In this document: piece by piece, positions 1 to 64,000 of the stretch | Position numbering within the stretch: the stretch's first letter is position 1 | Layout: each line of letters opens with the position of its first letter | The notes under the pieces: generated by a model | The model's database searches: none | What the model was told of the DNA's origin: nothing | Seen by the model: the letters and a program-made list of their open reading frames with translations, nothing else | Origin: Brevibacterium ihuae | GTDB taxonomy: Bacteria; Actinomycetota; Actinomycetes; Actinomycetales; Brevibacteriaceae | Length of the DNA: 64,000 nt | NCBI RefSeq assembly: GCF_900184225.1 | Contig: NZ_FXWZ01000003.1 | Coordinates: 1,367,684 to 1,431,683 of the forward strand | Reading direction: 5' to 3' | Made by a program: the position numbers and the translations under genes

Positions 1-928
1 GGGTGTTGCACAGGCGGCACGGCAGCCCCTGCCGGTGGTAGACGTAGAACGACTTCTCCCTCGGGACCACGCCGGGGTCCTCGTCGCCGTTCTGGCGGGT
101 GCCGCGCGAGCGCTCCCGGATGATCGGGTGGATGTCGCGGTGCTCGGGTTCCGTGGTGACGATCCGGCCCGTGCGTGCACCGTACCGGAGGAGGGGCACG
201 AGGTCGTCCCACAGGCCCTCCACGTTGCTCGCGGTGAGGTCCGAGCCGGGGACGAACGGGTCGAGCCGCGCGCGGAACAGGAGCTCCGCGCGGTAGATGT
301 TCCCGATCCCGGCGACCACGGCCTGATTCATCAGCTGGGCGCCGATCGCGGTGCGCGACCTGCGCACCCGGTCGACGAAGGCCTGCGGTTCGGCGTCGGC
401 GCGGAGGGGATCCGGGCCGAGCCGGGTGAGGATCTCCGCGCGTTCGACGGGGTCGATCACTGCGCAGGCGGTGGGTCCGGTGAGGTCGGCGAGGCCGTGC
501 GGTCCCACGACCCTCAGGCGCACATTCTCCCCCGGAGCGAGGTGACGCCAGGAATCCTTTCGGCCCGCACCTCGGCCCGCGCCCGAGGAGCCCGGGGTGC
601 TCTCCTGCTCGCCGAGGCGCCTGCGGGGCGCGCCGATCGCATGGACCCGGGCGAACGCCTCGTCCCCGGCGAAGGTCCAGGAGCCGTAGAGCCCCAGGTG
701 GACGTGGATGTAGGACTCCGGGGAGCCGCCGTCGAGCGCGCGCCCCCCGGGGGCGAACCCGAGGAAGAGGTGCTTGCCCACGGCCTCCGAGGACACCAGG
801 AACTGCCCGGACAGGCGCTCGGCGCCGGCGGCGAACCGGCCCTGCGGGCTCGACAGCGCGAGCCGGGCGCCGAGGAACGCCTCGTCGAACGCGGAGGCCA
901 GCCGGTGGATCGTGTGGCCCTCGGGCAT
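1..928 (-). CDS. Fpg/Nei-family DNA glycosylase (Nei2-like), C-terminus off window
   Basis: Base-excision repair glycosylase/AP lyase for oxidised bases. The protein begins MPEGHTIHR, giving the catalytic N-terminal proline (Pro2) and Glu3 of the Fpg/Nei family, with a conserved lysine near residue 52 (VGKHLF). The last residues in the window, near position 305, read FYVYHRQGLPCRLC, the first half of the C-terminal zinc finger, so the last few codons lie beyond base 1. The start ATG is at 928 because Pro2 must be exposed after Met removal. The HTIHR N-terminus resembles actinobacterial Nei2 more than MutM. It lies just downstream of the GNAT gene on the same strand. Confidence 0.9.
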   Translation of the reverse strand, partial: MPEGHTIHRLASAFDEAFLGARLALSSPQGRFAAGAERLSGQFLVSSEAVGKHLFLGFAPGGRALDGGSPESYIHVHLGLYGSWTFAGDEAFARVHAIGAPRRRLGEQESTPGSSGAGRGAGRKDSWRHLAPGENVRLRVVGPHGLADLTGPTACAVIDPVERAEILTRLGPDPLRADAEPQAFVDRVRRSRTAIGAQLMNQAVVAGIGNIYRAELLFRARLDPFVPGSDLTASNVEGLWDDLVPLLRYGARTGRIVTTEPEHRDIHPIIRERSRGTRQNGDEDPGVVPREKSFYVYHRQGLPCRLCNT

Positions 929-959
929 CAGCGGACCCCCGTCGCGCCGCGCCGGGGTC

Positions 960-1568
960 TCATGCGACCTCCTTGAAGAACCAGCAGCGGTCACCCGGGT
1001 CCGTCGCCGAGGTGGCGAGCAGCCCGTCCTCGATCCCGCTGAAGGCGAACGGGGGCTCGTCCCCGTGCTCGAGGACGACGAATCCGGCGCGGTGGACGAA
1101 GCCGGTGAGCGACTCCGGGCAGGCGCCGGTGAGCAGAGCGCGGGTGGACAGTCCGGCCTGGCCGAGGACCTGCGGGGCGAGCCCGAGCAGCACCGTGGCG
1201 ATACCGCGCGAGCGGAAGCCCGGGGCGGTGGCGAGCGCGCGCACGAAGAGTGCGGTGCCGTTGTCGTAGCTCACCGCGGTGAGGACGAGAACCCCTGCGA
1301 GGGTGCCGGCGGCATCGCGGACGACGAGCCCCGTGTCCTGGGGCTCGAGGGTGAATGCGGCGGCTGCGGACGGCCGCTCGGCGGGGTCCGGTCCGGCCGG
1401 ATCCGGGCCTGCGCCGTCGAGCGCGTCGCGGACGAGCGCGGCCGCCTCCTCGCGGCCCTCGTCGACGAGGAGATCGAAGGTCAGGCCGTCGTCCACGAGC
1501 GCCTGCGCCCAGCGGACGTGCCGCTTCCTCACCGCGTCATTGTGCAGTCCGGGAAAGAGAATCGCCAT
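960..1568 (-). CDS. GNAT-family N-acetyltransferase
   Basis: Predicted acetyl-CoA-dependent N-acetyltransferase of unknown substrate, about 202 residues. The acetyl-CoA binding motif A is seen as RSRGIATVLL, followed by a helix and a C-terminal GFVVLEHGDEPPF strand region typical of the fold. The N-terminal part (MAILFPGLHNDAVRKRHVRWAQ) is not a standard GNAT start and may form a separate small substrate-recognition region. I chose the ATG at 1568; an in-frame GTG at 1577 adds three residues. It lies 31 nt upstream of the Nei-like glycosylase, so the two are probably co-transcribed. Confidence 0.75.
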   Translation of the reverse strand: MAILFPGLHNDAVRKRHVRWAQALVDDGLTFDLLVDEGREEAAALVRDALDGAGPDPAGPDPAERPSAAAAFTLEPQDTGLVVRDAAGTLAGVLVLTAVSYDNGTALFVRALATAPGFRSRGIATVLLGLAPQVLGQAGLSTRALLTGACPESLTGFVHRAGFVVLEHGDEPPFAFSGIEDGLLATSATDPGDRCWFFKEVA

Positions 1569-1678
1569 GCCTGCCACAGTAGCGCGGCGCTCCGCGCCCG
1601 CGTCCCGGCGCCCGCCTCGGCGGCGGTCCCCGTATGTCGCTGGGGCTAGAGCGCGCTAGAGGCCGGTACCGTGTGCCC

Positions 1679-2884
1679 ATGGACCCGATTCGGAATCCCT
1701 ATGCCCCCGGGGCCGGCCAGCGCCCGCCCGAGCTCGCCGGACGCGACACCGAGCTCGACATGTTCCAGGTCGTGCTCGAGCGGATCGCGCGCGGTCGGCC
1801 CGAGCGCTCCCTCGTCCTCACCGGTCTGCGCGGGGTCGGCAAGACCGTGCTCCTCAACAGCCTGCGCTCCTCGGCGGTGCGCTCGCGCTGGGGGACCGGC
1901 AAGATCGAGGCGCGGCCGGACTCCGAGCTGCGCCGCCCGCTGTCGGCGGCCCTCCACCAGGCGGTGCGCGAGCTCGGCATCCGCGACGAGGACTCCCGCA
2001 CCCACGTCCTCGGCATCCTCAAGGCCTTCGCCCAGCGGAGCGCGGGCAAGGACGCCAAGCTCCGCGACAAGTGGCAGCCGGGCATCGACGCGCCGGCGGT
2101 GACGGGCCGGGCGGACTCGGGCGATATCGAGATCGACCTCGTCGAGCTGTTCACCGACATCGCCGGGCTCGCGCAGGACGGCGGCAAGGGGGTGGCGGTG
2201 TTCATCGACGAGATGCAGGACGTGCAGCCCGCCGACGTCTCCGCGCTGTGCGCCGCCTGCCATGAGATCTCACAGCTCGGGCTGCCGTTCGTGGTCGTCG
2301 GGGCCGGGCTGCCGCACCTGCCGGCGGTGCTCTCGGCGTCGAAGTCGTACTCCGAGCGGCTGTTCCACTACCGGCGCATCGACCGGCTCGACCGGGAGCA
2401 GGCGGACCGCGCGCTGCGCACCCCGGCGCTCGACGAGGGCGCGGACTTCACTGCCGAGGCGCTCGCCGCCCTCTACGAGGCGACCGACGGCTACCCGTAC
2501 TTCGTCCAGGCCTACGGCAAGGCGGCCTGGGACGTCGCCCCGAAGTCCCCGATCACCGCCGAGGACATCACCGTCGCCGCACCCGCGGCGCAGAACGAGC
2601 TCGCCGTCGGCTTCTTCGGCTCCCGCTACGAGCGCGCCACACCGGCGGAGCGGGAGTACATGAAGGGCCTCGCCGATCTCGAGGTCCGCGAGGGCGTCGC
2701 ACCGGACCCGGCCGGGGTCGCGACGAAGGACCTCGCCGAGCACCTCGGCCGCAAGCCGCAGTCCCTGTCCCCGGCCCGCGATGGCCTCATCAAGAAGGGA
2801 CTCGTGTTCTCCGCCGAGCGCGGCCGCATCGCCTTCACCGTGCCCCACTTCGGGCGGTACCTGAGGTCCCAGCCGGAGCTGTGA
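1679..2884 (+). CDS. AAA ATPase of the Orc1/AAA_16 type
   Basis: Predicted cytoplasmic P-loop ATPase of 401 residues. Walker A is GLRGVGKT at about residues 49-56 and Walker B is VAVFIDEMQD. Further on, the protein has the extended STAND/Orc1-like architecture and ends in a winged-helix-like segment (TKDLAEHLGRKPQSLSPARDGLIKKGLV). Such ATP-binding proteins are common in actinobacteria and their role is not established. The start ATG at 1679 is preferred because MDPIRNPY is the usual beginning of the family; an upstream in-frame ATG at 1634 would add 15 unlikely residues. Confidence 0.8.
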   Translation: MDPIRNPYAPGAGQRPPELAGRDTELDMFQVVLERIARGRPERSLVLTGLRGVGKTVLLNSLRSSAVRSRWGTGKIEARPDSELRRPLSAALHQAVRELGIRDEDSRTHVLGILKAFAQRSAGKDAKLRDKWQPGIDAPAVTGRADSGDIEIDLVELFTDIAGLAQDGGKGVAVFIDEMQDVQPADVSALCAACHEISQLGLPFVVVGAGLPHLPAVLSASKSYSERLFHYRRIDRLDREQADRALRTPALDEGADFTAEALAALYEATDGYPYFVQAYGKAAWDVAPKSPITAEDITVAAPAAQNELAVGFFGSRYERATPAEREYMKGLADLEVREGVAPDPAGVATKDLAEHLGRKPQSLSPARDGLIKKGLVFSAERGRIAFTVPHFGRYLRSQPEL

Positions 2885-2943
2885 GGCGGAGCGGAGGGGG
2901 CAGCCGTCGCGGGGGCGGACGTCCGACCGGCGCCCTTCCAGTT

Positions 2944-2993
2944 GTTTACTTTAAGGCGTAAACTCAACAAGCAGGGGTCGAACGTTCACTTTA
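2944..2993 (+). promoter_or_regulatory. Inverted repeat and direct repeats upstream of fic
   Basis: GTTTAC (2944-2949) and GTAAAC (2958-2963) form a perfect inverted repeat with an 8-nt spacer. The 10-mer GTTTACTTTA at 2944 recurs as GTTCACTTTA at 2984, 40 bp downstream and just before the ribosome-binding site. The block is conspicuously AT-rich for this genome. It is probably an operator, and the C-terminal winged-helix domain of the downstream Fic protein is a plausible ligand. That link is inference. Confidence 0.45.
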
Positions 2994-3001
2994 GGAGCTA
3001 C

Positions 3002-4297
3002 GTGGGAATCTGGGAGTCGGCCGAATGGGTCGCCGCTGAGACTTCGGGCATCCCGCGGCGCGACCGGAAGGCCGGGAGCTTCCGCACCTACCTTCCGGAC
3101 ACGCTCGTGGGCATGCCGCTCGTCCTCGGCCGCGAGGTCGACGCACGTGTGGCCGAGGCCGAACAGGCCGTGCGCCGGCTCGACCGGCGCGCGGGAGCGG
3201 ACCTGGCCGGAGTCTCGCGGTACCTGCTGCGCTCGGAGGCGATTGCTTCCTCGCGCATCGAGGGGATCGCGCCGAATCCGCGGAACGTCGCGCTCGCGGA
3301 GCTCGGTCTGTCCGAGGATGTCTCGGGGATCAGCGAGCAGGCGCAGCTCGTCGCGAACAATATGACGATCGTGAAGTCCGCGACCACGGCTCTCGTCGCC
3401 GCACCGACGGTGCAGATCGACGACGTGGTCAGCCTGCAGCGCGCGCTGCTCCCGGATGCACACCGGATGCACGGGGTGCGGACGCGCCAGAACTGGATCG
3501 GCGGGTCGGGCCGTCACCCGCTCGACGCCGACTTCGTGCCCCCTGCGCCGCAGCGCGTGCACGGGCTGCTCGACGACTGGATCACCTACCTCAACGGGGC
3601 GGCTCACTCCCCGGTCATCCAGGCGGCGCTCGTCCATGCGCAGTTCGAGACGATCCATCCCTTCGCCGACGGCAACGGTCGAGTGGGACGTGCTCTCATC
3701 CACACGGTGCTCGCCCGGCGCGGACTGACCTCCGGGGCAGTGCTGCCGGTCAGCCTCGTGCTGTCGACGCTCAGCGGAGAGTACGTCGCTGGGCTCACCG
3801 CCTACCGCCATGCCGGTGCACCCGGTTCCTCCGACGCCATCGACGCCGTGGAGCGGTGGATCACCACCTTCGCCGACGCGGTGATCGAAGCGAGCATCCA
3901 GGCTCTGAGCTTCGCCGAGGACCTCGACGAGCTGCGCGGACAGTGGAACGAGCGCCTGGACGGGCACCGCCGGCGTGAAGGCAGGACTCGCCGACTGCGC
4001 AGCGATTCGGCCGTGACTCTCGTGCTCCGGGACCTCCCGGGATCGCCGGTGCTCACGCCGGCGACCGTGCAGCGGATCCATGACGTGACCGCGGCAGCCG
4101 CGGTCAAGGCGCTCGACGAACTCGAGGCCGCTGGAATCCTCGAGACCCGATCGATCGGCAAGCGTCGACGCGCATACATCGCCTCAGAAGTCCTCGATCT
4201 CGTGGCGGCCACCGAGCGGCGGTTGGCGAGCACTCGATTCGACACCCGGCTGGGCCCACCGGTGCGTCCGGTCCCGGTCGGACAGCCCACACCCTGA
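3002..4297 (+). CDS. Fic-family protein AMPylase with C-terminal winged helix
   Basis: Predicted Fic-domain AMP transferase of 431 residues. The active-site loop HPFADGNGRVGR lies at about residues 219-230. An N-terminal inhibitory motif of the (S/T)xxxE(G/N) kind is present as SSRIEG (residues 83-88), which marks a class II Fic protein whose inhibitory helix is in the same chain. The C-terminal 80 residues (TPATVQRIHDVTAAAAVKAL) look like a winged-helix DNA-binding domain. I chose the GTG at 3002 because GGAG at 2994-2997 is well spaced before it; longer starts would lie within the upstream repeats. No antitoxin gene is adjacent, consistent with self-inhibition. Confidence 0.88.
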   Translation: MGIWESAEWVAAETSGIPRRDRKAGSFRTYLPDTLVGMPLVLGREVDARVAEAEQAVRRLDRRAGADLAGVSRYLLRSEAIASSRIEGIAPNPRNVALAELGLSEDVSGISEQAQLVANNMTIVKSATTALVAAPTVQIDDVVSLQRALLPDAHRMHGVRTRQNWIGGSGRHPLDADFVPPAPQRVHGLLDDWITYLNGAAHSPVIQAALVHAQFETIHPFADGNGRVGRALIHTVLARRGLTSGAVLPVSLVLSTLSGEYVAGLTAYRHAGAPGSSDAIDAVERWITTFADAVIEASIQALSFAEDLDELRGQWNERLDGHRRREGRTRRLRSDSAVTLVLRDLPGSPVLTPATVQRIHDVTAAAAVKALDELEAAGILETRSIGKRRRAYIASEVLDLVAATERRLASTRFDTRLGPPVRPVPVGQPTP

Positions 4298-4409
4298 AGC
4301 ACGCCCCGCCGGCAGCGGCCGTGCCCGGACATGACATCCGGTGACGCCGGATTACGGGAGAAGACGGGACTCCGACCCCGCCCGCGCCTCGGCGGCGAGA
4401 ATCGACACC

Positions 4410-4982
4410 ATGACGACAACAGCACCGGCCGCCCAGACGGCCCACCCGACCACCGTCCCCACGACCTCCGCCGCCGAGCGGGCCGAGCGCCTGACCCGCG
4501 CCGGGCAGGAGTGGGGCGAGCGCATCGCCGCCGACCGCACGAGCGCCCACCTCACCAGTCGCGCGACCGCAGCCGGCGTCGGCACCGTCGCGACCACCGT
4601 GCGCGCCGGCCGGCACGCGTTCATCGTCGACGAACCCGCGGCCCTCGCCGGAGACGACGCCGGGCCGAGCCCGGTCGACTACGTGCTCGGCGCGCTCGCC
4701 GGCTGCCAGGTCGTGGTCTACCGGCTCTACGCTCAGACTCTCGGCATCCCGTTCGACGAGATCGCCGTCACCGCCGAGGCCGACCTCGATGCCGCCCGCC
4801 TGCTCGGTGCCGACGACTCGGTGCGCCCGGGCTTCTCCGAGGTCCGCATCCACATCACCCTCAACGGTGAGGAGACCCAGGAGCGCTACGAGGAGCTGCG
4901 CGCCGCCGTCGACGCCAACTGCCCCGTCCTCGACATCATCGAGAACCCGGTGCCGGTGCGCACGACCGTCACCCGCGGCTGA
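4410..4982 (+). CDS. OsmC-family peroxiredoxin-like protein
   Basis: Predicted OsmC/Ohr-type thiol peroxidase of 190 residues, acting on organic hydroperoxides in the cytoplasm. The two redox cysteines are visible at about Cys99 (LGALAGCQVV) and Cys171 (DANCPVLDII), the spacing expected for the family. The ATG at 4410 leaves a somewhat long Thr/Ala-rich N-terminus. A start further upstream is possible but adds only low-complexity Arg-rich sequence. It is followed at a short distance by an SRPBCC gene on the same strand. Confidence 0.85.
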   Translation: MTTTAPAAQTAHPTTVPTTSAAERAERLTRAGQEWGERIAADRTSAHLTSRATAAGVGTVATTVRAGRHAFIVDEPAALAGDDAGPSPVDYVLGALAGCQVVVYRLYAQTLGIPFDEIAVTAEADLDAARLLGADDSVRPGFSEVRIHITLNGEETQERYEELRAAVDANCPVLDIIENPVPVRTTVTRG

Positions 4983-5047
4983 GGGGGCGCGGGTCCCGGA
5001 CGGCCCGTCCCGGTACGCTGGCGGTGTCATCGAAGGGAAGGCCCATC

Positions 5048-5608
5048 ATGATCACCGACACCACCCGGACCCGCGTCGCCGAGGCGATCGACGGGCTCCC
5101 GCTGCGCACCGAGCTGATCACGGCCGGAGACCGCACCGGTCCGGCGTTCGCGCTCGCCCAGACCCTCGAGCTCACCGCCTCCCCGGCCGAGGTGTGGGCC
5201 CACCTCACCGACCCCGCGCTCCTCGCGCAGTGGTCGCCGATCGTGCCGGACCGACCGCTCGACTCCGTGGGCCCCGCAGCCTCCCGTGAGAACCCCGGTG
5301 ACGACCCCGTCGACGCGACCGTCATCACCGCCGAGGCGCCCCGCCACCTCTCCCATCGCTGGGGTCCCGGCCTCGTCACCTGGACGATCGTCGAGCGCCC
5401 GGACGGGTGCACGCTCGGCATCGGACAGGACTTCGCCTCCGACGCCGAGGCGGCGATGACCGCCGAGGGCTGGCACGTGTGCTTCGCCGTGCTGAGCCTG
5501 CGGCTGCGCGGCATCGACGTCGAGCGGGTCGTCGGGACGGACGCGATGGCAGTCGGCTGGGAGGACCTCTCCGCGCAGTACTCCGACGGGTCGCCGCGGT
5601 CGGACTGA
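5048..5608 (+). CDS. SRPBCC-family protein
   Basis: A 186-residue START/Bet v 1-like lipid-binding fold protein of unknown ligand. The family pattern is seen in FALAQTLELTASPAEVWAHL near the start, and in the central TWTIVERPDGCTLGIGQDF followed by a long C-terminal helix. The ATG at 5048 follows an AAGGGAAGG ribosome-binding site at 5034-5042. It is 65 nt downstream of the osmC-like gene and may be co-transcribed. No catalytic residues can be assigned. Confidence 0.75.
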   Translation: MITDTTRTRVAEAIDGLPLRTELITAGDRTGPAFALAQTLELTASPAEVWAHLTDPALLAQWSPIVPDRPLDSVGPAASRENPGDDPVDATVITAEAPRHLSHRWGPGLVTWTIVERPDGCTLGIGQDFASDAEAAMTAEGWHVCFAVLSLRLRGIDVERVVGTDAMAVGWEDLSAQYSDGSPRSD

Positions 5609-5631
5609 CCCGCCCCAGTAGACTGCACCTC

Positions 5632-6513
5632 ATGGGTAAGAAGTCCAAGAAGTCCAAGGAAGAACTCATCGCCAAGCGGCTCGCCAAGGCGCAGGCCGGC
5701 GCCTTCGTCCAGCGCCCCTTCGAGGGGCTGCCGTTCGAGGCCGACCTCGTGTGCCTGCGCGAGCTCGTGCCCGCCGCGACGGCGACCGCGAAGCTCACCG
5801 AGGAGTACGGCGGCGACGAGATCACGTTCGCCTCGCTCCTCCCGGCGGCCTGGCAGGCGCTCCACCGCGCCGACGGCGTGATCATGGCCGGCCTCCAGGT
5901 CCCGTTCTCCTCCCCGGACCCCTCGCGCGACATCGCCGCTTCGGTCCTCGCGGTCAAGGAGCGCGAGCCCGGCGCCTACGCCGAGGCCGACTCGAACCCG
6001 GGCGAGGGTCCGCGCCTCCAGGACATCCTCGACACCTCCGTCCCGTTCTCCGTGAGCGTGAGCGAGACCTTCGACTACTGGCTGCCGGAGGACACCGCGC
6101 AGCAGGACGAGGACATCGCCGCCGCCCTCGAGCAGGCGAACGAGAACATCAGCCCGACGGAGAAGCTCGTCTCCGCCGATGCCGCGTACTGGACCGAGAT
6201 GGGCGGGCGGATCTACGTCCGCTGGGCCCGCACGGACGGCGAGGACACCGTGATGAACGGCCTCGCCCGCCTCCACGCGCGCGGCGACAACACGCTCGGC
6301 GGGATCGGCAAGTACCTCGGCTGCTTCCGCGCCCACGGCATCGTGATCCCGGTGTGGGAGCTGCCCGACGGCACCCAGCCCGACGAGGTCGAGGAGCCGC
6401 TCGCGGCGTTCGACACGCAGCTCACCGAGGCCATGGCGGAGACGGGGAACCTCGACTTCGAGGAGCGGCGGGCGAAGGCCGGCGTCGTCTCCCGCCAGCT
6501 CACCATCCGCTGA
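5632..6513 (+). CDS. DUF5926 family protein
   Basis: A 293-residue actinobacterial protein of unknown function with a Lys-rich N-terminus (MGKKSKKSKEELIAKRLAKA). I recognise the conserved core RPFEGLPFEADLVCLRELVPAATA and the C-terminal GGIGKYLGCFRAHGIVIPVW. The family is widespread in Micrococcales next to glycosyltransferase and pheA genes, as here. Its TGA stop overlaps the ATG of the following GT2 gene, so they are translationally coupled. Confidence 0.85.
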   Translation: MGKKSKKSKEELIAKRLAKAQAGAFVQRPFEGLPFEADLVCLRELVPAATATAKLTEEYGGDEITFASLLPAAWQALHRADGVIMAGLQVPFSSPDPSRDIAASVLAVKEREPGAYAEADSNPGEGPRLQDILDTSVPFSVSVSETFDYWLPEDTAQQDEDIAAALEQANENISPTEKLVSADAAYWTEMGGRIYVRWARTDGEDTVMNGLARLHARGDNTLGGIGKYLGCFRAHGIVIPVWELPDGTQPDEVEEPLAAFDTQLTEAMAETGNLDFEERRAKAGVVSRQLTIR

Positions 6514-7364
6514 TGACCGGCGCACACCCGGAGCCCGGAGCGCCCGTGCCCGCGGCGCCCGTCGCGGTCGCCGCGATCATCCCGGCCAAGGACGAGGCGC
6601 GGCGCATCGCCGCCACGGTGGCCTCCGCGCGGCGGATCCCCGGCGTCGACCTCGTGCTCGTCGTCGACGACGGCTCCGGTGACGACACCGCCGCGCTCGC
6701 CGCGGAGGCGGGCGCCCGGGTCGTCTCCCACCGGAAGAACCGCGGCAAGGCGGCGGCGATGATGACCGGCGCGTTCGCGGTGCGCAATCGCGAGATCTCC
6801 GGACTGGCTCCCGGCGAGAAGGTGCGGCACCGCGCCCTGCTGTTCATCGACGGCGACCTCGAGGACTCGGCGGCGAACACCGCGCCGCTCACCGCTCCGG
6901 TGCTCGCCGGTCGAGCGGACATGACGATCGCGATCCTGCCCCCGCAGAAGCGCGTCGGAGGCGGATTCGGATTCGTCGTCGGGCTGGCGAAGAGGGGGAT
7001 CCGCGAACTCGCCGGATTCGAGGCGACCCAGCCGCTGTCCGGCATGCGCTGCCTCACCCGCGAAGCATTCGACGCCGCCCTGCCGTTCGCCGCCGGCTGG
7101 GGTGTCGAGACCGGGATGACGATCGACGTCATCAACGCCGGCCTGCGCGTCGAGGAGGTCGAGTGCGACCTCCACCACCGCGTCACCGGCAAGGATCTCA
7201 AGGCCCAGCTCCACCGCGCCGCCCAGTACCGCGATGTCGCCCGGGCGCTCCTCGTCCGCCGGCTGCGGAAGCGGAGCCGGGGCGCGACAGCGCCGGCAGC
7301 GGGTCCCGGTACCCCGGCAGCCGGTCCCGGCTCCGCGGTCGACGAGGACGGTGCCCGGTCATGA
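6513..7364 (+). CDS. Glycosyltransferase family 2 protein
   Basis: Predicted GT-A fold glycosyltransferase of 283 residues. The nucleotide-sugar binding start AAIIPAKDEARRI is at about residue 20 and the DDGSGDDT metal-site region follows. A second acidic motif, FIDGDLEDS, probably provides the DXD-type motif. It resembles glucosyl-3-phosphoglycerate and polyprenyl-phosphate sugar transferases, but the acceptor cannot be told. The ATG overlaps the stop of the DUF5926 gene and its own stop overlaps pheA, giving a three-gene operon. Confidence 0.8.
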   Translation: MTGAHPEPGAPVPAAPVAVAAIIPAKDEARRIAATVASARRIPGVDLVLVVDDGSGDDTAALAAEAGARVVSHRKNRGKAAAMMTGAFAVRNREISGLAPGEKVRHRALLFIDGDLEDSAANTAPLTAPVLAGRADMTIAILPPQKRVGGGFGFVVGLAKRGIRELAGFEATQPLSGMRCLTREAFDAALPFAAGWGVETGMTIDVINAGLRVEEVECDLHHRVTGKDLKAQLHRAAQYRDVARALLVRRLRKRSRGATAPAAGPGTPAAGPGSAVDEDGARS

Positions 7365-8317
7365 CGACGTTCGGCTACCTCGGCCCGGAGGCGACCTTCA
7401 CCGAGGCCGCGCTCATCCAGCTCCTCGCCGCGCGCGGCATCACCGACGCCACCCGGGTGCCCATGCACAACGCCGAGGCGGCGCTCTCCGGGCTCGCGCG
7501 CGGGGAGCTCGACGGCGCGGTCGTGCCGATCGAGAACTCGCTCGAGGGCGGGGTGCCGGCCACCCTCGATGCGCTCACCCGCAACGGGCACCTGCAGATC
7601 GTCGCGGAGACGCTCGTGCAGGTGACCTTCGTCCTCGCGGTGCGCCCGGGCACGACGCTCGACGAGGTGCGCAGCTTCTCCACCCATCCCCACGGCGAGG
7701 CGCAGACCCGCGCGTGGATCAGCGAGCACCTCGGCGGCGCACACTATCTGCCGGCGTCGTCCACGGCCGCCGCGGCCCGCGACCTCGCCGCCGGCGACGT
7801 CGAGTACCAGGCGGCGATCTGCCCGGCGCTCGCCGCCGAGAGGTACGGCCTCGAGGTGCTCGCCGAGGACATCGGCGACCGGGACGACGCGATCACCCGC
7901 TTCGTCCTCGTGCGCACCCCGGCCGACCTGCCCGCGCCCACGGGGTCGGACAAGACGACGATCGTCGCGGTGCTGTCGAGCGACCGCGCCGGTGCGCTCC
8001 TCGAGCTCCTCGAGCAGTTCGCCGCGCGCGGGGTCAACATGTCGCGGATCGAATCGCGTCCCACCGGGGACGGGCTGGGCCTCTACCAGTTCTCGATCGA
8101 CCTCCAGGGGCACATCGCGGAGGCGCGGATGGCCGAGGCGCTCATGGGCGTCCACCGGGTCGCGCGCCGGATGCAGTTCCTCGGGTCGTACCCCGCAGCC
8201 GCCGGGGACACGGTGATCGTCGACCCGCGCACCACGGACACCGCGTTCGACGAGGCCCGCGCCTGGCTCGACGACATCCGCACCCCACCCCAGACCTCAA
8301 TTTCCAAAGGTTCCTGA
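7361..8317 (+). CDS. pheA: Prephenate dehydratase
   Basis: Converts prephenate to phenylpyruvate in phenylalanine synthesis. The 318-residue protein starts MTTFGYLGPEATFTEAAL. It has the catalytic-domain motifs VPIENSLEGGVPATLDAL and GDRDDAITRFVLV, followed by a C-terminal ACT domain with the Phe-binding signature SRIESRPTG. The start overlaps the GT2 stop by four bases (ATGA). The last six codons, including the stop, lie inside a 51-bp repeat that recurs after metB, so the C-terminal tail SISKGS is supplied by that repeat. Confidence 0.95.
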   Translation: MTTFGYLGPEATFTEAALIQLLAARGITDATRVPMHNAEAALSGLARGELDGAVVPIENSLEGGVPATLDALTRNGHLQIVAETLVQVTFVLAVRPGTTLDEVRSFSTHPHGEAQTRAWISEHLGGAHYLPASSTAAAARDLAAGDVEYQAAICPALAAERYGLEVLAEDIGDRDDAITRFVLVRTPADLPAPTGSDKTTIVAVLSSDRAGALLELLEQFAARGVNMSRIESRPTGDGLGLYQFSIDLQGHIAEARMAEALMGVHRVARRMQFLGSYPAAAGDTVIVDPRTTDTAFDEARAWLDDIRTPPQTSISKGS

Positions 8318-8348
8318 GAGCCGATCCGCAGTTCTTCGCAATCTCACG
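8298..8348 (+). repeat. 51-bp interspersed repeat, copy A (at pheA 3' end)
   Basis: This segment matches 12123-12173 on the opposite strand at 49 of 51 positions. The two differences are at the A of TTTCCAAAGG and at the G of CCGCAGTTC. In both places the repeat has the same orientation relative to the gene whose 3' end it abuts. Here it includes the pheA stop codon. It is partly self-complementary (TTCC-AAAG against CTTCGCAA), so it could fold as a hairpin in RNA. Confidence 0.85.
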
Positions 8349-8427
8349 GGCCGTCTCCGCGAGCGGAAGCGATGTCTGCGGCTCCTCGGTCCGCGGCCGC
8401 CGGTCCGCCTGCTCACCGCCGTGTCTG

Positions 8428-8456
8428 TTGTCAGGCGGCCCGGCGTCGCGGATACT
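8428..8456 (+). promoter_or_regulatory. Candidate sigma-70-type promoter for the DUF6458 gene
   Basis: TTGTCA (8428-8433) and GATACT (8451-8456) are separated by exactly 17 nt, close to the TTGACA/TATAAT consensus. This would give a leader of about 115 nt carrying a small hairpin GTCCCC-GCC-GGGGAC at 8487-8501. The assignment is by pattern only. Confidence 0.5.
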
Positions 8457-8576
8457 GTGGAGGCGTACTACACCGTAAGGCGCATTGTCCCCGCCGGGGA
8501 CGGTCGAACCAACCAGGGCGCTGCCCGGGAGGATCGAGGTCCAGCCTCTGCGGTGCACCCAGTTCAGGAGACAGTC

Positions 8577-8837
8577 ATGGGATTCGGAGTCGGAGTCTTC
8601 CTCATCCTCGTCGGAGCCATCCTCGCGTTCGCCGTGCAGGACGCCTGGAGCGTCATGGACCTCACCATGGTCGGCTACATCTGCATCGGCGTGGGCATCC
8701 TCGCCCTCATCCTCGGGTTCGTCACCCTCGCTTCGCGGCGCCGCCGGTCCGAGGTGACCTACCGCGAGACGTCGGCCGCGCCGCACGGCCGCGGCGGGAA
8801 CGTCGAGCGCACCGAGCGCTACAACGACGGCCTCTGA
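8577..8837 (+). CDS. DUF6458 family small membrane protein
   Basis: An 86-residue protein with two predicted membrane helices: GFGVGVFLILVGAILAFAV (residues 2-20) and VGYICIGVGILALILGFVTL (about 33-52). A basic stop-transfer segment ASRRRRS and a polar tail follow. The pattern matches the actinobacterial DUF6458 family, whose function is unknown. The ATG at 8577 has AGGAG at 8566-8570. It appears to be a single-gene unit with its own promoter. Confidence 0.85.
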   Translation: MGFGVGVFLILVGAILAFAVQDAWSVMDLTMVGYICIGVGILALILGFVTLASRRRRSEVTYRETSAAPHGRGGNVERTERYNDGL

Positions 8838-9036
8838 CGCACCGCTGCGCGCAGCGTCCCGCGATCCGCTCGCGGAGCTGCCGCACGTCCGGCCCGGTCG
8901 ACCGCACCTCGGTGGCCGGGCCGGTGCGATCCCCGATGTGATCACGGTGCCAGCGCCGCCGCCCGCGCGGCATCGCACCGAGCTCGCGTCCCCTACCCGC
9001 TCTCTCCCCGCTCCGACCCGACCCGAAGGACCACCC

Positions 9037-9531
9037 ATGACCGCAGTCGTCGTCCGCCCCGCCGAACCCGCCGACGTCGAGGAGATCCACGCCCTCGTCG
9101 TCGAGCTCGCGATCTACGAGAAGGAGCCCGCGGAGACGGTCAAACTCACCGCGGACACGCTGCGCGAACAGCTGTTCGGCGCGCGTCCGGCGATCTTCGC
9201 CCACGTCGCCGAGGCGCCCGCCGGCTCGGGGCGGCGGATCGACGGCTTCGCGCTGTGGTTCCTCAACTACTCGACCTGGGAGGGCGTCCACGGGATCTAC
9301 CTCGAGGACCTCTTCGTGCGGCCCGAGGCGCGCGGCGGCGGACTCGGCAAGGCCCTGCTCCAGCAGCTCGCCCGCACTGCGGTGGAGCGCGGCTACGCCC
9401 GCGTCGAATGGTCGGTGCTCAAGTGGAACGCTCCCTCGATCGCCTTCTACCGCAGCGTCGGGGCGTTCCCGCAGGAGGAATGGGACACCTTCCGCCTCAC
9501 CGGGGAGGCGCTGGCGGAGTTCGGTCGCTGA
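9037..9531 (+). CDS. GNAT-family N-acetyltransferase, diamine acetyltransferase-like
   Basis: A 164-residue acetyltransferase resembling the spermidine/thialysine N-acetyltransferase group. Visible features are the LFVRPEARGGGLGKALLQQLA acetyl-CoA motif (about residues 97-117), the LYFLNYSTWEG-like strand (here FALWFLNYSTWEG), and the terminal WNAPSIAFYRSVGA motif with the conserved Tyr. The ATG at 9037 has GAAGGA just upstream. The substrate is not established. It converges on the M20 peptidase gene. Confidence 0.82.
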   Translation: MTAVVVRPAEPADVEEIHALVVELAIYEKEPAETVKLTADTLREQLFGARPAIFAHVAEAPAGSGRRIDGFALWFLNYSTWEGVHGIYLEDLFVRPEARGGGLGKALLQQLARTAVERGYARVEWSVLKWNAPSIAFYRSVGAFPQEEWDTFRLTGEALAEFGR

Positions 9532-9571
9532 CGGCGTCCCGGGCCTCGCCGGTTCCGCGACCGGGGGTGGT

Positions 9572-10966
9572 TCAGGCCCCCTCGGCGCGCTCCTCGATAC
9601 CGCACCATTCGGCGATGAAGAGCGCGATCGATCCGGTGATCCGCCGCACCGACTCGAGGTCGACGCATTCGTCGTTGCCGTGGATCGCTCGGGAGATCGG
9701 GCCGTACACCAGGGTGGGAATGTCGGCGTACTGGACGAACACCCGCCCGTCGAGGTACCCGGGGGTGGTGAACGACTCGAGCTCCGCCCCGAACGCGGCG
9801 CGGTGCGCGCGCTCGAGCACCGCCTCGGCGTCCGATCCCTCCTCGAGCACGTAGCCCTCGGCGTAGAAGCCGGTCCGGGTCGCAGCGGCGGTGATCGGAT
9901 TCCCGTTCGCGTCCGCGGTGATCGCGGCGAGCGCCTCGGTGATGGCCGCCCAGCCGGCATCCGCGCTGGTGCCGGGATAGAGCGCGCACCGGAGGTCGAC
10001 CTCGCACCAGGCGGGCACGCTCGAACCCCAGTCGCCGCCGCGGATCATCCCGACGTTGAGGTTGATCGGGTGGTCGAGGTCCTCGAAGTGGCGGTGCTGC
10101 GCCTTCTCCGCGTTCCACCGGTCCTCGAGGGCGCGAAGCTCGCCGACGACGAAGTAGGCGGCATCGATCGCGTTGAACCCGGTGGCCATCTCGCGCACGT
10201 GCGTGGGACGCCCGGTCACGCGGACGCGGAACCAGATGACGCCGACGTTCGCGCGGACGAGCATGTCCTCCTCGGGCTCGGGGATGACCACGGCCTCGGC
10301 GGTGTATCCGCGCATGAGCGCGGACAGGGAGCCGTTGCCGGTGCACTCCTCCTCGGCGACGGACTCGACGTGGATCCGGCCGCATGGGGCGAACCCGGCC
10401 TCGCGGATCGCGTCGAGCGCGAAGAGGTTCGCCGCGAGGCCGGCCTTCATGTCTCCGCTGCCGCGGCCGTACAACCAGCCGTCGCGGACCTCCGCATCCC
10501 AAGGGGAGCGCGACCACTGGTCCTCGGGTCCCTCGGGGACGACGTCGATGTGGCCGTTGAGGATGAGCGATCGCCCGCTCTCGGTCACCGGACGATACGT
10601 GCCCACGACGTTCTCCACGTCGTCGTAGGGCACCTCGACGAATCCGGCACCCGGATGCGCGAAGAGCTCCACCGGGTCGAGCGCCCACCGGTCGATCTCG
10701 AGACCGCGCTCCGCCATGGCGCGTTCCATGAGGTCCTGGGCGGAACGTTCCGCCGTGCGCCGGGACGGGTGCCGGACGAGCTCCTGGATGAACCGGACCT
10801 CGTCGTCGAAGCGGGCGTCGACGGCGCGCAGGATCCGGGAGCGCGTCTCCTCGCTCAGCGTCGCGCCGGCCGTTCCGCCGCCGGCTGGGCCTGCTCCCGA
10901 GCGTTCGTCGGAGTCCATGCCCGTGCGCGCGTTCGCGCCGGGATTCGGGGTCTGCTGCTCGTCCAT
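9572..10966 (-). CDS. M20-family metallopeptidase (ArgE/DapE-like deacylase)
   Basis: A 464-residue zinc-dependent amidohydrolase. Metal and catalytic motifs are clear: NGHIDVVPEG (His and catalytic Asp), GRGSGDMKAG (bridging Asp), and VAEEECTGNGS (catalytic Glu-Glu pair). These are followed by a dimerisation domain and a late HGNDE motif with the last metal His. It belongs to the ArgE/DapE/ACY1 group; the true substrate cannot be named. The N-terminal 40 residues are low-complexity and the true start could be a later Met (MDSDERS). It shares its strand with the downstream SDR and metB genes. Confidence 0.85.
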   Translation of the reverse strand: MDEQQTPNPGANARTGMDSDERSGAGPAGGGTAGATLSEETRSRILRAVDARFDDEVRFIQELVRHPSRRTAERSAQDLMERAMAERGLEIDRWALDPVELFAHPGAGFVEVPYDDVENVVGTYRPVTESGRSLILNGHIDVVPEGPEDQWSRSPWDAEVRDGWLYGRGSGDMKAGLAANLFALDAIREAGFAPCGRIHVESVAEEECTGNGSLSALMRGYTAEAVVIPEPEEDMLVRANVGVIWFRVRVTGRPTHVREMATGFNAIDAAYFVVGELRALEDRWNAEKAQHRHFEDLDHPINLNVGMIRGGDWGSSVPAWCEVDLRCALYPGTSADAGWAAITEALAAITADANGNPITAAATRTGFYAEGYVLEEGSDAEAVLERAHRAAFGAELESFTTPGYLDGRVFVQYADIPTLVYGPISRAIHGNDECVDLESVRRITGSIALFIAEWCGIEERAEGA

Positions 10967-11023
10967 GGCGGATTCCCTTCGCTGAGTGTCCCGGGCGTCG
11001 CCGGTTCGGCGCCCGGGGGCGGA

Positions 11024-11953
11024 TCAGGCGCGGCGCGGTGCCAGGTGCTGCACCCCGGTGCAGCCGAGCTGCTGCTCGAGGCGGGTGAGGTCGTAGGTGC
11101 GCTCGTGGATGACCTGCCGGATCGTGGTGCGGGTGATCGGGGGCCGGGTGCCCTTCTTGCGCGCCCGCCGTTCGGCATACCAGGCCCGGGCCATCGCGAG
11201 GTCCGCGGGCACCTCGTCGAGGACGACCCGCTCCTCGCCTGCGCGCGCCAGGTAGGTGAGGAGCGCCTCCTTGAGGACATAGGGCTTGGGGTCGCCGACG
11301 TTGATCGGGCCGGAGACATCCGGCCGGGCGATCCCGGCGAGCACGGCCTCGACGAGGGTGTCGATGTGGGTGAGGGTGATCCGCTTGCGCCCGCCGCCGG
11401 GGATCCGCAGCTGGCCGCCCTCGATGATCGCCCGCAGGCGGGGGAACAGGGTGGTGTCCCCCGGGCCGTAGACCACGGAGGGTCGGAGGACGAGGGTCTG
11501 CGGGCGCACCCGCTGGATGACGGTCTCCGCGAGCGCCTTGGAGAGCTCCGGGCCCGAGGGGTAGCGCGCCTCGGCGACGGGGCCGGCCTCCTCGTAGAGG
11601 CGGTCGTGGTCCCGCTGCGGATCGTAGACCTCGGTCGAGGAGAGATGGATGATGCGCTGACCGGGGAAGGCGTCGAGGACGTGCCGTGTCCCGATGACGT
11701 TGACCGCGTGGAGCTCATCCGCGTCCGCCCAGTCGTCGACGATCCCGGCGCAGTGGATCACCGTCTCGAGGTACGGCAGCGCGCGGAGCACCTCCGGGCC
11801 GGCGGCCTCACGGACATCCCAGGTCACGTGCGCCAGGCCCGGAATCCCGGGGTCGGTGCGGCCCAGGCTGACGACGCGCCGGCCCTCGTCCAGCAGCCGC
11901 TGGACGACGGCGCGCCCGATGAACCCCGATGCTCCGGTGACGACGATCGACAT
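11024..11953 (-). CDS. NAD-dependent epimerase/dehydratase-family SDR
   Basis: An extended SDR of 309 residues. The N-terminal Rossmann motif is VVTGASGFIGRAV, and the HCAGIVDDW and LSSTEVYDP strands follow. In extended SDRs a YxxxK catalytic pair is expected. Here the lysine is in PELSKALAE, and the position four residues before it is proline, not tyrosine. The only nearby Tyr lies eight residues before the Lys. The enzyme may therefore be atypical or use a shifted tyrosine. The substrate is unknown. Confidence 0.8.
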   Translation of the reverse strand: MSIVVTGASGFIGRAVVQRLLDEGRRVVSLGRTDPGIPGLAHVTWDVREAAGPEVLRALPYLETVIHCAGIVDDWADADELHAVNVIGTRHVLDAFPGQRIIHLSSTEVYDPQRDHDRLYEEAGPVAEARYPSGPELSKALAETVIQRVRPQTLVLRPSVVYGPGDTTLFPRLRAIIEGGQLRIPGGGRKRITLTHIDTLVEAVLAGIARPDVSGPINVGDPKPYVLKEALLTYLARAGEERVVLDEVPADLAMARAWYAERRARKKGTRPPITRTTIRQVIHERTYDLTRLEQQLGCTGVQHLAPRRA

Positions 11954-12029
11954 GCACTCCCCTTCTTCACTCCCAGGCTAATCGGCTCGGGCTGCCGGGC
12001 AGGGCATTGGCCGGTGTGTCCGTGGCAGC

Positions 12030-12111
12030 GCGCGCCCGGCGGCCGAGGACAGCGCTCGTGGACCACGCCCCGCGGCCGCGGACCGCGCGCCCGGCGGCTG
12101 AGGACCGCGCT
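12030..12111. repeat. Imperfect direct repeat, 55-bp period
   Basis: A 27-bp GC-rich unit at 12030-12056 recurs at 12085-12111 with two mismatches. It lies in the 170-bp space between the SDR gene and the end of metB, next to copy B of the 51-bp repeat. No coding potential is seen. It may be part of a transcription terminator region or simple slippage. Confidence 0.6.
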
Positions 12112-12122
12112 GGACGACCGCG

Positions 12123-12173
12123 CGTGAGATTGCGAAGAAGTGCGGATCGGCTCTCAGGAACCTTCGGAAATTG
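12123..12173 (-). repeat. 51-bp interspersed repeat, copy B (after metB)
   Basis: On the minus strand this copy begins 9 nt after the metB stop codon and is identical at 49 of 51 positions to the copy covering the pheA stop codon near 8.3 kb. The outer arms TTGCGAAG and CTTCGGAA pair with one mismatch. The inner GGTTC-CTGA-GAGCC can form a short stem with a wobble pair, so the transcript would be structured. Confidence 0.85.
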
Positions 12174-12182
12174 CTGTTCGGG

Positions 12183-13352
12183 TCAGATGCGGTCGAGGGC
12201 GCGGGTGAGGTCGGCGATGAGGTCCTCGGCGTCCTCGATCCCCACGGACAGGCGCACGAGGTTCTCCGGCACCTCGAGGTCGGTGCCCTGGACCGAGGCG
12301 TGGGTCATGTCGTACGGGTACTCGATGAGCGATTCGATGCCGCCGAGCGACTCCGCGAGCGTGAACACCTCGGTGTGAGCGACGAGGTCCCGGGCTGCCG
12401 CGCGCCCGCCGCTCACCTGGATCGACATCATCCCGCCGAACAGGCCCTCGCGCATCTGCCCGGCGGCGACCGCGTGGCCGGGATGCGATTCGAGGCCGGG
12501 GTAGAGGATCCGCTCGATCTTCGGGTGGCCCGTGAGCGCCTCGACGAGAGCCGCGGCGTTCGCGCTGTGCTGCTTGACCCGGACCGCGAGCGTCTTGATC
12601 CCGCGCATGGTCAGCCACGCGTCGAACGGGCTCGACACCGCTCCGGCGGCGTTCTGCATGTAGCCGATCGCCTCCGCGTGGGAGTCGTCGGCGAGCACGA
12701 GCGCACCGCCCACGACGTCGGAGTGGCCGCCGAGGTACTTCGTCACCGAGTGCACGACGATGTCCGCCCCGAGGGCGATCGGGTTCTGCAGGTAGGGGGT
12801 GGCGAAGGTGTTGTCGACGACGAGGATCGCCCCGGCCTCGTGGGCCAGGCGCGCGGTCTCGCGGATGTCGACGACGTTGAGGAGCGGATTCGTGGGCGTC
12901 TCCACCCAGACGACCTTCGGACGGTGCGCGGCGATCGCCGCGGCGGCGGTGCCCGCATCGGTGAGGTCGACCGCGAAGTGCTTGACGCCCCATTGGCCGA
13001 ACACCGCGTTGATGAGCCGGAAGGTGCCGCCGTAGGCGTCGTTGCCGAGCAGGATGGTGTCGCCGGGCGCGGTGAGCGCGCGGAGCAGCGCGTCCTCGGC
13101 GGCGAGGCCCGAGGCGAAGGAGAAGGCCCGGCTGCCGCCCTCGATCGCGGCGAGCTGCGCTTGGAGAGCATCGCGGGTGGGGTTGGCGCTGCGGGAGTAC
13201 TCGTAGCCGCTGCGGAATCCGCCCACCCCGTCCTGCTTGTAGGTCGAGCTCATGTGAAGGGGCGGGATCACCGCACCGGTGCGCGGGTCCGGGTCCTGCC
13301 CGGCGTGGATGGCCTTGGTGGAGAAGGAGTCGACGATCGGGTTCTCGGTCAC
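12183..13352 (-). CDS. metB: Cystathionine gamma-synthase / gamma-lyase family PLP enzyme
   Basis: PLP-dependent transsulfuration enzyme of 389 residues. The Schiff-base lysine is Lys205 in HSVTKYLGGHSDV. The cofactor-anchoring segments YEYSRSANPTR, SGLAAEDALL and VVDNTFATPYLQNP are all present. It directly follows cbs with an ATGA overlap. That pairing occurs in many actinobacteria, where the enzyme may work as gamma-synthase (methionine synthesis) or gamma-lyase (reverse transsulfuration); sequence alone does not decide. Start ATG at 13352. Confidence 0.92.
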   Translation of the reverse strand: MTENPIVDSFSTKAIHAGQDPDPRTGAVIPPLHMSSTYKQDGVGGFRSGYEYSRSANPTRDALQAQLAAIEGGSRAFSFASGLAAEDALLRALTAPGDTILLGNDAYGGTFRLINAVFGQWGVKHFAVDLTDAGTAAAAIAAHRPKVVWVETPTNPLLNVVDIRETARLAHEAGAILVVDNTFATPYLQNPIALGADIVVHSVTKYLGGHSDVVGGALVLADDSHAEAIGYMQNAAGAVSSPFDAWLTMRGIKTLAVRVKQHSANAAALVEALTGHPKIERILYPGLESHPGHAVAAGQMREGLFGGMMSIQVSGGRAAARDLVAHTEVFTLAESLGGIESLIEYPYDMTHASVQGTDLEVPENLVRLSVGIEDAEDLIADLTRALDRI

Positions 13353-14797
13353 TGGAAGTCCTTTCGGTCGGCGGCCCAGCGGGCGAAGGCGGTGCGGTCG
13401 ATGAGGGCGATAGGTCGCCCGGAGTCGTAGACGAGGGCGGCGGGCGCGGTGCGGAGCTTCTCGCGCAGCGTCGCGGCCTCCTGGCGGGTGCCGACCTTCG
13501 GCAGCTCGATGAGCGAGTCGGTCAGGGTCCCGACCTCCGTCCGGCCGTCGACCGGCGCGTCGCCGAGGAGCAGGGAGGTGAGCGCGGTGCGCTCGAGGGC
13601 GCCGTAGATGTTGAATTCGGTGGCGGCGTCCGGGTCCGCGACGAGGAGCACATCTCCGGAGAGCTCGGCCACCGCGCGGGAAAGCGGGGTGTCCGGTCCG
13701 GTGCAGGCGTACTCACCCGGCGTGAGCCCGAGGTCGGAGACGACGTCCGCGACGGCGGTGCCGCTCGCCCGGCCCGCATCGCGGGTGTCCTCGACCTCAC
13801 CGCCGCTCGGGACGACGTCGCCGCCGGTTCGGGCGGCGGTGGCGAAGCCGTGCTCGTCCATCCACTCGTCGTTGAAGATCTTGTCGATGTAGCCGCGGCC
13901 GGAGTCCGGGAGCACGACGACGACGACGGCGTCCTCGTCGAGGTCGCGGGCGACCTCGAGCGCGGCGACGACCGCCATGCCCGACGAGCCGCCGACGAGC
14001 AGCCCCTCCTCGACGGCGAGCCTGCGCGTCATCTCGAAGGAGGCGGCGTCGTCGACGGTGACGAAGCCGTCCGGCACGGACGGGTCGTAGGTGTCGGGGA
14101 TCATGTCCTCGCCGACGCCCTCGACGTAGTAGCCGTGGAGCTGCGCGGAGTGGTCGGCGTAGATCGAGCCCGCGGGGTCGGCGGCGATGACGCGCACGCG
14201 GCCGTCGGACGCCTCGTGGAGGTAGCGGCCGGTGCCGGTGATCGTGCCGCCGGTGCCCGGCCCCATGACGACGTGGCTGACCCTGCCCTCGGTGTCGTTC
14301 CAGATCTCGGGTCCGGTCGTCCGGTAGTGGGCGGCGGGCCCGGCCTGGTTGGAGAACTGGTCGGGCTTGAAGGCGCCCGCGCGCTCGCGGGTGAGGCGAT
14401 CGGAGACGCCGTAGTAGGACTCGGGGGAGTCGGGGGCGACGTTGGTCTTCGTGACGACGACCTCGGCGCCGTAGGCCGACAGCAGGTCCCGCTTGCCCTT
14501 GCCGACCTTGTCCGGGGTGACGAACACCGCGTCGTACCCGCGGATCGCGGCGACCATCGCCAGTCCCACGCCGGTGTTGCCCGAGGTGGGCTCGACGATC
14601 GTGCCGCCCGGGCGGAGCTGTCCGGAGGCCTCGGCGTCGGCGATGAGGCTCACCGCGATCCGGTCCTTGATCGAGCCGCCGGGGTTCATGTACTCGAGCT
14701 TCGCGAGCACGGTGGCCCGGATGCCGCGGGTGACCGAGTTGAGGCGGACGAGCGGGGTGCTGCCGACGAGATCGAGAACGGAGTCTGCGTACTTCAC
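13349..14797 (-). CDS. cbs: Cystathionine beta-synthase
   Basis: Condenses serine and homocysteine to cystathionine. The 482-residue protein has the fold type II PLP core with Lys44 in NPGGSIKDRIA, the phosphate-binding PTSGNTGVGLAM and the glycine loop GPGTGGTITGTG. A C-terminal pair of CBS domains begins near residue 345 (DLGLTPGEYACTGPDTPLSRAV). Its stop overlaps the metB start, so it is the first gene of a two-gene operon. An imperfect 21-bp direct repeat lies upstream. Confidence 0.94.
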   Translation of the reverse strand: MKYADSVLDLVGSTPLVRLNSVTRGIRATVLAKLEYMNPGGSIKDRIAVSLIADAEASGQLRPGGTIVEPTSGNTGVGLAMVAAIRGYDAVFVTPDKVGKGKRDLLSAYGAEVVVTKTNVAPDSPESYYGVSDRLTRERAGAFKPDQFSNQAGPAAHYRTTGPEIWNDTEGRVSHVVMGPGTGGTITGTGRYLHEASDGRVRVIAADPAGSIYADHSAQLHGYYVEGVGEDMIPDTYDPSVPDGFVTVDDAASFEMTRRLAVEEGLLVGGSSGMAVVAALEVARDLDEDAVVVVVLPDSGRGYIDKIFNDEWMDEHGFATAARTGGDVVPSGGEVEDTRDAGRASGTAVADVVSDLGLTPGEYACTGPDTPLSRAVAELSGDVLLVADPDAATEFNIYGALERTALTSLLLGDAPVDGRTEVGTLTDSLIELPKVGTRQEAATLREKLRTAPAALVYDSGRPIALIDRTAFARWAADRKDFQ

Positions 14798-14888
14798 TGG
14801 GATCCTGACGCTGGTGGCGGAAGGGCTGCGGCCGGGGTGCTCGCGCGGAGTCCGCCGCGGCCGGGATGCTCCGATCCTAGGACAGGGC

Positions 14889-14942
14889 GGAGCGCCGCGT
14901 CACACGGTCTCACTCCTGCACGGAGTGCCGCGTCGCACGGTC
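14889..14942. repeat. Imperfect direct repeat upstream of cbs
   Basis: A 21-bp unit at 14889-14909 recurs at 14922-14942 with two differences and a 33-bp period (core GCCGCGTC-A/G-CACGGTC). It lies about 90-145 nt upstream of the cbs start, within promoter range, so it could be a regulator binding site. No match to the McbR consensus is seen. Confidence 0.45.
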
Positions 14943-15023
14943 GCGTGCGCACGGTGGTGTGCGCGGGCGACGAGGCGCGGGGCCGCGCAGGTGCTCAGGA
15001 GCGGTGCCGGCGTGCACCGGTCA

Positions 15024-15803
15024 TCAGGACCGGCCGCGCCACTGCGGTTCGCGCTTGGTGAGGAAGGCGTCGATGCCTTCGCGCGCGTCCGGCATCACCG
15101 CATTGTCGGCCATCACCCGGCTCATCCGGGAGTAGGCGTCCGAGGTCGACAGGTGGATCTGCTCGTAGAACGCCCGCTTGCCGATCGCGACCGTCGCCGA
15201 GGACGCCTGCGCGACGCGGGCCGCGAGCGCGGCGGCCGCGTCCTCGAGCTCGCCGGGGGCGGCGACGTCGGACACGAGGCCGCGGGCGAGCGCCTCCTCC
15301 GCGGACAGCATGTCCCCGGTGAGGAGCATGCGCAGGGCGGTCTTGCGGTCGACGGCGCGGCTGAGCGCGACCATCGGGGTCGAGCAGAACAGCCCGATGC
15401 GCACGCCGGGGGTGCCGAAGCGCGCCTCGCTCGAGGCGACCGCGAGGTCGCAGGTCGCGACGAGCTGGCAGCCGGCTGCGGTGGCGACCCCCTGGACCCG
15501 GGCGATGACCGGCTGCGGGATCTCCTGGATGAGGAGCATGAGCTCGGAGCAGGTCTCGAAGATCTCCTGCTGCTCGGGGTGCTCGGCGCAGCCGACCTCC
15601 TTGAGGTCGTGGCCGGAGGAGAACACGTGCCCGGCTGCGGCGAGCACGATCGCGTGGACGTCGGTGCGCTCGCCGAGCGCCCGGAACGTGTCGATGAGGG
15701 AGCGCATGAGCTCGAGGGAGAGCGCATTGCGGGTGGCGGGGTGGTTGAGGGTGACTGTGGCTACGGTGTCCTCGACGCTGAGGAGGACGATCTCTTCGCT
15801 CAT
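15024..15803 (-). CDS. Enoyl-CoA hydratase/isomerase family protein
   Basis: A crotonase-fold protein of 259 residues. The first oxyanion-hole segment is FSSGHDLKE and the second is GVATAAGCQLVATCDLAVAS, followed by the FGTPGVRIGLFCSTP helix. The FSSGHDLKE variant and the overall layout resemble the ECHDC3-like group, whose substrate is uncertain, rather than a beta-oxidation hydratase with two glutamates. The start ATG at 15803 gives MSEEIVLLSV, a usual beginning. It appears monocistronic. Confidence 0.85.
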   Translation of the reverse strand: MSEEIVLLSVEDTVATVTLNHPATRNALSLELMRSLIDTFRALGERTDVHAIVLAAAGHVFSSGHDLKEVGCAEHPEQQEIFETCSELMLLIQEIPQPVIARVQGVATAAGCQLVATCDLAVASSEARFGTPGVRIGLFCSTPMVALSRAVDRKTALRMLLTGDMLSAEEALARGLVSDVAAPGELEDAAAALAARVAQASSATVAIGKRAFYEQIHLSTSDAYSRMSRVMADNAVMPDAREGIDAFLTKREPQWRGRS

Positions 15804-15952
15804 GGATCCAGTGTGCCCGATGGCACGGACGCCGTCAGCGGTCCGCCGCCATACTGCGTCCGGATGGAAGGCGGTGCGGTACCCGTGCAGGAGTCCGCAC
15901 TGCCGCGCTCCGGAAGTCGCGCAGCACTGCCCGACAGGCCGCGCTGCCCCGC

Positions 15953-16981
15953 TCAGGAGGCGAGGAGCACCCCGCTCAGCCCGGTGGCGGCGACGGCGAA
16001 GGTCGAGATCGCGGCGAGCGCGAACGGCCGGGCGCCCACCCGGCGGAGGAGCGACAGCCGGACTCCGGCGCCGAGCGCGAACATCGCGGCCGCGAGGAGC
16101 GCCGACTGCACGAGTCCCGCGGCATCGACGACCGCGGCGGGCACGATCCCGGTGGAGCGGAGCGCGACCATCGCGACGAATCCGGCGACGAACAGCGGGA
16201 CGAGGGGCGGCAGGGTCGCGGCCTCGCCGTCCGCGCGCGAGCGGAGGGTGCGGCGGCGATGGGCGGAGACGAGGAGCACCACCGGCGCGAGGAGCAGGAC
16301 GCGGGCGAGCTTGACGAGCACGGCCGCGCTCAGGGCCGCCGCGCCCAGGGTGCCGCCGATCGCGACGACCTGGGCGACCTCGTGCACCGCGGCGCCGGCC
16401 CACAGTCCGGTGACATCCGCATCGAGGCCGAGGGCGGCCGCTGCGAGCGGGAGCGCGGGGATCATGAGCGTGCCGAAGACGACGACGAGCGCGACTGCGG
16501 TGACGACCTCCTCCTCGTCCTCGGTGCGCACGACGCCGTCCACCGCGGCCACCGCGGCCGCCCCGCAGATCGAGAACCCCGAGGCGATGAGCAGCGTCTG
16601 CGTCCCCGACAGCCCGAGGAGCCGGCCGGCGAGCAGCGTGACTGCGAATCCCACGGCGACGACCGCGACGACGGTGACGATGATCCCGGCGCCGAGACCG
16701 AGGATGTCGCCGAGCACGAGCTGGAGCCCGAGCAGCACGATGCCCGCCCGGAGCAGGCGCTTGGCGGCGAAGGCGAGCCCGGGCTCGACCTGCTCGGGAA
16801 GGGGGAGAAGATTGCGGGTGAGGATCCCGAGGACGATCGCGATGAGCAGGACGCTCACCGTCGGCAGGAGGGCGGCGATCCCGAGCGCCGCGAGGACCCC
16901 GACGGCGGCGAGCCCCAGACCGGGGACGACGCGACGGGTCGCTCCGGCGTGGGAGTGCGGGGCCTGGGCGATCGAGGGCAT
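15953..16981 (-). CDS. YeiH-family putative sulfate exporter
   Basis: A polytopic membrane protein of 342 residues with about ten predicted helices, from the UPF0324/YeiH family (Cons_hypoth698). The family hallmark GFSICGAAAVAAV is present near residue 135, and AGAAVHEVAQVVAIG near residue 220. The ATG at 16981 (MPSIAQAP) is preferred over an upstream one because it leaves a short cytoplasmic N-terminus and clears the LysR operator. It is divergent from a LysR gene, the same pairing as yeiH/yeiE in enterobacteria. Confidence 0.85.
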   Translation of the reverse strand: MPSIAQAPHSHAGATRRVVPGLGLAAVGVLAALGIAALLPTVSVLLIAIVLGILTRNLLPLPEQVEPGLAFAAKRLLRAGIVLLGLQLVLGDILGLGAGIIVTVVAVVAVGFAVTLLAGRLLGLSGTQTLLIASGFSICGAAAVAAVDGVVRTEDEEEVVTAVALVVVFGTLMIPALPLAAAALGLDADVTGLWAGAAVHEVAQVVAIGGTLGAAALSAAVLVKLARVLLLAPVVLLVSAHRRRTLRSRADGEAATLPPLVPLFVAGFVAMVALRSTGIVPAAVVDAAGLVQSALLAAAMFALGAGVRLSLLRRVGARPFALAAISTFAVAATGLSGVLLAS

Positions 16982-17038
16982 GCGTTCCAGCCTCTCTGAG
17001 TCCGGAGGCCGCCGGTAGACCCGATTCCCGCATCCGGG

Positions 17039-17055
17039 CATATCCTGGTGATATG
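17039..17055 (+). promoter_or_regulatory. LysR-type T-N11-A operator overlapping the lysR start codon
   Basis: CATATCCTGGTGATATG is a 17-bp interrupted palindrome with perfect 6-bp arms and a T-N11-A core (T17041 and A17053), the classic LysR-type half-site layout. The ATG of the downstream LysR gene is inside the right arm. This position suggests autorepression, with divergent control of the exporter. Confidence 0.6.
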
Positions 17056-17943
17056 ACGATGCGCTGGCCGGACCTTGCGGTCCTCGAGCTCCTCACCGCG
17101 ATCGGTGAGCACGGGAGCCTGGGTGCCGGCGCCCGTGCGGTCGGGATGGCCCAGCCCAATGCGAGTCGCGCGATCCGGGCGCTCGAGCGCCGGATCGGCG
17201 TCGATCTGCTCGTGCGTCGGCCGGGCGGTTCCCGACTGAGCGAGGAAGGCGCGGTCGTCGTCGACTGGGCCCGCGGCGTGCTCTCCGCCGGCCGCGAGTT
17301 CGTCTCCGTCACCCAGGCGCTGTCGGCCGAGCGCGCCGCCCACCTCGACCTCGCGGCGAGTATGACCGTCGCCGAGCACCTCGTGCCCGGGTGGCTCGCC
17401 GAGCTGCGCCGCGGGCACCCCGAGGCCGAGGTGCGCCTCCGGGTCCACAACTCCTCCCACGTGTTCGAGCTCGTCGCCTCCGGGAGCTGCGAACTGGGAT
17501 TCGTCGAAACCCCGCACGCGCATCCGGAGCTCCGCACCCGCGTCGTGGCCCGGGACCGGCTCGTGGTCGTCGTGCCACCCGCCCACCCGTGGGCCGAGCG
17601 CACCGCTGGCCTCACCCCGGCGGAGCTCGCGGCCACGCCGCTCGTCGTCCGCGAGCCGGGATCGGGCACGCGCGTCACGCTCGACGAGGCGCTCGCCGCC
17701 CACGATCCGGTGCCGCCGGCGCTCGAGTCGGGCAGCAACGCCGCCGTGCTCGCGAGCGTCACGGCCGGGGCGGGACCCGCGGTGCTGAGCGAGCTCGTGA
17801 TCTCCGGACCGCTCCGGCGCGACGATCTCATCGCGATCCCGGTGGTCGGCCTCGACCTCGGCCGCGAGATCCGCGCGGTGTGGCGCGGGCCGCGCCCCAC
17901 CCCGCTCGCCGAGGCGCTCATCGAGGTCGCCCGGGCGACCTGA
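17053..17943 (+). CDS. LysR-family transcriptional regulator
   Basis: A 296-residue regulator with an N-terminal winged HTH ([42 protein letters not shown], about residues 9-51) and a C-terminal periplasmic-binding-like effector domain. The start overlaps its likely operator. It is divergent from the YeiH-type exporter, which it most likely controls; the effector is unknown. Confidence 0.88.
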
Positions 17944-18077
17944 GGCAACCGGACAGGAGACGGAAGCGGTCCGGTCCCGGGCCACCCGCACCTCCCGGAG
18001 CTGCCACGATCTGCCCACCCGGGCGGCCGGTGCCCGACATCCGGCCGCCGCGCACCGAATTTCCGTCCGGATACAGA

Positions 18078-18098
18078 CTTGAGCGGAATAGACTCAAC
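18078..18098 (+). promoter_or_regulatory. HAIR operator (HspR-binding) upstream of clpB
   Basis: CTTGAGC at 18078-18084 and ACTCAAC at 18092-18098 are separated by exactly 7 nt. This matches the HAIR consensus CTTGAGT-N7-ACTCAAG at 12 of 14 arm positions. It lies 61 nt before the clpB start. HspR with a HAIR box is the established heat-shock repressor of actinobacterial clpB and dnaK genes. Confidence 0.82.
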
Positions 18099-18158
18099 CC
18101 TGGTGATGTTGTCCCATCAGACGCCCGAAGAAGGCACGGATTCGAAAGGACACCATCC

Positions 18159-20768
<2,610 letters not shown>

Positions 20769-20806
20769 GCAAGGCCAGCACCCGGAACGGGTTCCGGAAC
20801 GGAGAG

Positions 20807-20844
20807 GGAGCGTCCCCGCGGTGACATCACCGCGGGGACGCTCC
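20807..20844. terminator. Strong bidirectional hairpin after clpB
   Basis: A 17-bp perfect stem (20807-20823 with 20828-20844) closes a 4-nt ACAT loop. It lies between the convergent clpB and Septum_form genes. There is no T-run, as is usual for high-GC actinobacterial terminators. Confidence 0.8.
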
Positions 20845-20867
20845 TCGCTGTGCGGACGCGCAGGCCG

Positions 20868-21875
20868 TCACGAGCTGGGGAGGAGATTCTCCGAGAAGTC
20901 GCTCTCATCGGTGCGGTGGACGAGGCAGTGGATGTGGCGATCGCCGGTGCCCCACGATTCCGCGGTCGGGATGACGTAGCTCGCGGTGAAGTCGTCGCTG
21001 AGCTTGGCAGGATCGAGGGCGCCGGCCGTCCCGGACTGGCAGAACGACTGGGCGCTCTCCGTCAGGGTCCCGGTGCTGGGATAGGAGTCGCCCTCGACCT
21101 CCTGCTGCGCGTACACCTGGGCGAAGTGCGGCTCATCGCAGTCGACGGTCTGCAGGGACCCGGCGACGTCCGGGTTGACGATGCAGTCGCCGACGGCCAG
21201 GTCGGGCTCGCTGCCCGCCGCCTGCGTGACCTCCTCCGTGGGCTGCTCCGCAGGCTCCTCGGTGGGCTGGGCGACCGGGGTCTCCGGCGGCTCGGGCTCG
21301 TTCGCGGGGAAGAGGAGGTTCCGGGCGAGCAGTCCGCCGCCGACGAGCAGCGCGAGGACGAGGAACCCGCCCACGACGAGGCCGACGACCAGCCCGGTGC
21401 GCTTCTTCCGCGGCGGCTGCGGGCCGCCCGGTCCACCGGGGTATCCGGGTCCTGCGGGTGCTCCGGGATAGCCGCCGCCGGCCGCTGCTCCGGGGTATCC
21501 GTGCCCGCCGGCCCCGGTCGGTGCGGCGCCGGGATAGCCTGCCGGAGCTCCGGTGTGCGGACCGGGGCCGGGTGAGCCGGTGTGCGGAGGGCCGACCGGC
21601 GCGCCCTGGGGTGCGGAGCCGGCGGGGCCCCGGCCGCCGGGAGCGGAGTACGGTCCGGGCTGTCCGGGGGGACGTGCGCCGTACGGACCGCTCTGCTGAG
21701 GCCCGCCCGGGGACGGTGCGCCGGGAGCGCCGGACTGCGGGCCGGCTGCGGGGCCGCCCGGCCGGGCGCCGGGATGCGGTGCCCCAGGACCCGGCTGCGC
21801 GCCCTGACCCGAGCCCGGCTGCGGATTGACCTGCGGAGGGTTCGGACGGCGGTAGGGATCGCTGGGGTAGCTCAT
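20868..21875 (-). CDS. Septum_form-domain membrane protein
   Basis: A 335-residue single-pass membrane protein. The first 165 residues are cytoplasmic, rich in Pro, Gly and Gln, with short PGGP/YPGAP repeats. A membrane helix (GLVVGLVVGGFLVLALLVGGG) follows. The extracytoplasmic domain contains LAVGDCIVNPDVAG, VDCDEPHFAQVYA and a late CLVHR, the cysteine pattern of the Septum_form (PF13845-like) domain. The family name comes from neighbourhood and phenotype; its biochemical role is not known. The acidic, Thr/Glu-rich linker after the helix is typical of envelope proteins. Confidence 0.8.
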   Translation of the reverse strand: MSYPSDPYRRPNPPQVNPQPGSGQGAQPGPGAPHPGARPGGPAAGPQSGAPGAPSPGGPQQSGPYGARPPGQPGPYSAPGGRGPAGSAPQGAPVGPPHTGSPGPGPHTGAPAGYPGAAPTGAGGHGYPGAAAGGGYPGAPAGPGYPGGPGGPQPPRKKRTGLVVGLVVGGFLVLALLVGGGLLARNLLFPANEPEPPETPVAQPTEEPAEQPTEEVTQAAGSEPDLAVGDCIVNPDVAGSLQTVDCDEPHFAQVYAQQEVEGDSYPSTGTLTESAQSFCQSGTAGALDPAKLSDDFTASYVIPTAESWGTGDRHIHCLVHRTDESDFSENLLPSS

Positions 21876-21960
21876 GCCGTCCAGCCTAGGTCACGGCTCG
21901 CCCGCCCTACCACCGTGCGGCGGCGAGTATGGCGGAACTGGAACACGGGCGGCGGCGGGA

Positions 21961-22752
21961 TCACACCGTGTAGTCGACGACGACCGGCGCGTGGTCGGAG
22001 GCTCCCTTGCCCTTGCGCTCCTCCCGGTCGACGAAGGCGTCCGCGGCGCGTTCGGCGAGGGCGGCGGAGGCGAGCTGGAAGTCGATGCGCATGCCCTGCT
22101 TCTTGGGGAAGCGGAGCTTCTGATAGTCCCAGAACGTGTAGACGCCGGGGCCCGGGGTGAACGGCCGGGCGACGTCGGTGAGACCGCTGTCGAGGAGCGC
22201 GGCGAACGCTGCGCGCTCGGGTTCGGAGACGTGCGTGGCGCCCTCGAACTCGGCCATGTCCCATACGTCGTCGTCCTCGGGGGCGACGTTGAAGTCGCCG
22301 CACAGCACGAGGGGCGCCTCAGGGGAGTCGGCGAGGGTCCGGGCGACCTCGGCGCGGAGCGCCTCGAGCCACGTGAGCTTGTACACGTAGTGCGGATGGT
22401 CGAGCTCGCGGCCGTTGGGCACGTAGAGCGAGTGGACGCGCACGCCGTCGCAGTCGGCGCTGATGGCGCGCGCCTCGACGTCGGCGCTCTCGCCGAAGCC
22501 GGGGACGTCGGGGAACCCGATCTCGACGTCCGCCAGTCCCACGCGGCTCGCGATCGCGACGCCGTTCCACTGGTTGAGCCCGTGGAAGGCGACCTCGTAG
22601 CCCCGGTCGGAGAACACCTCGGCGGGGAACTGGTCGTCGCGGCACTTGAGCTCCTGGATCGCCAGGACGTCCGTGTCCGAGCGGTCGAGCCAGGCGCCGA
22701 TCCGGTCCGCCCGGGCCCGGATCGAGTTGACGTTCCATGTGGCGATTCGCAT
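21961..22752 (-). CDS. xth: Exodeoxyribonuclease III
   Basis: AP endonuclease / 3'-5' exonuclease of the EEP fold, 263 residues. Signature motifs are WNVNSIRARA (Asn), IQELKCRDDQFP (metal-binding Glu), LYVPNGREL, CGDFNVAPED (catalytic Asp-Asn) and the C-terminal ASDHAPVVVDYTV (catalytic Asp-His). The ATG at 22752 starts MRIATWNVN, the canonical N-terminus. It is divergent from the SDR gene at 22846. Confidence 0.94.
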   Translation of the reverse strand: MRIATWNVNSIRARADRIGAWLDRSDTDVLAIQELKCRDDQFPAEVFSDRGYEVAFHGLNQWNGVAIASRVGLADVEIGFPDVPGFGESADVEARAISADCDGVRVHSLYVPNGRELDHPHYVYKLTWLEALRAEVARTLADSPEAPLVLCGDFNVAPEDDDVWDMAEFEGATHVSEPERAAFAALLDSGLTDVARPFTPGPGVYTFWDYQKLRFPKKQGMRIDFQLASAALAERAADAFVDREERKGKGASDHAPVVVDYTV

Positions 22753-22845
22753 GCCACCCACTGTATCCGGCGGCCCTGCCGCACGCTTCCACCCAGCCGC
22801 GAGTATGCCTCCTGCGGCGTCCGGCGCGCGTCGTAGGCTGTCCCC

Positions 22846-23694
22846 ATGGATTCCGCACCGCGCCGCAGGTCTGCCCGTCCGTTCGCCGCCCTGCGTCCGG
22901 CAGACGTCCCGGTCGCCCTCGTCACCGGGGCCACGAGCGGCATCGGCCTCGAGTTCGCCCGGGCGCTCGCCGCCGATGGCTACCACCTCGTGCTCGTCGC
23001 CCGGACGCTGCCCCGGCTGGAGGAGACCGCCGATCTGCTCGAGGACGAGTTCGGGGTGCCGGTGCGCGTCCTGTCGGCGGACCTCGCGAGCGAGCAGGGC
23101 ATCGCGACGGTGGTCGCGTTCATCGGGCACGAGCGGGTCGACGTCGTGGTGAACAACGCCGGCTATGGCCTGCCGTACTCCGCGCTCCGCAGCGATCCGG
23201 CCGAGCTCGCCGCCCTCGACCGCGTCCTCAACGTCGCGGTGCAGCAGATCTCGTGGCACGCCGCGCAGCGGATGCTCGAGCGCGGTCGCGGCGGGATCAT
23301 CACCGTCTCCTCGATGGCGGCGCTCACCACGATGGGGGCGTACGCCGCGGCGAAGTCGGCGGCCATGGTGTTCACCGAGAACCTCGCCGGGGAGCTCGCC
23401 GGCACGCCGGTCACCGCCACCGCGGTGCTGCCGGGCTACGTGCACACCGAGTTCCACGACCGGATGCGCGTGGACATGTCGAAGCTGCCGTCGGTGGCCT
23501 GGGTCGACGCCCGGACCGTCGCGCGCGAAGGGCTGGCCGACGCCCGCGCGGGAAAGGCGGTGTCCGTCCCCGGTCTGCAGTACAAGATCGCCTACCTCAT
23601 CGCGCAGACGGCGCCGCGGCCGCTCATCCGCGGCGTGAGCAGCGGGTTCCGGGCGGTCCGAATGACCCGGCGGTCCCGCCGGCGTCCTTCCTGA
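22846..23694 (+). CDS. SDR-family NAD(P)-dependent oxidoreductase
   Basis: A classical-type SDR of 282 residues. Cofactor motif TGATSGIG is at about residues 28-35, and NNAGYGLP follows. The active-site Ser is in TVSSMAALTT and the YxxxK pair is YAAAK. A basic Arg-rich tail ends the protein (TRRSRRRPS). The family has many substrates, and this one resembles DltE/YqjQ-like short-chain dehydrogenases. No partner gene is adjacent. Confidence 0.85.
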   Translation: MDSAPRRRSARPFAALRPADVPVALVTGATSGIGLEFARALAADGYHLVLVARTLPRLEETADLLEDEFGVPVRVLSADLASEQGIATVVAFIGHERVDVVVNNAGYGLPYSALRSDPAELAALDRVLNVAVQQISWHAAQRMLERGRGGIITVSSMAALTTMGAYAAAKSAAMVFTENLAGELAGTPVTATAVLPGYVHTEFHDRMRVDMSKLPSVAWVDARTVAREGLADARAGKAVSVPGLQYKIAYLIAQTAPRPLIRGVSSGFRAVRMTRRSRRRPS

Positions 23695-24126
23695 CAGCGG
23701 GGCCGGCGGCCCCGTGCGATCCGGCAGGATGCCCTGTCGCGAACCGCTCACCGGGGAGGACGGCGAACCGGGAACCGGCGACGTCTACTTGCGGGTAGGG
23801 GTCGCTCGCCGGGGCTGCGGTGGTCCGGTCCGCGGCGCGCTCACCCGCACGGATGCGCAGTTGTCTATGCAAACTTGTGAACTACCTGAGAGTAACCGAA
23901 TGAAGTGAACTCCTGGTTTACACGCGTCGGATTCCTGTGGTGGAATGGAATCATTCGTCCGGTGGGGATCGGACGAATGAAGCGGACGTATGGGGATGCG
24001 TCCGGGTACTCGAGGGGAGTGCTGCAGAAGTCCCGGGATGTCGCGGTATCCGCGCCCCGGGACTTCTGTATTCACCATGTTTCCCGGGTGCGCAGTCTTC
24101 CGCAGTCGTCCTCGTAGAATGAGGGC
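23695..24126 (+). other. 432-bp intergenic region before pyrE
   Basis: No protein gene is supported. The part from about 23860 to 24110 is clearly less GC-rich than its surroundings. It contains three consecutive hairpins and a promoter-like element, listed separately as a candidate small RNA. The stretch 23695-23860 shows nothing recognisable. Confidence 0.6.
23953..24072 (+). ncRNA. Candidate structured RNA or pyrE leader with three hairpins
   Basis: Three stem-loops occur in a row. The first has 10-bp arms at 23952-23961 and 23970-23979, with loop GTGGGGAT. The second has 6-bp arms at 23983-23988 and 23999-24004, with loop TATGGGGATG. The third is longer, with 13-bp arms at 24025-24037 and 24056-24068 and an inner 5-bp stem. 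A promoter-like pair TTTACA (23917) and TGGAAT (23941), 18 nt apart, would start transcription at the first hairpin. The third hairpin could terminate it 55 nt before pyrE. It could be an independent small RNA or a pyrE attenuator. The shared GGGG loops are the most distinctive feature. Confidence 0.4.
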
Positions 24127-24699
24127 ATGTCTCCGACCTCCGCTGCGGAATCCCGCGCCCAGCTGCTGAAACTCATCGACGAGCTCGCCGTGGTCCGCGG
24201 CCGGGTGACGCTGTCCTCGGGCAAGGAGGCCGACTACTACCTCGACCTCCGCCGGGTCACACTCGATCACCGGAGCGCACCGCTCATCGGCGACGTCGTC
24301 CTCGACCTCCTCGGCCGTGAGGGCTACCTCGACCGGATCGATGCAGTGGGCGGCCTGACCATGGGCGCGGATCCGGTCGGCACGGCCGTCATGCACCGGT
24401 CCGTGGTGCGCGGCACCCCGCTCGACACCTTCGTCGTGCGGAAGGAGGCCAAGAAGCACGGGATGGGCCGTCGCGTCGAAGGCCCCGACGTCGCCGGCAA
24501 GCGGGTCGTCGCCGTCGAGGACACCTCGACCACGGGCGGCTCCGTGCTCACCGCGGTGGAGGCGCTCCGCGAAGCCGGCGCCGAGGTCGTCGCCGTCGCC
24601 GTGGTCATGGACCGCGGGACCGGGGCCAGGGAGCGGGTCGAAGCCGAGGGCCTTCCCTACCTCACCGCGCTCACCACCGCCGATCTCGGACTCGACTGA
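24127..24699 (+). CDS. pyrE: Orotate phosphoribosyltransferase
   Basis: Transfers the phosphoribosyl group from PRPP to orotate in UMP synthesis. The 190-residue protein shows the substrate motif LSSGKEADYYLDLRRVTL, the flexible-loop motif RKEAKKHGMGRRVEG and the PRPP-binding motif VVAVEDTSTTGGS near residues 128-140. Length is typical. It stands apart from other pyr genes; the structured leader upstream may be relevant to its control. Confidence 0.95.
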   Translation: MSPTSAAESRAQLLKLIDELAVVRGRVTLSSGKEADYYLDLRRVTLDHRSAPLIGDVVLDLLGREGYLDRIDAVGGLTMGADPVGTAVMHRSVVRGTPLDTFVVRKEAKKHGMGRRVEGPDVAGKRVVAVEDTSTTGGSVLTAVEALREAGAEVVAVAVVMDRGTGARERVEAEGLPYLTALTTADLGLD

Positions 24700-24863
24700 G
24701 CCGTTCCGCGGGGCCGATCCGCGGACGGAACCGGGAATCAGCGGAGAATCGACGATCGGACCCGTGCTCGGTTTGTGGCATGTCCCACCCTCGGGACACA
24801 CTTGACTCTGCGCACCGTTCGGTCGGACTCGTGCGCGGCCACTGGGAAGAAGAAGGACGATCA

Positions 24864-25748
24864 GTGCTCACACTCACAGGCATCACGCTCAAGTCGGGTC
24901 GCAAGACCTGGCTCAAGGACGTGTCATTCACCGCGCAGGCGCGGCGCATCACCGGGATCGTCGGACCGCGCGGGTCCGGGAAGACCGAGCTCGCGCGCGT
25001 CATCATGGGGCTCGTCGAGCCCGATTCCGGCACCGTGACCCTCGAAGGCCACGAGCTCGGCTACGGCGACCGCCAGAACTTCGGCTACCTGCCCGCTGAG
25101 CGCGGCGGCTACCCGTCGATGAAGGTCCTCGAGCAGATCGTCTACTTCGCGCGGCTGCACGGGATGACCATGGGTGCCGCGGAGCGCAATGCGGTCACCC
25201 TGCTCGCGCGCCTCGACCTCTCCGACCGCGCCTACGCGCCCCTGTCGCACCTGTCGGGCACCGAGGTCGCCCGGGTCGACATCGCCGCGATCCTCGCCGC
25301 GGACCCGGACGTCGTCGTCCTCGACGAACCCTTCGACGGCCTCGACGCCGCGAGCGCGGAGAAGGTGTTCGACCTGCTCCGCGACCACGCCGACTCCGGC
25401 GTGCCCGTCGTCTTCACCTCCGACAGCTGGGATCTCACCCAGGCCGCCGCCGACGACATCATCGTCCTCTCCCACGGGGCGATCGCCCAGCAGGGCACGC
25501 TCGACGAGCTCCGGGCCGACCACCGGAGCTACCGCGTCGACTTCGCCGATGAGTCCGCGGCCACCGCCGCCGAGGCGCACCTCGCCGCGAGCCCGGGCGT
25601 CACCTCCGTCCGGCGCACCGGGACCCGGGTGCTCGTCGAGGCGGCTGATGTCGACTCCGCCGGCGCCGCGGTGAGCGGTCTGCCGGGCCTGCGCGGCTTC
25701 ACCACCGTCGAGCCGAGCCTCGCCGAACTGTTCAAGGAGAAGGTGTGA
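24864..25748 (+). CDS. ABC transporter ATP-binding protein (NatA-like)
   Basis: A 294-residue ABC ATPase for the permease that follows. Walker A is GPRGSGKT and Walker B is VVVLDEPFDGLD. The signature motif is degenerate: LSGTEVARVDIA in place of LSGGQ. Similar drift is seen in NatA-like ATPases that pair with ABC-2 permeases. The GTG at 24864 is preferred because AGAAGGA lies just before it. The stop overlaps the permease start (TGATG). Substrate unknown; sodium or drug export is typical of the group. Confidence 0.82.
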   Translation: MLTLTGITLKSGRKTWLKDVSFTAQARRITGIVGPRGSGKTELARVIMGLVEPDSGTVTLEGHELGYGDRQNFGYLPAERGGYPSMKVLEQIVYFARLHGMTMGAAERNAVTLLARLDLSDRAYAPLSHLSGTEVARVDIAAILAADPDVVVLDEPFDGLDAASAEKVFDLLRDHADSGVPVVFTSDSWDLTQAAADDIIVLSHGAIAQQGTLDELRADHRSYRVDFADESAATAAEAHLAASPGVTSVRRTGTRVLVEAADVDSAGAAVSGLPGLRGFTTVEPSLAELFKEKV

Positions 25749-27466
25749 TGACGAATCCCAAGGACGCGAACACGGGTCGCCCGAAGAAGGACGCCGACCT
25801 CTCCTCCGACCTCGGCAGCTTCGAGGACGACGAGTTCCTCGTCGAGGACGAGACCACGGGCACCGATGCCGCGGAGCCGGGTGCGACCGGGACCGCCGCC
25901 GCGGATCCCGCCGACCCGGCTGACCCCGCCGTCGACGAGCCCGTCGCCGACGCCGACGCTGCCGGGGATCCCGATGACGACATCGAGGTCGCGAGCATCG
26001 ACGATGACGACGACGTGCCCTATGAGCTCCGCGAGGAGCGTCAGGACCCGGCGACCGAGCCGCGCACGGGCCTCGTCTCGGAGTTCCGCGACCTCACCGG
26101 TCGGCAGGCCGCCTGGCTCGTCTCCAACCGCGAGACCACCACGACCTCGCGCAGTCCGCTGTTCTATGCCACCGCCCTCATCGTCGGCCTCGGCGTGCTC
26201 GCGGCCCTCGTCATCGGCCTCGGCAACGCCGGGCGAACCGGCGGCGGTGCCGATTCGACGATCGCCGTCGTCGGGATCGGCGAGCAGGCGCCCCTGTTCG
26301 AGCAGCAGCTCGGCATGGGAGTGGTCGATGCGGAGAGCGTCGAAGCCGCGCAGGAGATGGTCCGCAGCGGCGAGGTCGACGCCGCGCTGATCCCGGACGT
26401 CACCGGTCAGGGCAACGACACGATCGTCGCCCTCAACAGCGAGCCGACGGCCGTGCTCGACACGTTCGCCCCGCAGATGCCGGTGACCTATCTCGAGCCC
26501 CCGGCGGTCAACACCGAGGTCGCCACCGCGCTCGGCTGGGGCATGGCGTTCCTCCTCATCGCCTCGGTGCTCACGCTCGGTGCCGCGCTGTACGCGAACA
26601 TGCGGGTGGAGAAGCGCAGCCGGATCGCGGAGATCCTCGCCGCGACGATCCCTGCGAAATCCGCCGCCTGGGGCCGCGTCTACGGGCTGACGCTCCTGTC
26701 GCTCGGCTACCTCGTCATCGCCGTCGGCGTGCTGCTGCTCGGACTGTCGATCGCCTCGCGCACCTCGCTCGCGGTCTCGATGCTGCCCGGTCTCGGCTGG
26801 TTCGCCGGACTATTCATCCTCGCCCACCTGCTGTTCCTCTCGCTGTTCCTCTGGGCGGCGACCGGTGCGAAGCCCCGGGGACGCCGGATCGGCCTCGGTC
26901 TCGTCGTGCTCCTGCTCCTCGGCGGAGCGATCGCCCCGCTGTTCTTCCTCGCCGATTTCGCTGTGCTCCGGTGGCTCTCGTGGATCCCGTTCACCGCTCC
27001 GGTGGCGACCCCGCTGCGCTACTTCGCCTCCCAGGCTGAGTGGTGGGAGGGGCTCATCGCGCTGGGCTCCGTGCTCGTGGCCGGCCTCATCGCCTTCGCG
27101 CTCGCCTCCGCCGCCTACAGCCGCAATCTCCTCCGCGGCTCCGGTCGCGCGGGAGCCACGCCGAAGTCCTCGAAGAACGCGAAGTCGGCTGCGGCGGCCG
27201 ACACCGACGAGGACGCCGATGCGGACGAGAAGGATGCGAAGTCCGCGAAGTCCGCTGGGTCCGCGAAGTCCGCTGCGAAGGCGTCCGCGAAGACCGCCTC
27301 CGGTGCGAAGTCGGCGACGGCGGGGAAGAAAGCCGCTGCGAAGTCCGGCGCGGCGACCGCGAAGTCCGGCGAATCCGCGACCGCGAAGAAGTCGGCGGCG
27401 ACGAAGTCAACCTCCGGCGGCTCCTCGTCCGCGGCGTCCAGGCGGAAGAAGCCGGGCGCGCGGTGA
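25748..27466 (+). CDS. ABC-2-type permease with acidic N-terminus and Lys/Ala/Ser-rich tail
   Basis: A 572-residue membrane subunit resembling NatB/YhaP permeases. Residues 1-110 are strongly acidic and low-complexity. The core has a first helix (LFYATALIVGLGVLAALVIGL), a large extracellular domain, and five further helices between about residues 260 and 455. The last ~100 residues are a highly basic Lys/Ala/Ser-rich repeat region built from AKSA-like units, recalling histone H1-like tails. This tail is unusual for a permease; it may bind DNA, RNA or acidic polymers at the inner membrane face. Co-transcribed with its ATPase and the TrmH gene. Confidence 0.8.
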   Translation: MTNPKDANTGRPKKDADLSSDLGSFEDDEFLVEDETTGTDAAEPGATGTAAADPADPADPAVDEPVADADAAGDPDDDIEVASIDDDDDVPYELREERQDPATEPRTGLVSEFRDLTGRQAAWLVSNRETTTTSRSPLFYATALIVGLGVLAALVIGLGNAGRTGGGADSTIAVVGIGEQAPLFEQQLGMGVVDAESVEAAQEMVRSGEVDAALIPDVTGQGNDTIVALNSEPTAVLDTFAPQMPVTYLEPPAVNTEVATALGWGMAFLLIASVLTLGAALYANMRVEKRSRIAEILAATIPAKSAAWGRVYGLTLLSLGYLVIAVGVLLLGLSIASRTSLAVSMLPGLGWFAGLFILAHLLFLSLFLWAATGAKPRGRRIGLGLVVLLLLGGAIAPLFFLADFAVLRWLSWIPFTAPVATPLRYFASQAEWWEGLIALGSVLVAGLIAFALASAAYSRNLLRGSGRAGATPKSSKNAKSAAAADTDEDADADEKDAKSAKSAGSAKSAAKASAKTASGAKSATAGKKAAAKSGAATAKSGESATAKKSAATKSTSGGSSSAASRRKKPGAR

Positions 27467-28125
27467 CCACCTCGCATACCGACGGGCAGGACGGCTCCCC
27501 GGAGCGCCTGCCCGTCGGCGTCGGTCCCTGGGAGGGGCCGTGGCCCGACGGCGACCACTGGGATCCCGAACTCCTCGCCGAGGGCGACCGGCGCAACGTC
27601 GTCGATGCCTACCGGTACTGGCGGCTCGAGGCGATCGTCGCCGACCTCGATCGCTCCCGCCACGCCTTCCACGTCGCCGTGGAGAACTGGCAGCACGACC
27701 TCAATATCGGCTCGGTGGTGCGGACCGCGAACGCCTTCAACGCGGCGGCCGTGCACATCGTGGGCAGGCGGCGCTGGAACCGCAGGGGCGCCATGGTCAC
27801 CGACCGGTACCAGCACATCCACCACCATCCCGACGCCGCGGCGCTCGCCGCCTGGTGCGCCGACCGCGGTCTGATGCTCATCGGCGTCGACAACTTCCCC
27901 GACTCGGTTCCGCTCGAGACGTTCGACCTGCCCGAGTCCGCCATGCTCCTGTTCGGCCAGGAGGGCCCCGGTCTCACCGATGAAGCCCATGCCGCCTGCG
28001 AGTCCGTGCTGTCGATCGAGCAGTACGGTTCGACGCGCTCGATGAACGCGGCCGCCGCAGCCGCGATCGCGATGCACGCGTGGATCCGCCGGCACGCCTT
28101 CGGCCAGCGCGTACCGGGATCCTGA
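27463..28125 (+). CDS. TrmH-family (SpoU) RNA methyltransferase
   Basis: A 220-residue SPOUT-class 2'-O-ribose methyltransferase. The three SpoU motifs are NIGSVVRTANAF, LLFGQEGPGLT and IEQYGSTRSMNAAAAAAIAMH, which form the trefoil-knot SAM site. It lacks an obvious N-terminal RNA-binding extension, as in short TrmH-like enzymes that modify tRNA. The GTG at 27463 overlaps the permease stop. In related genomes a gene of this kind lies near fba and purA; here the block is spread out by intervening genes. Confidence 0.87.
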   Translation: MTTSHTDGQDGSPERLPVGVGPWEGPWPDGDHWDPELLAEGDRRNVVDAYRYWRLEAIVADLDRSRHAFHVAVENWQHDLNIGSVVRTANAFNAAAVHIVGRRRWNRRGAMVTDRYQHIHHHPDAAALAAWCADRGLMLIGVDNFPDSVPLETFDLPESAMLLFGQEGPGLTDEAHAACESVLSIEQYGSTRSMNAAAAAAIAMHAWIRRHAFGQRVPGS

Positions 28126-28278
28126 CCGCCCTCCTTCCGATGTGTGCCGACCGGTCCCGAGGGGCTCGCCGCGTCCGCTCCTCCGCCCGGCTCGTCTGAT
28201 GACCCGGGGCTCACGGTGGCGCGGGAAGCCGCCTGCCGCATAGGTTTGAGCCAGCACTCATCGACGAAAGGTTCGGCC

Positions 28279-29568
28279 ATGATCCCGGTCTCCCCACCGT
28301 CCCTGCGTCCGGTCGACTCCCGCGTCGTCGTCCCGCGGCGTTCCCGCCCGGTCGTGGTCGCTCTCCTCGCTCTGCTGCTCGTCCTCCTCACCGGCTGCGT
28401 CAAGCTCAACGCTGACGTCGACGTCAGCCGTGAGCTGCGGCTCTCCGGAACGATGTCGGTGATGATGAAGAAGACTGCCGTCGAGGACCTCGGCGAGTCC
28501 CCGGACACCGCGCTCGCGGAGATGACCGCGGACATCCCTGACATGTCGGATCGCGGAGTGACCTTCGCGGAGGTCACCGACGATCTCTACTTCGGCGTGG
28601 AGTTCACGCTCGACGACGTCGATCCCTCGCAGTTCACCGAGGACGAGCTCGGCTTCATCTCCCAGCTGTCCCTCTCCGAGCAGGACGGCACGATCTCGAT
28701 GTCGATGCCGAACCCGGTGGTCATGCCCGCGATCGACATGGGGACCTCGCCGGGCGGCTTCGGCGGGACGGGCGGCTTCGGCGGCGGCGGGGTCGACAGC
28801 ATGCGGTCGATGCTCGACGAATCGGTGATGACCTTCACCTTCCCGGGCAAGGTCCTCGACGCACCGGGAGCCCAGGTCGACGGCTCGACCGCGTCGTGGG
28901 ACCTCCAGACCTTCGAGGGCGAGGAGCTCACCGCACAGGCGGAGGCCTCCGGCTTCCCCTGGTGGATCCTCATCGTCGTCGGAGCCGTCGTCCTCCTCGC
29001 CATCGCCGCGCTCGTCATCGTCCTCATCGTGATGTCGCGGAAGAAGAAGCGGCAGCAGCAGAGCGTCGGCTTCGGTGCTCCGGGTGCTCAGTACGGCGCG
29101 CCCGGCGGGCAGGGATATCCCGGTGGCCCCGGGGGACAGGGATACCCGGGCGCCTCGGGCGGGGTACCCGGTCCCTACGGGTCCGGTCCTCAGGGGCCGT
29201 ACGGCTCCGGTCCCGTGCCGGGGCAGCACGGGGGAGCTCAGCCCGGTCCGTACGGTTCCGGACCCGCACCGGGGCAGTACGGATCCGGTCCGCAGCCCGG
29301 TTCCGGCCAGCAGCAGCCCGGGCCGTACGGCGCGGGGAGTCAGCAGCCGGGACCGTACGGCTCCGGCGGACCTGCCGGTCCATCGACCGGGCAGCCGAAC
29401 CCCGGTCACCCGGGAGGTCACCCGCACGGCGGGACGCAGATGCCCGGTCAGCCCGCGTCCGGTCAGCACGGGCCGGGTCCGTACCCGTCCGGCCAGCAGG
29501 GCGGCTTCCCGGGGCAGAACCCTCCCGGCCAGGATCCGCAGGACCGGTTCCGCCCGCCGCGCCACTGA
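28279..29568 (+). CDS. LppM-like membrane-anchored lipoprotein
   Basis: A 429-residue envelope protein. The signal peptide has hydrophobic core VVVALLALLLVLL followed by a lipobox LLTGC, so Cys at about residue 38 is the lipidated residue. The LppM-type domain follows (KLNADVDVSRELRLSGTM, about 40-200), then a Gly-rich stretch. A membrane helix (WWILIVVGAVVLLAIAALVIVLIVM) and a long Gly/Pro/Gln-rich cytoplasmic tail complete it. LppM of Mycobacterium tuberculosis affects phagosome handling; that role cannot be assumed here. The start ATG is at 28279 with AAAGG upstream. Confidence 0.8.
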   Translation: MIPVSPPSLRPVDSRVVVPRRSRPVVVALLALLLVLLTGCVKLNADVDVSRELRLSGTMSVMMKKTAVEDLGESPDTALAEMTADIPDMSDRGVTFAEVTDDLYFGVEFTLDDVDPSQFTEDELGFISQLSLSEQDGTISMSMPNPVVMPAIDMGTSPGGFGGTGGFGGGGVDSMRSMLDESVMTFTFPGKVLDAPGAQVDGSTASWDLQTFEGEELTAQAEASGFPWWILIVVGAVVLLAIAALVIVLIVMSRKKKRQQQSVGFGAPGAQYGAPGGQGYPGGPGGQGYPGASGGVPGPYGSGPQGPYGSGPVPGQHGGAQPGPYGSGPAPGQYGSGPQPGSGQQQPGPYGAGSQQPGPYGSGGPAGPSTGQPNPGHPGGHPHGGTQMPGQPASGQHGPGPYPSGQQGGFPGQNPPGQDPQDRFRPPRH

Positions 29569-29720
29569 GCCCGGCCGGCCCGGCGGCCGGCACGCAGGGT
29601 CCGGTGCCGGGTTGCGGTGCAGGCTCGCCATCCGCCTCTCAGGCGTCCTGCGGACCTGCATGCAACGGACCTGACTGCCATGCAACGACACTGACGCCGG
29701 CCGCCGGGATCGCCCGCGCG

Positions 29721-29761
29721 CACGACAGAGCCCCTCGGGGTCTCCGAGGGGCTCTGTCGTG
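29721..29761. terminator. Bidirectional hairpin terminator
   Basis: An 18-bp perfect stem (29721-29738 with 29744-29761) and a 5-nt loop lie between the convergent LppM-like and acyl-CoA dehydrogenase genes. Short ATGCAACG repeats just upstream are not explained. Confidence 0.8.
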
Positions 29762-29794
29762 CTCCGACTGGGCCCGTGCGGACCTCGGCGGGAC

Positions 29795-30940
29795 TCAGCT
29801 CACGTCGGCAGCCTCGGGCTCGATGAGTCCGCCGAGCTCGGCGAGCTCCGCGGTGAGCGACTTCTGGTCGTCGAAGGTGCGCGGGATGACGGTGAGGCGC
29901 TTGGCGTAGTGGCCGATGGGGTACTCCATCGTCATGCCGATGCCGCCGTGCATCTGGATCGACTCCTGGCTGATCTGCTCGGCCGCGTCGTCGATGATGA
30001 TCTTCGCGGCGACGACGTCGGTGTGACGCGACTTCGAGGTGCCGTCGACGTCCTGGGTGACCGCGAGCCGGGAGTACAGCGCCATGCTCTTGGCGCCCTC
30101 GAGCGTGGCGTACATGTCGGCCGCACGGTGCTGGAGCACCTGGTTGCGGCCGATGGGCGCGCCGAACTGCTCGCGGGTGTGGAGGTACTCCGCGGTCATC
30201 TTGAGCGAGGCCTCCATCGCACCGACGGCCTCGGCCGCGAGTGCGGCGTTGGCGGTGTCGATGACCCGGGTGATCGCATCGCTCGCGTCGCCGGTGCCCA
30301 GGCGGGTCGCCGGGGCGTTCTCGAAGAGGACCGAGGCGGTCTTGAGGCCGTCGGCCTGGGTGCGCACGTCGACGGTCACGCCCTCGGCCTGCGCGTCGAC
30401 GAGGAACAGTCCCACGCCGCCGTCGACGGCTGCGGAGACGACGAACTGCGTGGCGGCGTCCCCGCCGAGCACGCCGGACTTCTCACCGGTGAGGGTGGCC
30501 TCGTCGCCGGACACGGCGGCGGTGGTCGCCGGGGCGGTGAGGTCGTAGCGGCTGTTCGGCTCCTGGCCGGCGAAGGCGAGGAAGGTCGATCCCTCGGACA
30601 CGCCGGGCAGGATCTCCGCCTTCTGCGCGTCGGTGCCGGCGGCATTCACCAGTCCGCCGCCGAGCACGACGGTGGCGAGGTAGGGCTCGAGCACGAGGGC
30701 GCGGCCGAACTCCTCCATGACCACGGCCACCTCGGCGAAGCCCATTCCGGCGCCGCCGTGCTCCTCGGCGAAGGGCAGACCCAGGAGACCGATCTCGGCG
30801 TACTGGTTCCACATCTCCTCGCTCCAGCCCTTCTCGGAGGCGAGGATTTCGTCGCGGGTGCCCGCGTCGTACTTGGACTTGAGCAGGCGGGCGACGGTCG
30901 AGCCGAGCTCCTGCTGGACATCATTGAGTTCGAGATCCAT
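29795..30940 (-). CDS. Acyl-CoA dehydrogenase, small/regulatory-type subunit
   Basis: A 381-residue acyl-CoA dehydrogenase-fold protein. It has the N-terminal LGLPFAEEHGGAGMGF segment and the FAD-binding REQFGAPIGRNQVLQHRAADM and QESIQMHGGIGMTMEYPIGHYAKR motifs. The usual catalytic Glu loop (YEGT-like) near the C-terminus is missing; the chain ends with FDDQKSLTAELAELGG. Together with the next gene it matches actinobacterial two-subunit (alpha2beta2) dehydrogenases of the FadE28/29 or PimC/PimD kind. It is second in an operon, 31 nt after the large subunit. Confidence 0.88.
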   Translation of the reverse strand: MDLELNDVQQELGSTVARLLKSKYDAGTRDEILASEKGWSEEMWNQYAEIGLLGLPFAEEHGGAGMGFAEVAVVMEEFGRALVLEPYLATVVLGGGLVNAAGTDAQKAEILPGVSEGSTFLAFAGQEPNSRYDLTAPATTAAVSGDEATLTGEKSGVLGGDAATQFVVSAAVDGGVGLFLVDAQAEGVTVDVRTQADGLKTASVLFENAPATRLGTGDASDAITRVIDTANAALAAEAVGAMEASLKMTAEYLHTREQFGAPIGRNQVLQHRAADMYATLEGAKSMALYSRLAVTQDVDGTSKSRHTDVVAAKIIIDDAAEQISQESIQMHGGIGMTMEYPIGHYAKRLTVIPRTFDDQKSLTAELAELGGLIEPEAADVS

Positions 30941-30971
30941 GGGGCGATTCTCCTTACGATTGCGTCGTGGC

Positions 30972-32165
30972 TCAGAGGCCGAGCAGAGCCTTGGAAATGA
31001 TGGACCGCTGGACTTCGGACGAACCGCCGTAGATCGTCACCTTGCGGTAGTTGAAGTACGCCTTGAGGGCGTCCGGGGCGCCGGGCGGCAGCGTGGTGAA
31101 GCCGTCGGCGACCTCGCGGGAGTCGACGAAGTCGAGGGCCTGCGGGCCGAGCACGTCGACGAGCAGCTCGGTGATGTCCTGCTGGAGCTTGGAGCCGCGC
31201 AGCTTGAGCACCGAGGAGCGGGGGTCGGGCTTGTCGGAGCCGGCCGACTGGGTCGACAGGATGCGCAGCTGGGTGAACTCGAGCGCGGTGAGCTCGGCCT
31301 CGACCTTGGCCAGGCGGGCCGCGAAGAGCGGGTCCTGGAGCAGGGTGCCGCGCGGGGTGCGGGTGGTCGCGGCGTAGGCCTTGGCGCGCGCGAGAGCGAC
31401 CTTCGAGGCGCCGATCCGGGCGATGCCGGTGCGCTCGTTGCCGAGCAGGAACTTCGCGTAGGTCCAGCCCTTGTTCTCCTCGCCGACGAGGTTCTCGACC
31501 GGGACCTCGACGTTCTCGAAGAAGACCTCGTTGACCTCATGGCCGCCGTCGATGAGCTGGATCGGACGCACGGTCACGCCCGGGGTCGTCATGTCGATGA
31601 GGAGGAAGGAGATGCCCGCCTGCTTCTTGACGTTCGGATCCGTGCGCACGAGCATGAAGATCCAGTCGCCGTACTGGCCGAGCGTGGTCCACGTCTTCTG
31701 GCCGTTGACGATGTACTTGTCGCCCTGCTTGACCGCGGTGGTCTTGAGCGAGGCGAGGTCCGACCCGGCATTCGGCTCGGAGAAGCCCTGGCTCCACCAG
31801 ATGTCGAGGTTGGCGGTCTTCGGGAGGAAGCGCTCCTTGATCTCCTGGCTGCCGAAGGTCGCGATCACCGGGCCGACCATCGAGGCGTTGAACGCGAGCG
31901 GGGACGGCACGGAGGCGAGCTGCATCTCCTCGAGCCAGATGTGGCGCTGCACGGGGGTCCAGTCCTGGCCGCCCCATTCGACGGGCCAGTTGGGCACCGC
32001 GTAGCCGTGCTTGTTGAGGATCTGCATCGAGGTGACCATGTCCTCTTTGCTCAGCTCTTCGCCGATCGCATTGCGACGACGGATGTCCTCGGGGATCTCG
32101 GTGCGATAGAACTCGCGCATGTGCTGTGCGAACTCGAGTTCTTCCTTGCTCAGCAGGTTATCCAT
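30972..32165 (-). CDS. Acyl-CoA dehydrogenase, large subunit
   Basis: A 397-residue catalytic-type subunit. It has the WWSQGFSEPNAGSDLASLKT FAD/substrate motif and the C-terminal IYGGSSEVQRSII. At the position of the medium-chain catalytic Glu (YEG) there is Gly. The alternative base position on the helix LLGNERTGIAR carries Glu, as reported for heterotetrameric FadE enzymes. The neighbour supplies the partner subunit. The substrate is probably a bulky or dicarboxylic acyl-CoA, but this is inference. The ATG at 32165 has GAGGAAG upstream. Confidence 0.88.
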   Translation of the reverse strand: MDNLLSKEELEFAQHMREFYRTEIPEDIRRRNAIGEELSKEDMVTSMQILNKHGYAVPNWPVEWGGQDWTPVQRHIWLEEMQLASVPSPLAFNASMVGPVIATFGSQEIKERFLPKTANLDIWWSQGFSEPNAGSDLASLKTTAVKQGDKYIVNGQKTWTTLGQYGDWIFMLVRTDPNVKKQAGISFLLIDMTTPGVTVRPIQLIDGGHEVNEVFFENVEVPVENLVGEENKGWTYAKFLLGNERTGIARIGASKVALARAKAYAATTRTPRGTLLQDPLFAARLAKVEAELTALEFTQLRILSTQSAGSDKPDPRSSVLKLRGSKLQQDITELLVDVLGPQALDFVDSREVADGFTTLPPGAPDALKAYFNYRKVTIYGGSSEVQRSIISKALLGL

Positions 32166-32244
32166 GGGATCTTCCTCGATCGATCGTTCAGGGATGGGGT
32201 CTGCCCCCAGTGTACGGCGTGGGGTGGCGGCAGTCACAATTGAC

Positions 32245-32262
32245 GGTTACCGGTTGGTAGCC
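32245..32262. promoter_or_regulatory. Imperfect palindrome, TetR-type operator candidate
   Basis: GGTTACCGGTTGGTAGCC has dyad symmetry at 6 of 9 positions and a TACC-GGTT-GGTA centre. It lies between the divergent acyl-CoA dehydrogenase operon and the FMN-binding gene, just after TTGACG. TetR-family repressors of acyl-CoA metabolism often use ACCGG/GGT-type operators. No regulator gene is adjacent. Confidence 0.35.
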
Positions 32263-32442
32263 GGTCGTTGCCCGCAGGTCCCGCACCGTTGGGCCGCGCC
32301 GACTTCGAGACGGATCGCCTTGCGGAGCGGATGGGCTCCCGCCTGCGGGCGGCCGGCGCTAGAGTGCTGTGCATCACACCGGGCGCCTCTCGCCCCGCAG
32401 GAGGGGGCAGGTGTTCGAGAACCCCCCCAGCGAGGAGGACCC

Positions 32443-32877
32443 ATGAGCCGCGAGAATCCCGTGCAGGACCTGCCGGAGGAGGAGAGCCTCGCGCTCCTCG
32501 AAGGGAAGGACTACGGGCGGCTGGTGTTCAGCGTCGGCGGCGAGGTGGAGATCTTCCCCATCAACTACCACGCGGCCGGACGGGAGATCACCTTCCGCAC
32601 CGCTCCGGGCACCAAGCTCGCCGGCAGCCTCATCGCCGGCCGGGCGGTGTTCGAGGTCGATGACGTCGCCGAGGACGAGGTGTGGAGCGTCATCGTGCGC
32701 GGCCCGGTGCGCACGCTCGAGACCGAGGCGGAGATCGATGCGGCCGAGGAGCTCGATCTCCGGCCGTTCGTGCCGACCGTCAAGCGGTTCTTCGTCCGCC
32801 TCGACGCCGACGAGGTCTCCGGGCGCCGGTTCCGCCGCGGTCCGGAGCCGGAGGCGCCGCTCGACGTCCCCGACTGA
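32443..32877 (+). CDS. Pyridoxamine 5'-phosphate oxidase-like FMN-binding protein
   Basis: A 144-residue split-barrel flavoprotein. Typical features are YGRLVFSVGGEVEIFPINY (strand with FMN-contact residues), ITFRTAPGTKLAGSL and VFEVDDVAEDEVWSVIVRGPVRTL. It belongs to the Pyridox_ox_2-like group, which includes F420- or FMN-dependent proteins of unknown substrates. A GAGGAGG ribosome-binding site at 32432-32438 fixes the ATG at 32443. Monocistronic, divergent from the dehydrogenase operon. Confidence 0.85.
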   Translation: MSRENPVQDLPEEESLALLEGKDYGRLVFSVGGEVEIFPINYHAAGREITFRTAPGTKLAGSLIAGRAVFEVDDVAEDEVWSVIVRGPVRTLETEAEIDAAEELDLRPFVPTVKRFFVRLDADEVSGRRFRRGPEPEAPLDVPD

Positions 32878-33059
32878 GCCCGCGGTCCCCGACACTCCCT
32901 CGTGCGGGAGGGGCCGAGCCGCTCAGCACGTACCTGCCACTGCCTCCCCGCCTCCGTGCCCGCATGTGCCGGGTCCGGTGACGGTGCGGCGGTGCCGTGC
33001 TCCCGGTCACGCCCGTGCGGGTGGTGTCCGACGCCGGCCCCGCGCAGTGCCGCCGCGCG

Positions 33060-34073
33060 TCAGCGGCCGAGGTCGCGGCGGAGGAAGCGGATGATTCCTG
33101 CCGCCCACACGAGCGCGAGCAGTAGGAGCACCCATAGGGGAGCGGCCGACCAGCCCTCGGCGAGCGGTTCGTGGCCGTAGGCCCAGCGGTACGGCGACAG
33201 ATCGAGCATCCAGGCAGTGTCCTCGCTCTGCGACCCCACGGCGTTGAGCAGGTAGGACCCGACGACTACCGCCGCGCCCGCCCCGGTGGCCGCGACCCGG
33301 CGTCCCGTGGCCGCGCCGCCCGCCAACGCTGCGCACCCGGCGAGGACGAGGAGGAGGAAGTACGAGGTCCCCGCCGCGAGGATCCCGGTCGTCTCGAGCC
33401 CGAGGTCGCCCGGACCGTCGAGCACCGCCATGACGAGCGCCGCGGTCGCGGCGAGCGCGAGGCAGCGGACGACGACCGCCGCCGTCGCCTGCAGGACGTA
33501 GTCGAGGCGGGAGATCCCGTGGGAGAGGTGGAGCTCGAGGTCCCCGGCCTCCTCCGGTCCCGCGATCGCCTTCGTTCCCCAGCCGATCGCCGCGACCGAC
33601 CTCACCGCGAACCCGAGGAGACCGAGGAACGTCGCCTGGACGTATCCCGCGCCCGACGAGAGCGCGGCCGCTCCGCCGATGGCGTTGAGGATCTCCGGCG
33701 GGAACGACTCCATGAGGGCGGTGTCGACGGTGAGGGCCTCGGCCATGGAGCCGTAGAGCGCGAGGTAGAGCGTTCCGATCCCGGCGATCGCGAGGCACCA
33801 CAGGAGCAGCGCCCGCCACCCGTTGCGCAGAGTGAGGCGGAGCAGAGCGAGGGGTGCAGCTCGCCGAGCGGCATCACGGTGGAGGCGCTCCGAACGTTCG
33901 TGGGCGGCACGCCGGGCGGTTCCGGCTGGTGCCGACGGCTCATTCGAGGCCGGTGGCCCGCCCTGTTCCGTCGTCCCACCCGGCGTCAGCCCCCCGCCGG
34001 TCCCCGGCGTCCCAGCGGTGACGCGGGCCTCGGCGGCGGGGGTGCTGTCCTGGGTGAAGTGTCGATCGCTCAT
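33060..34073 (-). CDS. ABC-2-type permease (drug/antibiotic exporter type)
   Basis: A 337-residue membrane protein with about six helices beginning at residue 83 (GWRALLLWCLAIAGIGTLYLALYG). The N-terminal 80 residues are low-complexity and cytoplasmic. It resembles one half of the polyketide-antibiotic ABC exporters, in which the full permease usually has about twelve helices. It overlaps the ATPase gene upstream by four bases. Because that ATPase is interrupted by an integrated element, this transporter is probably not functional in the present chromosome. Confidence 0.8.
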   Translation of the reverse strand: MSDRHFTQDSTPAAEARVTAGTPGTGGGLTPGGTTEQGGPPASNEPSAPAGTARRAAHERSERLHRDAARRAAPLALLRLTLRNGWRALLLWCLAIAGIGTLYLALYGSMAEALTVDTALMESFPPEILNAIGGAAALSSGAGYVQATFLGLLGFAVRSVAAIGWGTKAIAGPEEAGDLELHLSHGISRLDYVLQATAAVVVRCLALAATAALVMAVLDGPGDLGLETTGILAAGTSYFLLLVLAGCAALAGGAATGRRVAATGAGAAVVVGSYLLNAVGSQSEDTAWMLDLSPYRWAYGHEPLAEGWSAAPLWVLLLLALVWAAGIIRFLRRDLGR

Positions 34074-34872
34074 GGCTGCTCCCGGTAGAGATCGAGCACC
34101 GTGTCCTCGAGATCGCGCTGCCGGAACGTGAAGTCGACGACGTCGAACGCGGAGAGGAGGGCGACGACCCGGTCGGCCTCGACGGACCCAGGGACCTGCC
34201 CGGTCACCTCGACGATCCCCGCGGCGAGCTCGCGGGTGCTCAGACCTGCGGCCACCTCGGCGCCCAACAGTCGCTCTGACTCCCTCGCGAGGAGCTCACG
34301 GTCGGGCTCGCGGAGGAGCGCGCTGAAATCGTGTCCGGCATCGCGGCGGAGGTCGGCGACGGAGGCCTCGCGCACGAGGCGTCCGCGGTTGAGAACCGCC
34401 GCGTGCTCGGCGATGTGCTCGATCTCGCCGAGCACATGGGAGGACAGGAGGACCGTCGCGCCGGTCTCCGCCGCCTCACGGGTGATCGTGAGGAACTCGT
34501 GCTGGAGCAGCGGGTCGAGGCCCGAGGTGGGCTCGTCGAGGATGAGCAGCTCCGGTTCGTGGATGAAGGCCTGGATCACGCCGAGCTTCTGCTTGTTGCC
34601 CTTCGACAGCGTGCGGATCCGCCGGTGCGGGTCGACGCCGAGGCGCTCGCACCACGCGTCGATCTGCCCGATCGCCGCAGGGGCATTGAGCCGGCAGAAG
34701 AACTCGAGGACCTGCCGCCCGGTCGCCGTGCCGGCGGCGGTGAGCTCGCCCGGCAGGTAGCCGAGTCGCCGGCGCAGTGCCGGGCCGCCGGAGCGCGGGT
34801 TCTCGCCGAGGACCCGGATGCTCCCGGTCGTGGGGCGCAGGTAGTCGATGAGCAGCCGCATCGTCGTCGACT
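34070..34872 (-). pseudogene. 3' fragment of ABC transporter ATPase split by the integrated element
   Basis: This fragment begins in the middle of Walker A: native sequence starts at the Lys of KSTTMRLLIDYLRPTTG. It carries the Q-loop region, the signature-like LSKGNKQKLGVIQAFIHEP, Walker B ELLILDEPTSGLDP and the C-terminal drug-ABC domain. The missing 5' portion lies 8.3 kb away beyond the element. Joining 43325-43190 to 34872-34070 gives 939 nt, exactly 313 codons with no frameshift. The fragment could be read from a TTG in the element at 34915, but without the P-loop glycines it cannot bind ATP normally. Confidence 0.93.
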
Positions 34873-34894
34873 TGTCGACGTGTCGGGTTTGACC
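34851..34894 (+). other. attL of the integrated element
   Basis: The left junction is at TTG 34872-34874. Bases up to 34872 belong to the host ABC ATPase and those from 34873 to the element. The element-derived arm ends in TGACC at 34890-34894. Together with the arm at the right end it forms an imperfect inverted repeat (13 of 21 positions) whose centre falls exactly between the two T's. This is the layout expected for serine-integrase attP with a TT crossover dinucleotide. Confidence 0.85.
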
Positions 34895-34926
34895 GGCGTA
34901 CCTACCAGGCAACAAGGGAGGTCGTC

Positions 34927-36378
34927 ATGGACGGCACAACAGCAAGCAACGGCGTGGAGCAGGTGGTGGTGTACCTGCGCATCAGTGAGGATCGTACCGG
35001 TGCGGAGGCCGGGGTCGAGCGGCAGCGGCAGGACTGCCTGGACATGTGCGCTCGGCTCGGGATCACCGATCCGGCGATCTTCATGGACAACGACATCTCG
35101 GCCTACTCGGGCAAGAAGCGCGCCGGCTACCTCGACTTGTTGGAGCGGGTGAAGCTGGGGCCGTCGCGGATCGTGGCGTGGCATGTGGATCGTCTCTACC
35201 GTCGCCCCCGCGAGCTGGAAGACCTCATCGACCTCGTGGAAGCCCACCCGATCCGCATCGAGACCGTCAAGGGCGGCGCGTTCGGCCTGAACACCCACGA
35301 GGGCAGGTTGATGGCCCGGCAGCTCGTCGCGATCGCCTCTTACGAGTCCGGGCACAAGGCCGACCGCATCCGCCGGGCGAATCAGCAGAAGGCCGAACGT
35401 GGTGACTGGCACGGCGGGCCGAAGTACGGGTACGGCATCGGCGGCGTCCTCATCCCCGAGGAAGCAGCGGTCATCCGGGAGATGGCCGACCGGTTCCTCG
35501 CGGGCCAGTCGGTGCGGCAGATCACCAGGTGGCTCAACCGCGACGACGGCCCGACACCGCCGTCGAAGGGGAAGAGCCGGTTGAACGTGTGGCACGAGAG
35601 CACCGTCGGCTCGATCCTGTGCTCGGCACGCATCTCCGGGCAACGGGCCTACGAACCGGCCTCCAAGACGACAGCGACGTGGGAGCGGCGGGACCGGGCG
35701 ATCCTCGGACCGGGGAACTGGGAGGCGATCATCACCCCCGAAGAGACGATGCGTATCCGGGCGGTCTTCAACCACCCCGACCGGCGCGTGGGCCGCTCCT
35801 CCAAGAGCCTCCTCGCTGGGCTGATCACCTGCGCCAAGTGCGGCAACACCCTCGTCTCCTCGGGTCTCCACCGGGGCGAGACCTCCATCGGGAAGCGACG
35901 CTTCTACCGCTGCCTGCCACTCCCCGGAAGGCCCGAGCGGGGCGGACTCGTCGTGTCCGCCCACGGCATCGAGACACTGGTGAGCGAGGCCATGATCGCG
36001 CGCCTGGCCGCGACCACAATGCCCGCCACCGCGCCGGGTCAAGATGCGGGAGTGTTTGCGGCGATGGAGCAGATCACCGCCGCGAGGCAGCGCATGGAGG
36101 ACATGGCCCGCGACTACGGAGCCGGGCTGCTCTCCCGCACGGAGCTACACGCGGCGAAGACCGCCGCCACCGCGACGATCAGCAACGCCGAACTCGTCCT
36201 CGGGCGCAACGCGAAGTCCTCGGCGTTGAAAGGCATACCCATCGGCGACGAAACCGCGCTGCGGCACGCCTGGGATCAGGAGTGGTCGATCCCGCAGAAG
36301 CGAGCGATCATCGCCGCCCTGGTGGACACGCTCGTCGTCAAGCCCGCAGAACCGGGTGTCAAGCCCTGGGTTTGGTAG
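34927..36378 (+). CDS. Large serine integrase/recombinase, C-terminus probably trimmed by IS3
   Basis: Site-specific recombinase of 483 residues. The catalytic domain begins VVVYLRISEDRTGAEAG with the nucleophilic serine at residue 20, and carries the Arg-rich VDRLYRRPRELEDLIDLV region. The recombinase domain (about 170-280) and a zinc ribbon (CAKCGN near 303 with a later YRC) follow, with a helical C-terminal part. It begins 54 nt from the attL crossover, with AAGGGAGG at 34914-34921 as ribosome-binding site. The stop codon TAG (36376-36378) coincides with the IS3 terminal TAGAGGC. The native protein therefore probably extended further, perhaps 10-15 residues. Confidence 0.9.
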   Translation: MDGTTASNGVEQVVVYLRISEDRTGAEAGVERQRQDCLDMCARLGITDPAIFMDNDISAYSGKKRAGYLDLLERVKLGPSRIVAWHVDRLYRRPRELEDLIDLVEAHPIRIETVKGGAFGLNTHEGRLMARQLVAIASYESGHKADRIRRANQQKAERGDWHGGPKYGYGIGGVLIPEEAAVIREMADRFLAGQSVRQITRWLNRDDGPTPPSKGKSRLNVWHESTVGSILCSARISGQRAYEPASKTTATWERRDRAILGPGNWEAIITPEETMRIRAVFNHPDRRVGRSSKSLLAGLITCAKCGNTLVSSGLHRGETSIGKRRFYRCLPLPGRPERGGLVVSAHGIETLVSEAMIARLAATTMPATAPGQDAGVFAAMEQITAARQRMEDMARDYGAGLLSRTELHAAKTAATATISNAELVLGRNAKSSALKGIPIGDETALRHAWDQEWSIPQKRAIIAALVDTLVVKPAEPGVKPWVW

Positions 36379-36398
36379 AGGCTTCTTTTCTTGGTTTC

Positions 36399-37332
36399 CT
36401 ATGCGGCCACGCCTGTAGTGGTCTGCTGTTTGATCCAATCAGAATGCGCCTCGATCGGCGGCCGGTAGTGCAGCGCCGAATGCAGTCGGACGTGGTTGTA
36501 CCAAGCCACCCACTTCGACGTCTCGGCCATCACTTCGATCACTCCCGACCACTCCCGACCACTCCCGCCGGTCGATCAGTTCGGCCTTGTACACCGAGTT
36601 CAGCGCCTCGGCCATCACGTTATCGAAGGAATCGCCCCGCGAACCCACTGATGCCACGATCGCAGACTCGGCCAGCGTCTCGCCATAGCGAATCGAGCGG
36701 AACTGGACTCCGCGATCCGAGTGGTGAACGAGCCCGGATACATCGTGCCCGGCCCGGTACTTCGCCGCCAGAGCCATCGTGAGCGCGTCCCGGGCCAGGG
36801 ATTCACGCATATGGTTCGTCACCTGCCAGCCGACGATCTCGCGATGGAACACATCGAGGATGAACGTCGTGTACACCCACCCCGAGCGCGTCGGCACATA
36901 GGTGATATCGGCCACCCATAAGCAGTTCGGTGCAGGCGCGGTGAACTCCCGCTCGACGAGGTCCTCCGGGCACTCCTCGGCTCTGGCCGATGCCGTCTTG
37001 GGACGTTTGCGTTTGCGCCGCACCCCATCGATGCCCAGTTGGCGCATCAAACGCTCGACCGTGCAGCGGGCCACCGGCCCGAACCGGTCGGCGTGATCAC
37101 GGTTGATCGCTTTCCACATCTTGCGCACTCCATAGCAGGAGTAGTTCGCTTCGTAGATGTCCCGGATGACGACCATGAGATCGCAGTCCCGAATAGCCCG
37201 GGCCGAGGGCCGGCGCAGTTTGTACGCGTAGTACGAGCTCACAGCGATCCGTGCAGCAGTCCCGCGCAGGACCCGCACGATCGGCTCGACTCCGAACTCG
37301 TCACGATTCTCGTCGATGAAGTCGACGATCAC
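36399..37332 (-). pseudogene. IS3-family transposase OrfB, frameshifted near the 3' end
   Basis: Integrase-core (rve) transposase. The DDE residues are in CLWVADITYVPT (Asp), LVHHSDRGVQF (Asp) and MAEALNSVYKAELI (Glu). A 10-bp unit is tandemly duplicated at 36541-36560. It shifts the frame after EWSGV, so the present reading ends at 36439 with about 45 unrelated residues. Dropping one copy restores a normal C-terminus (VAWYNHVRLHSALHYRPP) and a stop at 36399. The DDE triad precedes the shift, so residual activity is possible but unlikely. Confidence 0.88.
36541..36570. repeat. 10-bp tandem duplication inside IS3 orfB
   Basis: ACTCCCGACC occurs twice in tandem (36541-36550 and 36551-36560), followed by the related ACTCCCGCCG. 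Removing one copy restores the transposase frame. Confidence 0.9.
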
Positions 37333-37381
37333 CTTGATGGGCGGTCGAGCTCCGCGATGCTCCTATGTCAAGTTGGATCGC

Positions 37382-38482
37382 TCAGGCGGCCATGAGCGGC
37401 ATCAACGACGCAGGATGTTCGATCGTCGACGGCCCCTCCAATGGAGCACCACCCTCGGGCGTCTGGGTGACAGGGGCCAGGTCGGCCCTCTGCGCGGCGT
37501 AGACGCGATCCGAGAGTCGACGTCGTAGGAGCCGCAGCGCCTCTTTGCGCGTCTTGCCGGCGGCAATGAGCTTGTCATAGTAGGTGGCGCCTTCCGCACC
37601 CATCCGGATCTGAGTGAGAGCAGCCATGTGCAGGGCGGTATTGATCGTGCGGTTCCCTCCACGCGAGAGTCGAACGCGGACCTTGTTGCCTGACCAGACT
37701 GGGATCGGCGCGGTCCCGTTGAATCTCGCGTAGGCATCGCGGGAGCGGAACCTGGCGATCCCCGCTGTCTCGCCAATGATCATCGCTGCGCCCAGGGTTC
37801 CCATGCCCGGGACGGCCACCAGTGAGGGATGACTGGCCCGCACCAGCCGGCTCAGGCGGCTCTCGAGCGTGTTGATCCTGACGGTCAGCTCGCGAATATC
37901 GACCAGCAGGTCGCGAGCGATCTCGGCGACCGCTCCGTCAGCTGTCGCCAGGTACTCGATCAGCTCGTCCAGGAGGTGGTACCGGCGCAGAGCACGAGAG
38001 GGAATCTCCAGCTCAGGATCGATTTCGTGGAGGAACCAGCGAGCCTTGGACTGCATCGCCGTGCGCCGTGCAACAAGGGTCCTGCGATGGTCCGACAGAA
38101 GCTTGATGTCCCTGGAAGTACCCGGCAGCTCAGCGGTCGGCAAGCCCTCTTCGCGAAGTGCTACCCGGGCCACGGCTTCCGCATCAATAGGGTCCGATTT
38201 GCCGCGTTCCCGGCTGCTGCGCCTCATGCCAGCCATCAACCTGGTGTGCACGCGAACGACTCGATGTCCGGCCTCGAGCAGGTCAGCCTCGAGCCGACGT
38301 GTCAGGTGGCGGCAGTCCTCGACCGCGACGGTGACGGTCTCGAAGCCTTCCAACCAGGTCAAGATCTTTCGATGCCCCACGGCACGTGCTTCGACCGTGA
38401 GTTCCTTGATTCTCCGGCCCACCTCGTCCACCGCGACGAGCGTGTGCCAGTCCTTGTGAGCGTCGATACCGATGACAGTCAT
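37382..38482 (-). CDS. IS110-family DEDD transposase
   Basis: A 366-residue transposase that looks intact. The N-terminal RuvC-like domain shows the DEDD residues in MTVIGIDAHKD, TVAVEDCRHL and GKSDPIDAEAVARVAL. The C-terminal Transposase_20 domain has VPGMGTLGAAMIIGE and the catalytic-serine region WSGNKVRVRLSRGGNRTINTAL. IS110 enzymes are RNA-guided recombinases that use a bridge RNA from the non-coding end. The gene lies close to the downstream end of the element (37358), leaving only 24 nt. Confidence 0.92.
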   Translation of the reverse strand: MTVIGIDAHKDWHTLVAVDEVGRRIKELTVEARAVGHRKILTWLEGFETVTVAVEDCRHLTRRLEADLLEAGHRVVRVHTRLMAGMRRSSRERGKSDPIDAEAVARVALREEGLPTAELPGTSRDIKLLSDHRRTLVARRTAMQSKARWFLHEIDPELEIPSRALRRYHLLDELIEYLATADGAVAEIARDLLVDIRELTVRINTLESRLSRLVRASHPSLVAVPGMGTLGAAMIIGETAGIARFRSRDAYARFNGTAPIPVWSGNKVRVRLSRGGNRTINTALHMAALTQIRMGAEGATYYDKLIAAGKTRKEALRLLRRRLSDRVYAAQRADLAPVTQTPEGGAPLEGPSTIEHPASLMPLMAA

Positions 38483-38696
38483 GACAGTCCCCTTCCCAGT
38501 CCGGTACTGCGCGAGCTGCGGTGCCGAACGCGGACGGGCACGCCTCAGTTGGGCAGTCGAACCAGCAGGCTCCTATCAGGCCACGCCCACTTCCAGCACC
38601 GCGGGTCCCGGAGAGACGGCACATCGCGGACAAGCTACGAAAGCAGCGAATAAACGAGCCAGCCCCGCCGGGATACCCTCATTCTGGTACTGACGC
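38483..38696 (-). ncRNA. Probable bridge-RNA locus of the IS110 element
   Basis: The only sizeable non-coding end of this IS110 copy lies upstream of its transposase. In IS110-group elements such as IS621 this is where the bridge RNA, with its target-binding and donor-binding loops, is encoded. The segment is GC-rich with several potential short stems. I did not identify the loops by eye. The call rests on position and family. Confidence 0.4.
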
Positions 38697-38978
38697 GAAG
38701 AAAGCCGATGCTCTGCGCAGGATCTCGTTCGCTCGCCTGGCTTCGGCCAGCTCCGCCCGCAAGCGTCGGTTCTCCGATTCCAGATCCACAGACTCCGACG
38801 GTGTGATCCTGCCGGATTCCTTGTGCTTCCGCACCCACACGCGCAAGGTCTCCTTACTCAACCCGAGCTCTTTCGCGACCCGAGTAATCGAGCCGTTGGC
38901 AGTCGCGGGATCGGCCTGAGCGTGAATGACGAGCTCTACTGCACGAGCCCTGAGCTCGTCGGTGTACTTCACTGGCAT
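38679..38978 (-). CDS. IS3-family transposase OrfA (HTH), 3' end displaced by IS110
   Basis: A 99-residue HTH_Tnp_1-type protein starting MPVKYTDELRARAVELV. A leucine-zipper-like segment (LESENRRLRAELAEARRANEILRRASAFFA) precedes the break. The last residues SVPE and the stop are supplied by IS110. The native end, ELDRPSR, is found beyond the IS110 copy at about 37340. OrfA and OrfB are therefore physically separated, and OrfAB frameshift fusion cannot occur. Confidence 0.88.
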   Translation of the reverse strand: MPVKYTDELRARAVELVIHAQADPATANGSITRVAKELGLSKETLRVWVRKHKESGRITPSESVDLESENRRLRAELAEARRANEILRRASAFFASVPE

Positions 38979-39013
38979 GAGAGAAACTCCTTCTTCCAAT
39001 CTCCCTGCCTCCA

Positions 39014-40965
39014 TTATCCCCGGGGCGATTCACGGTGTGCCTGCGACCTCGGTCGCCGCACTCGTCTACGCGCATGGGTGGCGATGGAACGACGACGGCG
39101 TATGGACACGACTCGCCCCCGGCGACCTCGACCCCGACACCGGCAGTATCTACAGCGGCCCGCCGCGCAATGCGGTACTTACTCGGGGCGTGCGGGTGAT
39201 CGTGGATGAGGCCGGGATGCTCGTCCAAGACACCGCCCACGCACTCCTGACCGTCACCGCCGAGGCGGGCGCGTCGGTCGCGCTGGTGGGCGACCGGGCA
39301 CAGTTGCCCGCTGTGGGTCGTGGCGGGGTACTCGACATGGCCGCGCAGATCAGGGGCCGTACCTATGACATGACCGAACTCCACCGCTTCATCGACCCCG
39401 AGTACGCGGCACTGACGTTGGCGATGCGTGACCGGGAGCACCCCGGCGACGTGTTCGACCGCCTCGCCGCGATGAACTTCGTGACTCTGCACGCCGACGA
39501 TGATGCGGCCCGCGAGCACATCACAACTCACGCCCACGACGGCGAGGCGATCACGGTTGCCACGAACGACGAGTCCGCCGAGTTGAACGAGCGCATCCGT
39601 GCCTGTCGTGTCGAGCGTGGGGAGGTCGACGACACCGCGACGGCGACTGGCAGCGACGGTCTGAGCATCGGTGCTGGTGATCTGATCCAGACGAGGAAGA
39701 ACAGCAGCGACCTTGGCGTGGCGAACCGGCAACAGTGGATCGCGCAACGCGTCACCGACGAGGGCACCGTCTACGCGCGAGAGATCGGCAGTGAGCGGAA
39801 GCACCTACGCACGGTGGTTCTGCCGAGTGAGTACGTGGCCGAGCACGCGCACCTGTCGTATGCCGCGACTGCCTACGGCGTGCAGGGCGCGACCGTCGAT
39901 GCCTCGCACACGGTGTTGTCGGACGCGACGAGCGCGGCAGGTGTCTATGTCGGCATGACCCGAGGCCGCGAGCAGAACCGCCTCCACGTCGTCGCGGGGA
40001 ACCTCGCGGAGGCTCGGGCGCAGTTCATCGACGCGATGCAACGCGACCCTGCCGACCGCGGTCTCGACCACGCCACCGCCCAGGACGTTGAGGCCGTGCG
40101 CGGCCTCGTGGCGGATGGCCCTGTTCGGCTCGTCAGCGACGAACTCGCCAGACTCGACAAGGAAGCCGAGCGTGCCCACCGGCAGGCGGAGCGGTGGGAG
40201 GAAGCCGCCGCGCGCCTCGACGCCCAGCGCGCCGCGCACCGAGCCGAGGACGACGAGGACACCGCCGTACTCCGCAGGGCAGAGGACGAGGCGGTGGGCC
40301 TCCGCGCCAAGGTCGCTACGCAGCTGACCATGCAGGCCGAGACGGACGGTGCGGCTTACCTCGCCGCCATCGAGACCGAGGCGGCCGCGAACGCGCGCCT
40401 CGCGACGGTGGGGCGGTTCGGCAGGCGCAAGGCCCGCGCCGAGCACCACACCGCGACCGAACAGACCCGCACCGTCCGGGCGCAGGTCCGCTACGTCTGG
40501 GATGCCGAGCCGCCCCGCACTCCCGAAGCGCTCCCTGCCTGGGCGGCGCAGGCAGCAGCGCGCCGAGCCGAGGGTGATCCCCGCGTGAGTGACGCCGGCC
40601 GCGCCGTCGAGACGGCACACGCCGATCAGAAGGTGACCCAGCAGCGACACCGGCGTGAGCGCATGGCATTGCTGCTCGGCGAGTTCGGGGCCGAGCAAGC
40701 CCGCCGCGACCAGTTCGGCATGCGCGCGGTCAACCCGCACCGCAACGCCGACGACGCTCACCGACGAGCCGCGCTGATCCGCGCCGAGGCCGACGAACTC
40801 CGCAGCCTCCCGTTGACCGACGCCGCCCGGCGCATCGAGACCAACCGCGCTCAGCAGAAGCAGACCCGGCAGCAGGCCGGGCAGCGGACACGCCAACTCG
40901 ACCCGTTCGAGCGCGAACCGCAGCGCGACAGCCCACACCGGGAGCGGCCGACACGTGGCCTCTGA
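39014..40965 (+). pseudogene. MobF/TraA-type relaxase-helicase, 5'-truncated by IS3
   Basis: What remains is the helicase half and the C-terminal tail of a conjugative relaxase. The first native residues IIPGAIHGVPATSVAALVYAHGWRW follow the position of Walker A, which is lost together with the whole relaxase domain. Walker B is seen as VRVIVDEAGM, with LVGDRAQLPAVGRGG as motif III and TAYGVQGATVDASH...GMTRGRE as the late helicase motifs. The last 250 residues are a charged coiled-coil. An ATG in IS3 at 38926 could start translation, but nicking activity must be absent. Confidence 0.9.
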
Positions 40966-41598
40966 TCAGGCGAGCCGCCAGTGGCCGACCTCTCGTAGTA
41001 CTACGCGTGGTACACCGTATCGGTGGCAAGCTGACCGAGGTCGTAGTGCTTCATGTTGCCCGCCCAGTACTGCAGCCGCTGCCACGCCGCGCTCAGGGTG
41101 CGGTCGCGCCGGACGGCCCTGCCGTGCCATCTGACGGGCACACCGCCAGATGAGACGCAGGTGCTGATCGGGCGCCCACCGGACCGCTGCGCGCCACCGC
41201 CCGAACCCCCGCTCACCTCTTGAGTCGGGGCTCGCTGCGTTATCGCCCGAATGGAACCGTGCACACTCGCGAGCAGACAAGGACATGGTCCTCATGGATC
41301 AGTCGCTCAGCACTGCATGAACTCGCCAGTTCTACTCTGTTCTGCCACAGAAACTGTGTGTCGCACCTCGGATCCTACGTGTTCATGGACTCGTCTCGTC
41401 GCCATGCCGTCATGGATCCATCGATCGTGGTTCCTTCTTTGTTCTTTTAATGCACATCTGACCTGGGCCTTTATCCATCGTGTTCGCGCGGCTGTGCGTC
41501 GTATGCGCGCATGCATGGAAACGCCACGCCACGGACCTTCTTGCCATATCCCGTCGCGGCAGGTACTCTCGAGAGTCCACAAGTGTTAGGAGTGCTGC
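40966..41598. other. 633-bp region without a supported gene inside the element
   Basis: The first 250 bp can be read on the minus strand (41001-41264) as an 87-residue frame ending LSAAWQRLQYWAGNMKHYDLGQLATDTVYHA. It resembles nothing I know and may be a remnant. From about 41270 to 41580 the DNA falls to roughly 50% G+C. It contains several scattered CATGGA-type words (for example TCATGGATC at 41291 and 41410). It probably holds the promoter of the downstream cargo pair. Confidence 0.5.
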
Positions 41599-42240
41599 AT
41601 GGACGTGAGCGAGACGCTCAAGAAGGCGTGGACTGCCGTCGAGGATGCCGGTCTGCCCGAGAATATTCAGGGAGTTGCGTTCCGCGAAGCGGTGCGATTG
41701 CTCGTCCCTACTCAGGGAGGTGCGGCTGCGCCTGCCGCCGCACCGCGTACGTCTGGCCAGTCGGGGAAGTCTGGCGCGACGAGCGGGTCCACCGGGAGCG
41801 GCGCGAGCGGCGGGGGCTCCAACGGCGACGGGTCCAAGATCACCGAGGCTGAGAGCACGATCCTCGACAAGGTCGAGCAGCACACGGGCGTCTCCCGCGA
41901 AAAGCTGGAAGAACTGGTTCACCTCGACGACGGGGTCCTGAAGGTCAGCCTCCCCGGCATCAAGTTGGGCAAGAACAACGCCGACAAGACGCGGGCGATC
42001 GCGCAGATCCTCACCATCGTGCGCGGCTTCGGTCTTGACGAGAACGAGACGTCGCTGGAACTGGTGCGGGCTGAGGCCCAACGGCTCAAGTGCTACGACT
42101 CGGCGAACTTCTCGGCGCAGGTCAAGGTATTGAGCGGCTACCTCATCATCGGTAGCGGCACCAACCGCCACATCCGGGCGAAGTCAGGTGGCATCAACGG
42201 GTTCCCCGCGTTCGTGGACAGCGTCCTGGGCGAGTCGTGA
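41599..42240 (+). CDS. Cargo protein 1 of the element, unrecognised, Gly/Ser linker
   Basis: A 213-residue protein I do not recognise. Residues 1-40 form a predicted helical region (LKKAWTAVEDAGLPENIQGVAFREAVRLL). Residues 45-88 are a Gly/Ser/Thr/Ala-rich linker. The C-terminal 125 residues (from ITEAESTILDKVEQHTGV) form a compact mixed domain that includes KTRAIAQILTIVRGFGLDENETSLELVR. No catalytic motif is visible; the layout suits an adaptor or nucleic-acid binding partner. AGGAG at 41588-41592 supports the ATG. The stop overlaps the next start by four bases (GTGA), so the two proteins are made together. Confidence 0.75.
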   Translation: MDVSETLKKAWTAVEDAGLPENIQGVAFREAVRLLVPTQGGAAAPAAAPRTSGQSGKSGATSGSTGSGASGGGSNGDGSKITEAESTILDKVEQHTGVSREKLEELVHLDDGVLKVSLPGIKLGKNNADKTRAIAQILTIVRGFGLDENETSLELVRAEAQRLKCYDSANFSAQVKVLSGYLIIGSGTNRHIRAKSGGINGFPAFVDSVLGES

Positions 42241-43007
42241 CCGCGCTCGACGTTCGCGTCCAGCAGGGCTTCATCGCAGCGGGCATTCCCGCGGAACTGG
42301 TGAAGGAACTGCTGGAGGCGTTCGCCGAAACGAAGCGGCGGTTCTACCGGGACGACCTGCGGCCCTCCGAAATCGAGGGCGCTCGCTTCTCAGAAGCCGT
42401 GTTCCGGATCCTCGAGTGGGCGACGACGCAGCAGTACACGCCGCTCGGCGGCAACCTGCCCAAGGTCCCGACTCTGATGGGCAAGTTAGAGCAGGCTACG
42501 GCTGCGCCTGAAAGCGTACGCTTCCACATCCCGCGCACGCTCCGTCTGATCTACGACGTGCGGAACAAGCGGGACGTGGCGCACCTTGGCGACGGCATCG
42601 ACCCGAACCAACAGGACGCCACGATGGTCGTTCGGAATATGGAGTGGGTGCTCGCCGAACTTGTGCGCCTCCACCACAACGTGTCCGCCACCGAGGCACA
42701 CGGGATCATTGTCGACCTGGTGTCGAAGGACGTCCCGCTGATCCAGGTCTTCGACGGCTTCCCGCGCGTGCTGAAGCAGTTGAAGGCATCGGACCACATG
42801 CTCGCCTTGCTCTACTGGCGCGGTGCCGAGGGTGCAACTTTCACCGAGTTGCAATCCTGGGCGAGGGCAGCGATGCGAGCCAACCTGAAGCGCACCCTGG
42901 ACACGCTGGACGCCAAGGATCTGATCCACCTCAACGGTGACCGCCACGTTCTGACTAGCCTCGGCGAACGGGACGTCGAGCAGCGCAAGTTGCTCGAACC
43001 ACAGTAG
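42237..43007 (+). CDS. Cargo protein 2 of the element, HEPN-like motif with C-terminal winged helix
   Basis: A 256-residue protein. A helical region (residues 10-60) is followed by IPRTLRLIYDVRNKRDVAHLGDGIDPN at about 102-128. This contains RN-x5-H (Arg, Asn and His), the pattern of HEPN ribonucleases and Abi_C-like proteins, Rx4-6H with a polar residue after Arg. The remainder (FTELQSWARAAMRANLKRTLDTLDAKDLIHLNGDRHVLTSLG) looks like a winged helix. The partner and location at the attR end of a mobile element suggest toxin, defence or RNA-cleaving function. This is inference from motif and context; the family is not identified. GTG start at 42237. Confidence 0.65.
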   Translation: MTALDVRVQQGFIAAGIPAELVKELLEAFAETKRRFYRDDLRPSEIEGARFSEAVFRILEWATTQQYTPLGGNLPKVPTLMGKLEQATAAPESVRFHIPRTLRLIYDVRNKRDVAHLGDGIDPNQQDATMVVRNMEWVLAELVRLHHNVSATEAHGIIVDLVSKDVPLIQVFDGFPRVLKQLKASDHMLALLYWRGAEGATFTELQSWARAAMRANLKRTLDTLDAKDLIHLNGDRHVLTSLGERDVEQRKLLEPQ

Positions 43008-43167
43008 GTGGTTCCCCGGAGCCCATGACGCATGGTTATACCGACCCTCTCGTAGGCTCCCGCCGTTCTAGATCACTATCTGCGGCGGTCCGGCGCTGGG
43101 GAGGCCGGACTCGATCTACGCGCTCGACACGTTCATCGCAGCACCCGCAGCCACCTCCGATTAATAG

Positions 43168-43211
43168 GGTCAGAAACTGCACGTGGTATTGCCCGCTCCG
43201 TTGGGGCCGAT
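43168..43211 (+). other. attR of the integrated element
   Basis: The right junction is at TTG 43189-43191. The element arm begins GGTCA at 43168-43172 and matches, as an inverted repeat, the arm at the left end (TGACC at 34890-34894). From 43190 rightwards the sequence is host ABC ATPase, reading GLIGPNGAG on the minus strand. The 180 bp between cargo protein 2 and the junction contain no gene. Confidence 0.85.
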
Positions 43212-43325
43212 GAGTCCGACGACTGCTCCAGCGGGCACCTGCCAGCTCAGCGAGTCGACGGCGGTGACGGTGCCGAAGCGCTTCGTCACCCCCTCCATGT
43301 CGAGTGCCGCTCCGGAAGAGGTCAT
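43190..43325 (-). pseudogene. 5' fragment of ABC transporter ATPase split by the element
   Basis: Encodes the first 45 residues of the ATPase, MTSSGAALDMEGVTKRFG to GLIGPNGAG, ending inside Walker A. After the junction the element supplies NTTCSF and a stop. The matching 3' fragment with its permease gene lies at the other end of the element. The ATG at 43325 is taken because it gives the usual length to the first strand; an ATG 48 nt upstream is also possible. Confidence 0.92.
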
Positions 43326-43424
43326 GGGGCCATTGAGCATCTGTCCGGGAGCGAAGTCAAGGGCGCGGCGCACGGTGCCGGCCCGCGCCCCAGGTGCGTC
43401 GCCCGGCGGTCGCTCTTGACCCGC

Positions 43425-43545
43425 GTCGAGCTGTCACTCATGCTCGATTCCCGCATTGAGCTGTCACTCATGCTCGAGATTCGGCGCGAATATCGAGCAC
43501 AAAGGGCAGGTCGATGGTGGGATCGAGCAGAAACGGCAGGTCGAT
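43425..43545. repeat. Array of four 23-bp repeats in two opposed pairs
   Basis: Units at 43425-43447 and 43455-43477 are in one orientation and those at 43493-43515 and 43523-43545 in the other. Within each pair the period is exactly 30 bp. The first pair shares GAGCTGTCACTCATGCTCGA. The second pair is related to it as the reverse complement (common pattern TCGAGCA ... CAG-S-TCGA). The array ends 14 bp from the MFS stop codon. It resembles REP/BIME-type intergenic repeats and could fold as a cruciform. Confidence 0.8.
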
Positions 43546-43559
43546 GGCCCGTCTCGCGC

Positions 43560-44879
43560 TCAGCCGTCCTCGGCCCGGACCTCGGCCGGGGTGCGGACGA
43601 AGAGGAACAGGACGAGGCCGGCGAGGAGGACGAGGGCGATCCCGATCGCGCCGGCCCGCTGGAAGCCGAGCAGCGTGATGAACGTCGAGAACATGAAGGG
43701 GCCGATGAAGCTCACGGCGCGTCCCGTCGTCGCGTAGAGCCCGAAGTTCTCCCCGGCCCGCTCCGGTGCGGTGATGCGGCTGAGGAACGAGCGCGACGCC
43801 GCCTGCACCGGACCGACGAAGAGGCACAGCCACATCGCCGCGATCCAGAACACCGCGGGGCTGTCGCTCACGATGATCGGCACCGACCCGGCGATGAGGC
43901 ACACGAGGCCGACGATGATCACCGCGCGCGGCCCGAACCGGTCGTCGAAGAACCCGGCGGACACCGCGCCGATGCCGGCGACGAGGTTCGCCGCCACCCC
44001 GAGGTAGATGATCTCCGCGTCGGAGAACTCGTAGGACCCGGCGGCGATGACTCCGGCGAAGGCGAAGATCGTGGTGAGGCCGTCACGGAACACCGCCGAG
44101 GCGAGGAAGAACTTGAGGGTCTCGCGGTCGGTGCGGAACAGGTCGACGATCCGGGCGACGACCCGTCGGAAGTCCGCCGCCCACCGGCGCACGACGCCGG
44201 CCGGTTCGCTGCGCTCAGCGGATCCCGGCCGCGCATCGCGCGGGGCGAAGAGGAGGAGCGGGACCGCGAACACCGCGAACCACACGCCGGAGGCGGCGGC
44301 CACGATGCGGTAGCGCAGACCGTCCTCGTCGGTGGCGCCGAACAGCCCGACCTCCGGCTGGATCACGGTGAACAGGAGGATGACGAGGAGCGCGAGTCCG
44401 CCGAAGTACCCGAGCCCCCAGCCCAGCCCGGAGATCCGCCCGGCCGTGGACGGGGTGGAGATGCGGGTGAGCATCGCGTTGTAGAACACCTCGGCGAGCT
44501 CGTAGAAGATCCCGGCGAGGCCGAGGAGGAGGAGTCCCGGCCACAGGTACCCGGGGGAGTCCTCGATGAAGAACATCCCGAGCACGCAGCCGACGACGAG
44601 GGCGGTGTTGACACCGAGCCACAGCCGGTGGCGGCCGCTCGAGTCCGCCCGGGTGCCCACGGCCGGGGCGAGGAGGGCGACGACGATGCCGGCGATTCCC
44701 GTCGTCCAACCGAGCGCGGCGCTGCCGGAGGTCTCGTCGGCGGCGACGCCGGAGGTGAGGTACGGAGCGAACACGAAGGTGACGACGACCGCGCTGTAGG
44801 CCGAGCCGCCCCAGTCCCAGAGCGCCCAGGAGATCACCGTGCGACGGGGAGCAGGGCGTTCCGGGGCGACGATTTCCAT
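43560..44879 (-). CDS. MFS transporter, Atg22/UMF1-like
   Basis: A 439-residue polytopic membrane protein with about 12 helices. The beginning SWALWDWGGSAYSAVVVTFVFAPYLT is characteristic of the Atg22-like UMF1 family, in which the first helix starts with a (Y/W)DWG/AxSAY motif. The second half starts at FFLASAVFRDGLTTIFAFAGVIAA. Vacuolar Atg22 exports amino acids; the bacterial substrate is unknown. ATG at 44879. Divergent from the BCCT gene. Confidence 0.86.
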   Translation of the reverse strand: MEIVAPERPAPRRTVISWALWDWGGSAYSAVVVTFVFAPYLTSGVAADETSGSAALGWTTGIAGIVVALLAPAVGTRADSSGRHRLWLGVNTALVVGCVLGMFFIEDSPGYLWPGLLLLGLAGIFYELAEVFYNAMLTRISTPSTAGRISGLGWGLGYFGGLALLVILLFTVIQPEVGLFGATDEDGLRYRIVAAASGVWFAVFAVPLLLFAPRDARPGSAERSEPAGVVRRWAADFRRVVARIVDLFRTDRETLKFFLASAVFRDGLTTIFAFAGVIAAGSYEFSDAEIIYLGVAANLVAGIGAVSAGFFDDRFGPRAVIIVGLVCLIAGSVPIIVSDSPAVFWIAAMWLCLFVGPVQAASRSFLSRITAPERAGENFGLYATTGRAVSFIGPFMFSTFITLLGFQRAGAIGIALVLLAGLVLFLFVRTPAEVRAEDG

Positions 44880-45008
44880 ACCGGGCACTCTAGCCGTGCG
44901 ATAGGTCACGATCGGGTCGCGGCAGGCGGCCGCAGGATGAATCCTGTGAATTCCCCGAGTAGGGTCGGCGGCATACGGAACCGATGCAGTCGAGAACCAG
45001 GAGACGAT

Positions 45009-46994
45009 GTGACCGAAGCCGATGACCACCCCGAGGGCGCGCGCGACGAGACGAGCCCCGCGACCGGGGCCGCAGGGCAGCACGTGCCGGACGGCACCGC
45101 CGGCGGTGAGGGAGCCGACTCCGGTCGGACGCTGCTGACCGACCGACGGCGCGAGGACGACGGCGCCGCGGATGCCGCCGACCCGCTCGTTCCCGAGCGC
45201 GGCGAGCACAGCAGGATCGCCGACGACGACACCGACGAGCAGATCACCGAGAAGCTCAAGCGCCAGGGCGTGCGCCTGGGCCGCGGGAACGTCGCCCCGG
45301 CGGTGTTCTGGCCGTCGATGCTCGTCATCCTCGCCGTCGCGGTCATCGCGATCGTCGCCCCCGGCCCCACCGACACCGTCCTCCAGGCGGTGCAGGGCTG
45401 GATCGTGACGAACCTCGGTTGGTACTACATGCTCATCATCACCGGCTTCATCGTCTTCGCAGTGGGCATCGCGCTCTCGAAGTTCGGCCGGATCCGACTC
45501 GGCGACGACGACGAGAAGCCCGAGTTCGGCCTGCTGTCCTGGTTCGCGATGCTCTTCTCCGCCGGCATGGGGATCGGCCTCGTGTTCTACGGCGTCGGCG
45601 AGCCGCTGACCTACGCCACCTCGGATCCCAAGCCCGGCTGGACCGGGGACGAGGCGGAGCTCGCGCGCCTGGCGATGGCGCAGACCTTCGTCCACTGGGG
45701 CCTCCACCCCTGGGCGATCTACGCCGTGGTCGGCCTCGCGCTCGCCTACGCGGTCCATCGCCGCGGCCGCCCGATCTCCATCCGCTGGGCGCTCGAACCG
45801 GTGTTCGGCGACCGCGTCAAGGGCTGGGTGGGCGACGTCGTCGACATCCTCGCGATCTTCGGCACCGTGTTCGGCGTGGCGACCTCGCTCGGACTCGGGG
45901 TGCAGCAGATCGCGTCGGGCATGTCCTCGCTCGGCCTCGTCGAGACCGCGGACACCGTGCTCCTCGTCATCCTCATCGTCGTCATCACCCTCCTCGCCAC
46001 GCTCTCCGTGGTGTCCGGACTGGGCAAGGGCATCCGCTGGCTGTCGAACATCAACCTCAGCCTCGCCGGCGCGCTCCTCATCTCCGTGCTCCTCCTCGGA
46101 CCCACGCTCTTCCTGTTCCAGAACTTCATCGAGTCGCTCGGCGCCTACCTCGCCAACGTGTTCCAGATGTCGTTCGACGCCGGTGCCTACACCGGCGAAG
46201 AGGGCGCCACCTGGGCCTCGTCGTGGACGATCTTCTACTGGGGCTGGTGGATCTCCTGGGCGCCGTTCGTCGGCGTGTTCATCGCCCGGATCTCGCGCGG
46301 CCGTACGGTGCGCGAATTCATCGCCGGCGTCCTCCTCGTGCCGACGATCGTCGGATTCTTCTGGTTCGCGGTCATGGGCGGTGCCGGCCTGTACCGGCAG
46401 ATCTTCGGCGCCGGCGACCTCGTCGACCCGGAGGCCGGCGTCGTCGCCGAGGCCGCCCTGTTCGACGTCCTCACCGGACTTCCGCTGGGCGCCATCCTGT
46501 CGGTGGCCGCGATCATCCTCGTCGCGATCTTCTTCATCACCTCCTCGGACTCCGGCTCGCTCGTCGTCGACATGCTCGCCTCCGGCGGACACCCGAACCC
46601 GCCCACGTGGTCGCGGGTGATGTTCGCCCTCCTCGAGGGTGCGATCGCGATCGGTCTGCTCATCGCCGGCGGGCTCCAGGCGCTCCAGGCCGCCGCGCTG
46701 GCCACCGCGCTGCCGTTCAGCGTCGTCATGCTCCTCATGTGCGTCGCCACCTTCCGCAGCCTGCGGGTCGATCAGGGCCTGCGCGAGCGTCGCGAGCGCG
46801 AGGAGCGCTACGCCATGCTCAGCGGCAAGCTCGCCGAGGACTTCGACGACGCCTTCGGCCGCCAGGTCGACTCGCGCGTCGATGACCGGATCGACTACCG
46901 GCTCTCGCGCACGACCGGTCCGTTCACCCGGGGTCGGCGGGCAGCCGGCGGCGGAACCGAGCGCGCCGAGCGCGCGGTGCCGCCGCCCGAGTGA
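45009..46994 (+). CDS. BCCT-family transporter (betaine/carnitine/choline type)
   Basis: A 661-residue secondary transporter, probably for compatible solutes such as glycine betaine. The family signature FYWGWWISWAPFVGVFIARISRGRTVREFI is intact, and the aromatic GMGIGLVFYGVGEPL segment precedes it. There are twelve predicted helices between about residues 95 and 590, with acidic N-terminal and charged C-terminal extensions; such tails sense osmotic stress in BetP. The GTG at 45009 is favoured by AGGAG at 44998-45002. An upstream ATG at 44937 is less likely. Confidence 0.9.
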   Translation: MTEADDHPEGARDETSPATGAAGQHVPDGTAGGEGADSGRTLLTDRRREDDGAADAADPLVPERGEHSRIADDDTDEQITEKLKRQGVRLGRGNVAPAVFWPSMLVILAVAVIAIVAPGPTDTVLQAVQGWIVTNLGWYYMLIITGFIVFAVGIALSKFGRIRLGDDDEKPEFGLLSWFAMLFSAGMGIGLVFYGVGEPLTYATSDPKPGWTGDEAELARLAMAQTFVHWGLHPWAIYAVVGLALAYAVHRRGRPISIRWALEPVFGDRVKGWVGDVVDILAIFGTVFGVATSLGLGVQQIASGMSSLGLVETADTVLLVILIVVITLLATLSVVSGLGKGIRWLSNINLSLAGALLISVLLLGPTLFLFQNFIESLGAYLANVFQMSFDAGAYTGEEGATWASSWTIFYWGWWISWAPFVGVFIARISRGRTVREFIAGVLLVPTIVGFFWFAVMGGAGLYRQIFGAGDLVDPEAGVVAEAALFDVLTGLPLGAILSVAAIILVAIFFITSSDSGSLVVDMLASGGHPNPPTWSRVMFALLEGAIAIGLLIAGGLQALQAAALATALPFSVVMLLMCVATFRSLRVDQGLRERREREERYAMLSGKLAEDFDDAFGRQVDSRVDDRIDYRLSRTTGPFTRGRRAAGGGTERAERAVPPPE

Positions 46995-47202
46995 CCCGGG
47001 CCGGGTGAACCGGCCCAGGTGACCCGGGCCCGAGGCGCCCGCTCGGTGAGGAACCGGGCGGGCGCCTCGGCCGCGGGTTCCCGGGACCCGCGAGCGGGGT
47101 GCGCGCGATGACTGGCACCGGCCGGTCTGACGTGAAAACATCGGGAGCAGGACCCGTACGCCGCCGATCCCGAGAGCGGCACCGGTGGAACAAGGAGACG
47201 AC

Positions 47203-48225
<1,023 letters not shown>

Positions 48226-48255
48226 GCGAGGGCGTCCGCCCGTGATCGGACGCGA

Positions 48256-48289
48256 GGGCCCGGGCCGGGAGCACATCCCGCCCGGGCCC
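48256..48289. terminator. Hairpin between fba and the YihY gene
   Basis: GGGCCCGGGC (48256-48265) pairs with GCCCGGGCCC (48280-48289) around a 14-nt loop. It lies between convergent genes and probably terminates both. No T-run follows. Confidence 0.65.
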
Positions 48290-48332
48290 GCACCGAGCGG
48301 GCCTCACCCGCTGCGGGGCATCCCCGCGCTGC

Positions 48333-49466
48333 TCACCGCCGCGGGTCGTCCTCCGAGGTTACGGAGGATTCTCCGGCAGCCGTCTCCTCGCTCTCGGCTG
48401 CAACGGGGTGCTCCTGCGTGCCGCCCGCGGTCACCCGCAGGCTGCGGGCACGGCGCACATCCTCGTCGAACTTCTTGGCCTTCTTGTCGCTGGCAGCGGT
48501 GTCGCGCGGCGGCAGCTGCAGGTCCACCTCTGCGGGGATCCCGGCCTGCAGCTCGCGTCCGCGCTCGAGCTCGGCGTCGACCTCTGCGCCGAACAGCAGG
48601 ATCGCATTGATGATGTAGATCCACAGCAGCAGGATGATGACGCCGGCCAGCGCGCCGTAGGTCGCGTTGTAGTTGCCGAAGTTCGACACGTAGAAGAAGA
48701 ACCCGAGTGTCGCGAGCACGGAGACGAGGATGGCGATCAGCGCACCGAAGCTGACCCACCGGAACTTCGGCTGCTGCACATTCGGCGTGGCGTAGTACAG
48801 CAGCGCCACGACGAAGACGACGATGAACGCCAGGACGAACCACTTGGCCACGTTCCACACACCCACCGCGGCGGAACCCAGGCCGATCAGATCGCCCACT
48901 CCTTCGGCGACCGGGCCGGACAGCACGAAGATCATCAGCGCGACAGCACCGAGCACCAGGATGAGCGCCGTGAGCAGGTACATCTGCAGGGTGAGCTTGA
49001 TGCCTCCACGCCCCTCGGGCACGTCGTAGATGGTATTCATCGCGCGGCCGAAGGCCTTCACATACCCCGAGGCCGACCACAGTGCGACGAGCAGACCGAT
49101 GATCAGGCCGAGGCCGGGCGCCGGCGCGGTGAGCACCGACTCGAGCGGGGGACGCACGCTGTTCCAGGTGTCCCCCGGCACCACGCCCTGCACCTGGTCG
49201 AGGACGGCGGTGACGGTCTGCCCGCTCTGCCCGAACAGGCTGAGGATCGAGACCAGGGCGATGAGGCCAGGGAACACGGAGAAGACGGTGCGGTAGGTGA
49301 GCCCTGCGGCCACGTCCGTGCAGCCGTCGGCGGAGAACTCGCGGATGGTCGTCCGGAGCACGTACTTCCACGACGGTTTCGTGAGGTCGGTCGGATCGTC
49401 GGGCTTCCGGTCGTCCTCGGGATGCGGAGCATCCGCCGGGTGATCTGCGGATCGAGTCTCGCTCAT
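48333..49466 (-). CDS. YihY/virulence factor BrkB family membrane protein
   Basis: A 377-residue inner-membrane protein with six predicted helices. The family pattern is clear: AAGLTYRTVFSVFPGLIALVSIL near the N-terminus, LWSASGYVKAFGRAMNTIYDV, and the last helix VIILLLWIYIINAILLFGAEVDAELER. Function unknown; it is not a proven RNase BN. A charged C-terminal tail of 80 residues follows the last helix. ATG at 49466. Confidence 0.9.
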   Translation of the reverse strand: MSETRSADHPADAPHPEDDRKPDDPTDLTKPSWKYVLRTTIREFSADGCTDVAAGLTYRTVFSVFPGLIALVSILSLFGQSGQTVTAVLDQVQGVVPGDTWNSVRPPLESVLTAPAPGLGLIIGLLVALWSASGYVKAFGRAMNTIYDVPEGRGGIKLTLQMYLLTALILVLGAVALMIFVLSGPVAEGVGDLIGLGSAAVGVWNVAKWFVLAFIVVFVVALLYYATPNVQQPKFRWVSFGALIAILVSVLATLGFFFYVSNFGNYNATYGALAGVIILLLWIYIINAILLFGAEVDAELERGRELQAGIPAEVDLQLPPRDTAASDKKAKKFDEDVRRARSLRVTAGGTQEHPVAAESEETAAGESSVTSEDDPRR

Positions 49467-49579
49467 CGTCTGCCCCCTGGTGCAGAATATGGTCTCAATA
49501 GTCAAGGCACCTTGATTATAGAGAAGATTCCGCGGCCCGGGTGCGAAGCCCCGGGGTGTGGCAGATGGCGGTGCGGGGT

Positions 49580-50671
49580 TCACTCCCCATCGGCAGCGGT
49601 GAGCTCGGCGGCGGCGAAGTCGAGCAGACCCGGGAGCCCGCCCGCTCCGAGCGCGCGCCGCTGCCGCGCCGCCCCGGAGCCCTGGCCGAGCAACCGCGCG
49701 ATGCCGGCTTCCGCGCACTCCCGATCCGCATCGTCCGAGAAGTGCGGACGTGCCCGCTGCAGCAGCCCGAGCACCACGGCCTCAGCAGGCTGCTGCGTCC
49801 CGCTCACCGGATCCAGCAGGGTGCCGGACAGCCCGAACCGGGCCGCCTGCCAGCACGCGGTGTCGAGCAGCTCCGGAGGCGGGTCCCCGGGCAGGGGAGC
49901 TGCGAGGGACATCACCACGAGGGCCCGGGCGAGGCTCGCGAGCGCAACAGTCTGCCCCGCCCGCAGCTGGGCATCGGACGCGCGGATCTCGAGCGTGCCG
50001 TAGCGCGGGGAGAGCCGCACGATCCACCCCAGGCAGTTGCGGTCGGGGACCGCGTCGAGTGCGACGAGGGCGGCGACGCGGGATTCGTAGTCAGCGAGGT
50101 CGTGGAAGCGCGGCGGTATGCCGTTGACCAGCCAGCGCCGGTAGTGGATGGTCCGCCAGCTCGCGAACCCGGTGTCCGCGCCCTGCCACACGGGAGAGTT
50201 CGCTCCGAGCGCGACCAGCACCGGCAGCCAGGGGCGCAACCCGTTGAGGGCCCGGACGCCGGTGGCGATGTCGGCCAGACCCACGTGGACGTGCAGGCCG
50301 TTGACATGATGGTCGACGGCGAAGCGCGGGGCGAGCTCGGCGACGGCCGAGTAATGAGCCCCGGGACTCACCTCGGAGGGTGAGCGCGGGTGGTCCGGTG
50401 CGGTCCCCAGGGCCGCGACAGCGAACCCCATGCGGTCCGCGGTCGCGGCGAGTGCGCGGCGGAAACCGAGCAGTTTGGACAGTGCCGGGCCGGTCTCGGT
50501 GTGCACGGGGGAGTTGTACTCGAGCTGGCAGGTGAACCATTCGGCGGTCGCGCTCCCGCCGGCGACCTCGAGCGCGTGGAGCGTGCGCGTCTGCTCGGGG
50601 GAGGGGGAGGCCGGCAGTCCGGTGTCCCGATCGATGAGGAGGTACTCCTCCTCGATGCCGAATGTCGTCAT
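49580..50671 (-). CDS. YbdK-family carboxylate-amine ligase (glutamate-cysteine ligase 2 type)
   Basis: A 363-residue ATP-grasp-like GCS2 enzyme. Key segments are MTTFGIEEEYLLID at the start, NGLHVHVGLAD in the middle and PRYGTLEIRASDAQ near residue 250. Homologues make gamma-glutamylcysteine weakly. In actinobacteria the main pathway is to mycothiol, so the true role here is uncertain. ATG at 50671. Confidence 0.88.
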   Translation of the reverse strand: MTTFGIEEEYLLIDRDTGLPASPSPEQTRTLHALEVAGGSATAEWFTCQLEYNSPVHTETGPALSKLLGFRRALAATADRMGFAVAALGTAPDHPRSPSEVSPGAHYSAVAELAPRFAVDHHVNGLHVHVGLADIATGVRALNGLRPWLPVLVALGANSPVWQGADTGFASWRTIHYRRWLVNGIPPRFHDLADYESRVAALVALDAVPDRNCLGWIVRLSPRYGTLEIRASDAQLRAGQTVALASLARALVVMSLAAPLPGDPPPELLDTACWQAARFGLSGTLLDPVSGTQQPAEAVVLGLLQRARPHFSDDADRECAEAGIARLLGQGSGAARQRRALGAGGLPGLLDFAAAELTAADGE

Positions 50672-51196
50672 GGCCGCCGCCTCGTCGTCGAAGGGCCGAG
50701 GTGCCGATGCGAGTCGCAGCGGCCCTCGCCGAGCGGGCGCCCAGCACCTCGGGTAGAAGCAACCTATTACGCGGACGCCGGTTCGGCAATGAGCGCCGGC
50801 CGGGCGATGCCGCCGGTGCACTGCGGCGATTCGGCGGATCAGCCGGTCGGGATGGCCACGATCGGATCCGTGGTCGGCGCCGCCGACCCGCCCTCGGGCT
50901 CGACGGTGATCGTGAACGTCGATCAGACGGGCACCCGGTCGAACGCTGTCGGCGCGCGTCCTGCCGCCGGTCGTCGAGGCGGCCCAACACCGTCGCACGC
51001 ATTCCCGGCGGAGGTGCGGCTGCCTGCGCGGGATTCCGCTTCCACTCATCACTGCCTCCCCAACTATCGTGCCAGTTCGCCGAACCCCGACCGGATGCGG
51101 GACTTCGTGAGATTTTTTCCGCGCGGTGATCGGTTCTGCGCACCGGGCGGGATTCGACCCGACCGGCAGCTCTCGGATCACGGGTCCGGGAACAGG
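50672..51196. other. 525-bp region without a supported gene
   Basis: No frame has recognisable homology or a credible ribosome-binding site. The part near 51095-51115 has an AT-rich word GAGATTTTTTCC, rare in this genome. The region separates the ybdK-like gene from the degraded ABC locus and may hold decayed remains of a further gene of that locus, for example the missing sensor kinase. That suggestion is inference. Confidence 0.4.
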
Positions 51197-51850
51197 TCAG
51201 ACCAGGCGGCCGTCGCGGATCGTCAAGGCTGTGTCGGCCAGAGGTACGAACTCGGTATCGTGGGTGACGACGACCGTTGCGGTGTCGAACTGCCGGGTCG
51301 TCGCCACGATGAGGTCGATGATGGGTCTCGAGCGGTCGTGATCGAGCGCAGACGTGGGTTCGTCGACCAGCATGACCTTCGGCCGTCCCATGAGAGCTCG
51401 CGCGACGTTCACCCGTTGCCGTTGACCACCGGACAGCTGATGCGGTCGCCGGTCGGCGGCGGAGGCCAGACCGACGACCTCGAGGAGCTCGTGCGCCCGC
51501 TGGCCGGCACGGGCCAGCTGCCGGCCCCGGGCCCCGCGCAGATGCTCAGTGAGCACGAGCTGGTCGTGCGCGGTGAGTTACGGGAGCAGGTTGGGCTGCT
51601 GGAAGATCGTGCCGATCTGCGTTCTCCGCAGCATCGCGCGGTCCTTCTCCGGCAGTCCGGTGAGCTCGCGACCTGCCAGGCGCATCGATCCCGAACTCGG
51701 ACCGATGAGGGTCGACGCGACGGCCAGGAGCGAGGACTTGCCGGATCCCGACGGTCCCACGAGAGCAGTGACGGTTCCCGGCTCGGCGGAGAGATCGACG
51801 GCGTCCAGGGCGCGGATGGTGCGGGGTGCGCCGTTCTCGTCCACGCAATC
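51197..51850 (-). pseudogene. ABC ATPase (MacB/LolD type) with in-frame stop codon
   Basis: The coding frame is continuous from Walker A VGPSGSGKSS through FQQPNLLP, then meets TAA at 51580-51578. It continues in the same frame as LTAHDQLVLTEHL through the signature LSGGQRQRVNVARAL, Walker B VMLVDEPTSALDHD and the H-loop VVVTHD. A single C-to-A change (Ser TCA to TAA) would explain it. The normal N-terminal strand (LRLENVSLVYPD) is readable before 51850 but lacks a start codon in frame, because the ATG after the permease stop (51930) is in another frame. Probably non-functional, or made as two pieces. Confidence 0.85.
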
Positions 51851-51932
51851 GGGGTAGACGAGGCTGACGTTCTCGAGCCGGAGCGCGGGAGCGGATCGGT
51901 GGGGTGCGGGGGAGGGGTCGATGAGTGCATGG

Positions 51933-53075
51933 TCAGTTCCCTCCGAGAGCGAGCAGGGGATCGATCCGGGTCACGCGCCGGGTGGCCAGTGCAGCCCCGA
52001 TCAGACCGAGGACGAATACGCCGAGCACCGGCGTGAGGAAGGTCATCGGCGTCAGCGCGAACGGCACTGCGGAGCCGACCGCCGCTCCTCCGGCGGCGCC
52101 GGCTGCGCCTCCGGCCGCAGCTCCGAGGAGCACGACGAAGGCGGCCTGGGTCATGGAGTCCCGCACGAGGTAACCGCGGGAGGAACCCAATGCGCGGAGG
52201 ACGGCGAGATCCCGGGTGCGCTGGATGGTCCACACGGTGAGGAAGGACACCACGACGAGGGCGGAGATGCCGTAGAGGAATGCCTGCATCATGAGGAGCG
52301 AAACGCGCTCGGACTGGTAGGCGGGCAGCGCGGAGAAGGCCGTGCGGGTGTCCTTCGACACTGTCCCGGCGGCCGCGTCGGCCGACGCGAGAGTGTCCTC
52401 GGTGGGCGGACCCGCCGAGTCGGCGATGCGGTCGGCCGGGATCGCGAGGGCTGTCGCCTCGAGCCCATCGCCCAGATGTGCGATGCCGGCGAAGTCGTCG
52501 ATCGGTGTCCACGCCACCGGAAGGTGACTGTAGTATTCGTCCCCGACGATCCCGACCACGTCGAGCTCTGTCGAGGACAGGTGAATGGTGTCACCGAGCG
52601 AAACAGCGAGATCCGCCGCGGCTTCCTCGCTGAGTACGGCCTGTCCTGCAAGCGGGTGGGTCCGGCCATCGATGGATTCCAGGGAGGGAGCCAGGGCGGT
52701 GCCGGTCTCCAGGCCCATCACCGCGACGGAAGCGGCCGGCCCGTTCGAGCCGCCCCCGGTGCCGGCGGCCTCGGCCCGGGTCTGGGTGACACCGAGGCGC
52801 TCAGCCCGCGGACCGCTCGCTGCGTCATTCCATGCCCGCAGCTCATCGGCTGTGATGACCGACTCAGTGAACGACGGCTCGTCGCCGTCGTCGTCCGGGG
52901 CGGCGAAGACGATATGCGACGCGCCGAGGTTCTCCAGGGCCGAGGTGTTCTGCCGGCCCAGTCCGTCGGTCAGACCGGTGAGCAGCACGAGCAGCAGGGT
53001 GATGAGTGCGACCACGCCGCCGATCAGGGCGAAGCGCCCCTTCGCGAAGACGATATCGCGGAAGGCCAGGTACAT
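51933..53075 (-). CDS. FtsX-like/MacB-type ABC permease
   Basis: A 380-residue permease with one N-terminal helix (ALIGGVVALITLLLVLLTGL), a large extracytoplasmic domain (about 40-240) and three C-terminal helices. It ends with the usual TRIDPLLALGGN signature. The ATG at 53075 (MYLAFRDIVFAKGRF) is the classic family start with GGAGAG upstream; an ATG 39 nt earlier is less likely. Its ATPase partner is broken, so the exporter is likely inactive. It diverges from the truncated regulator, whose operator-like repeats lie between them. Confidence 0.86.
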   Translation of the reverse strand: MYLAFRDIVFAKGRFALIGGVVALITLLLVLLTGLTDGLGRQNTSALENLGASHIVFAAPDDDGDEPSFTESVITADELRAWNDAASGPRAERLGVTQTRAEAAGTGGGSNGPAASVAVMGLETGTALAPSLESIDGRTHPLAGQAVLSEEAAADLAVSLGDTIHLSSTELDVVGIVGDEYYSHLPVAWTPIDDFAGIAHLGDGLEATALAIPADRIADSAGPPTEDTLASADAAAGTVSKDTRTAFSALPAYQSERVSLLMMQAFLYGISALVVVSFLTVWTIQRTRDLAVLRALGSSRGYLVRDSMTQAAFVVLLGAAAGGAAGAAGGAAVGSAVPFALTPMTFLTPVLGVFVLGLIGAALATRRVTRIDPLLALGGN

Positions 53076-53170
53076 GTCTGCTCTCCGAGGTCGGTAGGAA
53101 TGTCGGGTGTCCATTTATCATGGTGGAGGGGACGCGGGCGCGGATCGCCCCACCGGTTGAACCGCAGGGA

Positions 53171-53237
53171 TCATCCGGACGACGTGGAGATCATCCGATC
53201 GGTTGACTTCATCCGGAGCGGCAGCAGGTATCATCTG
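53171..53237 (+). promoter_or_regulatory. Four phased direct repeats TCATCCG
   Basis: TCATCCG occurs at 53171, 53191 and 53209, and as TCATCTG at 53231, all in the same orientation. Intervals are 20, 18 and 22 bp, close to two helical turns. A TTGACT word at 53203 overlaps the array. It lies between the divergent FtsX permease and NarL-type regulator genes and is a good candidate for the regulator's binding sites. Confidence 0.55.
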
Positions 53238-53370
53238 CGGTGAGCCGGCGGATCGGCGGCTCGGCGCGTCGGGTCCGGTGGGTGCGGACGCGCGGAAGAG
53301 ACGGGCGACGGGCCCTGCGGAGATCGGTCGTCGAGCGTCGTCGTCGCACGATCCACCGGTGGGAGGCACA

Positions 53371-53841
53371 GTGCCGCGGGTACAGGTGATGATCGTCGAT
53401 GACCATCCCGTCGTGCGCGCAGGTCTGTGCGCCCTGGTGGACGGGCGCGAGACCATGACGGTGGCGGTCGAGGCCGGCACGGGCGAGGAGGCGCTGCTGC
53501 GCCTCGAGGAATTCGGCGCCATCGGCTACCTGCTCAAGGACTGCCCGGCCGATGAAGTCGCCCGTGCCGTGGAGGACGCGGCGGCCGGGAGATCGGTGCT
53601 CTCTCCGTCCGTCATCGCACAGATGATGAAGCGGATCGCCTCCCCTGCGAAAGCCCTGACCCCGCGCGAGATCGAGATCCTCGAACTCCTCTCCGGCGGT
53701 GCCACCAACCGCCAGCTGGCGCGCCGGCTGTTCATCTCCGAGGCGACAGTCAAGACCCACCTCGTGCACATCTTCGACAAGCTCGGAGCGGACAATCGGA
53801 CCCAGGCGATCGAACGGGCCCGCGACGAGCGCGTGATCTGA
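53371..53841 (+). CDS. NarL/LuxR-type response regulator with deleted receiver half
   Basis: A 156-residue protein, where the family normally has about 210. It starts VPRVQVMIVDDHPVVRAGLCALVDG, with the acidic pair of the receiver domain. It then jumps from GEEALLRLEE directly to FGAIGYLLKDCPADEVARAV. The missing middle of about 50 residues would contain beta-3 with the phosphorylated Asp and beta-4. The LuxR HTH (ALTPREIEILELLSGGATNRQLARRLFISEATVKTHL) is intact. It may bind DNA without phosphorylation. No sensor kinase gene is nearby. The GTG at 53371 has GGGAGG upstream. Confidence 0.85.
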   Translation: MPRVQVMIVDDHPVVRAGLCALVDGRETMTVAVEAGTGEEALLRLEEFGAIGYLLKDCPADEVARAVEDAAAGRSVLSPSVIAQMMKRIASPAKALTPREIEILELLSGGATNRQLARRLFISEATVKTHLVHIFDKLGADNRTQAIERARDERVI

Positions 53842-53938
53842 GCGGTCGTCGCGACGAGGTCGGCGTCGGATCGCGACGGGCGGGGAGAGGCACCGCGGTC
53901 ACGATCGGCGAGGCCAACTCAGGTAGTGTCGGTGTGCC

Positions 53939-55336
53939 ATGTGCGATGAATCCCGCTCCGCTGCCGTTCCGGGCCTGCACCCTGACTCCGTCGGCGGTGC
54001 GGTGCTCGTCGTCGGCGCAGGTGAGGCCGGGTCTCGGGTGGCCGGTGCACTTGCCCGCAAGGGCGCACCGGTCGTCGTCCTCTCCCCCGACGGTTCGCCC
54101 GGCGTCGAGCTGCCGCCGCTGTCGAAGGCGCTCTTCGCGGAATCGTTGACGCTCACCGTGCACAGTGTGGACCCGGCCGCCGCAGACTCCGTTCCGGGCC
54201 ATGCCGTGTCCAGCGGCTCGAGCGTCGTACTTCTTCAGGGCGCAGCCGTCGAGCTCGACCTCGACACCCGCTCTGTCCGGCTCGACACCGGGGAGTGGGT
54301 CCACGGCTCCGCCATCGTCATCGCCACCGGATCCGCCGCCCGGATCCTCGACATCGACCTGCCCGGCGGCCCCGCCTTCACTCTGCACTCCGCCGCCGAC
54401 GCACAGGCGATCCGCGAGCACCTCGCGGCGCTCCGCTCCGGTTCCGCCCAGGACACCCCCGTGGACATCGGCATCATCGGCTCCGGCTTCCTCGCGCTCG
54501 AGCTCGCCCGCGGTGCGGTGGACGCCGGCCATACGGCGACCGTGCACCTCAACGGGCCGCGCCCGATGCCCCGGCTCAGCGCACCGCTGAGCGACGCCGT
54601 CATGGCGCTCCATGAATCCGCCGGCGTCCGCTTCGTCCCGCACTCCACACCGGTCGACTACGTCGCCCGCGACTTCTGGATCACGGCCGTCGGAGCGCAG
54701 GCCGCCACGGACTTCGCCGGCCGTGGCGTCCAGCGCACGAGCACGGGCGCGCTCCTCACCGACGCCCACCTCCGGGTCCTCGCTGCGGGCGGCGCCCCGC
54801 TGGGGGCGGTCTACGCGATCGGCGACTGCGGGCAGGTGGCGCACGGCCCGATGGCGGCCTACGGCCCCCAGGAATCCGAACCGGTGGCCGCCTCGCAGGG
54901 GGAGTGGCTCGGTCGGTTCCTGGGTGCCGCATCGACCCACGCCGAATCACCGGGCCCCGCCGAGCCAGGCCCCTCCGAACACGTGGAGCCGGGCCACTCC
55001 GCGCCGACCGCCGCCTGGAGCGACCTCCCCTGGCACTGGAGCTTCCAGGGCCCAGTGCGCGTCTTCACTGCAGGCCTGTCCGCCGAGGCGAGCCAGGGCG
55101 AGCCCGTCGTCCTCGGCGACCTGAGCACCGGGCGCGGGCAGGTGGCACTGTTCGCCTCGGCGGCCGATGACGCCCCGCTCGTCGGCGTCGAGACCCTGGG
55201 GCCGCCCAAGCCGCACCTCGCGGCCCGCCGGCTCCTCGCGTCCGGCACCGTACCCACCCGGGCTCAGGTGAGCGCTCCCGGGTTCGACCTCGTCGCCGCC
55301 TCGCGCCTGCCCGGTCGCAGGCCTCCGATCGCGTAG
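53939..55336 (+). CDS. FAD-dependent pyridine nucleotide-disulfide/ferredoxin reductase-like protein
   Basis: A 465-residue flavoprotein. The first dinucleotide motif is VLVVGAGEAGSRVA, near residue 23, followed by VELPPLSKALF, the usual segment of ferredoxin reductases of the BenA4/rubredoxin reductase type. A second Rossmann motif is GIIGSGFLALELA. The FAD end motif GAVYAIGDCGQV is present, with a C-terminal dimer domain WSFQGPVRVFTAGLS. Residues 320-345 contain a Pro/Glu-rich insertion. Partner ferredoxin and substrate are unknown. Confidence 0.82.
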   Translation: MCDESRSAAVPGLHPDSVGGAVLVVGAGEAGSRVAGALARKGAPVVVLSPDGSPGVELPPLSKALFAESLTLTVHSVDPAAADSVPGHAVSSGSSVVLLQGAAVELDLDTRSVRLDTGEWVHGSAIVIATGSAARILDIDLPGGPAFTLHSAADAQAIREHLAALRSGSAQDTPVDIGIIGSGFLALELARGAVDAGHTATVHLNGPRPMPRLSAPLSDAVMALHESAGVRFVPHSTPVDYVARDFWITAVGAQAATDFAGRGVQRTSTGALLTDAHLRVLAAGGAPLGAVYAIGDCGQVAHGPMAAYGPQESEPVAASQGEWLGRFLGAASTHAESPGPAEPGPSEHVEPGHSAPTAAWSDLPWHWSFQGPVRVFTAGLSAEASQGEPVVLGDLSTGRGQVALFASAADDAPLVGVETLGPPKPHLAARRLLASGTVPTRAQVSAPGFDLVAASRLPGRRPPIA

Positions 55337-55379
55337 ACTTGGCGGGTCACCGTCCCCGTTGGAGAGTGTTCAGCTGTCT

Positions 55380-56228
55380 ATGAGCATGTCCGAACTGGCC
55401 GCCGTGAACTCGCTCGAGCGGGTCGGCGCCCGGCCATCGTTCTTCGCCTACCTCGCCGAGGTCTGGCACCGGCGGGATTTCACGTTCTCCCTGGCCAAGT
55501 ACCGGATCCAGAGCGAGAACGAGCGCAACCGCCTGGGCATGCTGTGGGTGGTGCTCCGACCGATCTTCTCCGCGATGGTCTACGGGCTCGTGTTCGGCCT
55601 CATCCTCGCCGGGCAGCGGCCGGAGAACTTCGTCCCCTTCCTCATCATCGGCGTGTTCTTCCTCGAGTTCTTCAACACCTCGATGAACGGCGGGGCGAAG
55701 TCGATCATCAGCAACACCGCGCTCGTGCAGTCGCTGCCGTTCCCCCGGATGGTGCTGCCGATCGCCACGGTGCTCCAGAACCTCCTCAACTTCATGCCGA
55801 CGCTGCTGCTGATGTTCGTCCTCACCATGCTCTGGGGCGCCCGGCCGAACCTGTACTGGTTCCTCTTCATCCCGCTCATCGCGCTGTTCTACCTGTTCAA
55901 TCAGGGAGTGGCGCTGATCTTCGCCCGGCTCACCGTGCACGTGCGCGACCTCAGCCAGTTCGTGCCGTTCATCTCCCGCCTGATCTTCTACACCTCGGGC
56001 GTGTTCTTCGACCCGCGGACCGTGCTCGAGCCCTATCCCACCCTCCAGGCGATCTACGCCTGGCATCCGCTCAACGAGGTGCTCGCGATCGCGCGCGGCA
56101 TCCTGCTCGACGAGTACTCGATCCCGTGGGACTACTGGTGGAAGCTCGCGATCTGGGCGGTCGTCGTCCCGGTGGTCGGCGCCGTGTTCTTCTGGAAGGC
56201 GGAGGAGCGCTATGGCCGAGAGCACTGA
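55380..56228 (+). CDS. Polysaccharide-export ABC permease (TagG/Wzm-like)
   Basis: A 282-residue ABC-2-type membrane subunit with six helices. The start RRDFTFSLAKYRIQSENERNRLGMLW and the NEVLAIARGILLDEY loop near the C-terminus are typical of TagG/RfbA permeases that export wall teichoic acid or O-antigen-type glycans. Its stop overlaps the ATPase gene by 17 nt, so the pair is co-translated. The ATG at 55380 is 13 nt from GGAGAG, a long spacing; no better start is seen. Confidence 0.9.
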   Translation: MSMSELAAVNSLERVGARPSFFAYLAEVWHRRDFTFSLAKYRIQSENERNRLGMLWVVLRPIFSAMVYGLVFGLILAGQRPENFVPFLIIGVFFLEFFNTSMNGGAKSIISNTALVQSLPFPRMVLPIATVLQNLLNFMPTLLLMFVLTMLWGARPNLYWFLFIPLIALFYLFNQGVALIFARLTVHVRDLSQFVPFISRLIFYTSGVFFDPRTVLEPYPTLQAIYAWHPLNEVLAIARGILLDEYSIPWDYWWKLAIWAVVVPVVGAVFFWKAEERYGREH

Positions 56229-56970
56229 GAAGCCGGCCGAGGGCCAGCCCGTCGTCATCTGCGACGAGGTCCATGTCGAGTTCCGCACCCTGGCCACCGG
56301 CAAGCGCCTCAAGCCGAGCGTGACGAGCGGTCTGCTCCAGCGCGGCCGGACCATGCGCACGGTCCACGCGCTCAAGGGTGTGTCCTTCGTCGCGAACGCG
56401 AACGAGTCGATCGGCGTCATCGGCACGAACGGCTCGGGCAAGTCCACTCTCATGCGCACGATCACCGGGCTCACCCCGGCCACCCGCGGCGCGGTCTACG
56501 CGAAGTCGCGGCCCAACCTGCTCGGTGTCGGTGCCGCGCTCATCCCGGACCTGTCCGGGGGCAACAACATCATCCTCGGCGGTCTGGCGATGGGGATGGA
56601 GCGGGCCGAGATCGAGGCGCAGTACGACGAGATCGTCGAGTTCACCGGACTCAAGGAATTCATCGACATGCCCATGCGGACGTACTCCTCGGGCATGTCC
56701 GCGCGGCTCAAGTTCGCGATCGCGACCGCCAAGCAGCACGAGATCCTTATCGTCGACGAGGCGCTGAGCGTAGGCGACCGCGACTTCCAGAAGAAGAGCG
56801 AGAAGCGCATCCGCGACATCCGCGAGCGCGCCGGCACGGTGTTCCTCGTCTCGCACTCGATGCGATCGATCCGGGATACGTGCAACCGGACGATCTGGAT
56901 CGAGAAGGGCGAGCTGCGCGCCGACGGGGACACCGACTCGGTCGTCAAGCAGTATGAGAAGCACCGGTGA
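56212..56970 (+). CDS. Polysaccharide-export ABC ATPase (TagH/Wzt-like)
   Basis: A 252-residue ATPase. Walker A is GTNGSGKST, the signature YSSGMSARLKFAIAT is the SSGM form typical of TagH/Wzt, and Walker B is EILIVDEALSVGDRDF. The family insertion before Walker A (VTSGLLQRGRTMRTVHALKGVSF) is also present. It lacks the C-terminal carbohydrate-binding domain of Wzt, as in TagH-type systems. Exports a lipid-linked polymer across the cytoplasmic membrane with the adjacent permease. Confidence 0.92.
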   Translation: MAESTEKPAEGQPVVICDEVHVEFRTLATGKRLKPSVTSGLLQRGRTMRTVHALKGVSFVANANESIGVIGTNGSGKSTLMRTITGLTPATRGAVYAKSRPNLLGVGAALIPDLSGGNNIILGGLAMGMERAEIEAQYDEIVEFTGLKEFIDMPMRTYSSGMSARLKFAIATAKQHEILIVDEALSVGDRDFQKKSEKRIRDIRERAGTVFLVSHSMRSIRDTCNRTIWIEKGELRADGDTDSVVKQYEKHR

Positions 56971-56974
56971 TCGC

Positions 56975-57012
56975 ATGAGGGGCATCTGAGATCCGTCTCA
57001 GATGCCCCTCAT
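56975..57012. terminator. Hairpin terminator after the TagGH-like pair
   Basis: A perfect 17-bp stem (56975-56991 with 56996-57012) and a TCCG loop lie directly after the ATPase stop and before the GT2 start. The next gene therefore probably has its own promoter or is read through only partially. Confidence 0.8.
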
Positions 57013-57035
57013 CTGCGCTGTGGGAGAATCGATCC

Positions 57036-58115
57036 GTGCCCAGACGATCCCAGCCGCTCAGCGCGGACGCACTGCCCCCGCTCCCGGCTCAGCCCGGAGT
57101 CTCGTACATCATGCCGGTGCTCAACGAGGCCGAGCACATCTCCGCGGCGATCACGACGATCCTCGATCAGGAGTACACGGGCGACAAGGAGATCGTCGTC
57201 GCCCTAGGCCCGTCCACCGATGAGACGACGTCGATCGTCACCACGCTCGCCGGCACGGACCCCCGCATCCGGGTCGTCCACAACCCGGCCGGTGACACGC
57301 CCGCGAGCCTCAACCTCGCCGTCGGGGCCACCGCGCATCCCGTCGTCGTCCGCGTCGATGCCCACTCGGAGCTCACCGGCGACTACACCGACACCGCGAT
57401 CGAGGTGCTCCGCGACACCGGAGCGGCGAACTGCGGCGGCCTCATGCTCGCCCGCGGCCGCACCCCGTTCCAGAAGGCCGTCGCGCGCGCCTACATGTCC
57501 CGGATCGGGCTCGGCGGCCCGGCGTACCACACCGGTGACCAGCCGCAGGAGTCCGAATCCGCCTACCTCGGTGTGTTCCGCCGGGAGGTGTTCGATCACC
57601 TCGGCGGCTTCGATCCCTCGCTGCGCCGCGGGCAGGACTGGGAGCTCAACCTCCGCATCCGCGAGGCCGGCGGGCTCGTGTGGTTCGACCCGCGCCTCGA
57701 GGTCACGTACTGGCCACGGACCACGTGGAAGAAGATCGCCCAGCAGTTCCACGCCACGGGGATCTGGCGGGCGGAGCTCATCCGCCGCCACGGCACCAAG
57801 AACTCGTGGCGCTACTTCGCGCCGCCCCTCCTGGTGCTCGGCGTGGCCGCCTCGGTCGTCGAGGCCCTGCTCCAGCTCTCCGGCTCGACACGGACCTGGC
57901 CGCGGTTCCTCCGCCGCTTCACCTCGCTCGTCCACGTGCCGAGCCTCGCCTACGTCGCAGGCATCGTCACCGCGGCCGGCCGGGCCGAGGACTGCGGCAG
58001 GCGGGAGCGGGCGTGGTTCGCGCTCGTTCTGCCCACGATGCATCTGAGCTGGGGCGCGGGGTTCCTGCGCGGACTGCTCGCCGGGGCGGGATCCGCAGCC
58101 GACCGCAGCCGCTGA
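57036..58115 (+). CDS. Glycosyltransferase family 2, membrane-associated
   Basis: A 359-residue GT2 enzyme. The N-terminal GT-A domain has VSYIMPVLNEAEHISAAI, a VRVDAHSEL segment in place of the DXD, and the acceptor-site RRGQDWELNLRIREAGG (ED/QDW-like motif). Two or three C-terminal hydrophobic segments (after residue 265) would anchor it to the membrane. It resembles succinoglycan ExoA-type enzymes. Placed between a glycan exporter and galE, it probably builds the exported glycan. GTG start at 57036. Confidence 0.86.
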   Translation: MPRRSQPLSADALPPLPAQPGVSYIMPVLNEAEHISAAITTILDQEYTGDKEIVVALGPSTDETTSIVTTLAGTDPRIRVVHNPAGDTPASLNLAVGATAHPVVVRVDAHSELTGDYTDTAIEVLRDTGAANCGGLMLARGRTPFQKAVARAYMSRIGLGGPAYHTGDQPQESESAYLGVFRREVFDHLGGFDPSLRRGQDWELNLRIREAGGLVWFDPRLEVTYWPRTTWKKIAQQFHATGIWRAELIRRHGTKNSWRYFAPPLLVLGVAASVVEALLQLSGSTRTWPRFLRRFTSLVHVPSLAYVAGIVTAAGRAEDCGRRERAWFALVLPTMHLSWGAGFLRGLLAGAGSAADRSR

Positions 58116-58233
58116 GGGTCACGGGCGCGGTGTCCGACCCGGCGACTATCCTCGAAGGCAGGACCTGCGGCACCACCTGGGCGCGGCCCCCACGACCGCG
58201 CACCACCTCCACGGATGAAAGGCGCACGCGCAC

Positions 58234-59196
58234 ATGAGCACTCTGGTCACCGGCGGAGCCGGGTACATCGGCTCCCATGTCGTCCGCCTCCTCGAGGAGC
58301 GCGGCGAACAGGTGGTCGTCGTCGACGACCTCTCCAATGGGATTCCCGCGCGGGTGCCGAACGCCGTCCTCGTCGAGCTCGACCTGTCCGCCCCGGACGC
58401 CGAATCCCGGCTGCGCGCGGTCATGGAGGAGCACGACGTCACCTCGGTCATCCACTTCGCGGCGAAGAAGCAGGTGGGCGAATCCGTCGAGCGCCCGCTC
58501 TGGTACTACCGCAACAACGTCGACGGGCTGGCGAACCTCCTCGGCGCGATGGAAGCGACGGGAGTGGACACCATGGTGTTCTCGTCCTCCGCGGCGGTCT
58601 ACGGCATGCCCGACAGCGGCCTGCTCAGCGAGAAGACCGAGTGCCGCCCCATCAATCCCTACGGCCAGACGAAGCTCGTGGGGGAGTGGATGATCGACAA
58701 CGCCGCGCGCCACGGGCTCAAGGCCATCAAGCTCCGGTACTTCAACGTCGCCGGAGCGGGCTGGCCGGACCTCGCCGACACGGCGGTGATGAACCTCGTG
58801 CCGATCATCCTCGACCGGGTGGCCGCCGGGAAGGCGCCGATCGTGTTCGGCGACGACTACCCCACTCCGGACGGCACCTGCGTCCGCGACTACGTCCACG
58901 TCGCCGATCTCGCCGACGCCCACATCGCCGCCCTCGACCACCTCGGGGCCGGGGAGATCGCGGAGTCCGTGTTCAACGTCGGCACCGGGCGGGGCGCCTC
59001 GGTCCTCGAGGTCATCGATGCGATGTCGCGCGCCCTCGGCCGTCACCTCACCCCGGAGATCGCCGCTCGCCGTGCGGGCGACCCGCCGCAGCTCGTCGCC
59101 GACGTCAGCGCCATCAACGAGGTGCTCGGTTGGCGGGCGAGCTACGGGCTCGCCGACATCGCCGACTCCGCAGTGCCGGAGGGGATGCGCCCGTGA
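58234..59196 (+). CDS. galE: UDP-glucose 4-epimerase
   Basis: A 320-residue extended SDR that interconverts UDP-glucose and UDP-galactose. Motifs are TLVTGGAGYIGSHVV (NAD), FAAKKQVGESVERPL, SSSAAVYGMP (Ser) and YGQTKLVGEWM (Tyr-Lys pair), with RYFNVAGA after them. The ATG at 58234 is the standard start. The stop overlaps the GTG of the next gene. In this neighbourhood it would supply galactosyl donors for cell-surface polymer. Confidence 0.93.
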   Translation: MSTLVTGGAGYIGSHVVRLLEERGEQVVVVDDLSNGIPARVPNAVLVELDLSAPDAESRLRAVMEEHDVTSVIHFAAKKQVGESVERPLWYYRNNVDGLANLLGAMEATGVDTMVFSSSAAVYGMPDSGLLSEKTECRPINPYGQTKLVGEWMIDNAARHGLKAIKLRYFNVAGAGWPDLADTAVMNLVPIILDRVAAGKAPIVFGDDYPTPDGTCVRDYVHVADLADAHIAALDHLGAGEIAESVFNVGTGRGASVLEVIDAMSRALGRHLTPEIAARRAGDPPQLVADVSAINEVLGWRASYGLADIADSAVPEGMRP

Positions 59197-60164
59197 GCGC
59201 CCAGCGGAAGAGCGGCCGTCGGCGCCATCGGGACCACCCTGCCGACCCTGCTGGGCGGCAGCCGGCGGGAAGCGTCCCGGCGGATCCGCAGTCGACCGAT
59301 GAGGCGGCCGGCGCTCGCCGGTTCCCCGCCCCGCTCATCGCCGGGGCGCTCGCGCTCCTCGCCGTCATCGCGCTCGTCGTCGTCAGCGTGGTCCGCCAGC
59401 CGGAGCCGCTCACCGTCGATGCGCTCGAGAGCCCGGTCGTCGGAGCTCTCGGCGCCGGCGAGGGGATCTATCCCGCGAACTCCGCCGAGGCGATCACGGA
59501 GAACGTCAAGTTCGGCTACCTGCCCGCGGTCGATATCGCCGCCCTGTCCGACGGCACGATCGTCGTCGCCGATCCGGAGACCGGTCACGAGGAGCTCGGC
59601 CTCGATCGCCCGCTCGCCGAGGTCGACGCCGCGACCTTCGCCGACGCGCGGGTCCGCCCCGCACCGCTCACCGCATTCGACGACGCCGGGAACGGCGGCG
59701 GGGCCGAGTCTGCGGAGACCACCCGTGAGGGCACGCCGATCACCTGGGAGGACGCGCTCGAGGAGTTCGGTGACGAGACGGTGCTCATGCCCGAGATCGT
59801 CGTCGCCGACCACGTTCCCGCTGTCCTCGACCCCGTGCAGGAGGCAGGCCGGACGGACGGGGTGATCGTGCGGTCCTCCGACCTCGGCGTCCTCGAGGCC
59901 GCCGTCGGCCGCGATGCCACCGCTCTCTACTCGGGCGACCCGTCCGGGACCTCGCCCGAGGAGCTGCTCGCCGCCGGAATCACCATGGCCGCGCTGCCCG
60001 CGGACGATCCTGCGCTCGACGACTGGCTCGGCTCCGATGTTCGCGTCTGGGTGACCGGCGTGGAATCCGAGGACGCCCTCGCGGACCTCGCGGAGCGCGG
60101 CGCCTTCGGAGCGCTGGCCGCGAACCCGTTCGCTATCCAGCCCTCGAACGTGCGGACCGACTGA
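59193..60164 (+). CDS. Membrane-anchored GDPD-fold protein with degenerate active site
   Basis: A 323-residue protein with one N-terminal membrane helix (LIAGALALLAVIALVVVSVV, about 47-66) and an outward-facing domain that follows the glycerophosphodiester phosphodiesterase order. The expected HRG is replaced by an LGA/GEG-type sequence before IYPANSAEAI. The ExD metal site reads AVDI (Glu lost, Asp kept), and the second catalytic site HD reads VADP (His lost). The C-terminal ending DVRVWVTGVESEDALADLAERGAFGALAANPF matches the GDPD barrel. Probably a non-catalytic binding or scaffold protein. GTG start overlaps the galE stop. Confidence 0.7.
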   Translation: MSAQRKSGRRRHRDHPADPAGRQPAGSVPADPQSTDEAAGARRFPAPLIAGALALLAVIALVVVSVVRQPEPLTVDALESPVVGALGAGEGIYPANSAEAITENVKFGYLPAVDIAALSDGTIVVADPETGHEELGLDRPLAEVDAATFADARVRPAPLTAFDDAGNGGGAESAETTREGTPITWEDALEEFGDETVLMPEIVVADHVPAVLDPVQEAGRTDGVIVRSSDLGVLEAAVGRDATALYSGDPSGTSPEELLAAGITMAALPADDPALDDWLGSDVRVWVTGVESEDALADLAERGAFGALAANPFAIQPSNVRTD

Positions 60165-60240
60165 CCACCCGAACCCCGACCGGCGGGGATGCCGCAGCCG
60201 CTCGCTGCGGCCACCCGTCGCACACCCACAGGAGGACACC

Positions 60241-60705
60241 ATGAACCAGCCCATCGGGAACCCCGTGAACATCGGAGGCCTCGACGCCTCACAGCTCGGC
60301 CCCCAGCCCACCCACCTGCCGAACGACCACCCCGACGTCGAGGCGAAGAGCCGGATGGATGCCGGCGAGGAGCCGATCGACGTCGCCCACGACCTGCCCG
60401 CGAGCTCGCTCGCGTGGGCACTGCTCGCCGACGAGGCGTTCAGCGAGGGGCGGAAGGTCGATTCCTACGCCTATGCCCGGGTGGGCTACCACCGCGGCCT
60501 CGACGCGCTGCGGCAGGCCGGCTGGCGCGGGGCGGGACCGATCCCGTACGCGCACGAGGTCAACCGCGGATTCCTCCGCGCGCTCTACGCGCTCGGCCGG
60601 GCCGCGGCGTCCATCGGCGAGGCGGACGAGGCCGCGCGGGTGGAGAAGTTCCTCCGCGAATCCGATCCCGAGGCGATCGACCGCATCGCCGCCGAACCGA
60701 TCTGA
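60241..60705 (+). CDS. DUF3151 family protein
   Basis: A 154-residue actinobacterial protein of unknown function. It is helical, with the conserved SLAWALLADEAFSEGRKVDSYAYARVGYHRGLDALR segment (about 56-91), and is TPR-like in appearance. The family is regularly encoded near fba and purA, as here. ATG at 60241 with AGGAGG directly upstream. Confidence 0.9.
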   Translation: MNQPIGNPVNIGGLDASQLGPQPTHLPNDHPDVEAKSRMDAGEEPIDVAHDLPASSLAWALLADEAFSEGRKVDSYAYARVGYHRGLDALRQAGWRGAGPIPYAHEVNRGFLRALYALGRAAASIGEADEAARVEKFLRESDPEAIDRIAAEPI

Positions 60706-60893
60706 TTCGGAGCTGAATCCAGGCGGCTGCCCGCTGTGGGTGTACCTGTGCGCCCGCGGCCTCCGCGCGGTCCTCCCGCGCGACCGCGCGGGCACGGCGG
60801 CGGGCGACGGCAGGAGCGGCCCGGACCGCCGGTAGACTGTCGTGGTCAGGCCTGCGTGCAGGCTGCCCGCAACTTCCAAGGTGATGAGAGCTC

Positions 60894-62180
60894 ATGCCAG
60901 CAATCGTGGTCGTCGGCGCCCAGTGGGGCGATGAAGGCAAAGGCAAGACCACCGACATCCTCGGCACCCGCGTCGACTATGTGGTCAAGCCCAACGGCGG
61001 CAACAACGCCGGGCACACGGTCGTCGTCGCCGGGGAGAAGTACGAGCTCAAGCTTTTGCCGGCGGGCATCCTCTCGCCGTCGGTGACGCCGGTCATCGGC
61101 AACGGCGTCGTCGTCAACCTCGAGGCGCTGTTCGAGGAGATCGAGATGCTCGAATCCCGCGGCGCGGACACCTCGAAGCTGCGGATCTCCGCCAACGCCC
61201 ACCTCGTCGCCCCGTACCACCAGGTGCTCGACAAGGTCTCCGAGAGGTTCCTCGGCAAGCGCGCGATCGGCACCACCGGCCGCGGCATCGGCCCCACGTA
61301 CTCGGACAAGGCCGGCCGACTGGGCATCCGGGTGCAGGACATCTTCGACGAGTCGATCCTCCGGCAGAAGGTCGAGGGAGCGCTGCGGCAGAAGAACGAG
61401 CTCCTCCTCAAGGTCTACAACCGCCGCGCGGTCGAGGTCGACGAGATCGTCGAGTACTTCCTCGAGTACGTCGACCGGCTGCGGCCGATGGTGACCGACA
61501 CCTCCCTGCTGCTCAACAAGGCGCTCGACGCCGGCGAGGTCGTCGTCATGGAGGGCGGACAGGCCACCATGCTCGACGTCGACCACGGCACCTACCCCTT
61601 CGTCACCTCGTCGAACCCGACAGCCGGCGGCGCGGTCGTCGGCTCGGGCATCGGCCCCACCCGGATCTCCCGGGTCGTCGGGATCGTCAAGGCCTACACC
61701 ACGCGCGTGGGCTCCGGACCGTTCCCCACCGAGCTGTTCGACGACATGGGCGTCCACCTGCAGAAGACCGGCGGCGAGTTCGGCGTCAACACCGGGCGCG
61801 CCCGGCGCTGCGGCTGGTACGACGCGGTCATCGCCCGCTACGCCAGCCGGGTCAACGGCTTCACCGACTACGTGCTCACCAAGCTCGACGTCCTCACCGG
61901 CATCGAGCAGATCCCGGTGTGCGTGGCCTATGACGTCGACGGCGTGCGCCACGACGAGATGCCGGTGAGCCAGAGCGACTTCCACCACGCGAAGCCGATC
62001 CTCGAGCACTTCGACGGCTGGACCGAGGACATCACCGGTGCCCGGACCTTCGAGGACCTGCCGGTCAACGCGCAGAAGTACGTCCTCGCGCTCGAGGAGA
62101 TGTCCGGCTGCCGGATGTCGGTCATCGGCGTCGGACCGGACCGCGAGCAGTCGATCGTCCGCCACGACCTCCTCGACTGA
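60894..62180 (+). CDS. purA: Adenylosuccinate synthetase
   Basis: Links IMP and aspartate with GTP in the first step from IMP to AMP. The 428-residue protein has the GTP-binding [16 protein letters not shown] (catalytic Asp13), GNNAGHTVV, the IMP site [14 protein letters not shown] and the C-terminal [12 protein letters not shown] at 60894. Followed by a large palindrome and repeats that probably end its transcript. Confidence 0.97.
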
Positions 62181-62218
62181 GAGCCGGTTCACCCCCTCCC
62201 ACCCTCCTGGACGCCCCA

Positions 62219-62282
62219 CCGTCGAGTGGTCATGTTCGGTCGAATACTCGCGAGTATTCGACCGAACATGACCACTCGACGG
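62219..62282. repeat. Perfect 64-bp palindrome after purA
   Basis: Bases 62219-62250 are the exact reverse complement of 62251-62282, with no spacer. The centre is CTCGCGAG. The outer part (GTCGAG-N2-GTCA-N5-G-N-TCGA over 23 bp) follows the same pattern as the 23-bp units near 43.4 kb. It can form a 32-bp arm, as terminator in RNA or cruciform in DNA. It starts 38 nt after the purA stop. Confidence 0.95.
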
Positions 62283-62340
62283 CTTCGTCTCCCCGGTTCG
62301 ACGGCTTCGTCTCCCCGGTTCGACGGCTTCGTCTCCCCGG
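62281..62340. repeat. Tandem 22-bp repeat, 2.7 copies
   Basis: A 22-bp unit (GGCTTCGTCTCCCC plus GGTTCGAC) occurs at 62281-62302, 62303-62324 and partly at 62325-62340, without spacers. Each junction contains GACG-GCTT-CGTC, a small hairpin. It sits between the palindrome and the promoter region of the last gene. Confidence 0.92.
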
Positions 62341-62479
62341 CGCCGCTCGGTGGCCCTTTCATGCGGAGTTCGGACATTTGCGGAGATACCCGCCGGTACA
62401 TATGATGTAGGCCACATTTGAATGATGACCATCGACAGTCGGGCACCCCGTCACGTCGGCCCGGTGGGAGGAGGCGAGC

Positions 62480-64000
62480 ATGGCAGAGGTGCGGACCGCC
62501 TGCAGCACCACGGCCGCCCACCGCCTCATCGGACGCGACGCACTCGTCGCCGAGGCGCGGGCCGCGCTCGCCGACGACTCGCTCGCCGGGGTCTTCGTCA
62601 CCGGGGCCGAGGGGGCGGGCAAGTCGAGTCTCATCGAAGCCGTGCTCGACCCGGAGTACCAGGTCGAGATCGATCCGACCGCAGTCGACGGCGATGATGA
62701 GCCGCCCGGTGCACCCGCCGTCGAGATCGTCCGGGTGGCCGGCAGCTCGATGCAGTCCGATCGTCCCTACGGGGTCCTCCGCCTCCTGCTCGCCGGCGCC
62801 TGCGAGATGGCGCTCGCGGGTGATGCCGCAGCCGTCATCGTCGCCCTGCGTGACCGGCTGCGCGCTCCCGGCGGTGCGCGCCGACTCCGCCCGGTCGTCG
62901 CGGTCGACAATGCTCACCTCGTCGATGCGCACTCGCTCTCCGCGCTCACCCAGCTCGTGATCCACGGGCACATCCGTCTCGTCATCGCTTCCGAGACCGC
63001 CGCCCCGCCGATCGATCTCGTCACCCGTCTGTGCGCCGCCGGCCGGCTCCACCGCATCGCCGTCACGGGGCTCACCCCCGACCAGACCAGGGAGCTGCTC
63101 GAACAGCGGCTCGGCGGTGCGGTGGCGTGCGGCTCCGTCGAAGAGGTCCACGAGTGCACGGAAGGCAACCCCCGGCTCGTCCTCGCTGCGCTCCACGGGC
63201 ACCGTGCCCGGCGGTCGATCGCCATCGACCACGGAGTGTTCACCTTCACCGACCGCACCGACCTCTCGACCCTCGGCCGCGATCACGTCGAGCAGCGGCT
63301 CGCCCGCGTCGCTCCGGACCTCCACCGCGTCCTGCGGATCGTCTGCCTCGCTCATGCCGTCCCCACCTCGCTCCTCGAGCGCCTCGTCCCGTGCAGCGAC
63401 ATCGATGCCCTCGTCGAATCCGGGCTGCTCACCGCCGACCAGTCCTTCGACCCGGTGCTCACCGCGCGGGACCGGGTGATGAGCCGTGTCGTGTCAGCGG
63501 TCGATCCCCCGGCGCAGTGCCGGGTGCTGTGGGAGGAGTGCTCGGAACGTCTTCCCTGGGGCGAGCTCGCGGGGGAGACTCTGCTCGGTTTCGCCGAATG
63601 GGCCGTGCGGGTGGGCGGCGAGGTCGATCCCTCGGTGCTCGCCCGGGCCGCCGCGGTGGCCGGCGACCTGGGACGCTGGACCACCGTGCTCGATCTCGCA
63701 GCGAATCCTCCGCCGAACGGTCTCGTCCACCCCGGACTGCTCATCGAGCACGCGCGTGCCCGGGTCGAGCTCGGCGATCGCGCGACGGCGCGCGAGCTCA
63801 CCGCCCAGGCCGAGGCGATCCTCCTCGCGACTGCCGACGGGGACCACGCGGACCGCGCCGACGGGGACCACGCGGATGCCGTCGATCCGATACCGGACGA
63901 TCGCGCCGCAGGGCACCCCGCAGCCGGGTCGCCGGACGACGTCCTCGGCCTGCTGCCTCGGCTGCGTGCCGTCGAGCTCGGTGCCCGCGAGGTCACCGAG
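62480..64000 (+). CDS. AAA/LuxR-type ATP-binding protein, C-terminus off window
   Basis: The first 507 residues of a large P-loop protein that runs past the window end. Walker A is FVTGAEGAGKSS (about 35-46) and Walker B is PVVAVDNAHLVD. A helical region that looks like the winged-helix and TPR-like arms of STAND/LAL (large LuxR) regulators follows. A short repeat DGDHADRA-DGDHADAV occurs near residue 455. The LuxR HTH expected at the C-terminus is not in view. GGGAGGAGG at 62466-62474 fixes the ATG at 62480. The 60 bp upstream are AT-rich and probably contain its promoter. Confidence 0.8.
   Translation, partial: MAEVRTACSTTAAHRLIGRDALVAEARAALADDSLAGVFVTGAEGAGKSSLIEAVLDPEYQVEIDPTAVDGDDEPPGAPAVEIVRVAGSSMQSDRPYGVLRLLLAGACEMALAGDAAAVIVALRDRLRAPGGARRLRPVVAVDNAHLVDAHSLSALTQLVIHGHIRLVIASETAAPPIDLVTRLCAAGRLHRIAVTGLTPDQTRELLEQRLGGAVACGSVEEVHECTEGNPRLVLAALHGHRARRSIAIDHGVFTFTDRTDLSTLGRDHVEQRLARVAPDLHRVLRIVCLAHAVPTSLLERLVPCSDIDALVESGLLTADQSFDPVLTARDRVMSRVVSAVDPPAQCRVLWEECSERLPWGELAGETLLGFAEWAVRVGGEVDPSVLARAAAVAGDLGRWTTVLDLAANPPPNGLVHPGLLIEHARARVELGDRATARELTAQAEAILLATADGDHADRADGDHADAVDPIPDDRAAGHPAAGSPDDVLGLLPRLRAVELGAREVTE

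Follow-up and report, generated by a model that had tools for sequence, protein, structure and literature searches.

We analysed a 64,000-nt stretch of Brevibacterium ihuae DNA (the window), in which an 8.3-kb element interrupts the gene of an ABC-2 exporter ATPase after the "AA" of the codon for the Walker A lysine (Table 1). The reading that we favour, at a probability of roughly 0.86, is that this is a decayed element of the integrative mobilizable type, whose serine integrase takes Walker A coding DNA as attB.

Table 1. Features of the interrupted ATPase locus and of the inserted element, in window positions.
Feature	Positions	Strand	Remarks
ABC-2 permease	33060..34073	-	PF12679, 35 bits vs 27.2 cut-off; start overlaps ATPase stop
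ATPase C half	34070..34873	-	267 codons + stop; starts KSTTMRL; PF00005 from profile position 24; relatives 50% identical
attR	34852..34895	-	INT-side arm GGTCAAACCCGACACGTCGAC, AA (34873-34872), target C half
Integrated element, decayed	34872..43190	.	8.3 kb; bounded by two AA cores
Large serine integrase	34927..36378	+	Resolvase and Recombinase Pfam domains above cut-off; 483 aa; last residues replaced
IS3-family insertion	36363..39026	-	orfA 38679-39014, orfB 36439-37332; approximate ends; located at a deletion
IS110-family transposase	37382..38482	-	NF033542, 169.9 bits vs 140; between IS3 orfA and orfB
TraA-type relaxase-helicase of the element, C-terminal part	39033..40965	+	PF13604; P-loop and N-terminus lost
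213-aa protein	41599..42240	+	no family in Pfam, PADLOC or NCBIfam
256-aa protein	42237..43007	+	no family in Pfam, PADLOC or NCBIfam; one weak plasmid match
attL	43168..43211	-	target N half, AA (43190-43189), then the element's distal arm TACCACGTGCAGTTTCTGACC, which relatives have with changes
ATPase N half	43191..43325	-	ATG at 43325; 45 codons; ends GPNGAG; adjoins C half in five homologous loci

Read on the minus strand, the ATPase N half ends in ...GPNGAG and then reads AA|TACCACGTGCAG across the junction, and the C half starts with AA|GTCGACGACG at 34873 and stops at 34070. The N half alone has no Pfam match. The end of the N half and the start of the C half are adjacent codons of one frame in all five homologous loci compared (L096, L098, L102, L140 and L141; open frames of 313 to 573 aa), indicating that the break falls at the lysine codon of Walker A. 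The rejoined gene, computed from both halves, comes to 313 codons (939 nt; 45 + 267 + stop), as stated in a sequence-only reading of this DNA; the claim made there that a serine-integrase element splits Walker A is borne out by the in-frame adjacency of the halves in homologues and by the use of the same codon in relatives of the element. For the C half, the best relatives are 44% identical (E = 1e-40) among 57 genomes of the genus and 50% identical (E = 1e-70) among 396 genomes of the order, and neither an uninterrupted close orthologue nor an empty ABC site was found in these genomes. The insertion would inactivate the exporter ATPase, and we infer that exporter function was probably lost with it.

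The INT-side arm followed by AA is exact in 13 of 14 loci (the window and 13 others); the exception is L042, from which the arm is absent. The bases that flank AA differ between the two types of junction: C precedes and G or C follows in the 13 INT-side junctions shown, whereas G, C or A precedes and T follows in the 14 distal junctions. These flanking bases place the crossover at AA, which supports the TT core (plus strand) proposed earlier. The dyad of the joined element ends, centred on this dinucleotide, had also been counted correctly at 13 of 21 positions; in 20,000 shuffles the mean was 5.3, and a fraction of 0.00015 reached 13. The other paired att sites (n = 10) have dyads of 14–16 of 21, giving a range of 13–16 for all 11 pairs. 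The attP would be quasi-palindromic, with arms of about GTCAAACCC...GGGTTTGAC and a 2-bp core, AA.

The distal arm of the window carries three mismatches to the pattern of its relatives, and no match to it, exact or near, was found in 61 loci or in viral contigs. Its single match in 16 genomes (G062) sits within an unrelated reading frame and was rejected. By comparison with its relatives this arm has diverged, and it was their consensus that located the ends. Of 14 genomes, 12 contain a distal-arm pattern built from the window and from ends of relatives already known, whereas the reversed control matches one of 14; the ends new to the pattern are in G060, G064, G068 and G066:C30.

Among elements that share the window's arm, 14 of 16 sites lie at the Walker A lysine codon, 12 of them in TraA/TrwC-type relaxase-helicases, one in HrpB and one in the ABC gene of the window. 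These counts leave out L042, L055 and L058–L061 of 30 loci, where the INT-side arm was not found or no more than an integrase fragment was matched. Two sites lie outside P-loops: that of G060, from Microbacterium lacticum, where both ends are visible, and that of G066:C30, where one is. Since most relatives sit at the same codon in different genes, the integrase seems to use P-loop coding DNA as its landing site, in line with the earlier expectation that P-loop codons would serve as sites in many hosts. The exporter ATPase is one of 16 sites and not the usual target, a point that the sequence-only reading overlooked.

More distant relatives, with integrases about 65–72% identical, gave 12 readable sites. 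Of these, 10 belong to ATPases of the CpaF/TadA type and one to a relaxase; one (L047) is entered as undetermined, its target being only 18 residues long. Distal-type arms of L137, L143 and L144 follow a shared sequence that is not a P-loop, and two of nine N-side stretches (L177, L167) show no junction. A GA core for these relatives, suggested by L052, where the INT-side arm lies on the N-side of the target, was dropped once distal arms that start with AATAC came to light. Near-identical elements sit in genes only 48–53% identical: L033 and L035 (the latter a Leucobacter copy) agree at 11,482 of 11,488 bases and their targets at 293/608, and L044 and L054 agree at 11,739 positions but for two (11,737 equal) and their targets at 79/150 residues.

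In a matrix built from TraA sites only, the ABC site (halves scored separately, then summed) outscores every one of the 15,604 AA positions in 385 kb of background, where the five top scores are P-loops. The HrpB site is equalled or exceeded by 13 background positions and the G060 site by 8,313 of the 15,604; these scores, with the two non-P-loop sites, indicate that the preference for P-loops is not absolute. No TrwC relaxase was found in the host Brevibacterium genome. On these sequence comparisons, the ABC gene most likely served as a secondary site that looks like the usual one. The usual attB for this arm would be the P-loop of TraA/TrwC relaxase-helicases, cut after the AA of the invariant lysine codon, and the owners of these targets are presumably other conjugative or mobilizable elements. 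In a host without a TrwC relaxase, the element would have entered an ABC ATPase gene whose P-loop DNA is strongly TraA-like.

Targeting of a particular gene, TraA or CpaF, with the ABC and HrpB insertions as rare errors that carry no meaning for the motif, would account for the predominance of TraA (12/16) and of the CpaF/T2SSE type among the more distant relatives (10/12). We consider it unlikely, however: two of the four non-TraA sites (ABC and HrpB) are also at the P-loop codon, this codon is common to relatives with different main targets, and the highest background scores of the TraA matrix fall on P-loops. Moreover, the TraA targets, and likewise the CpaF targets, differ among themselves by up to half of their residues, and the CpaF targets of near-identical elements differ even at P-loop positions (GAGGSG vs GATHTG).

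A further reading, an integrase of low specificity that needs little beyond AA and owes its P-loop bias to selection or sampling, seems highly improbable. Two of 16 sites are indeed outside P-loops, one without resemblance to the TraA site, but 14 of 16 at one codon of one motif would hardly arise by sampling, even though some TraA targets are closely related to one another (up to 90% in their C halves), and the roles of TraA, CpaF, HrpB and ABC proteins differ, so that a common selection is not obvious. Least probable of all is a regulated switch, comparable to developmentally excised elements, in which excision restores the ATPase. In its favour are the precise, in-frame split and the fact that XisF is the top NCBIfam score for the integrase, though far below cut-off (89.6 vs 375 bits); against this, the integrase C-terminus and the relaxase are damaged by IS3, and the related elements examined occupy other genes.

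The integrase of the element matches PF00239 at 78.2 bits (cut-off 23.3) and PF07508 at 49.6 bits (cut-off 21.1), PF13408, for a zinc beta-ribbon, scores 24.2 bits (cut-off 25.3), and DUF4368 gives no Pfam match at E 0.001. The homologue in L036, a Propioniciclava copy, has 494 aa, compared with 483 aa in the window (C-termini compared). The IS3 insertion was recognized by NF033516 (238 bits vs 160), PF01527 and inverted ends matching at best at 14/20 positions; homology to relatives breaks off and restarts there. The best name for the relaxase remnant is TraA_Ti, under cut-off, and its DNA homology to relatives begins at about 39033. The 213-aa and 256-aa proteins are presumed cargo. PADLOC, run on six proteins, gave a sole match, a weak TRIP13 to the 288-aa protein of L039.

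The sequence-only reading holds for the element, the split and the core, but it missed that the window copy is decayed: IS3, with IS110 inside, took the last residues of the integrase and the first half of the relaxase, probably after integration. The copy has its own integrase, lacking those residues, and its own relaxase is truncated; we class it only as a decayed relative of integrative mobilizable elements (IMEs). Relaxase open frames within related elements have 1,230 (G061, G063), 1,305 (G064), 301 (G029) and 256 (G065) residues. Phage and plasmid relatives are all below 60% identity, and the one viral-contig fragment that matched is 33% identical, ruling out a listed phage or plasmid.

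Inteins and homing elements use invariant protein motifs such as P-loops as durable insertion sites; an intein removes itself by splicing and leaves the protein intact, whereas the present element breaks its target. Serine-integrase elements within conjugation genes are already known; our literature searches turned up no description of P-loops as targets across NTPase families. In the excerpts compared, streptococcal serine-integrase IMEs sit in the conserved Tn5252-type ICE genes traG, snf2 and maff2 (PMC5357655, PMC5704250), and resemble our case in the serine integrase, the relaxase-bearing element, the disruption of a conserved gene that belongs to another conjugative element and the very short direct repeats. 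Those integrases are described there by target gene, whereas here the site is a P-loop codon across NTPase families, in an actinobacterial element with a TraA-type relaxase. Tn1806-like ICEs enter hsdM, snf2 with a methyltransferase domain and an Eco57I methylase; they too are related serine-integrase elements in several genes that nest in another ICE, but they differ in their triple serine integrases, GG repeats and methyltransferase targets, and the text compared names no common motif at the cut (PMC12942858). Multi-targeting LSRs, in the part of the source compared, likewise combine one integrase cluster with several attB genes, one example having a TT core; DUF4368 occurs in 63% of that clade, and the sites of the example are relaxed, their ends being rich in T and A (PMC10083194), unlike the window integrase, which is without DUF4368 and whose sites are GC-rich P-loop coding DNA.

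Taken together, these results offer a computable rule for the landing of a mobile-element family, namely DNA that codes for one of the most widespread nucleotide-binding motifs, and supply natural att pairs for GC-rich actinobacteria; P-loop landing could explain integration independent of the host. More tentatively, these actinobacterial integrases may home on a protein motif, Walker A, in any GC-rich host, and elements with the window's arm may use this mainly to break the TraA relaxase-helicase of rival conjugative elements while bringing in a relaxase of their own; the transfer machinery of the invaded element could then work for the invader alone. The branches may also invade each other; in Gordonia otitidis, the P-loop of the relaxase of a first-branch element is split by a second-branch element. 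This suggests a route by which mobile elements disable the relaxases of competitors, and both the P-loop logo and the idea of relaxase replacement are directly testable.

The window (C3:1367684–1431683 of a 3.1-Mb genome) carries an ABC-2 exporter ATPase gene in two halves, and between them lies a large serine integrase with Resolvase and Recombinase domains. The end of the N half and the start of the C half are consecutive codons in 5/5 homologous loci compared and, read from the sequence, the break is at the codon of the Walker A lysine. We name the ATPase merely an ABC-2 type exporter because the NCBIfam names of its C half lie far under the cut-off (among the matches listed, 25 of 166). 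Short repeats resembling ATCGAGCATGAGTGACAGCTC and CATCGACCTGCC were also seen upstream of the gene, at about 43416–43545 of the window.

Features of the split gene and its element in the window, and target sites of elements with the window's arm
Feature	Position or site	Strand	Remark
ABC ATPase, N half	starts at 43325; 45 codons to GPNGAG	minus	then AA/TACCACGTGC; stop shortly after
ABC ATPase, C half	34873 (AA/GTCGACGACG) to 34070; 267 codons	minus	remainder of the split gene
ABC-2 permease	directly after the ATPase C half	minus	
IS110-family transposase gene	37382–38482		between orfA and orfB of the IS3-family element 36363–39026
Neighbouring proteins of 213 and 256 aa	41599–43007		matchless in Pfam, PADLOC and NCBIfam
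TraA/TrwC P-loop sites (12)	G029, G058, G061, G062, G063, G064, G065, G066 (two), G069, G070, Brevibacterium mcbrellneri L043		
HrpB site	L040 and L132		HrpB_C, 165 bits
Non-P-loop sites (2 of 16)	L131 (G060:C3:492941); L130 (G066:C30:12689)		L131, both ends; L130, one end

Judged from its contents, the window's copy of the element is decayed. It holds an IS3 whose two genes flank an IS110 transposase, and of a TraA-type relaxase-helicase it keeps the C-terminal part; DNA homology to relatives ends at about 36340–36370 and restarts at about 39033 within the relaxase, a gap that fits a deletion adjoining the IS3. The integrase aligns with its relatives up to residue 477 and diverges beyond, and among the 11 C-termini compared, the 10 of relatives end in RFRPERVELTFKA or a near-identical sequence and that of the window's copy does not. 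The sole relative of the 256-aa protein is a weak match on a Natronomonas plasmid. In relatives, a 288-aa protein adjoins the integrase on the opposite strand (11809–12675 in L037, 11849–12715 in L039, 11887–12753 in L035, all minus); the L039 copy has no Pfam match, and PADLOC gives a weak match to TRIP13.

A scan of genome contigs with the integrase gave 30 loci, and in most of those listed the C half of a broken gene stands next to an element arm, just upstream of the integrase. Integrases at 93–95% identity, plus L040 and L041 at 78%, make up the close group, those at 65–72% the more distant group, and fragments range over 59–85%. The arm beside the integrase (INT-side arm), GGTCAAACCCGACACGTCGAC followed by AA, is exact in 13 of the 14 close-group loci, the window counted, and is absent from L042. 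The pattern of the opposite, distal arm, AATACCACRTGTNGNGTTTGACNC, occurs with at most three mismatches in 12 of 14 genomes, and its reversed control in 1 of 14. It was built from known ends and the window, so the only ends new to it are those of G060, G064, G068, and G066:C30; the arm counts arise partly by selection. The window's own distal end has three mismatches. Paired arms form dyads at 13–16 of 21 positions in 11 pairs (shuffle averages 5.0–5.9); the G069 pair is spread over two contigs (L041, L128) and could represent two separate insertions. In the tree, where many inner branches are weak, L040 and L041 are placed nearer the distant group (92/99); the close group is thus defined by shared arms and is not a clade. 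In three genomes (L137, L143, and L144), a distal-type arm beginning AATACCACATG was observed after a common non-P-loop sequence, GATTGCAGCG or TATTGCAGCG.

Of the 16 sites for which one or both ends were observed, elements with the window's arm lie in P-loops at 14: 12 in TraA/TrwC relaxase-helicases, one in HrpB, and one in the window's ABC gene. The TraA sites of G062, L043, G070, and one of those of G066 have single-end support. The C halves of nine TraA targets are 45–90% identical, so not all are mutually distant, and the N halves of G066:C20 and G069 look alike. The non-P-loop site of G060 (Microbacterium lacticum) precedes a frame that may encode a seryl-tRNA synthetase-like protein.

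The readable junctions of the more distant group (n = 12; L044–L052, L054, L056, and L057) fall in CpaF/TadA-type ATPases in 10 cases, in a relaxase at L056, and in an unassigned target at L047. T2SSE scored directly at L050 and L051, and T2SSE halves start or end at the P-loop (profile positions 155–157) in eight genomes, those of L044, L045, L046, L048, L049, L050, L052, and L054; L057 shows 71–75% identity to L054 and L051. N-side junctions were at P-loops in 7 of the 9 stretches examined, and also in a Gordonia relaxase. Both halves share a contig, about 76–86 kb apart, in four genomes (G434, G435, G436, and G441), and at L165 and L178 the target halves are on separate contigs. Except at L052, the distal arm begins AATAC and the cut follows the AA of the lysine codon; at L052 (with L179) the arms are reversed, the INT-side arm being joined to the N half of CpaF and not to the C half.

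The two groups meet on one contig of Gordonia otitidis (G070:C211; L056, L139). There, a TraA P-loop (10011) contains a window-type distal end. In addition, a window-like relaxase within the window-type element is itself split at its P-loop by a distant-group element with calculated ends near 14.8 and 35.9 kb. The match to the close-group integrase on this contig starts at residue 31 and is in two segments; its INT-side arm was not found there. Relaxase frames inside elements are open over 1,230 residues in G061 and G063 and 1,305 in G064; the shorter frames in G029 (301 residues) and G065 (256) suggest that these copies are damaged or frameshifted. Breaking the target relaxase may bring a benefit, with the element's own relaxase as a possible replacement.

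A matrix was trained on TraA sequences alone, nine from the N side and nine from the C side, leaving out ABC, HrpB, and all other sites, and compared with a background of 15,604 AA positions in 385,204 bases (the window and 15 loci, not the host's whole genome). The ABC site reached 15.4 bits, its halves scored separately and summed, versus 9.8 for the best background position; the top five background positions are P-loops, and the training sites score 36–52. The HrpB site scored 1.0, a value equalled or exceeded at 13 background positions, and the G060 site −42.2, equalled or exceeded at 8,313. No TrwC relaxase was detected in the window's genome at E 0.001. Given the score of the ABC site and this result, the insertion into the exporter gene is best read as the use of a look-alike site where the usual site is absent, an ordering that we infer.

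In published work, serine-integrase IMEs of streptococci disrupt the conserved ICE genes traG, snf2, and maff2 (PMC5357655, PMC5704250); Tn1806-like ICEs use several methyltransferase genes as insertion sites and are found nested inside another ICE (PMC12942858), and multi-targeting recombinases are already known (PMC10083194). No description of P-loop targeting by a serine integrase was found in open-access titles and abstract openings, a scope outside which subscription papers and preprints fall.

Near-identical elements occupy divergent genes. From the core on, L044 (Compostimonas suwonensis) and L054 (Microbacterium rhizomatis) are identical at 11,737 of 11,739 element bases, and their CpaF-type targets share 79 of 150 residues, with the P-loops GAGGSG and GATHTG being hit. 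Similarly, 11,482 of 11,488 element bases are shared by L033 (Microbacterium ihumii) and L035 (Leucobacter weissii), whose TraA targets are equal at 293 of 608 residues. Between target families, the ABC and TraA C halves are equal at 52 of 222 aligned residues (23%), not above the shuffled mean of 27.7%; HrpB and TraA (59/223) and CpaF and ABC (37/112) are given as raw counts of equal aligned residues without a shuffle control. We offer the motif, rather than the gene, as the probable target of these integrases, and the use of P-loops in both parts of the tree would be compatible with a long-standing habit shared by the entire group.
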